Positions 1-29,312 of a stretch of DNA of 29,312 nt are shown here, piece by piece (position 1 is the first letter of the stretch; each line of letters starts with the position of its first letter). The position numbers and the translations under genes were made by a program. Source of the DNA: Epsilonproteobacteria bacterium 4484_65 (GTDB lineage Bacteria > Campylobacterota > Campylobacteria > Campylobacterales > Sulfurovaceae); NCBI GenBank assembly GCA_002085305.1, contig NATJ01000002.1, forward strand, positions 1 through 29,312, given 5' to 3'. The notes under the pieces were generated by a model that saw only the letters and a list, made by a program, of their open reading frames with translations, did not search any database and had not been told where the DNA came from.

Positions 1-1535
1 ACTGCTGCACCTAACTTATCAGGCATAGGCATAATCATCTCTTTTCCAAATGCTTTTTCAATCACAGGAACTTTAGCATGCTGTGTAGCATCCCACTCTT
101 GAAGTACTTTTTTAGTTTTCGCATCGATCAATTGACCTTTAGTTTTACCAACTTTAATGATTCTGTCAGTCTCTAGAGTATCTTTGTTGATCAAGTGAAC
201 TTCATTGTACTTATCTGGTTTACCAAGTACACAGTCAGCCCATAGGTATGGAGTATGGTGTGCTGTACCGATAAATAGACCACCACCGGCAGTTTCAACT
301 TTTTTAACTACTTTCCAAGTTGAATCCCAAATTACAACAGAACCAATATTCATACTAACAGTAGCATGAAGTTGTTTCTTTTGTCCTTTTGAGTACCAAG
401 AAGAACCTTGACCCGGGTGTGGCTTAGATTTTTTACCTGTATGCACTTTAGCAGCAAGGTTTTTCTCTTTAAAGTCAACGATACCAACAACATCAGACCC
501 TTGAGAAGCGATCATAAAGTATCTACCGAAGTCTTCACCTTCATCTTCATTCAAGAATGCATCGTGGAGGATCTTACCAATATTTGGAATATCTCCAACG
601 ATCGGGAAACCTTCTTTAGAGTAATCGATAATATATGTATGTCCACCATCTTTAAGAGCCATTGCAAAGTATGGTCCATAAGGAGTATCTGCTAGAGATG
701 CAACTCTTGATGGTCCTATTTGTCCATCAGGATCAATAACACGGCTTGTATCAAACGCTTTAAGCGGCTCAAGTGTATGTGCATCACAAAGTACTGCACC
801 ACCCGGGTTATAGTTACCAGCGATTACATATTTACCATCTGGAGATACTGCAAGACCTCTTGATTCTTGTCCTACTTGAACTGTTGCCAATGTAGGCTGT
901 CCAGGTGCACCGATATCAAACATACTTAATTTACCTGAACGAGAGATAGAGTAAGCATATCTAGGGTTTGCTTTGTTGGTTACAGTTACGTGTACCGCAA
1001 ATCCTGCTTTATGACGAGAAAGTACTTTACCGTTTGTTGAATCAATAAAGTCGACCAAAGAAGCATCTCTTTCTGTTGCAAAAGTGATATCCTTAACATT
1101 CTTAACTTCACCACCTTTGATAGCACCATCTTTAGCTACTGGATACTTTTTAGCCAATGCATCAACATCTGCTAATTTTGTCCATGTTTTTTTCACTTCA
1201 TCAAGATCAAGTGTTAACTCAACTGTATTTTTCCAGTCCATCAACCAGTCGATCATACCTGCAGCATCATCTGATGAGAATGAACTATTCCATGCTGGCA
1301 TTGCCGTATTTTCAACACCATTCATGATCTTTTCAACTAACATTTCTCTTGTTTGCTTTTTAAGTGCTTTGGGTCTAAGGTCTGATCCAACACCACCTTG
1401 GTGGATAGGTCCGTGACACCCTTGACACTCTTTCTCATACTTCGCAGCGAAATCCATACTTGATGTACCCGCCATAGCCATTGTAGCTGCAAAACTAGTT
1501 GCTGCTGCTAAACCTAAAAGTTTGTTCAATTTCAT
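1..1535 (-). CDS. nirS: Cytochrome cd1 nitrite reductase, NirS-like (C-terminus beyond left edge)
   Basis: Periplasmic haem c/haem d1 enzyme expected to reduce nitrite to nitric oxide, the step before NorCB. It reads from ATG at 1535 and stays open to the window edge (511 codons seen). Residues 1-22 form a signal peptide ending AMA. A class I cytochrome c domain follows with haem motif CQGCH at residues 37-41 and a candidate Met ligand in MPAW. The rest matches the eight-bladed d1 propeller: FAVH is the likely d1-iron His segment, and LHDAF and HPGQG match the LHD and HPGRG segments that carry the two catalytic histidines in classical NirS. The sequence diverges from textbook Pseudomonas/Paracoccus NirS, so a NirN- or NirF-like role is not fully excluded, but the haem c domain plus both His segments favour NirS. 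It lies downstream of the nor genes on the same strand. Confidence 0.85.
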   Translation of the reverse strand, partial: MKLNKLLGLAAATSFAATMAMAGTSSMDFAAKYEKECQGCHGPIHQGGVGSDLRPKALKKQTREMLVEKIMNGVENTAMPAWNSSFSSDDAAGMIDWLMDWKNTVELTLDLDEVKKTWTKLADVDALAKKYPVAKDGAIKGGEVKNVKDITFATERDASLVDFIDSTNGKVLSRHKAGFAVHVTVTNKANPRYAYSISRSGKLSMFDIGAPGQPTLATVQVGQESRGLAVSPDGKYVIAGNYNPGGAVLCDAHTLEPLKAFDTSRVIDPDGQIGPSRVASLADTPYGPYFAMALKDGGHTYIIDYSKEGFPIVGDIPNIGKILHDAFLNEDEGEDFGRYFMIASQGSDVVGIVDFKEKNLAAKVHTGKKSKPHPGQGSSWYSKGQKKQLHATVSMNIGSVVIWDSTWKVVKKVETAGGGLFIGTAHHTPYLWADCVLGKPDKYNEVHLINKDTLETDRIIKVGKTKGQLIDAKTKKVLQEWDATQHAKVPVIEKAFGKEMIMPMPDKLGAA

Positions 1536-1616
1536 ATTTTCTCCTTTATATTATCAAAATTGAAAGTTTAGAAAAAAATTTATCTTTCTTCTAAGTTTCT
1601 TTCGATAAAATCACGA

Positions 1617-1668
1617 GTCTTTTTAAAAAGACAACTCACACACATTTTGAGGACTCTACCTAGTCCTC
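1617..1668 (-). other. Two adjacent inverted repeats upstream of nirS
   Basis: A perfect 16-bp palindrome, GTCTTTTTAAAAAGAC, lies at 1617-1632. A 7-bp perfect hairpin (GAGGACT / AGTCCTC, 6-nt loop) lies at 1649-1668. Both sit in the 224-bp gap between the 51-aa ORF and nirS. Read on the minus strand, the hairpin comes first and has no good U-tract behind it, so it could be a weak terminator or processing site for the nor transcript, or part of the nirS leader. No FNR-type box was found in this gap, so nirS may depend partly on read-through from the nor promoter. Confidence 0.4.
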
Positions 1669-1759
1669 ATTCCTCACTTGCAATTACTTTAAATTACAAA
1701 TAAGTATATCATGTATTAACTTAAGCAAAATATATAATTATCATCATATTTACTGATAA

Positions 1760-1915
1760 TTATTGCTCTTCCTGTAATCTCTTTTTTTCCTGCTTATAAA
1801 TCCAGAACATAGGTAAGATAATTACCGTATGTAAAAAGATTGTCAGGGTCAATGGTCCTTGATTTAGCATCGCAAAAAAACTTGGTACGACATCAGTCAT
1901 TGGTTCAATTAACAT
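1760..1915 (-). CDS. Small single-pass membrane protein between norB and nirS
   Basis: A 51-residue protein starting MLIEPMTDVVP. It starts at ATG 1915 with a good Shine-Dalgarno sequence (AAAGGAG just upstream on the minus strand) and stops at TAA 1762-1760. Residues about 20-40 form one hydrophobic helix (TLTIFLHTVIILPMFWIY), followed by a basic, charged tail (KQEKKRL). It begins 50 bp after the norB stop, on the same strand, so it is probably co-transcribed with norCB and perhaps nirS. I do not recognise the family. Size and topology resemble small accessory subunits of haem-copper oxidases such as CcoQ, but that is analogy only. It could be a Nor- or Nir-associated subunit. Confidence 0.6.
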   Translation of the reverse strand: MLIEPMTDVVPSFFAMLNQGPLTLTIFLHTVIILPMFWIYKQEKKRLQEEQ

Positions 1916-1965
1916 TTCTATTCTCCTTTACAGTTTATGATGCGGGGAAACCCGCATCAAATATT

Positions 1966-3200
1966 TTAAGCTGCTTGAGCCTCATCTTGTTGAGCCTTCT
2001 TACCGATAGTAAGCATATCCACAACAAGATAGACAAATCCTACAAGTGTTACTACACCCATGATCGCTCTCCAAAGCTGTCCTTGAATATACCAAGGTAA
2101 CTCTTGAGCTACAAAGAATGCATTCCAAGTTGCACCTAGTTCAGCTCTTTCAACAAGTACTTGCTCGTATCCTGCGATAGTCAAGGCAATAGTCATACCC
2201 ATCACACCAAATGCTGTAAGGAAAACTCCCATTTTAGAGTTGAATGTTGCTTTCATACGTTTTACACCGTAAGCACCTTGGATACCTATATACATCATAC
2301 CGATAAGGATCGTTGCATAAGCACCGAAGAATGACAAGTGACCATGAGCCGCTGTAAACTGTGTACCGTGTGTATAGATATTTACTTGAGGTAAAGTATG
2401 GAAGAATCCCCATATACCTGCACCCAAGAAGTTACCAAATGCATTCAGTACGATCCAAGTCATAGCCGGACCATTTTTAATAACCGAACCTGCTTCACCT
2501 CTCTCTTTAGCTGCACCTTGCTGTTTACCCCAGTCATAAAGGACGTGAACAAACATCGCAACCAATGGAACTGGTTCCAGTGCTGAGAATAGTGCACCAA
2601 TTTCCCACCAGTACTCAGGTGTACCGATCCAGAAGTAGTGGTGACCTAAACCAAGAACACCTGATCCAAAGAGCATAAGCACTTCGATCCATAGCCACAT
2701 TTCAACGATCTCACGTTTAGCACCGATAAGTTTGATCAATGCATAAGCAGCAAGAACCCCTACAAATACTTCCCAAGTTGCTTCAACCCAAAGGTGTATA
2801 ACCCACCACCACCAGAATTGATCCATTGAGATGTTATCTGTAAAGAACATACCTGTCAGGTAAAGACCTGCTAGTGCAAGTAGATCGGCTATCATTACTG
2901 TCATGATCCCTGTCTGCTTACCTTTCATGTAAGTTGCAAACATATTCCAGTAAAAGATAAGAACAACTACAACGATACCGATATCAGCCCATCTTGGTGC
3001 TTCGATATACTCACGACCTTCATGGATCAACCAGATTGACGCTTCTGTACCAGCACCAACTTGGGAGCCAAAAATTGGATCGCGGCAACAAGTCCCAAAA
3101 GAAGCTGTGCACCAAAGAGTATAATTGCTACTCTGAAATACATCATCCCCAATTTTTGACCGTCATTGGTCAAATGATTTGTTTTAATACTAGCGAGCAT
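1966..3200 (-). pseudogene. norB: Nitric oxide reductase catalytic subunit NorB, internally deleted and frameshifted
   Basis: NorB reduces 2 NO to N2O at a haem b3-FeB centre in the inner membrane. The 5' part starts at ATG 3200 (strong GGAGGT, inside the 3' end of norC, 11-bp overlap) and encodes about 46 residues of N-terminus and first helix (LLLGLVAAIQFLAP). Near 3058-3066 the frame changes. The remainder (frame containing GAGTEASIWLIHEGREY, open to TAA at 1966) carries HLWVEATWE (FeB His and Glu), GLGHHYFWIG (FeB His pair) and THGTQFTAAHGH (b3 and b His). Compared with Pseudomonas NorB, about 70-78 residues are missing, covering the MVHTN-type segment that holds one low-spin haem b ligand. 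As written, translation would stop soon after the junction at 3027. It is either a real lesion or an assembly collapse. Confidence 0.85.
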
Positions 3201-3864
3201 GGGTACCTCCTGCTTTAAATGTTTCAACAGTTTTCGAGAAGTTTCTAGGGAAACCATTGGTGTCAATACTACTCATATGCTTAAGGAATGCTACCAAACC
3301 TTTTGCTTCATCTGCAGTGATTCCAAGATCTGGCATCATACGTGCATGTGTAGGATATTGTGATGGATGTTGTAAAAACTCTGCCATCGCCTCTTCAACT
3401 GTTGTTTTGCCAGTCATACCTTGTAGTGGTCCACCATTTTGCCATGCTGGATCTAACCAAGATTTTGTAAGATCCGGTGCAAAATATGCTCCATTACCCA
3501 AAAGTGTGTGACAGTTCATACAGTTTTTTGATTGAGAAGTAAGTTTTCCAAGGTGCAAAAGTGCTCCTGCTTCCTCTTCACTATAGTCATCTCTACCAAA
3601 GAACTTCTGTTTCTCACCAATAACTGGCACCTCAGATCCTCTTTTTGCATTAAACTTGTAATCAATATGATAATTGATAACCGTTGCTCCAGGAACTCTT
3701 TTAGTTACCCCATTTTTAAGGTCTGCATCTGTACCCATACTAATCTGCCCAAGTGTATCAAAACTAAGCCAGATAAGTAACATTACCGCAAATCCAGTTA
3801 CCCATGCCGCTGAACGACGCCAGAATGGAATACTAGTCCAAACCGAAACATTTTTGTTAGCCAT
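3190..3864 (-). CDS. norC: Nitric oxide reductase cytochrome c subunit NorC
   Basis: Membrane-anchored monohaem cytochrome c that passes electrons to NorB. The protein has 224 residues: an N-terminal membrane helix at about 20-40, a periplasmic linker, then haem motif CMNCH at 115-119 followed by TLLGNGAYFAPDL, the signature of NorC. The axial Met is probably in ARMMPD (177/178). The C-terminal segment FLKHMSSIDTNGFPRNF matches the family ending. The length is slightly above Pseudomonas NorC, and nothing appears missing. The start at 3864 has AGGAGG upstream. The norB Shine-Dalgarno and start lie within its last codons, consistent with translational coupling. Because NorC is intact while NorB is broken, the norB lesion is recent or artefactual. 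Confidence 0.93.
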   Translation of the reverse strand: MANKNVSVWTSIPFWRRSAAWVTGFAVMLLIWLSFDTLGQISMGTDADLKNGVTKRVPGATVINYHIDYKFNAKRGSEVPVIGEKQKFFGRDDYSEEEAGALLHLGKLTSQSKNCMNCHTLLGNGAYFAPDLTKSWLDPAWQNGGPLQGMTGKTTVEEAMAEFLQHPSQYPTHARMMPDLGITADEAKGLVAFLKHMSSIDTNGFPRNFSKTVETFKAGGTHAR

Positions 3865-3903
3865 GTTTCCTCCTTTTTTATTGGTAGAATGTTTTACGTT
3901 CTA

Positions 3904-4257
3904 CTATGATTGTTTTTCTTGTATCACTTCGTCTTCTGGATCATAACGTTCATCCGCTGCAGTAATTAAATAAAAATACAGATGCGGAATAAACAGGTAT
4001 GCTACCATTGTGACCATCAATATTTTCATTGTAAAGTGGTTACTTTGGATAAGAAGAGCGAAATCATACAAGAAGTAAGTTTGCAATGCCCAAAATAGAT
4101 ATCCAACAGGCATCCATTTTTTGGAAAAGTAGCCCATTTTTGAAAGGGTTATGACTGCTGCATATCCTACACCAAAAATGAGTACCAGTGTTGACTCTAT
4201 AAAGATAGGCAAGAATTGATCTAACGCGATCTCTGGACGAAGTATCAACGGTTCCAT
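3904..4257 (-). CDS. Unknown three-helix membrane protein, first gene of the nor operon
   Basis: A 117-residue protein starting MEPLILRPEIALDQF, with about three hydrophobic helices (roughly 17-38, 50-70, 78-100) and an acidic soluble tail (DERYDPEDEVIQEKQ). It starts at ATG 4257, about 55 nt after the predicted FNR-dependent start site, and ends 39 bp before norC. Being the leader gene of the nor operon suggests a role in Nor assembly, NO handling or electron supply. I do not recognise it as NorD, NorE or NorQ. NorE is a CcoIII-like five-helix protein and does not fit the size. Function unassigned. Confidence 0.8.
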   Translation of the reverse strand: MEPLILRPEIALDQFLPIFIESTLVLIFGVGYAAVITLSKMGYFSKKWMPVGYLFWALQTYFLYDFALLIQSNHFTMKILMVTMVAYLFIPHLYFYLITAADERYDPEDEVIQEKQS

Positions 4258-4311
4258 ATATGTCTCCTATTGTATATCTATTTACTGAAAGGCTTAAATG
4301 ACCCTAGAGCA

Positions 4312-4360
4312 TGAGAGTATTATGACAGTTTCAAACTGTAAAGCTATTGACATATATCAA
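4312..4360 (-). promoter_or_regulatory. CRP/FNR-type class II promoter of the nor operon
   Basis: TTGACATATATCAA at 4347-4360 matches the FNR consensus TTGAT-N4-ATCAA at 9 of 10 positions. On the minus strand a -10 hexamer CATAAT lies at 4324-4319, which predicts transcription starting at about 4312. The box centre (4353.5) is then exactly 41.5 bp upstream, the class II spacing. This predicts activation of the 117-aa gene, norC and norB under low oxygen or NO by an FNR/Dnr-type regulator. Which regulator binds cannot be told from the site. Confidence 0.75.
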
Positions 4361-4439
4361 GAAAATGAAAGATAATTATAAAATTGATAAGTTAATTAAG
4401 TAATAATTATAGTACTAAAATAGAAGAAAAAGTTATAAT

Positions 4440-4471
4440 AGTGTGTTTTGTCTGTAATTAAAAAACACACT
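4440..4471 (-). terminator. Hairpin terminator after the 124-aa gene
   Basis: A perfect 10-bp stem, AGTGTGTTTT / AAAACACACT, with a 12-nt AT-rich loop lies 14 bp beyond the stop of the 124-aa minus-strand gene. On that strand the 3' side is followed by ATTATAACTTTTTC, a loose U-rich tail. It would separate this unit from the nor promoter just beyond it. Confidence 0.55.
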
Positions 4472-4484
4472 ACGCTAATTTAAA

Positions 4485-4859
4485 TTATTTGACAATACAT
4501 CTGGCAGAGAAAAAAGGTCTTTCATAATTAGGAGAGACAAAGTTATCTCCCTCCAGTCGCCACTCACGGGATTTTTTAACCATAACATACGGAGCTACTT
4601 TTCGCACCATACGACTTTCACATATGATTTCCAAATCTTTTTCAAAAGCAATCTTAACTTCTGCCATTCTGTTCATGGTCATATTATAATGCAATCCAAT
4701 CATAATTGCAATCACTAACGATACCCACATAAGCCCTCTTTTTGCAGCTCCTTTTGACATAAATGGTCTGGTGCCTACAAACAGTGTAATAAGTAGTACA
4801 ATGGCTCCCAATATAAGATATCCGCCTTCTAAAAAGAAAAAGTTTTTAAGATTCGGCAT
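4485..4859 (-). CDS. Unknown two-helix membrane protein with periplasmic-type tail, FNR-controlled
   Basis: A 124-residue protein starting MPNLKNFFFLEGGY. Two membrane helices are predicted at about 12-28 and 42-58, followed by a soluble domain of about 65 residues with two cysteines (in IICESR and SARCIVK). GAGG lies 6 nt before the ATG at 4859. The predicted leader of about 105 nt begins at the divergent FNR-dependent promoter at 4964. A hairpin terminator follows. I do not recognise the family. Sharing a regulatory box with the plus-strand pair and lying beside nir/nor suggests a role in anaerobic nitrogen-oxide respiration (inference). Confidence 0.75.
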   Translation of the reverse strand: MPNLKNFFFLEGGYLILGAIVLLITLFVGTRPFMSKGAAKRGLMWVSLVIAIMIGLHYNMTMNRMAEVKIAFEKDLEIICESRMVRKVAPYVMVKKSREWRLEGDNFVSPNYERPFFSARCIVK

Positions 4860-4963
4860 TTAGTGCCTCACTGTACTGAATTTCACACAAATAATTTATT
4901 AATTTGTTGCACTGTGTTTTAACGCTTGTAATTCTTGTCATTGTTCACGCCTGTATTTTAAAT

Positions 4964-5047
4964 TTTGACAATAGTAACACAGTTTAATAGTGTCTATGTT
5001 GATATTCATCAAGCGATTTTTAGTAAAAAGGCTCTATACTTACCTAA
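4964..5047. promoter_or_regulatory. Perfect FNR box serving two divergent promoters
   Basis: TTGATATTCATCAA at 4999-5012 is a perfect TTGAT-N4-ATCAA palindrome. To the right, a plus-strand -10 TATACT at 5035-5040 predicts a start at 5047. To the left, a minus-strand -10 TACTAT at 4976-4971 (4 of 6 matches) predicts a start at 4964. Both starts are exactly 41.5 bp from the box centre at 5005.5, so one dimer could act as a class II activator in both directions. Confidence 0.75.
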
Positions 5048-5066
5048 AATAATTACAGGTTAACCT

Positions 5067-5450
5067 ATGAACTCACTAAAAAAATATCTTCCTTTGGCAC
5101 TAATGTTAGGCTTTCTTGCAATAGCTATCTCAGCATATATACAAAGTAAACCAAGTCATAAAAATGCACGCGTATACACAACAGTGAAACAATACAGCCC
5201 TTACTATACCGACCAACGTTTTGGCGGTATACAGATCATGAGTAAAGAAGATGCCAACTTTAAAGAAAAACCTGACAACATGGCACTTTTTAAACGTCTT
5301 GATGAACTCGAAAAGGCTTGGGGACAAAAGCATCTTAAGCTTGAAAACAATACACTCATCATCTTAGATAATAATGGCACTCAACAAGCAACTCTCCCTC
5401 TAAATACACAAGAGGAAATCAACTTTACACATCATTTTTACGGGATATAA
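5067..5450 (+). CDS. Unknown membrane-anchored exported protein, FNR-controlled
   Basis: A 127-residue protein starting MNSLKKYLPLALML. One N-terminal hydrophobic helix at about 7-25 (LPLALMLGFLAIAISAYI) acts as signal anchor. The remaining 100 residues or so are soluble and presumably periplasmic, without cysteines. The predicted 20-nt leader starts at 5047, and the Shine-Dalgarno (ACAGGT) is weak. The next gene begins 2 bp after its stop, so the two are surely co-transcribed. The family is not recognised. Regulation by a perfect FNR box beside nir/nor points to anaerobic respiration. Confidence 0.75.
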   Translation: MNSLKKYLPLALMLGFLAIAISAYIQSKPSHKNARVYTTVKQYSPYYTDQRFGGIQIMSKEDANFKEKPDNMALFKRLDELEKAWGQKHLKLENNTLIILDNNGTQQATLPLNTQEEINFTHHFYGI

Positions 5451-5452
5451 AT

Positions 5453-5641
5453 ATGCTTCACATTGTTCTCACGCTTGTCTTTTCTATTGTGATGCTGATC
5501 TTTATGATCTTCCCTGCTATGAAGATTGTAGAATGGCTGGAAGGTCAAGTAGATATCCCGGAAAAGTGGCATAATCCACTTCTTATGTCTACCACCGTAT
5601 TCCTCTCATTCTGCATAGGACTCTTCCTTCAGTTTGCATAA
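5453..5641 (+). CDS. Small two-helix membrane protein, partner of the preceding gene
   Basis: A 62-residue protein with two hydrophobic helices (about 3-25 and 43-61) joined by a short polar loop (EGQVDIPEKWHNP). It begins 2 bp after the upstream stop, which implies translational coupling with the anchored protein before it. No known family is recognised. Together they form a compact two-gene unit under the divergent FNR box. The pair could form a membrane complex with the 124-aa protein encoded in the opposite direction, but this is inference from shared control only. Confidence 0.7.
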   Translation: MLHIVLTLVFSIVMLIFMIFPAMKIVEWLEGQVDIPEKWHNPLLMSTTVFLSFCIGLFLQFA

Positions 5642-5664
5642 CCGACTATTAACAACAATTTAGC

Positions 5665-5704
5665 TAGAATATCCAATTATTTTACATACCTCTTTAGGGT
5701 ATGT
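5665..5704 (+). promoter_or_regulatory. Putative promoter and leader hairpin of ilvE
   Basis: A -10-like TAGAAT lies at 5665-5670. A 7-bp perfect hairpin (ACATACC / GGTATGT, 7-nt loop) at 5684-5704 ends 1 nt before the ilvE Shine-Dalgarno ACGGAG (5706-5711). The hairpin could protect the transcript 5' end or modulate ribosome access. Its 3' arm contains an in-frame ATG at 5701 that would otherwise be taken as the start. Confidence 0.35.
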
Positions 5705-5718
5705 TACGGAGCAAGAAA

Positions 5719-6639
5719 ATGGATAAAGCAAAATATATCTGGATGGATGGTGAACTGACACCTTGGGATAATGCACAAGTACACGTTCTCACACATACAC
5801 TACACTATGGTAACGGTGCCATAGAGGGCACAAAAGCCTACAAAACAGTAGATGGAAGATGTGCTATTTTTAAACTGAATGAGCATACACAAAGACTTCT
5901 AAATTCATCAAAAATGACGCTGATGGATGTTCCCTATACACTTGAAGAACTCAATGCTGCACAGGTAAAACTATTACAGGAAAATGAACTCTTTGATGGT
6001 GCTTACATCAGACCACTTGTTTACCTTGGTTACGGCGTTATGGGTCTTTACCATAAAGATTGTCCGGTAAACGTATCTATCTCAGCATGGAAATGGGGAG
6101 CATATCTTGGTGAAGAGGGCCTTAGAAAAGGGATTAGATTAAAAGTCTCATCCATGACAAGAACACCAAACACTTCAGGTATGGGAAAAGCAAAAGCTGT
6201 AGCAAATTACCTTAACTCTCAAATGGCAAAATTTGAAGCTGTTGAAGCTGGTTACGATGAAGCACTTCTCAGAGATGACCAGGGGTACATCGCTGAAGCA
6301 TCTGGTGCCTGTTTCTTCATGGTAAGAGAGGGAAAACTTATCTCTCCTCCAAGCGATAACACACTTGAGTCTATTACACAGCAAACCGTTATCGATTTGG
6401 CTACTGACATGGGCATAGAAGTTATTAGAAGACGTATTACCCGTGAAGAGATCTACATTGCTGATGAAGCTTTCCTCACCGGTACAGCAGCAGAAGTAAC
6501 CCCTATCCGTGAAGTAGATGCACGTATTATCGGTTGTGGTTCACGCGGAACGATCACAGAAAAATTACAAACAGCCTATTTTGATGTAGTTGCAGGTAAA
6601 AACCCTGACTATATTCAACACTTAACCTATATAAACTAA
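5719..6639 (+). CDS. ilvE: Branched-chain amino acid aminotransferase
   Basis: PLP class IV aminotransferase for the last step of valine, leucine and isoleucine synthesis in the cytosol. From ATG 5719 it has 306 residues, the family length. An upstream in-frame ATG (5701) adds six poor residues and lies in a hairpin, whereas ACGGAG sits 7 nt before 5719. Motifs seen: HYGNGAIEGTKAY (30-41), RTPNTSGMGKAKAVANYLNS with the likely PLP lysine at K159, GYDEALL and AEASGACFF, then LTGTAAEVTPI near the C-terminus. A GGAAAAAAC spacer separates it from the SPFH gene 9 bp downstream, which is probably co-transcribed. Confidence 0.93.
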   Translation: MDKAKYIWMDGELTPWDNAQVHVLTHTLHYGNGAIEGTKAYKTVDGRCAIFKLNEHTQRLLNSSKMTLMDVPYTLEELNAAQVKLLQENELFDGAYIRPLVYLGYGVMGLYHKDCPVNVSISAWKWGAYLGEEGLRKGIRLKVSSMTRTPNTSGMGKAKAVANYLNSQMAKFEAVEAGYDEALLRDDQGYIAEASGACFFMVREGKLISPPSDNTLESITQQTVIDLATDMGIEVIRRRITREEIYIADEAFLTGTAAEVTPIREVDARIIGCGSRGTITEKLQTAYFDVVAGKNPDYIQHLTYIN

Positions 6640-6648
6640 GGAAAAAAC

Positions 6649-7737
6649 ATGCCAGCAGACATGAACGACTATTTTAAAAAGAAAAGACCAAGCAATAACT
6701 CAAATAACAATAACAACAGTGGTGGAGGAAGTAACTTTGAAAATCCTCTAGGAAATATGGGTAAAGGTGCTCCATGGATATTTATTCTCTTAGCTATAGG
6801 ATTTGGAATTTTTGTACTTAAACCATTTACCATCATCAACTCCGGTGAAGTTGGGATCAAAGTAAATACCGGTAAATTTGAACAGGAAGCACTTCCTGCC
6901 GGACTACATTTTTATATCCCAGTTCTACAAAAAATCATCCCTGTAAATACACGTATCAGACTCATCACATACTCTAATGTCAGCACCGGTGCACTTGGTG
7001 ATTCGTATAGAGGTTTTGAAGGCGGCTTACGTAGAAACCCTGCTATTTCAGTACTCGATAAAAGAGGTTTGACAGTAAACATCGACATTGCTGTACAGTA
7101 TCGTCTTAAAGCAGAATCTGCACCAGCTACCATTGAAAAATGGGGTTCAAGCTGGGAAGAGAAGATCATTAACTCTAAAGTAAGAGAAGTGGTACGTGAT
7201 GTTGTTGGACAATACACTGCAGAGCAACTTCCAGAAATGCGTAATGAAATTGCTGCAGCCATAGAAACAAAAGTAAAAGAGAGTGTAGATGAGCTTCCAA
7301 ATCAACCAGTAATACTTACTTCTGTTGAACTTAGGACCATTAACCTTCCTACGAAGATCAAAGACCAAATAGAACGCGTTCAAATTGCAAAACAAGATGT
7401 AACCATAGCAGAGCAGCAAAAAGAAAAAGCAAAACAACAAGCACAAAAAGCTGCTGAAATCGCAAAAGGTGAAGCAGAAAGAAACCGTATTGAAGCACAA
7501 GGTGAGGCAGATAAAATTCGTATTGAGGCTGAAGAGCAAGCTAAGGCAAATACCTTGATCTCACGATCATTAACTCCTGAACTCCTTGAACTAGAGCAGA
7601 TCAAGACACAAGGGAAATTTAACGAAGCACTTAAAGTAAACAAAGATGCAAAGATTTTCCTAACACCTGGTGGAGCGGTACCAAATATTTGGGTGAATAC
7701 ACAAGGTAAAGAAAAACTTTTAAGTACACAACAATAG
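6649..7737 (+). CDS. SPFH/prohibitin-family membrane protein
   Basis: A 362-residue member of the SPFH (stomatin/prohibitin/flotillin/HflK) group, the family that organises membrane proteins and proteases. A low-complexity Asn/Ser/Gly stretch (about 15-28) precedes one membrane helix at about 42-58. The band-7 domain follows (INSGEVGIKVNTGKFEQEALPAGLHF, then GLTVNIDIAVQYRL). A long Gln/Ala/Lys/Glu-rich coiled coil spans about 240-300 (IAEQQKEKAKQQAQKAAEIAK). Campylobacter species carry a close counterpart of about the same length. The N-terminal poly-Asn tract is typical of these. The exact client is unknown, and assignment to HflK rather than generic prohibitin is not possible from sequence. 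Confidence 0.88.
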   Translation: MPADMNDYFKKKRPSNNSNNNNNSGGGSNFENPLGNMGKGAPWIFILLAIGFGIFVLKPFTIINSGEVGIKVNTGKFEQEALPAGLHFYIPVLQKIIPVNTRIRLITYSNVSTGALGDSYRGFEGGLRRNPAISVLDKRGLTVNIDIAVQYRLKAESAPATIEKWGSSWEEKIINSKVREVVRDVVGQYTAEQLPEMRNEIAAAIETKVKESVDELPNQPVILTSVELRTINLPTKIKDQIERVQIAKQDVTIAEQQKEKAKQQAQKAAEIAKGEAERNRIEAQGEADKIRIEAEEQAKANTLISRSLTPELLELEQIKTQGKFNEALKVNKDAKIFLTPGGAVPNIWVNTQGKEKLLSTQQ

Positions 7738-7742
7738 AACCA

Positions 7743-7813
7743 TAGGGTGTTGTCTCCCGACAACACCAATAACAAATTTATAATTTACGGTGTTGTGAGG
7801 GCACAACACCCTA
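7743..7813. repeat. Composite palindrome: two 9-bp hairpins that also pair with each other
   Basis: Hairpin A (7746-7767) has stem GGTGTTGTC / GACAACACC and loop TCCC. Hairpin B (7789-7810) has stem GGTGTTGTG / CACAACACC and loop AGGG. The outer arms TAGGGTGTTGT (7743-7753) and ACAACACCCTA (7803-7813) are exact complements, so the whole 71 bp can also fold as one long hairpin. The TAGGGTG head is shared with the REP-like hairpins at 8521-8731. It sits between the SPFH gene and hisIE and may act as a terminator or attenuator, or be a BIME-like REP pair. Confidence 0.65.
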
Positions 7814-7831
7814 TACACTGGAGACCACATT

Positions 7832-8512
7832 ATGAACATAGACTGGAATAAAACCCCCCTTATCCCTGCAATAGCACAAGACAACGAAACAAACCAAGTA
7901 CTTATGCTTGCCTATATGAATGAAGAGGCTTACAATCTTACCCTCTCTACAGGATTCGCACACTACTTCAGTAGAAGCAAACAACGCATCTGGAAAAAAG
8001 GTGAAAGTTCTAACCATACACAAGAGGTAAAAGATGTACTTCTTGACTGTGATGCAGATACAGTAGTATTGAAAATAAAACAAAATGGTGTAGCCTGTCA
8101 CACAGGAAGAAAAAGCTGTTTCTTCACTTCAGTGGTCCAAGATAAAATTATCTTAGAACAAGAAGTAGATACAGATGCCATCTATGGCGTAGTAGATACC
8201 CTTTACCATACTATTTTAGAGCGCAAGAATACTTTAAATAATAATGCTTCTACCGAAACTAAATCTTGGACTAAAAAATTGCTTGATAATAAAGAACTCA
8301 TGCTCAGCAAGATCCGTGAAGAAGCAGATGAAGTATGTGTTGCTATAAATAAAGAGAGTGATGAACAAGTCATCTACGAATCTGCCGACCTACTTTACCA
8401 TACACTAGTAGGACTAGGTTACCGTGATATTTCTCCTGATAGAGTAAAACAAGAGTTAGCAAGAAGATTTGGTTTAAGTGGCCTAGAAGAAAAAGAAAGC
8501 CGTTCTAAATAA
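7832..8512 (+). CDS. hisIE: Bifunctional phosphoribosyl-AMP cyclohydrolase / phosphoribosyl-ATP pyrophosphatase
   Basis: Cytosolic bifunctional enzyme for steps 2 and 3 of histidine synthesis. The protein has 226 residues. The N-terminal HisI domain (about 1-105) shows VLMLAYMNEEAY, YFSRSKQRIWKKGE, LDCDADT (metal-binding Asp) and NGVACHTGRKSCF (zinc/metal Cys and His). The C-terminal HisE domain (about 120-215) shows KIREEADEVCVAINKE and ESADLLYHTLVGL, the MazG-like metal site. Length and domain order match the standard fused form. GGAG lies 9 nt before ATG. It is convergent with purF across a repeat-filled gap. Confidence 0.95.
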   Translation: MNIDWNKTPLIPAIAQDNETNQVLMLAYMNEEAYNLTLSTGFAHYFSRSKQRIWKKGESSNHTQEVKDVLLDCDADTVVLKIKQNGVACHTGRKSCFFTSVVQDKIILEQEVDTDAIYGVVDTLYHTILERKNTLNNNASTETKSWTKKLLDNKELMLSKIREEADEVCVAINKESDEQVIYESADLLYHTLVGLGYRDISPDRVKQELARRFGLSGLEEKESRSK

Positions 8513-8520
8513 ACCATCAC

Positions 8521-8565
8521 GTAGGGTGGATTGCCCAACGGAAATGCCCTTGGGGTATATCCACC
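8521..8565 (+). repeat. REP-like hairpin 1
   Basis: Begins with a GTAG head. The outer stem is GGTGGAT (8525-8531) with ATCCACC (8559-8565), and an inner stem is CCCAA with TTGGG around a GC-rich loop. It lies 8 bp after the hisIE stop and could terminate that transcript, but the head and stem match the neighbouring repeats, which suggests an interspersed repeat family. Confidence 0.6.
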
Positions 8566-8594
8566 GCCAAAATAAATTTCATATTGAAACAAAT

Positions 8595-8614
8595 GGTGGG
8601 AAATCCCACCCTGC
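8595..8614 (-). repeat. REP-like hairpin 2
   Basis: GGTGGG (8595-8600), loop AAAT, CCCACC (8605-8610), followed by CTGC. Read on the minus strand it begins GCAGGGTGGG, the same body as the other copies with a variant head. Confidence 0.55.
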
Positions 8615-8661
8615 GCGCAAGTTATCAAAGGTGATGCATTATGGTGTCATTTATTAAAAAA

Positions 8662-8687
8662 GGTGGGCATAAAATGCCCCACCCTAT
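8662..8687 (-). repeat. REP-like hairpin 3
   Basis: GGTGGGCAT, loop AAA, then ATGCCCCACC with one extra C as a bulge, followed by CTAT. On the minus strand it begins ATAGGGTGGGG. Same family as the hairpins on either side. Confidence 0.55.
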
Positions 8688-8702
8688 GGTAAAAAAGTAG
8701 GT

Positions 8703-8731
8703 GTAGGTGGGCTTTATTAAGCCCCATCTAC
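8703..8731. repeat. REP-like hairpin 4 / possible purF terminator
   Basis: GTAGGTGGGCTT, loop TATT, then AAGCCCCATCTAC: the four-base ends GTAG and CTAC also pair. It lies 11 bp beyond the purF stop on the minus strand and could end the trxB-dapB-purF transcript, although no clear U-tract follows in that direction. Confidence 0.55.
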
Positions 8732-8741
8732 CCAAACAAAG

Positions 8742-10112
8742 TTAGCACCCTCCAGCACACCCAGGACTTTCCGCATTACCCCCAGCAAAATAGTTCCCAT
8801 CAAAACTCACAAGTGAATACGTTCTTTCATTACCAAGTGACTCTTTAAGCCCTTCAATAGAGAGAAAACCAAGAGAGTCAGCACCCATATTTTTTGCTAT
8901 CTCTTCAGGAGTATATTTGGTAGAGACAAGTTCTTCTTTGGTTGGGGTATCTATACCATAACGACAAGGATATTTTATCTCAGGTGCTGCTATACGCATA
9001 TGTACCTCTTTGGCACCTGCTTCTTTAAGCATACGTACTATCTGTTTAGAGGTTGTACCACGCACAAGTGAATCATCAATAATGGCTACTCTTTTACCTG
9101 CAATAAGATGTTTTATCGGTGAGAGTTTGAGTTTTACTTTTAGGTCACGTATCTCTTGTGTTGGCTCAATGAATGTACGACCCACATAGTGATTACGTAC
9201 GATCCCCATCTCAAACGGTACGCCAAGTCCATCCGCATATCCTTTAGCCGCTGCTACACCAGAATCTGGTACAGGCAACACCAGATCTATCTCTGTAGGA
9301 GTCTCTTTTGCCAATCTTTTTCCCATCTCTAAACGCATCTCATAAACATTTTTACCATCGATGATAGAGTCTGGTCTTGCAAAATAGATATACTCAAATG
9401 CACAAGGATGGTAATCTGCTTCGAATATCTGCTCACTTACAGGCTCTTTCCCCTCTTCAAAAATAAGCATCTCTCCTGGTTCTACATCACGTACAAAATC
9501 TGCACCCACTAAGTCAAAAGCACAAGTTTCAGATGAAACAATATAACCACCATCTTTTAGTTTTCCAAGACTAAGAGGACGAATACCAAAACGATCACGG
9601 ATAACAAACATTTTAGAACGGCTTTGTATCGCTAGACAATATGCACCTTCTATTTTAGTCAGCATATCCTTAATACGATCAACCAAAGAATCCTTTTGAG
9701 ACTTGGCTATAAGATGTATAATATTCTCTGTATCCATATCGGTCTGAAAAATAGCACCTCTATCGATGAGTTCATTTCTTACTTCAAGCTTATTGATAAG
9801 GTTACCATTATGAACAACAGATATTTCTCCCAATTTATACTTGGCAAATACAGGCTGTGCATCTCCTGCTGATTCACTCCCTGCTGTAGAATAACGGTTA
9901 TGACCTACTGCACAACATCCTTCCATACTATCAAGTGTCTCTTGTGAAAAAACATCAGCAACCATCCCACGCTTTTTATAAATAGAAATTTTCTCTCCAT
10001 TGGATATGGATATCCCTGTAGCCTCTTGCCCTCTATGCTGCATTGAAAACAGGGAATAATACGCTACCGTAGAAGCTTTTTTTGCACCAAATACACCTAC
10101 AATTGCACACAT
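8742..10112 (-). CDS. purF: Amidophosphoribosyltransferase
   Basis: First committed step of purine synthesis: PRPP plus glutamine gives phosphoribosylamine. The protein has 456 residues, family length. Cys2 after Met is the Ntn glutaminase nucleophile (MCAIVGV). QHRGQEATG (25-33), GHNRYSTAG (70-78) and HNGN (101-104) build the glutaminase site. The PRPP loop IDDSLVRGTTS lies at 345-355. The C-terminus ends in a Cys/Gly-rich tail (SPGCAGGC). It starts 1 bp after the dapB stop, third in a trxB-dapB-purF operon on the minus strand. A REP-like hairpin follows. Nothing unusual in the catalytic core. Confidence 0.97.
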   Translation of the reverse strand: MCAIVGVFGAKKASTVAYYSLFSMQHRGQEATGISISNGEKISIYKKRGMVADVFSQETLDSMEGCCAVGHNRYSTAGSESAGDAQPVFAKYKLGEISVVHNGNLINKLEVRNELIDRGAIFQTDMDTENIIHLIAKSQKDSLVDRIKDMLTKIEGAYCLAIQSRSKMFVIRDRFGIRPLSLGKLKDGGYIVSSETCAFDLVGADFVRDVEPGEMLIFEEGKEPVSEQIFEADYHPCAFEYIYFARPDSIIDGKNVYEMRLEMGKRLAKETPTEIDLVLPVPDSGVAAAKGYADGLGVPFEMGIVRNHYVGRTFIEPTQEIRDLKVKLKLSPIKHLIAGKRVAIIDDSLVRGTTSKQIVRMLKEAGAKEVHMRIAAPEIKYPCRYGIDTPTKEELVSTKYTPEEIAKNMGADSLGFLSIEGLKESLGNERTYSLVSFDGNYFAGGNAESPGCAGGC

Positions 10113-10113
10113 A

Positions 10114-10881
10114 TTAAATTCCTAAACAGTCATTGATAGAGTAAAGACCACTCTCTTGATCTACAAGCCATGTAGCTGCACGAATGGCACCTTTTGAAAA
10201 TGTCTCTCTGCTGGTAGCGGTATGATTGAGTTCTATAAACTCACCATCATTATAAAAACCAACTGTATGGCGACCTACGATGTCACCACCACGAAGAGCC
10301 ATAACAGCTATCTCATCTTTGGTTCTTGCACCTATTTGCCCATCTCTTCCACTTACACGTACTGCATCTAAGTCTAAGCCACGTCCTTTAGCTGCAAATT
10401 CACCTAAAGTAAGTGCTGTTCCCGATGGTGCATCTACTTTATATCTATGGTGCTGTTCTACGATCTCAATATCAAAATCTGTAAGTGTTGCTGATACTTT
10501 TTCAACCAACTGTTTAAGCAATGCAATACCTGCTGACATATTTGAAGAGTAAAGTACTGGCATCTCTTTAGAAGCCTCTGTTAAAAGATTTTGCTGATGT
10601 GCTGTAAACCCAGTTGTTGCAATAACAAGTGCTGTAGGATTTTTCAAAGCTTCTTCACAAAGTTCCTGTGTTGCAACAGGTGCAGAGAAATCTATCACTA
10701 CGTCACATATTTCAAGCACTGCTTTCATACTGTTTGTTACCAACACATCAGCTGGGACATCTATTTTTAGTTCATCAAATACATGCAGTGCACTAAGCAT
10801 TAATGCTTCATTTTCCAATACATTTTTAATAAGGTGTTCACCCATTCTACCTGTACTGCCTACAATACCAACTTTTGCCAT
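10114..10881 (-). CDS. dapB: 4-hydroxy-tetrahydrodipicolinate reductase
   Basis: Reduces 4-hydroxy-tetrahydrodipicolinate in the diaminopimelate/lysine pathway, using NAD(P)H. The protein has 255 residues, normal length. The Rossmann motif GSTGRMG is at 8-14. The catalytic segment VEQHHRYKVDAPSGTAL has H144/H145 and K148 followed by the substrate-binding SGTA. ALRGGDIVGRHTVGF and ELNHTATSRETFSKGAIRAA are family-typical. It is encoded 14 bp after trxB and 1 bp before purF, so the three genes form one transcript although their pathways differ. Confidence 0.96.
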   Translation of the reverse strand: MAKVGIVGSTGRMGEHLIKNVLENEALMLSALHVFDELKIDVPADVLVTNSMKAVLEICDVVIDFSAPVATQELCEEALKNPTALVIATTGFTAHQQNLLTEASKEMPVLYSSNMSAGIALLKQLVEKVSATLTDFDIEIVEQHHRYKVDAPSGTALTLGEFAAKGRGLDLDAVRVSGRDGQIGARTKDEIAVMALRGGDIVGRHTVGFYNDGEFIELNHTATSRETFSKGAIRAATWLVDQESGLYSINDCLGI

Positions 10882-10895
10882 TCTCTAATCCTTAT

Positions 10896-11834
10896 TTATG
10901 CTTGTTCTTGAATATATGAAATTACTTGAAGTGCTGCTGTTGCACCGTCACCCGCTGCTGATACAACTTGTTTAGGAGCTTCTATACGCATGTCACCCGC
11001 TGCAAAAAGTCCAGGTACTGATGTTTTCATACTGAGATCTACAATGACCTGACCCCAGTCATTCACATTACAGACAAATTCACCATTTTCATCTTTCAGT
11101 ACAGAGTTACTTACATCATGACCTACAAAAACAAAAAGACCTGTATTGTCCATATGCGTGATCGTGCCATCATTATTTTTGATATCCACACCTGTCAGTC
11201 CCATAGCATCACCTACTGCTTCTTCTATCACAGAGTTTGTAATGAGGTGTATATTGTCTTTTCTCATAACTCTATCTAATGTAGGTGGTGTTGCTCTAAA
11301 CTCATCACGTCTATGCACAACATACACATCTGAACAAATGTTTGAAAGATAAAATGCTTCTTCTAAGGCCGTATCTCCACCACCTAAAACTGTAACAGGT
11401 TTGTCTTTATAGAAAAACCCATCACAAGTAGCACAAGTACTCACACCTTTTCCAAAATATTCATTTTCGCCTTTGAAGCCGGCTCTTTTAGGTACTGACC
11501 CTGTACAGACAATGACTGTCATTGCTTCTACAGTTTCTCCACCTTCAAGTGTTACCATAAAATGTTTACCCGTTTTAGCCACACGCTCTACTTTTTTCAT
11601 CTCATGCTTGAGTCCAAAGTAAAAACACTGTTCTTGCCAGGTATCCATAAAATCCATACCTGTTTTATCATGTTCGAAAAACCCCGGGTAGTTCTCTATC
11701 TCAGAACTACCGGTGATCTGCCCGCCAGGCAACCCCATCTCAAACATTGTTACATTCTTAAGTCCACCACGTGTAGCATAAAGCCCTGCAGTAAGTCCCG
11801 CTGGCCCGCCACCGATGATTGCACAATCTAACAT
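10896..11834 (-). CDS. trxB: Thioredoxin-disulfide reductase
   Basis: FAD enzyme that reduces thioredoxin with NADPH. The protein has 312 residues. FAD-binding GGGPAG is at 8-13, the redox-active CATC at 134-137, NADPH-binding [10 protein letters not shown] at 151-160, and the C-terminal FAD motif GLFAAGDMR follows. The start at 11834 has AAGGAAT upstream. The closest gene upstream is trxA (142 bp away) on the same strand, with a terminator after trxA, so trxB probably has its own promoter. A -10-like TATAAT lies on the minus strand at 11877-11872. It heads the trxB-dapB-purF transcript. Confidence 0.96.
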
Positions 11835-11940
11835 TTGATTCCTTCATAAAATATTTAAACAAATGATACCTATTATACTATGTAAATACTTGGTTAAAAA
11901 TTTTAGAAGATTCTATCTAAATGTAGATATAAAAGAAGTG

Positions 11941-11966
11941 TTTAAAAGAGGGAGTTTGTCCCTCTT
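11941..11966 (-). terminator. Intrinsic terminator after trxA
   Basis: A perfect 8-bp stem AAGAGGGA / TCCCTCTT with a 5-nt loop lies 10 bp beyond the trxA stop. On the minus strand the stem runs into TTTTAAA. Good match to a Rho-independent terminator, with a short U-tract. Confidence 0.7.
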
Positions 11967-11976
11967 AATGCATAAC

Positions 11977-12294
11977 TTACAGTTGTGCGTTGATTTTATC
12001 AGCAAATGCATCTTTAGAAGCTGCACCTACCATTTGGTCTACCACTTCACCATCTTTGAAGAAAAGGATCGCTGGAATTGATCTGATACCATATTTTACA
12101 GCTAAGTCTTGCTGCTCATCTGTATTTACTTTAGCGATAGTTGCTTTTCCGTCAAAATCTTCAGCTAATTCTTCAACTACTGGAGCGATCATTCTACAAG
12201 GTCCACACCATGGAGCCCAAAAGTCTACCATTGTTACACCTTCAGCTACTGTTGCTTCAAAGTTGTCTGCTGTTAATTCTACATATTTTGCCAT
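11977..12294 (-). CDS. trxA: Thioredoxin
   Basis: Cytosolic disulfide reductant of 105 residues. Active site WCGPC with cysteines at 30 and 33, preceded by DFWAPW; conserved cis-proline segment IRSIPAILFF; C-terminal GAASKDAF. There is no signal peptide, so this is the general thioredoxin rather than a periplasmic one. It is a separate transcription unit ending in a hairpin terminator, immediately before its reductase gene trxB, the usual Campylobacterota pairing. Confidence 0.97.
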   Translation of the reverse strand: MAKYVELTADNFEATVAEGVTMVDFWAPWCGPCRMIAPVVEELAEDFDGKATIAKVNTDEQQDLAVKYGIRSIPAILFFKDGEVVDQMVGAASKDAFADKINAQL

Positions 12295-12406
12295 GTTTAA
12301 ATCCTTTAAATTTTTATTTGAAAATTATATCTTAATTTCGCTAATGAGTTATAGCTTATCTTTATTATTTTGTCAACTATTTTTAACTCTACTGCAAAAT
12401 ATACAC

Positions 12407-13198
12407 TTATTGTGTAGAAATAGTGTGTAGTGTAATTTCAGGATATTCTGCAGAACGTGTTCCCTCTATCACTTTAGTTGATGCTCCTTTAACTGTATAG
12501 ACAAACGAAATCTTAGGCTTATTAGTAGTATTTTTATTTGCCCTATGCAATAAAAGGGAGTGAAAGATCACTACATCTCCTTTTTCTAGCGTTGTTGATA
12601 CTTTTTTCTCTATAAGAGGGATATTTTGATCAAACTCTTCTTTCAAGTACTCTTTTTCATCAAACTGCTCAGGCTTAAATTTCATGCGATGACTCCCCGG
12701 TATAAACTCAAGAACTCCATTTTCACTATACTCATCATCTAGAGCCAACCAGATACTTACAAGATTGTCATCTGAATAACGCCAGTATCGTCTATCTTGA
12801 TGCCATCTTGTTTGGGTACTTTGATGTGGCATTTTTGTCATGATAGAGTTATGATGTGCAGTAGTGATAACGACTTGATCATTTAAGACCTGCTGTAAAA
12901 CAGGTCGTATTTTCTCATCTTCCATCCACTCTTTAAAAAGAATATCCCGACTATATACTTGTCGTAAACGTCTAACAGTAGTACCGGCTTCTTCGCTGCT
13001 ATAGTCGGTCACATCCGTACGATATGCTTTAGATTTTACACCATAACCTACTTCAGTTTCTATAGGCTCTATCTTATACTTCAAATGTACTTTTGCTACA
13101 TCCAAAATAGCGTCACACTTTTCTTTGTCTGCAAAATCTCTCAAAATTAAAAAACCATCTTGGTTAAATTGTAGGAGTTGTTCATTTGAGAGTATCAT
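12407..13198 (-). CDS. Phytanoyl-CoA dioxygenase (PhyH) family protein
   Basis: A 263-residue Fe(II)/2-oxoglutarate-dependent oxygenase-like protein. The HxD iron pair is at H133/D135 (RWHQDRRYWR). The distal histidine is probably H218 (LLLHRANKN), with a downstream basic residue (KPKISF) for 2-oxoglutarate. The central VSIWLALDDEYSENGVLEFIPGSH is a clear PhyH signature. No partner genes reveal the substrate. It lies 31 bp downstream of yraN on the same strand. Possible substrates include small-molecule secondary metabolites or lipids, but nothing here distinguishes them. Confidence 0.85.
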   Translation of the reverse strand: MILSNEQLLQFNQDGFLILRDFADKEKCDAILDVAKVHLKYKIEPIETEVGYGVKSKAYRTDVTDYSSEEAGTTVRRLRQVYSRDILFKEWMEDEKIRPVLQQVLNDQVVITTAHHNSIMTKMPHQSTQTRWHQDRRYWRYSDDNLVSIWLALDDEYSENGVLEFIPGSHRMKFKPEQFDEKEYLKEEFDQNIPLIEKKVSTTLEKGDVVIFHSLLLHRANKNTTNKPKISFVYTVKGASTKVIEGTRSAEYPEITLHTISTQ

Positions 13199-13229
13199 AA
13201 GACTACCTTTAGAGTATCATTGAAAAAGA

Positions 13230-13571
13230 TTATAGCGTAACATTCTCTATAAACTCTACCTCATCATGACGAATAATAAGTGCATCAATACTGAATGCGA
13301 CATCTAAATTTTTTGTTTTCATATAATAGTGTGCAGAGTTGATCACCTTTCGGAGTTTTGCAGGAGTTACATTATAGATGGGATCAAAATCTGCTTTACC
13401 ACTTTTGACTTCGATAAAATGTAAAACATTATCTCTTTGTGCGATGATATCTATCTCCCCTAGCTTACGTGCAAAATAGTTACGCTCAAGGATAATAAAA
13501 CCCTCCTGTTCCAAAAAAGCTGTTGCCAAATCTTCACTTTGGTCACCGTACTTCTTAGGAAGTTCTCTCAT
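13230..13571 (-). CDS. yraN: YraN/UPF0102 family nuclease-like protein
   Basis: A 113-residue member of UPF0102, with the restriction-endonuclease-like fold. Motif GEIDIIAQRDN followed by LHFIEVKSGK gives candidate catalytic residues E39, D41, E54 and K56. The molecular role of the family is not firmly established. It starts immediately after the formate dehydrogenase stop (TAA then ATG, no gap), so it is translated from the same mRNA. Campylobacter has the same gene next to trxA and hom; here the formate dehydrogenase gene sits upstream. Confidence 0.88.
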   Translation of the reverse strand: MRELPKKYGDQSEDLATAFLEQEGFIILERNYFARKLGEIDIIAQRDNVLHFIEVKSGKADFDPIYNVTPAKLRKVINSAHYYMKTKNLDVAFSIDALIIRHDEVEFIENVTL

Positions 13572-15683
13572 TTAGCTACACGCTACTTCTGAACCTACAG
13601 GTATGATATCTACCTTAACAGATTTAAATCGTGCTGTAAGTATCAGCTCATCACTCTCATCTCCAAAGACTGCATTGATACGGCTCTTTGCATGATGAAA
13701 AGTACAAAAAAGTGTCTTAGGCTTCACTTTATCCGTATATCTTACACCGAGTGCTTCTGTCTCACCATACTCACTTTTGAGTATGACTTTATCTCCAAAT
13801 TTACCTTCATCTTCGACTGAAGCCAAGAGCACATCTTCACTATGCTTATTATAAAGTGACTCTGTACGTTTTGTCTGTGCTGCATTGTTATAGTGAGGCA
13901 GTGCACGCCCCGTTGTAAGATAAAAACCTTCTAAAGAATCATCATAAAACTTTTTATCAAGTATCGCCTGTATCATACCTCGTGGCTCATACTGTTTATA
14001 GACATACTTACCCAAGCCATCATCTGTACGGAAATCAAGCAGGTGAAGTATAGGGGTATCTTCATGATAAATAGGCCACTGCATACCACGCTTTCTATGG
14101 CGCTCCAGTCTATAGTATGCAGCACCGGAGAAACGTCTAGGTGCCACTACTCGTACTTCATTCCAGACATCTTCACTTGTCTTAAAGTTAAAGTTTTTTC
14201 CATCACCAAGTTTCTCAGCCATTTGTGTTAAAATTTCCCAGTCATCCGGTAGATCAGACTTTACAAGTGGCTGAGAAAGGTGTAATCTTCTCATTGCATT
14301 CACATAGACACCTGTCTTCTCATAAGCAGACTTTACACCTATAATGATATCTGCTTTCTTAGTCACATCTGTCATAAATAACTCTTGTACCATAGTAAAC
14401 TCAAGGTTATCCATAGCCTTATCTATTTTATCTATATTTGGATGTATATGCGTGATATCTTCACCCATATTGAGTAGTGCTTTGATACGCCCTTCATTCA
14501 TAGCATCCATCAGCTGCGGTGTCATAAGTCCAACCGTTGGTGCATCCTGATAATCTGGCAGATAGTAAGGAAGACAGCCCATATCACAAGCACCCTGTAC
14601 ATTATTTTGTCCACGCAGTGGCATAAGTCCTGCACCCATCTTACCTATATTTCCAGTCATCAATGCTAAGTGAGTGATAGCCATAACCGCGTAAGAACCA
14701 TCTAAGTGCTCAGTAATTCCAAGCCCCCAAAAGATCATTGATTTTTTGACTGCATACTCTCTGGCTATATTTGGGATCATCTTTGCAAGATATTCATACC
14801 CTTCTAACTCTTTTACAAATGCCGGGTTTGCATAAGGGTCATTTAGTATCTTCTCTTTAAAAGTATCAAAATCTTTTGTACGGTTATCAATAAACTTTTG
14901 ATCATACAGCTCTTCATCTATGATCACATATGCCATCATATTGAGTATGAGTAGATTTGCTTCATAGGGGATGACACAATTATATTTAGCAAGTTTTGCC
15001 AGCTTTGTCTCACGCACATCGATCACTGCCAGGTTATTATGCTGTTTTGCTACAGAGACTATACGGTTTGCTATGATAGGGTGTGCTTCCATCGTATTGG
15101 AACCGATCACCACCATAAATTCAGTCTCATAGATATCATTATAAGGGTTTGTTGCAGCACCCTCCCCTATGGTAGTCTTCATACCTTTGAGACTAGGAGA
15201 GTGACATACCCTTGCACAGTTATCAACATGTGGTGACTCCATTGTCTCACGACAAAATTTCTGGAATGCATAGGCAGATTCGCATGATGTCCTCGCCCCT
15301 CCAATGGCACAAAAGCTGTCTCCACCATATTTCTCTTTTATCTCACTTAGCTTTATACTTGCTATAGACGTAGCCACATCCAGCTCACAAGTCATAAATT
15401 CACTGTCAAACTCAGTAAGTTCAGCTCCAAAAGTATCTTGGATATATGGATTTTTAGCTAAAAATGTTTTACGTATACGTGGCTCTCTGATACGGTCTTT
15501 AGCATCTACAAAGTCATATCCGTACTTCCCCTTGATACAAAGCTTCCCTTCAGAAACCACACCATCTTTCTGAGCAAATATCTTTTTAATTTTATTATCT
15601 TCCACTACAGCAGTGATATCACAACCTACACCACAGTAGGTACAGACACTCTCTATTTCTTCACTATCATATTTTTTTATCAT
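13572..15683 (-). CDS. Formate dehydrogenase alpha subunit, cysteine type (molybdopterin enzyme)
   Basis: A 703-residue catalytic subunit of a Mo/W-bis-MGD formate dehydrogenase of FdhF type. The N-terminal 4Fe-4S motif uses C14, C17, C21 and C49 (CTYCGVGC). The active-site segment NCARVCHSPS has Cys160, where selenoenzymes have Sec, followed by His161. IGSNTMEAHPI, MTGNIGKMGAGL and RGQNNVQGACDMG are further MGD-binding signatures. There is no twin-arginine signal, so it is predicted cytosolic. No beta, gamma, FdhD or FdhE gene is adjacent. It could work as a single-subunit or hydrogenase-linked FDH, or pair with an unlinked ferredoxin/NADH module. It needs Moco, whose genes moeA and moaA in this window are damaged. 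A related family member with another substrate is possible. Confidence 0.85.
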   Translation of the reverse strand: MIKKYDSEEIESVCTYCGVGCDITAVVEDNKIKKIFAQKDGVVSEGKLCIKGKYGYDFVDAKDRIREPRIRKTFLAKNPYIQDTFGAELTEFDSEFMTCELDVATSIASIKLSEIKEKYGGDSFCAIGGARTSCESAYAFQKFCRETMESPHVDNCARVCHSPSLKGMKTTIGEGAATNPYNDIYETEFMVVIGSNTMEAHPIIANRIVSVAKQHNNLAVIDVRETKLAKLAKYNCVIPYEANLLILNMMAYVIIDEELYDQKFIDNRTKDFDTFKEKILNDPYANPAFVKELEGYEYLAKMIPNIAREYAVKKSMIFWGLGITEHLDGSYAVMAITHLALMTGNIGKMGAGLMPLRGQNNVQGACDMGCLPYYLPDYQDAPTVGLMTPQLMDAMNEGRIKALLNMGEDITHIHPNIDKIDKAMDNLEFTMVQELFMTDVTKKADIIIGVKSAYEKTGVYVNAMRRLHLSQPLVKSDLPDDWEILTQMAEKLGDGKNFNFKTSEDVWNEVRVVAPRRFSGAAYYRLERHRKRGMQWPIYHEDTPILHLLDFRTDDGLGKYVYKQYEPRGMIQAILDKKFYDDSLEGFYLTTGRALPHYNNAAQTKRTESLYNKHSEDVLLASVEDEGKFGDKVILKSEYGETEALGVRYTDKVKPKTLFCTFHHAKSRINAVFGDESDELILTARFKSVKVDIIPVGSEVACS

Positions 15684-15707
15684 ATTCTGCCCTTAAATGA
15701 TTAAATC

Positions 15708-15730
15708 GGATAAAATTTATCCTAATTAGG
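15708..15730. promoter_or_regulatory. Overlapping palindromes between fdh and the divergent Cys-rich gene
   Basis: GGATAAAATTTATCC (15708-15722) is a perfect 7-1-7 palindrome, and CCTAATTAGG (15721-15730) is a perfect 10-bp palindrome sharing two bases with it. They sit in the 114-bp gap between the divergent fdh and 81-aa genes, so they are placed as an operator for both. The regulator is unknown, and the sites do not match FNR. Confidence 0.45.
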
Positions 15731-15797
15731 CTTAAAATAAAGATTATTTAAGCAATACCAGTTAATATCTAGAGAGATTATAACAAAAGGATTTACA

Positions 15798-16043
15798 ATG
15801 TTTACAATTAATATAGATAAAGAGTGCGGATGTTTCAAAAAAAGTGATTTTGAAAATAATAAAGGTTTTGAAAATAAAGATGATGCTCTTATAGAAGCTC
15901 TAAATATGGTTAATCATATGAATAAAGAGTTTTGTCAAAAACATGAATTTATGTTTAGCGAAAATGGTCAAAATTTCCAAATTACTATGAATGATAGAGC
16001 AAAAGCTCACTCAGGATGTTGTGGTGGAGGGCACTGTGGTTAA
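15798..16043 (+). CDS. Small cysteine-rich protein divergent from formate dehydrogenase
   Basis: An 81-residue protein starting MFTINIDKECGCF. Cysteines are at 10, 12, 46, 74, 75 and 80, with His 49, 71 and 79; the C-terminus is GCCGGGHCG, a typical metal-binding or Fe-S-delivery-like tail. There is no membrane segment or signal peptide. AAAGGA lies 7 nt before ATG. It is a single gene with a hairpin region behind it. I do not recognise the family. A metallochaperone or redox role is plausible from composition only, and a link to formate dehydrogenase rests only on divergent placement. Confidence 0.75.
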   Translation: MFTINIDKECGCFKKSDFENNKGFENKDDALIEALNMVNHMNKEFCQKHEFMFSENGQNFQITMNDRAKAHSGCCGGGHCG

Positions 16044-16077
16044 AAAGCATTTAGCTTTTAACTCCTCTATTAATCAC

Positions 16078-16156
16078 ACGAAGTGCGCCTGTCTCTATGA
16101 ACGACCTTGAAAGCAAAGCGATTCGAGAATAGAGACGATTTTTTGCTTCGTTTTTT
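16078..16156 (+). terminator. Nested stem structure ending in a U-tract
   Basis: An outer stem ACGAAG (16078-16083) / CTTCGT (16146-16151) encloses a perfect 8-bp stem GTCTCTAT (16091-16098) / ATAGAGAC (16129-16136) with a 30-nt apical region. TTTTTT at 16151-16156 follows. It can act as a terminator for the Cys-rich gene. The two-level fold of about 75 nt is larger than an ordinary terminator, so a small structured RNA is an alternative. Confidence 0.45.
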
Positions 16157-16229
16157 CTAAAAAAATGAAGAGAGAAACAAGATCACAATTAATTTACTAG
16201 GCAATCTGTAAAAGTAAAATAATTTTATT

Positions 16230-16253
16230 GGTGCATTAGCAAACGCACCCTAC
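16230..16253 (-). repeat. REP-like hairpin 5, overlapping the yajQ stop codon
   Basis: On the minus strand it reads GTAG GGTGC GTTTGCTAAT GCACC: GTAG head, GGTGC / GCACC stem. The TAG of the head is the yajQ stop codon (16252-16250). Same organisation as the hairpins in 8521-8731, 7.5 kb away. Confidence 0.6.
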
Positions 16254-16747
16254 TTGAAATTCCCAAATACCAACGGTGCTTTAAGATCAAGCGTCTTCAC
16301 TTCAGCCATCACAGCCTGAAGATCATCTATCTTTTTCCCAGATACACGTACTTCGTCACCCTGAATGGATGGTGTTACTTTTATCTTCATCTCCTTGATC
16401 GCTTTGACTATCTGCTTCGCTTCATCTTTATCAATAGTATCTACAATACGGTAGATCACTTTGGTATTACCACCGGAGATACCTTCAGTTTTCACTTCTT
16501 CAAGTGCCTTACCCGCAATGCCTCTTTTGATAAGTTTAGAGATAAGTATATCTTTCAGTGCATCTATCTTAGAGTCAGAAGAAGAGCTCAAACTCAAAGT
16601 CTTAGCTGCCTCATTCAGATTAAACTCTGCTTTCAAACCCTTAAAATCAAAACGAGTATCTACCTCTTTTTCAGCCATCACAAGAGCATTCTTTAACTCC
16701 ATCATATCTAGCTTTGCCGTTATATCAAAATAATGATCTTTTGCCAT
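16250..16747 (-). CDS. yajQ: YajQ family nucleotide-binding protein
   Basis: A 165-residue cytosolic protein of the YajQ family, whose members bind nucleotides (in Xanthomonas a homologue binds cyclic di-GMP). It has two ferredoxin-like halves. Signature segments are DITAKLDMMELKNAL, RFDFKGLKAEF, and near the end VTPSIQGDEVRVSGKKIDDLQAVMA. The ending FGNFK is close to the usual FxNFR ending of the family. The stop codon TAG is part of a REP-like repeat. The hom gene ends 12 bp upstream, so it is probably the last gene of the aminotransferase-hom-yajQ transcript. Confidence 0.92.
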   Translation of the reverse strand: MAKDHYFDITAKLDMMELKNALVMAEKEVDTRFDFKGLKAEFNLNEAAKTLSLSSSSDSKIDALKDILISKLIKRGIAGKALEEVKTEGISGGNTKVIYRIVDTIDKDEAKQIVKAIKEMKIKVTPSIQGDEVRVSGKKIDDLQAVMAEVKTLDLKAPLVFGNFK

Positions 16748-16759
16748 ACTTTTATCCTT

Positions 16760-18022
16760 TTACTTCTCGATCCTCATCATAGCGATCTCACCATGAACCA
16801 CATCAAGTTTACTTAATGCTGTCATAGCATCTTGCATTTTACTCTCTTTACAATGATGTGTTGTAAAAAGGAGTTTAGCTATCTCTTCATTTTTAGTTGG
16901 TTTTTGCAACATTGCTTCTATAGAGATACCAAACTCTCCAAGTGTAGATGTGATAGTAGCCAATACACCACTTTTATCATCTACTTGTAGTCTGAGGTAA
17001 TACTGTGTAACTATGTTGTCTGGAGTAAGTAACTTCAAGCCACTCTCTAAACCTTTTTTATACCCAAGCATAGGTCCCTGGTTCCCACGTACGATATCCA
17101 CGATATCTGCAATGACTGCTGAGGCTGTAGCATCACCACCTGCACCAGGTCCGTAGTACATCGTCTCACCTACACGATCACCTATTATGGTAACTGCATT
17201 CATTACACCATCTACTTTGGCTATCATGCTCTCTTGTGGTATCATCGTAGCGTGAACTCTGAGTTCTACACCTTCACCCACTTTTTTAGCAATACCAAGC
17301 AGTTTTATCTCATAACCAAACTCTTTAGCAAAAGCAACGTCTGTTTGGGTAATATTTTCAATACCCTCAATGAGAATATCTTCAGGTTTTGCATCCAATC
17401 CATACGCTATAGAAGCCAGGATAAGTAGTTTATGAGAAGCATCAAATCCACCTACATCAAACGTAGGATCTGATTCTGCATAACCTAGTTCTTGAGACTC
17501 TTTTAGTATATCATCATACTGTGCACCTTCGTTTATCATCTTGGTAAGCATGTAGTTACATGTACCATTCATGATCCCCTGAATAGATTCTATATGATTA
17601 GCAGAGAGTCCATTACGCAACGCACCAATAACAGGAATCCCACCTGCTGTACTTGCTTCATACATCAAAGGAATATCACCTGCTATCTCTTGAAGTTCAT
17701 AACGATGGTACGCGAGCAGTGCCTTGTTTGCAGTGACCACTGCTTTACCATTTTCAAGTGCTTTTTTAACAAGAGCATAAGGCTCTTCTACTCCACCCAT
17801 CAACTCTACTACGATGTCTATCTCTGGATCATCAACAACATCAAGAGGGTTATCACTCAATACAATAGAAATGCCACGATCTTTAGAAAGATTTTTTACC
17901 ACACCAGATTTTACAATGATCTTCTTCCCGGCTCTAGCTTCGATAATATCACCGTTTTCCTCAAGGATCTTCGCAACACTTGCTCCAACTGTCCCAACAC
18001 CTAAAATTCCAATTTTAACCAT
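16760..18022 (-). CDS. hom: Homoserine dehydrogenase
   Basis: Converts aspartate semialdehyde to homoserine, the branch to threonine and methionine. The protein has 420 residues. NAD(P)-binding GILGVGTVGAS is at 4-14, VVTANKALLA follows, and catalytic-domain motifs GIMNGTCNYMLTKM and GYAESDPTFDVGGFDASHKL are present. A C-terminal ACT domain (about 345-420, LRLQVDDKSGVLATITSTLGEFGISIEAM) gives likely threonine feedback control. Its ATG overlaps the stop of the upstream aminotransferase gene by one base (TAATG), so the two are translationally coupled. Confidence 0.96.
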   Translation of the reverse strand: MVKIGILGVGTVGASVAKILEENGDIIEARAGKKIIVKSGVVKNLSKDRGISIVLSDNPLDVVDDPEIDIVVELMGGVEEPYALVKKALENGKAVVTANKALLAYHRYELQEIAGDIPLMYEASTAGGIPVIGALRNGLSANHIESIQGIMNGTCNYMLTKMINEGAQYDDILKESQELGYAESDPTFDVGGFDASHKLLILASIAYGLDAKPEDILIEGIENITQTDVAFAKEFGYEIKLLGIAKKVGEGVELRVHATMIPQESMIAKVDGVMNAVTIIGDRVGETMYYGPGAGGDATASAVIADIVDIVRGNQGPMLGYKKGLESGLKLLTPDNIVTQYYLRLQVDDKSGVLATITSTLGEFGISIEAMLQKPTKNEEIAKLLFTTHHCKESKMQDAMTALSKLDVVHGEIAMMRIEK

Positions 18023-19248
18023 TATAATTTTCCAGCTTCCAAGTCTTTGAGGAACTTTTTAATATTTTTTGCTGCCTGTCGGATACGCTTTTCATTTTCT
18101 ATAAGCGCGATGCGCACATACTCATCACCATATTTTCCAAATCCTATACCGGGACTTACCGCTACACCTGCATGAAGTAGGAGCTGTTTTGAAAACTCTA
18201 AAGAACCCATATCTCTTGCTACTTCAGGGATTTTTCCCCAAATGAACATAGATGCATTTGGTTTTGCCAAAGGCCAACCTGCATTGCCAAACGATTCTAT
18301 CATTACATCCCGTCTCTTCTGATAACGAGGAATGATCTGCTCGTCAGGAATATACCCGTGTTCATCCAGTGCTACTGTAGCAGCCACTTGAATAGGTGTG
18401 AACATACCATAGTCAAGCCATGATTTAATGCTTTGTAATGCACCTATGAGTTTTTTGTTTCCTACAATAAAACCAACTCTCCACCCAGCCATATTGTAAC
18501 TCTTAGAGAGTGTATACGACTCAACTGCTACCTCTTTTGCACCTTCTACTTCCATGATGGAAGGTGTTTTATATCCATCAAATGTGATATCTGCATAAGC
18601 TATATCTGAGATGATATAAAAGCGTTTCTCTTTGGCTAGAGCTACCAGTCTTTCATAAAATTGTGGCGTTACCGTTGCAGTACTCGGATTATGCGGGAAA
18701 TTCACTACTAAAAATTTGGCCTTAGGGATAGAGTTGTCTAAATGATCTTCCACATCTGCCAAAAATCTGTCTTCATCTACTTCAAAAGTATCTTCATTAA
18801 AAACAAGTTGCATTTTTTCAACATTTGCTCCTGCCAAAATAAATGCCTGGGAATGTATAGGATATGTAGGGTCCGGAACAATAGCTACATCACCAGGATT
18901 GGATATCGCTTGCACCAAGTGTACATATCCCTCTTTACTTCCCATCGTAGCAACGATCTCAGTATCCGGATCCAAGTCAGCATTATACTTACGCTTGTAC
19001 CATTTGCTCATTGCCAAACGGAGTTTATAGATCCCTTTACTTGCAGAGTAACCATGTGTTTTTGGTTTCATTGCTGTTTCACATAATTTATCTATGATCG
19101 GTTGTGGAGTAGCAGCATCAGGGTTTCCCATAGAGAAATCTATGATATCTTCCCCTTTTCTCCTTAAGTCCATTTTTAGATCATTGATCTCTGCAAAAAG
19201 ATACTTCGGTAATCGATTTATCTTTTCAAATTGTATTTCATCAAACAT
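18022..19248 (-). CDS. PLP class I aminotransferase (AlaC / LL-diaminopimelate-type)
   Basis: A 408-residue fold-type I aminotransferase. N187-P188 is in FPHNPST, D215 in ISDIAYAD, PLP lysine K249 in TLSKSYNMAGWRVGF, and the C-terminal Arg in YVRIALIENEKR. MGNPDAATPQPI and HGYSASKGIYKLR are typical of the AlaC/LL-DAP aminotransferase branch. It is coupled to hom, a conserved pairing in Campylobacterota, which suggests a role in the aspartate family (aspartate/glutamate or alanine transamination, or LL-DAP formation). The substrate cannot be fixed from sequence. Confidence 0.88.
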   Translation of the reverse strand: MFDEIQFEKINRLPKYLFAEINDLKMDLRRKGEDIIDFSMGNPDAATPQPIIDKLCETAMKPKTHGYSASKGIYKLRLAMSKWYKRKYNADLDPDTEIVATMGSKEGYVHLVQAISNPGDVAIVPDPTYPIHSQAFILAGANVEKMQLVFNEDTFEVDEDRFLADVEDHLDNSIPKAKFLVVNFPHNPSTATVTPQFYERLVALAKEKRFYIISDIAYADITFDGYKTPSIMEVEGAKEVAVESYTLSKSYNMAGWRVGFIVGNKKLIGALQSIKSWLDYGMFTPIQVAATVALDEHGYIPDEQIIPRYQKRRDVMIESFGNAGWPLAKPNASMFIWGKIPEVARDMGSLEFSKQLLLHAGVAVSPGIGFGKYGDEYVRIALIENEKRIRQAAKNIKKFLKDLEAGKL

Positions 19249-19280
19249 TATATTCTCTCTTTTAAACTTACTTTTATAAA

Positions 19281-19784
19281 CTATTCAGATTTTGTTTCGC
19301 TCTCACCTGGAGCCGTATCAGTCTGTGTAGGGGCTATCACATTTTCTATACTCAATTCTGCATTATTATTTGCTTCTTTAGGCATGATGATCTGGCTTGT
19401 TTTTACTTCTCCAAATGGAAGCAGGTCACTTAGCTGTTTTTTATCAAATTGTGTAAAAAAATACCAAGAGGCATATCCCAAGAGAATTAAAATAAAGAGC
19501 TGGAACACTTTAGATCTACCTTTTTTCTCTTCTGTAACAGGAACTCCAAGTGTAATACTCTGAGTATCGTTATATTGTGCATAATGAGAAAGAGCCTGCT
19601 CTTTTAAAGGACCTAGATCTGCTTTATACTCACGTTCAATGATAGAGATAAACCCTAATGTTTTCACTTTTTTCAACTTATCAAAGTCACCTGCTAACAA
19701 TAACTCAATATTATCTTCAGCAATATTGGTTCTTTTACTGATTGCTTTTACACTGTTTTCTTCAAGTATCTCATTTAACTGCAT
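19281..19784 (-). CDS. Single-pass membrane protein with N-terminal HTH-like region
   Basis: A 167-residue protein. Residues 1-55 form a compact helical domain (LNEILEENSVKAISKRTNIAEDNIELLL) resembling a helix-turn-helix of the RodZ kind, then a linker, one membrane helix at about 93-110 (VFQLFILILLGYASWYFF) and a Ser/Thr/Glu-rich periplasmic tail. Topology is like RodZ but with a much shorter outer part. Campylobacter has a membrane protein of unknown function in the same place between the aminotransferase and rRNA methylase genes. Its start at 19784 overlaps the 3' end of rlmB by 14 bp. Confidence 0.75.
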   Translation of the reverse strand: MQLNEILEENSVKAISKRTNIAEDNIELLLAGDFDKLKKVKTLGFISIIEREYKADLGPLKEQALSHYAQYNDTQSITLGVPVTEEKKGRSKVFQLFILILLGYASWYFFTQFDKKQLSDLLPFGEVKTSQIIMPKEANNNAELSIENVIAPTQTDTAPGESETKSE

Positions 19785-20472
19785 AACCCATCCTATGTAT
19801 TAAAATCGCTGCTGCTGCACTGACATTCAAAGAGTCAAATGCATGCTTCATCTCTATGGAAACCATATGATCGATCTTCCCTGTTACTTTTTTAGAAAGT
19901 CCTTTACCTTCACTTCCCAATACTAAAACACGTTTAGTATCAAAGGACATAGTCTGTACATTTTCACCATCCATCGATGCACCATACACAGAAAAACCAA
20001 GTTGTCCCAGCTCGTTAAATGTATCTAGAATATTTGGGGCTATCATAAAAGGCATATCAAGTAATGCCCCTGAACTTGTACGTGCTATGGCTGGAAGGTT
20101 AAGCTGCTTGACACCTGTAGCGATGATGGCATCTGCACCCAACGCATAGGCAGAACGAACAATCGCTCCAATATTCCCCACATCAGTCAATCCGTCAAGC
20201 ACTACAATGAAATCATTTTTCTTTATCTGTGAAAATGAAGCTTCTTCAAACTCAGTCATTTCAACAAGTAAACCTTGGTGGTTACCACCTTTACTCATAG
20301 ACTGTGCCCACTTCTCTTCCAAGAACTTGATCTTATCGTGATATTTGTGAAAGAGTGCTTTGGGAAGTGCCCCTTTACTGGTAGCGCCTTTTTGCGCAAC
20401 ATATACTGTTTTTATCTTCTCTGAATGATGCTCTAAGGCATGCAAACAGACTTGTTTTCCATATATAATCAT
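19771..20472 (-). CDS. rlmB: SpoU/TrmH-family 23S rRNA 2'-O-methyltransferase (RlmB-like)
   Basis: SPOUT methyltransferase of about 233 residues from ATG 20472 (MIIYGKQV); an upstream TTG at 20490 would add six residues not typical of the family. An N-terminal substrate-binding region contains NHQGLLVEM. The trefoil-knot domain shows LDGLTDVGNIGAIVRSAYALGADAII (motif 1), LVLGSEGKGLSKKV (motif 2) and SLNVSAAAAILIH (motif 3). The likely target is 23S rRNA G2251, as for RlmB, but another SpoU target is possible. It lies between rsmI and the HTH membrane gene on one transcript. Confidence 0.9.
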   Translation of the reverse strand: MIIYGKQVCLHALEHHSEKIKTVYVAQKGATSKGALPKALFHKYHDKIKFLEEKWAQSMSKGGNHQGLLVEMTEFEEASFSQIKKNDFIVVLDGLTDVGNIGAIVRSAYALGADAIIATGVKQLNLPAIARTSSGALLDMPFMIAPNILDTFNELGQLGFSVYGASMDGENVQTMSFDTKRVLVLGSEGKGLSKKVTGKIDHMVSIEMKHAFDSLNVSAAAAILIHRMGYAVK

Positions 20473-20526
20473 AAGATAGATTTTATCCAATTTTTACTTT
20501 TAAGGGGTTAAGAATTACAGCACTCA

Positions 20527-21336
20527 CTATTTAATGAGTTCGTTATACCACTCTTTGACACTCTTGTCACTAAGCTGAGCTAAAAGTTTTGCCTTAGGTT
20601 TAGGAGGTAGATCCAAACTTAAAACCTCAGTAAAACTAAGGCTTTTTTCTGTACTATCTTTGGCTCGTATGACCACTACCCACTCTCCACGTATAGTCAA
20701 TTCTTTAAACATTTCATTAAGTGATGCGACCGTACCACGGTAGTATCTTTGATATTTTTTAGAGATCTCTTTAGCCAAAAAAAGCTCTCTGTTCTCATCA
20801 AGTGCGAGTATCTCACTTAAAAGCTTTTCTAAGCGGTGTGGTGCCTCATAAAGCACTGTATTGTAACCATTACCCATAGCTTTAGAGAGTGCAGAACTTC
20901 TCTCTTTACCTTTGTGTGGCAAGAAAGCATAAAAAAGAAACTTTCCTTCCTCGAAACCACTTGCTGCATACGCCGTAGTAACGGCACTTGCCCCCGGAAG
21001 TACATCATAAGTGATATCATTTTCTTGACAATACGCTACAAGTATCTGCCCCGGATCAGAGATAACAGGCATCCCTGCATCGCTGACATAGACTACCTCT
21101 TGTGTACCCAAAATAGCACCAAATTGCTCCAGACGTTCTTCTCCGTTATGTTCATTAAAGGAGTAAAACTCTGCATCAGGATACGTCATATCAAACCGCT
21201 CTTCCAAGAGTCGTAAAAGCCGTTTGGTCTGACGTGTATCTTCACATAAAAAAAGTTTTGCTTTTTCAAAAAGCTTCATAGCGCGTATAGTAATGTCTTG
21301 AGGGTTTCCAATGGGTGTAGGAATGAAAGTTATCAT
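20527..21336 (-). CDS. rsmI: 16S rRNA (cytidine-1402-2'-O)-methyltransferase
   Basis: Tetrapyrrole-methylase-fold enzyme of 269 residues that methylates C1402 of 16S rRNA. The N-terminus ITFIPTPIGNPQDITIRA, FLCEDTRQTKRLL, and VYVSDAGMPVISDPG followed by VLPGASAVTTAYAASGF are diagnostic. YEAPHRLEKLL and AKEISKKYQ follow. The length is typical. It is placed between rpmE and rlmB in the conserved ribosome-related cluster, with 36 bp to rlmB. Confidence 0.95.
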   Translation of the reverse strand: MITFIPTPIGNPQDITIRAMKLFEKAKLFLCEDTRQTKRLLRLLEERFDMTYPDAEFYSFNEHNGEERLEQFGAILGTQEVVYVSDAGMPVISDPGQILVAYCQENDITYDVLPGASAVTTAYAASGFEEGKFLFYAFLPHKGKERSSALSKAMGNGYNTVLYEAPHRLEKLLSEILALDENRELFLAKEISKKYQRYYRGTVASLNEMFKELTIRGEWVVVIRAKDSTEKSLSFTEVLSLDLPPKPKAKLLAQLSDKSVKEWYNELIK

Positions 21337-21370
21337 AAGGTGCCTTTAGGCAATAGTACATAGTTGGAGA

Positions 21371-21390
21371 TTGGGGACACATGTCCCCAA
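21371..21390 (-). terminator. Strong short hairpin between rpmE and rsmI
   Basis: TTGGGGAC / GTCCCCAA, 8-bp perfect stem with loop ACAT, lies 16 bp beyond the rpmE stop on the minus strand. No U-tract follows, so it may be a partial terminator, an RNA-processing site or an attenuator that lowers rsmI expression relative to rpmE. Confidence 0.45.
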
Positions 21391-21406
21391 GAAAGAGGTT
21401 AAAGTC

Positions 21407-21607
21407 TTATGACAATTTATATTTGCTTTTAAACTTCTCAACTCTACCGGCAGCATCAAGAATTTTCTCAGAGCCTGTGAAGAATGGGTGACATTCATTA
21501 CAAATATCTACAGACATTTCAGGTTTGTTTGTTCTGATTTCAAACTCGTTTCCACAAGCACATTTAACTTTACATTCCATATAATCTGGGTGTATATCTT
21601 TTCTCAT
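21407..21607 (-). CDS. rpmE: 50S ribosomal protein L31 (zinc form)
   Basis: A 66-residue ribosomal protein. MRKDIHPDY start, zinc ligands C16 and C18 (CACG) and C36 and C39 (CNECH), then HPFFTGSEK and a basic C-terminus. The presence of the CxxC pairs marks the zinc-containing paralogue. About 145 bp separate it from rsmE upstream, and AAAGGTCTC lies before ATG. Followed by a hairpin. Confidence 0.97.
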
Positions 21608-21752
21608 TTTGAGACCTTTTAGTTTTATTGTGTGATGGATAACTAATCCATTCTAGCCATTTGACTCTTCCATATTTAAAAAAATAGGGTTATTGCAACA
21701 CTCTCTGGTGAGACAATATAGGGCAGAATTATATCGAAAAATGTTTAAAATA

Positions 21753-22313
21753 TTATAAAAGAACTTTGGAGGCCACAGCACAAACCGCAGATTCACTTTT
21801 TAAAACCAGTGATGTATCAAATCCAACAATGCTTTCAACTTTAAAAAGTGCCACTTCATCTTCATGAAAACCACCCTCGCAACCAATGACAATCGTATCT
21901 ATATTACTTTGTGATCCTATCTTATTTTCAGAAAAACTGAGCATCATGCTTTGTGGATTTTGTATTAAAAAACTTTTCAGGTCTTCAGCCATCTCCAGCT
22001 TCATCATCTCAGATCTGCCAGATTGCTGAGAAGAGTTAAGCATTTCTATACTTTTAGGGTCTATCACGCACCAGCCGATATGCAAAGATTTTTTTGCTTT
22101 TATCTCTACTACTTTACTCTCTTGCAACTCAAGTATAACACTGTGTTTATCTATAATAGTAATTATATAACGATGAAGTAATCCATCTTCTAAATTACGT
22201 AAGTAAAGGGTATCATCTACCTTATGTCTGCGTACTTTAAAGATGTAACGATGTTCATCACCTGTAAGGGTGAGTTGAGGCTTACTCGCCTCTTTATGAT
22301 ATAGATATAGCAC
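21753..22313 (-). CDS. rsmE: 16S rRNA m3U1498 methyltransferase RsmE, with internal in-frame deletion
   Basis: SPOUT-class methyltransferase that modifies U1498 of 16S rRNA. It starts at GTG 22313, overlapping the upstream membrane-protein gene by 20 bp. The N-terminal PUA-like domain (YLYHKEASKPQLTLTGDEHRY, YLRNLEDG) is intact. At residues 90/91 (near 22043/22044) WCVIDPKSIE runs directly into MLNSSQQSGRSEMMKLE. Family members have about 35-40 residues between these, including a segment like LNEMGVSKI...FxRLEKIL. The protein is therefore 186 residues instead of about 225. The C-terminal IGCEGGFHEDE and LKSESAV knot is present. The missing piece forms part of the catalytic domain core, so the product is probably inactive. 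Confidence 0.85.
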   Translation of the reverse strand: MLYLYHKEASKPQLTLTGDEHRYIFKVRRHKVDDTLYLRNLEDGLLHRYIITIIDKHSVILELQESKVVEIKAKKSLHIGWCVIDPKSIEMLNSSQQSGRSEMMKLEMAEDLKSFLIQNPQSMMLSFSENKIGSQSNIDTIVIGCEGGFHEDEVALFKVESIVGFDTSLVLKSESAVCAVASKVLL

Positions 22314-22722
22314 CTTTTACTTCCATTACTTTAAGTACGACCATTACGATAACAAGAAAAATTTGTACCACAGAGATCTTGATAAATGCTCCCTTAAGAA
22401 GCTTATGTGTTTCCGGGTTTTCTATTTTAGCTATTTTGATCAATTTATATTTTTTGATCTCTATATACATAAGTGCCGCCCAGATAACGATCATTATAAT
22501 GGTACTGAGTGTCAACCCAAGTTCCCCTATTATCATTGCGATAAGTCCACTAAATGCTATCATTGTAACGATCGCCTGGAAGATCATCGTATAGATAAAA
22601 CTTGCTTTTCTAAAACCCAATGGTTTTTTTGCTGTCATCATGGGAATCAAAAGTCCCCCAACTAAAAAAGCTAAAAAAACTTTTACTAAAATACTATGTG
22701 ATACTATCATTTCATCTAACAT
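22294..22722 (-). CDS. Conserved-looking four-helix membrane protein of unknown function
   Basis: A 142-residue, very hydrophobic protein with four helices at about 11-30, 42-62, 68-88 and 113-134, and a basic loop (KKYKLIKIAKIENPETHK) between helices 3 and 4. No catalytic motif is visible. Topology alone recalls small CopD-like or cytochrome-b561-like proteins, but the His ligands for haem are absent. Its stop overlaps the GTG start of rsmE by 20 bp, so the two are coupled. It is divergent from moeA with a short shared promoter region. Confidence 0.7.
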   Translation of the reverse strand: MLDEMIVSHSILVKVFLAFLVGGLLIPMMTAKKPLGFRKASFIYTMIFQAIVTMIAFSGLIAMIIGELGLTLSTIIMIVIWAALMYIEIKKYKLIKIAKIENPETHKLLKGAFIKISVVQIFLVIVMVVLKVMEVKGAISIS

Positions 22723-22753
22723 AATCTCTCTATCCTCTTGAATAATATCTCGA

Positions 22754-22776
22754 ATTATACTCTATTTTGTTATAAT
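22754..22776. promoter_or_regulatory. Divergent -10 elements between the membrane-protein gene and moeA
   Basis: TATAAT on the plus strand at 22771-22776 (28 bp before the moeA ATG) and TATAAT on the minus strand at 22759-22754 (about 32 bp before the membrane-protein ATG). No clear -35 is present, as is usual for Campylobacterota sigma-70 promoters. Confidence 0.45.
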
Positions 22777-22804
22777 CCTTATAATTCAATTACAAAGGCT
22801 TATA

Positions 22805-23878
22805 ATGGCTATCTCTATCACTGAAGCATTAGATATTATTTATGGCAATATAACTCCTCTTACAACAGAGATCATTCCTATCGAGATGGCAGTAGGTCGT
22901 GTGATGGCTAAAGATTCTGTTGCTACATTCGACTTGCCTAGATTTGACAACTCTGCAATGGATGGGTATGCGGTAAAGTGTATAGATGCCGACAGTACTG
23001 TCAGTAGTGATGAAGTCATCTATGCCGGAGATAATCCTCAAATGATACTTGTAGCCAAAAAAGCCATTAAGATCATGACTGGTGCTCCTATACCTGAAGG
23101 GTGTGAGGCGATCATCCCCATAGAGAATGTAAGTGTAGAAGGAGATCAAGTCACTCTTCCTTCTTCCATAGAGAAAGATGCTCATATCAGACGGTCAGGC
23201 GAGGATGTAAAAAGTGGGGAAGTCTATCTGAAAAAAGGTGAGCGTGTCACTGCCTACAGCATTGCCTTGCTGGCTAGCCAAGGCGTAACCCATCTCACAG
23301 TATATCATAAGATAAAAGTAGCTGTTTTTGGAACCGGTGATGAACTGCGACCACACTTTGAAAAGATAGAGTTACATCAACTCTATAACTCTAATACTCC
23401 TATGTTCCTTGCCCGTGCAAAAGAACTTGGCTGTGGGGTACGTTATGTTCCAAGTAGTGGTGATACCATAGAGTCTTTAGAGCCCACTGCTTTTGGAAAG
23501 ATTGGTGATACAGTCATTATAAACCTGCCCGGTAATCCTTTAGCTTCTATGGTGAATTATGAGATCTTTATCCGTGCTGTTATTCATAAAATGTCTGGTG
23601 CAAATGCTTATTTTCATGCAACGATAGAGACAGAGATGAGAGAGGACTTTACATTAAGAAAAGGTAAATATACAGTTCGTCTTGGGACTTATAATGGTAA
23701 AACATTCATGCCTCTAAAACAACAACTACCGGGGATGGTTTCTCCTATGCAAAAAGCAGATGGAATGATCATTACCACACCTGATATTGGATTACTTAAA
23801 AAAGGGATGAAAGTAAAAATGATTCCGATTTTATGGGAGTTAAATGGATGTGAAAAAGAGGACTTTTTCACAAATTAA
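22805..23878 (+). CDS. moeA: Molybdopterin molybdenumtransferase MoeA, with internal in-frame deletion
   Basis: MoeA inserts molybdate into adenylylated molybdopterin. RFDNSAMDGYAV (46-57), MTGAPIPEGCEAI (91-103) and RRSGEDVKSG (129-138) are intact in the N-terminal half, and VFGTGDEL and LYNSNTPM start the MoCF domain. At residues 226/227 (23482/23483) SSGDTIESLE joins PTAFGKIGD directly. Every normal MoeA has about 49 residues here, with the molybdopterin-binding SSGGVSVGxxD motif and the KPGK that precedes P(T/F)AFG. LPGNPLASMVNYEIF and the C-terminal domain are present. Length is 357 instead of about 405. The frame is kept, but the MoCF domain core is lost, so the protein is expected to be non-functional. 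Confidence 0.88.
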   Translation: MAISITEALDIIYGNITPLTTEIIPIEMAVGRVMAKDSVATFDLPRFDNSAMDGYAVKCIDADSTVSSDEVIYAGDNPQMILVAKKAIKIMTGAPIPEGCEAIIPIENVSVEGDQVTLPSSIEKDAHIRRSGEDVKSGEVYLKKGERVTAYSIALLASQGVTHLTVYHKIKVAVFGTGDELRPHFEKIELHQLYNSNTPMFLARAKELGCGVRYVPSSGDTIESLEPTAFGKIGDTVIINLPGNPLASMVNYEIFIRAVIHKMSGANAYFHATIETEMREDFTLRKGKYTVRLGTYNGKTFMPLKQQLPGMVSPMQKADGMIITTPDIGLLKKGMKVKMIPILWELNGCEKEDFFTN

Positions 23879-23904
23879 ACCAAACATTGTCATTAAACGT
23901 TTTA

Positions 23905-24486
23905 TTAAACTTTCCTAGGATTTGTGATCAATGTATAATTTAAAAGCTTATCCCAAAGTTTAGTATCACTCCATTCACTTTGTACTTGTTCTGAAAATAC
24001 AATATCTTCCAATGCTATTTTACCCATCAATTCACTATGTGCATCTTCTTTAAATCCCTGTGCATACCCTGTCTCTGTTTCATGTACGATAATACTGTGC
24101 AGCTTCACTTCTCTCTCTCCATTGATCATCTCTGTACAGGCTAATACACGTTCAACCAAAAGATAGATAACACGCGAAAACTGCTCGGCTGAAGGAGAAA
24201 CAGGGAGTTCTATCCATCTGTTACTATGTGTTTTCATATCAGCAAGATATTTTTTATCATCTTTAGACCATAAAGTGATCGCATGATCAAATGAATCGAT
24301 CAATTCTTTAATATAGAGTTTTGTCAAACCAAAATCATACACCATCTGTCCATCATCAAGGTAGTTTGATTCCAATAATACTTCTATCTTATAAGAGTGA
24401 CCATGAATATTTTCACTGCATCGCCTTGTGGAACAATCACGAACAATATGTGCATTTTCAAATTTAAAAAGTTTTCGTATTAACAT
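23905..24486 (-). CDS. queD: 6-carboxy-5,6,7,8-tetrahydropterin synthase family protein
   Basis: A 193-residue QueD/PTPS-fold protein for queuosine precursor synthesis. Zinc ligands H13 (FENAHIV) and H28/H30 (IHGHSYKIEV), with a cysteine at 23 five residues before, the usual catalytic Cys spacing. MVYDFGLTKLYIKELIDSFDHAITLW contains the Asp-His pair, and HSIIVHETETGYAQ the Glu. Longer than minimal QueD (about 120), with a C-terminal extension as in other Campylobacterota. It shares strand with queE and moaA further right. Convergent with moeA, 26 bp apart. Confidence 0.9.
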   Translation of the reverse strand: MLIRKLFKFENAHIVRDCSTRRCSENIHGHSYKIEVLLESNYLDDGQMVYDFGLTKLYIKELIDSFDHAITLWSKDDKKYLADMKTHSNRWIELPVSPSAEQFSRVIYLLVERVLACTEMINGEREVKLHSIIVHETETGYAQGFKEDAHSELMGKIALEDIVFSEQVQSEWSDTKLWDKLLNYTLITNPRKV

Positions 24487-24542
24487 GTGTGTCCTTAATT
24501 AGGAGTATATCTATCTGATTTTAACCAATATAACTTAAATCT

Positions 24543-24653
24543 CTAAGGTATTTTCGGAGCTTCGATCTCTTTGCCCAACAAATCTTTTTCATTTAGGCAG
24601 AACGGATATATTGACCAAGTCACAAAAAGGTGAATAGATGGTATCTCCCTGTT
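24543..24653 (-). pseudogene. Possible short coding remnant upstream of queD
   Basis: The 184-bp gap between the ICMT-like gene and queD holds an open minus-strand stretch of 36 codons ending at TAG 24545-24543, with a protein-like ending (EKDLLGKEIEAPKIP). It has no ATG start (only a GTG inside) and no Shine-Dalgarno. It may be the tail of a decayed gene or chance. No family recognised. Confidence 0.2.
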
Positions 24654-24670
24654 TCAATTCAAATTTTATT

Positions 24671-25201
24671 CTAATTTCTGTTTAATTTTTTAAAAAGTAG
24701 TTTTAAGCATTCAAAGCGAAAAGAGACTATCGGAACTTTTTGACGATAATCTTCATACGCTTTACCAAACTTTCTGTTTACTTCCCTCTCTTCAAAGATG
24801 ATGACCATAATAATGATAAAAAGCATCTCCAAAGGAGCTATAATCATAATGAATGTAGGTGAACCAAGCAACAACGCCCACCCTAAAGGCAAAAGGGTCA
24901 ATCCAAAAAGCATGGGGTGACGCATACAGCTGTAAAGTCCGGTGGTGACGAGCTGGTTAGTCTCCATTCTGGGAATATTCCCTATTCTGCCCTTGGTCAG
25001 TTCCTTTCCTCCATTTGCAGCAGCACGAAATGCCAAAATAAGCAAAAACATGCCTAGCATAGCCGTTATGGCATGAAACAGGAAATTACCAAAGAGAAAA
25101 GTATTCCAATCTTTCATAACAGAATAGACTGCACCACCTATTATCATAAGGATCCATAAGAAAATACGAATAACGACCGATAGGGTAGTATTTATCTTCA
25201 T
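24671..25201 (-). CDS. Isoprenylcysteine/phospholipid methyltransferase-like membrane protein
   Basis: A 176-residue membrane protein of the ICMT/PEMT-like superfamily. About four helices (10-28, 38-58, 95-115, 118-140). The signature LVTTGLYSCMRHPMLFGLTLLPLGWALL carries the RHP motif, and EEREVNRKFGKAYEDYRQKVPIVSFR is the conserved C-terminal SAM-binding segment. Substrates of bacterial members are mostly unknown (lipids or small amines/thiols). It starts 4 bp after the DUF1858-type gene, so the pair is co-transcribed. Confidence 0.82.
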   Translation of the reverse strand: MKINTTLSVVIRIFLWILMIIGGAVYSVMKDWNTFLFGNFLFHAITAMLGMFLLILAFRAAANGGKELTKGRIGNIPRMETNQLVTTGLYSCMRHPMLFGLTLLPLGWALLLGSPTFIMIIAPLEMLFIIIMVIIFEEREVNRKFGKAYEDYRQKVPIVSFRFECLKLLFKKLNRN

Positions 25202-25205
25202 TGAT

Positions 25206-25715
25206 CTATTTTTTTACATAAGTCACAAAATTACCATCATCTACTTTTTGGCAATAGACTTCATGCCCTGATTTAATAAATTCTTCTATAAGTGGTTCCG
25301 GTTGAAAATCCGCAACGATAGTGATGACATCGCCTTCATCTGATTTTCTTAAGATGTTGTATGCCTTTGCCAAAGGGTTATCCTCTTTATCTAAAAGTTC
25401 ATTGGCATCAATTGTAGCTTTAGGTTCGGTTGCTATCCATGCTGGTACTTCTGAAGAGGAAGTGACTTCTTGCGTATCTCCACTCTCTATAGGTTTTTGC
25501 CCTACAGCAATTCTAAGCTGATTGAGTAGATCTGATGGCTCCATTCCACCTACGATAGCCGCTTGTCTTACACCTGCTATCTTGGCAAGTGTCCTTCGTA
25601 GTACAGGGTTATTAAGCTTTTTGAATTTGGGGTTGATCTCTATTAAAATATCTTTCATTCCCTCATAATTGTTTAATAAATCTGCTATTTTTGTTTCTAA
25701 AGTAATTTCTTTCAT
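25206..25715 (-). CDS. DUF1858 / DUF2249-type two-domain protein
   Basis: A 169-residue soluble protein. The N-terminal 65 residues (TLETKIADLLNNYEG then INPKFKKLNNPVLRRTLAKIAG) match the DUF1858/ScdA-N type. A linker leads to a C-terminal segment (DANELLDKEDNPLAKAYNILRKSDEGDVITIVADFQPEPLIEEFIKSGHEVY) of the DUF2249/TusA-like type, but without the TusA cysteine. In other bacteria such domains occur with NO or Fe-S repair proteins and denitrification genes, which would suit this organism, but no such gene is adjacent. Good Shine-Dalgarno (AGGAG) before ATG. Confidence 0.75.
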   Translation of the reverse strand: MKEITLETKIADLLNNYEGMKDILIEINPKFKKLNNPVLRRTLAKIAGVRQAAIVGGMEPSDLLNQLRIAVGQKPIESGDTQEVTSSSEVPAWIATEPKATIDANELLDKEDNPLAKAYNILRKSDEGDVITIVADFQPEPLIEEFIKSGHEVYCQKVDDGNFVTYVKK

Positions 25716-25803
25716 GTTGGCTCCTATATATGATTATTATTACCTAAGAAGTAATAAGGACAATACTACTCCTATCGGGAAGAACGAGAAGTATCGGGTG
25801 AGG

Positions 25804-26562
25804 CTATACACCCTGAGTTGTGTCAAAAACACGTATGTGCAGTCTATCACTGTATCTAAAGTTGTATTTCATACAAAATTCAAATACTGCTTTGTCATTT
25901 TGTCTGATTGTATCTCTGCTTTCACCTACAGGCATACAAAATACTTCAAGTTTTGGTAAGATATCTCTTATCTGATCTATCTCATCTATAGCTGTTGTTT
26001 CTACTAGCTCTTTATCTATAGTAAATTTTAAAAATGATTCTTTCGCATACGTCTGTATATTTTTCAATGCCTGTGGGATAATACGTTTTTGTTCAGGCTC
26101 ACCACTGTTGGCTAACTTTAAAGAGAGTGCAAAGATACAGGACTTATATGCAGGGTATGCTTCAAAATCTATTTCGATAGTACCATTGGTCTCAAAGGTG
26201 ATCTGCACACCCTCTTTTACCAACCATGAGACTACCGCATAAAATACTTTGTCACTATGATACATCAATGGTTCACCACCTGTGATAACTACATGAGGCT
26301 TGTAGCCTATAGTTGTAAATTTATCTTGTAATGTATCAATGAGTATTTGACTATCTTCTACTTTTATCCATGATTTGGCATAAGCACTGTCAACAGCAAA
26401 ATAAGTATCACAGCCATAACGCAGTTCTCCATCTACTTCATACGTTGCACCAAAACCGGGGCATGCAAGATTACAGCCGCCCGTTCTCAAAAAATAAGAG
26501 GGGACACCTGCATATTTTCCCTCACCCTGGATGGAAAAAAACTGTTCAGTAAGGTAAAACAT
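25804..26562 (-). CDS. queE: 7-carboxy-7-deazaguanine synthase (radical SAM)
   Basis: Radical SAM enzyme converting 6-carboxytetrahydropterin to 7-carboxy-7-deazaguanine for queuosine. The protein has 252 residues. EQFFSIQGEGKYAGVPSYFLRTGGCNLACPGFG holds C30 and C34, and the third likely ligand is C51 (YGCDT), a CX3CX16C pattern rather than CX3CX2C. Campylobacter QueE has the same CNFNCLGFG...GCDT layout, so this is lineage-typical. VVITGGEPLMY follows. The gene overlaps the moaA stop by one base (TGATG) and is followed by an 88-bp gap with a 7-bp hairpin (25737-25757). Confidence 0.9.
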   Translation of the reverse strand: MFYLTEQFFSIQGEGKYAGVPSYFLRTGGCNLACPGFGATYEVDGELRYGCDTYFAVDSAYAKSWIKVEDSQILIDTLQDKFTTIGYKPHVVITGGEPLMYHSDKVFYAVVSWLVKEGVQITFETNGTIEIDFEAYPAYKSCIFALSLKLANSGEPEQKRIIPQALKNIQTYAKESFLKFTIDKELVETTAIDEIDQIRDILPKLEVFCMPVGESRDTIRQNDKAVFEFCMKYNFRYSDRLHIRVFDTTQGV

Positions 26563-27533
26563 CAGCCACCAGTCTCATAAAAAGCTCTCGTTGAAATATC
26601 TTCTTCATTGGGATTATCTTCACTCCAACGATTTTCTTTAGGTTTATCTTTCAGTACTTGAGCCAAGACATCTGCGGCACCTTGGATATCACCTTTTTTT
26701 ACAGACTCTGCGATGCTCATCGCTTCATCAAAATAAAGACAAGGGATAAGGTTACCTTCTGCCGTAAGTCTTATACGGTTACAGTTTTCACAGAAGTCAT
26801 GTTTATGCGGGTCTATAAGTCCAAACTCATAGCCATCATCCAAAACATAATTAAACGACGGACTGGCACCTTCACGACCTAGCGCTTTTATAGTGTATCG
26901 CTCTTTTACTTTTTCCAATATCTCTCGACCATGCATTCCCTCAATGGTTTTACTTGCATGTGCATTTTCCATATACTCTATAAATCGTACCTTGATATTA
27001 CGCTCTTGACAATAGTCAATAATATCTAAGATTTCATTATCATTGATACCTTTGAGAGGCACCATGTTAATCTTCACACCTAAACCCACTTCAAGTGCTT
27101 TATCTATACCTTTGAGTACTTGATCTAAAACATCTTTTTGCGCTATTTGATGTGCCACTTCAGGCTTTAAAGAATCAAGAGAGATGTTTAGTCTTTTAAG
27201 CCCTGCATCTTTAAGCTTCTGTGCTGTTTGAGGTAAAAGATAGGCATTGGTTGTCAGTGCCAAGTCAATATCCGGTTTATAGTCATGGATCATTTTGATA
27301 AACGTATCCAACCCTTCTCTAAGCAACGGTTCACCACCAGTGATACGGATCTTGTTTACACCTTCATCTATCGCCACTTTCATAAATAAAAAGAGTTCTT
27401 CAAAAGAGAGTAAATTCTCTTTTGGTACCCATGAGAAAGGTTTTTCCGGCATGCAATATTGGCATCTAAAATTACAACGTTCTGTAACAGAAACCCTTAA
27501 ATAGTCGACTGTTCGACCTTCGACCATGTCCAT
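26562..27533 (-). CDS. moaA: GTP 3',8-cyclase MoaA, N-terminus displaced by a 7-bp duplication
   Basis: Radical SAM enzyme for the first step of molybdenum cofactor synthesis. In the open frame (323 residues) C20, C24 and C27 form [19 protein letters not shown] follows, and the second cluster is [19 protein letters not shown]. The C-terminus ends in the essential GG. The conserved family start MLIDGHGR is encoded just upstream from ATG 27543, but in another frame. A tandem GGTCGAA GGTCGAA (minus strand, 27525-27512) adds 7 bp. Removing one copy gives [16 protein letters not shown], matching Campylobacter MoaA. As written only an internal ATG (MDMVEGR, 27533) without Shine-Dalgarno opens the frame. 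The enzyme could still be made weakly. Confidence 0.9.
27512..27525 (-). repeat. 7-bp tandem duplication at the moaA start
   Basis: Two exact copies of TTCGACC on the plus strand (GGTCGAA on the coding strand). Loss of one copy restores the conserved MoaA N-terminus in frame. Could be slippage, a phase-switch state or an assembly error. Confidence 0.85.
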
Positions 27534-27623
27534 CTATAAGCATAATAATCCAATATGTTATTTTTGTTTAGAGTATCGAAATGTAGATAAAAAGATGATG
27601 ATGTGTGTCAAGAATAGGTAGAT

Positions 27624-27654
27624 AAAAAGTCTAATGCAGAAAATCTGCATTAGA
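27624..27654 (-). terminator. Intrinsic terminator of the cytochrome bc1 operon
   Basis: TCTAATGCAGA / TCTGCATTAGA is a perfect 11-bp stem with a 3-nt loop at 27630-27654. On the minus strand it is followed by CTTTTT (27628-27624). It lies 46 bp after the petC stop and clearly ends that transcript before moaA. Confidence 0.85.
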
Positions 27655-27700
27655 AAAGCAGTACGGAGAGTCCCATACTACTTTAGTCAGTCGTCACTGA

Positions 27701-28660
27701 TTAGTGAAGACCTTTCCACATAGATTTTTTCCATAAGAACGCTAAACCTGTAAAGACAAGGAAGAAAAGTAAAACTTTTGGTCCAAGTTCTTCTCTAGCT
27801 GGTTTACTAGGATCACCTATCTCTGTCATATATGCATGAACTTTTTCATATCCTTCATGACTCAAGCCAACTCTAGGCATAGAAGTACCTGCAAGTTGTG
27901 ATTGTGGATTTTCCACAAATGTCTCCATAAAGTGGTGACCTCTTGCTCTAATGATTATAGAAAGATCCGGTGGCAATTTACCCATGTATGCTTTAACAAG
28001 ATTTTGCTCATCGATCACTTTGATCTTGTATGCAAGTGTATCTTTTTCATGTTTGAATGTTGGTGTATCACCAAGCTGTGTAGTTTTAGCATAACGCATC
28101 GCGTGACATCTACCACATGCTTCAGCAAACGCTTCTTTAGTTGTTACTTCACCTGCTTTTTTAGCCATGATATAAGCAACTACATCTGCAACCTGCTGAT
28201 CATCAGTCATCATTGCTTTTATTGAACCCATTGGGTGTGTCATAGTATCTGCATACTTATGGTCAACATTTGAGGCCATTGCAGGATCTTTTATGAGGGC
28301 GATAAGATAGTTTTTATCATAAATCGCACCTGCATGGTCAAGTACAGGAGGGATTACACCACCCATATTGACGCCACCTTCCATGTGACAACCCATACAT
28401 GTAGCAAAGCCAGCTTCACCAGCTGCTACATCACCTTTTATTTTACTCACTTTAGCTACATCAGCCCAAAATGCTTTTTTAGCCTCTGCTTTATCTTTTT
28501 TCTCTGCTGCTGTCGCTTCTGCAATATCAGCTGCGCCATCATAAACAAATCCATGACCATCTACATGCTTATGCATTTGAGAGTGAGCAAATGGCTCAAC
28601 ACCCCAATACAGTACAAGAGTAAAGATAGCTACAATTCCAAATATTTTTAATTCTTTCAT
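27701..28660 (-). CDS. petC: Dihaem cytochrome c1 subunit of the bc1 complex
   Basis: Periplasmic, membrane-anchored cytochrome c1 of the quinol-cytochrome c oxidoreductase. The protein has 319 residues. N-terminal helix at about 7-22, Ala/Lys/Glu-rich region 44-70, haem motifs CMGCH (88-92) and CGRCH (182-186), a likely Met ligand in GTSMPRVGLS, and a C-terminal membrane anchor at about 293-311 followed by a basic end. The two-haem form is characteristic of Campylobacterota rather than the single-haem alphaproteobacterial subunit. It begins 10 bp after petB and is followed by a strong terminator. Confidence 0.93.
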   Translation of the reverse strand: MKELKIFGIVAIFTLVLYWGVEPFAHSQMHKHVDGHGFVYDGAADIAEATAAEKKDKAEAKKAFWADVAKVSKIKGDVAAGEAGFATCMGCHMEGGVNMGGVIPPVLDHAGAIYDKNYLIALIKDPAMASNVDHKYADTMTHPMGSIKAMMTDDQQVADVVAYIMAKKAGEVTTKEAFAEACGRCHAMRYAKTTQLGDTPTFKHEKDTLAYKIKVIDEQNLVKAYMGKLPPDLSIIIRARGHHFMETFVENPQSQLAGTSMPRVGLSHEGYEKVHAYMTEIGDPSKPAREELGPKVLLFFLVFTGLAFLWKKSMWKGLH

Positions 28661-28670
28661 TCTCTACTCC

Positions 28671-29312
28671 TTATAGTTTTTTTTCTGATTTCGTGATAAA
28701 TGGTAAGGCTATCCATAATACAAAGAATAGAACAGCCGAAACCAATCCAATAGTTGCAAACAATGCATCTGTCGGTGGCAATTTACCCATGAATGTCAAT
28801 ACGATCACATCAATCAACATTGCCCAGAACCAATATTTAAATAATCCTCTTCTGCTTGCCGGAGCAACATTAGGACTTCTATCTAAGAACGGAAGTGCAA
28901 AGAAAATCACTTGTGCAATAGCAAACGCTATCAAACCAAGGTCTTTAGAGAATGGTCTTAAGATCTCATAACTCCATAAGAAGTACCACTCAGGATAAAT
29001 ATGTGCCGGTGTTTTAAGTCCGTCTGCCGGGTCAAAGTTCACAGGATCCATTGCAAATTCAAAGTGGTAGAATACCAAATAGAAGAATAAAATGAAATAA
29101 ACACCCATTACAAAGACATCTTTACTTAAGAATACAGGAGAGAATGGAATAACTTTAGACTCTTTTACCTTTCCTGCTTTGTAAAGCTCTGCAGCTTCAG
29201 CATAGTCGAACTCTTCACCTTCCTGGTTGTTAACATGTGGAATTCTCAATGTACCAAAGTGAAGTACGATAAGACCAATGATCACCAATGGAAGCAAGAA
29301 TACGTGTAACAT
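28671..29312 (-). CDS. petB: Cytochrome b of the bc1 complex, C-terminal part
   Basis: At least 213 residues lie in the window; the gene runs off the right edge, so the ATG at the edge is internal. LHVFLLPLVIIGLIVLHF contains a haem b histidine region at the end of helix D. PEWYFLWSYEILRPF carries the Qo-site PEWY motif, and four further helices follow (about 62-82, 126-144, 157-175 and 183-205). The spacer EGEEFDYAEAAELYKAGKVKESKVIPFSPVF is a charged insertion between helices D and E. It is co-transcribed with petC, and a Rieske gene (petA) is expected just beyond the edge. Confidence 0.94.
   Translation of the reverse strand: MLHVFLLPLVIIGLIVLHFGTLRIPHVNNQEGEEFDYAEAAELYKAGKVKESKVIPFSPVFLSKDVFVMGVYFILFFYLVFYHFEFAMDPVNFDPADGLKTPAHIYPEWYFLWSYEILRPFSKDLGLIAFAIAQVIFFALPFLDRSPNVAPASRRGLFKYWFWAMLIDVIVLTFMGKLPPTDALFATIGLVSAVLFFVLWIALPFITKSEKKL

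Follow-up and report, generated by a model that had tools for sequence, protein, structure and literature searches.

Taken at face value, the nor-nir locus studied here would point to a bacterium that reduces nitrite to NO and is unable to remove it, given that its norB gene is broken; the question is whether the organism has lost NorB or the assembly has. The face-value reading was not supported by the analysis. The locus lies at one end of the window, that is, the whole stretch of DNA analysed (29,312 bases), which makes up all of contig C113 of a Sulfurovum-like draft genome. The draft comprises 124 contigs that total 1,127,112 bases and was estimated to be 72.1% complete and 1.14% contaminated.

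Organization of the nor-nir locus and position of the norB break

The following features were recognized at the locus:

3..1535, minus strand: nirS, with a cytochrome d1 domain; open for 511 of ∼572 codons, then the contig end
1760..1915, minus strand: ORF of 51 aa between norB and nirS, kept in 17 of 17 other nor-nir loci compared
3200-1966, minus strand: norB, in two frames and 214 bp short at the junction 3064|3063
1966..3063, minus strand: norB 3′ part (frame B), 365 codons plus stop, with a COX1/NorB match
3063..3064, minus strand: norB junction with a frame switch; in relatives, the aligned flanks are 214 bp apart
3064..3200, minus strand: norB 5′ part (frame A), ∼46 codons ending in ...AAIQFLAP, with a match to intact NorB
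3190..3864, minus strand: norC, 224 aa, with CMNCH and a Cytochrom_C match
3904..4257, minus strand: conserved ORF of 117 aa upstream of norC, with synteny in relatives
4485-4859: ORF of 124 aa upstream of norC, conserved and syntenic in relatives

Read along the minus strand, the genes thus follow one another as the 117-aa ORF, norC, norB, the 51-aa ORF, and nirS. No Pfam match was found for the 117-aa and 124-aa ORFs upstream of norC or for the 51-aa ORF. The window NorC shared 69–89% identity with its nir-linked counterparts in the loci compared. The first-pass annotation had taken both norC and nirS to be intact. This was correct for norC, which is of full length (224 aa) and retains CMNCH, and holds for nirS as far as its 511 open codons reach, the remainder of the ∼572 expected lying beyond the contig end (the nirS copy on another contig, C17, encodes 572 aa). 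In the coordinates of the nearest relative, G045, the window and contig C84 (L130, 4057-5215) are 258 bp apart, and C84 is probably the next contig past the nirS end of the window.

The norB break is present in the letters and does not result from chance. When frame A was read past the junction, a stop was met near 3027, with the NorB-like stretch running from 3200 down to ∼3051, and frame B was open throughout 3063-1969 (365 codons). The two pieces matched residues 1–49 and 116–473 of an intact NorB of 476 aa. DNA alignment with relatives showed that the missing DNA amounts to 214 bp, i.e., 71 codons plus 1 base, and since 214 is not divisible by three, the two halves lie in different frames. 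The loss of a block of 70–78 residues, with both halves clearly NorB, in different frames and abutting near 3058-3066, had been proposed from the letters of the window, and it was borne out when both halves were compared with intact NorB and the gap between them was measured.

The lost block comprises two membrane helices (the helix II–III region) and the histidine of the MVHIN motif, which we take to be the haem-b ligand; the helix numbering is likewise assumed from cNOR structures. In this respect, the earlier description of the block was right about the region and the histidine, and its motif, MVHTN, was not the usual one: MVHIN was found in 66 of the 80 named loci and TVHIN in 6, the remaining 8 not being caught by the search pattern used. 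MVHTN is the motif of the canonical NorB on contig C20. The cNOR ligand set is therefore incomplete in the window NorB, as the histidine of the lost block is absent from it and is present in C17, C20, and the aligned relatives. The partner of a cNOR stands beside norB, namely NorC with its c-type haem motif CMNCH, and the norB 3′ part retains the motifs HLWVE, GHHYFWIG, LEP, and THGTQFTAAHGH.

NorB in relatives and selection on the remaining codons

NorB was covered by one match, from residue ≤14 to residue ≥469, in 77 of the 80 named loci (the best 80 of 262 encoding stretches) and in all 29 loci of a second set; the two sets overlap in genomes, and they do not represent 106 independent genomes. 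The three exceptions (L072, L103, and L105) all run off contig ends. Among the NorB loci looked at, the only broken copy was that of the window, and no stop codons were found in the 111 other NorB rows of the tree. In a genus-wide DNA search of 78 genomes, 48 of which gave any match, the matches of relatives split at the same norB point. The norB 3′ part was 77–89% identical to intact relatives (again among the best 80 of 262). The contig of G045 ends inside norB, so that the relatives compared offered no near-identical intact copy. The first-pass annotation had considered that close relatives might have the same short, split NorB; none was found among the loci that span the site.

The codons that remain were compared with those of 12 relatives, and the norB 3′ part gave pN/pS values of 0.13–0.20, as against a median of 0.136 (range, 0.070–0.196) for pairs of intact norB; the median pN was 0.086 for the norB 3′ part and 0.082 for the intact pairs. 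Neither relaxed selection nor further lesions were found in the remaining norB codons, and the 365-codon part has no stop. The norB codons past the junction are under purifying selection like that of intact copies, which fits either an artefact or a very recent loss.

Internal deletions elsewhere in the draft

A survey of internal deletions was performed on 51 contigs of the draft (the window, C17, C20, C84, and 47 more; 482 kb, 43% of the draft), with the 1,227 ORFs of a 1.458-Mb contig from a near-complete same-genus genome (G040) as the protein reference. A deletion event was defined as two protein halves that abut in the draft, with the reference longer by at least 24 bp. The 279 orthologue pairs of the draft (87,031 aligned aa) contained eight such events, the reference being 44–239 bp longer, versus none in 525 pairs (150,076 aa) from 80 control loci of other assemblies (Fisher p = 2.0e-4, with pairs that are not fully independent and control loci that sample the nor-nir neighbourhood repeatedly and do not all represent independent genomes). 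Two further events, which were missed by the automatic count, were added separately and stand outside the 8 of 279:

22805..23878, plus strand: moeA, with a 144-bp in-frame deletion near codon 225, compared with G045
C6 (L211), at about 606: trmD-rplS, where a loss of 366–367 bp joins the trmD 5′ part to the rplS 3′ part

In total, ten deletion events are known in the part of the draft surveyed, with missing stretches of 44–367 bp. Five of these stretches are of similar length, 214–241 bp (norB, 214; ubiE, 216; hemC, 225; glyS, 238–241; and xseA, 239), which suggests a mechanical cause. Seven of the ten events shift the frame or fuse two genes, and those in hemC, ubiE, and moeA remain in frame. 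Approximate junction positions are 409 on C106 for glyS, 7825 and 8658 on C118 for ubiE and xseA, 6225 on C26 for hemC, and 3768 on C107 for guaA. A size check at the DNA level agreed for ubiE and trmD-rplS in more than one relative and for xseA and moeA in G045. Apart from the deletions, no other frame changes were found in the 279 pairs. There were no runs of N at the deletion junctions, a point against an assembly origin, and, by eye, the junctions share at most a few bases; long shared overlaps were thereby ruled out as the cause of bad joins, and the junctions point to no single assembler mechanism. Four of the ten events lie within 700 bp of a contig end (p = 0.011, with a cut-off picked after seeing the data).

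The moeA deletion lies in the same window as that of norB and is absent from the relatives compared. The MoeA N-terminal domain is present, and ∼48 residues of the molybdopterin-binding domain are skipped. The best same-genus moeA matches (55–79% identity) are open frames of 406–507 codons that align in two pieces.

A broader screen for any irregularity marked 36 of 275 pairs of the draft and 10 of 520 control pairs. Nine of the ten events account for ten of the 36, as trmD and rplS form separate pairs; the moeA event went unmarked. The other 26 are a mixture of extra paralogous matches, missing ends, and length differences, and may be more lesions or harmless differences. Matches with a stop numbered 23 in the controls. 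Of these, 19 had the stop within residues 1–16 of the reference norB frame, whose start lies upstream of the real gene, and 4 had it near the match end. In the draft there were four, two of them ahead of the gene start and two inside the match to the reference. The latter two, on C110 (L276, 2775-4454) and C115 (L280, 1950-2576), are possible further lesions.

The damaged genes named by NCBIfam from the reference proteins are glyS, guaA, hemC, ubiE, xseA, trmD, and rplS, and the others are ftsK (Pfam), a response regulator without a specific family, norB, and moeA. The genes glyS, trmD, and rplS are held to be essential in bacteria, and glycyl-tRNA synthetase and ribosomal protein L19 are retained even in very small genomes. 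The sole glyS found in the bin is in two pieces, and the sole rplS lacks the first 51 model positions; given that the bin is 72% complete, an intact second copy of either gene may be located in the portion of the genome not recovered. Because glyS and rplS are held to be essential, the deletions cannot all be real, and the assembly is their most likely source.

Origin of the norB break

The norB break is almost certainly an assembly artefact, since comparable gaps occur elsewhere in the draft in genes that a cell presumably cannot do without. Three observations agree with this: the deletion is absent from the relatives that span the site; the same type of lesion recurs in the draft above the rate of other assemblies; and glyS and rplS are damaged with no intact copy found, an observation that is not absolute in a bin of 72% completeness. 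The draft would have been built with spurious joins, each dropping between tens and a few hundred bases, and one such join would account for the 214 bp gone from norB. The missing 214 bp would then exist in the organism, with low coverage or bad gap joining as the presumed cause, and the organism most likely resembles its relatives in having a normal norCB of full length next to nirS. The first-pass annotation had offered either a biological loss or an assembly error; the second was upheld by the ten deletions, some of them in genes held to be essential, and by the constraint on the norB codons past the junction; the first was not, as norB shows no sign of decay and an intact cNOR cluster of the lineage is present on C20.

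A real and recent deletion of 214 bp in the strain, tolerated by means of a second NO reductase, was considered together with the other norB genes in the draft, which were found when the genome was searched for a second norB, as had been suggested. Contig C20 (L115, 1085-6126) carries intact canonical norC and norB together with norQ-like, norD-like, and COX3-family genes, the norQ-like product having a CbbQ/NorQ C-terminal domain and the norD-like product a VWA domain. C20 is native to the lineage of the window, as its norD-like protein shares 94% identity with the G045 counterpart over 415 residues and its DNA matches G045 at 90.6% identity over 3.6 kb. Both NorB types, canonical and nir-linked, occur in 10 of 60 same-genus genomes when partial genes are counted. 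A build-up of NO for want of any NO reductase is therefore ruled out by the intact norCB cluster on C20, and the toxic accumulation of NO that had been predicted from the broken NorB, barring another NO reductase, does not follow.

Contig C17 (L114, 453-6427) carries a second, intact cluster of the order ORF107-norC-norB-nirS. Its NorB falls in a tree group of 11 (99% SH-aLRT support), the other ten members of which have no Sulfurovum label, two of the genomes being from another family. Its upstream regulator, ORF107, and NorC are 89–95% identical to a Sulfurospirillum-labelled draft (L095), and its NirS is 92% identical to a same-genus genome (G053). DNA identity to G045 was 84–90% for the window and C84 and 78% for C17 (over its nirS side). 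C17 as a simple backup of the window strain was thus ruled out by its NorB grouping and its lower identity to G045; the contig is either a contaminant or an acquired mosaic. Its norB and nirS may be foreign to the bin and are not usable as proof of a backup.

With C20, and possibly C17, as the second reductase, a real recent deletion of norB would be tolerable, and purifying selection on the remaining codons would look just as intact; the same-genus genomes that hold both NorB types also speak for it. However, the nine other similar deletions, several of them in genes held to be essential, would need a separate explanation, and no norB deletion was seen among the relatives spanning the site; this reading is very improbable. 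The 214-bp loss could also be a polymorphism of the natural population, in which nirS and norC are kept, NorB is gone, and NO is removed by the second cNOR or by neighbours, and this, too, is given only a small chance.

If the lineage were host-restricted or dying and its genome decaying throughout, norB would be one pseudogene of many; the ten deletions in the 43% surveyed of the 1.13-Mb draft would be in keeping with this, and the genes with stops on C110 and C115 might be damaged as well. Such decay is contradicted by the damage to the genes for glycyl-tRNA synthetase and ribosomal protein L19, which, as noted above, even very small genomes retain, and by the 279 pairs, in which no frame changed beyond the deletions, as well as by norB itself, where selection is not relaxed; decay of this kind is scarcely credible. 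A functional short NorB, or a re-start product, encoded by the 3′ part of 354–365 codons is just as hard to credit, for although frame B is open, has a possible TTG start, and keeps the catalytic motifs, it has neither the first membrane block nor the haem-b ligand, and no short form occurs among the relatives spanning the site.

With an assembly artefact as the preferred reading, it should be considered that a draft with only 1.14% contamination still has internal deletions in several housekeeping genes. Claims of pathway gaps made from this draft need to be checked against the reads or close relatives.

Comparison with known systems

The best solved relative of the norB 3′ part of the window is chain B of PDB 3o0r (E = 1.3e-66), a cytochrome c NO reductase presumably from Pseudomonas aeruginosa. 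The motifs HLWVE, GHHYFWIG, LEP, and THGTQ..HGH of this enzyme are all kept in the window norB, whereas part of the first membrane block is missing from it. In gNOR, an active-site D replaces E according to Table A4 of PMC8756737; the norB 3′ part, which was compared with cNOR sequences only, aligns with their HLWVE and LEP stretches. Compared with the nir-linked NorCB of Sulfurovum and other Campylobacterota, the window shares the order ORF117-norC-norB-ORF51-nirS, but norB is whole in those loci wherever the site is spanned, whereas the window copy is 214 bp short and out of frame. As for the proposed origin of the break, many putative bacterial pseudogenes stem from assembly errors, for which the assembler, platform, and coverage matter, according to the portions of Cooley and Wright (2024; PMC11017572) drawn on here. 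The pseudogenes described in those portions arise from frameshifts and internal stops, whereas the lesions of the present draft are missing stretches of 44–367 bp.
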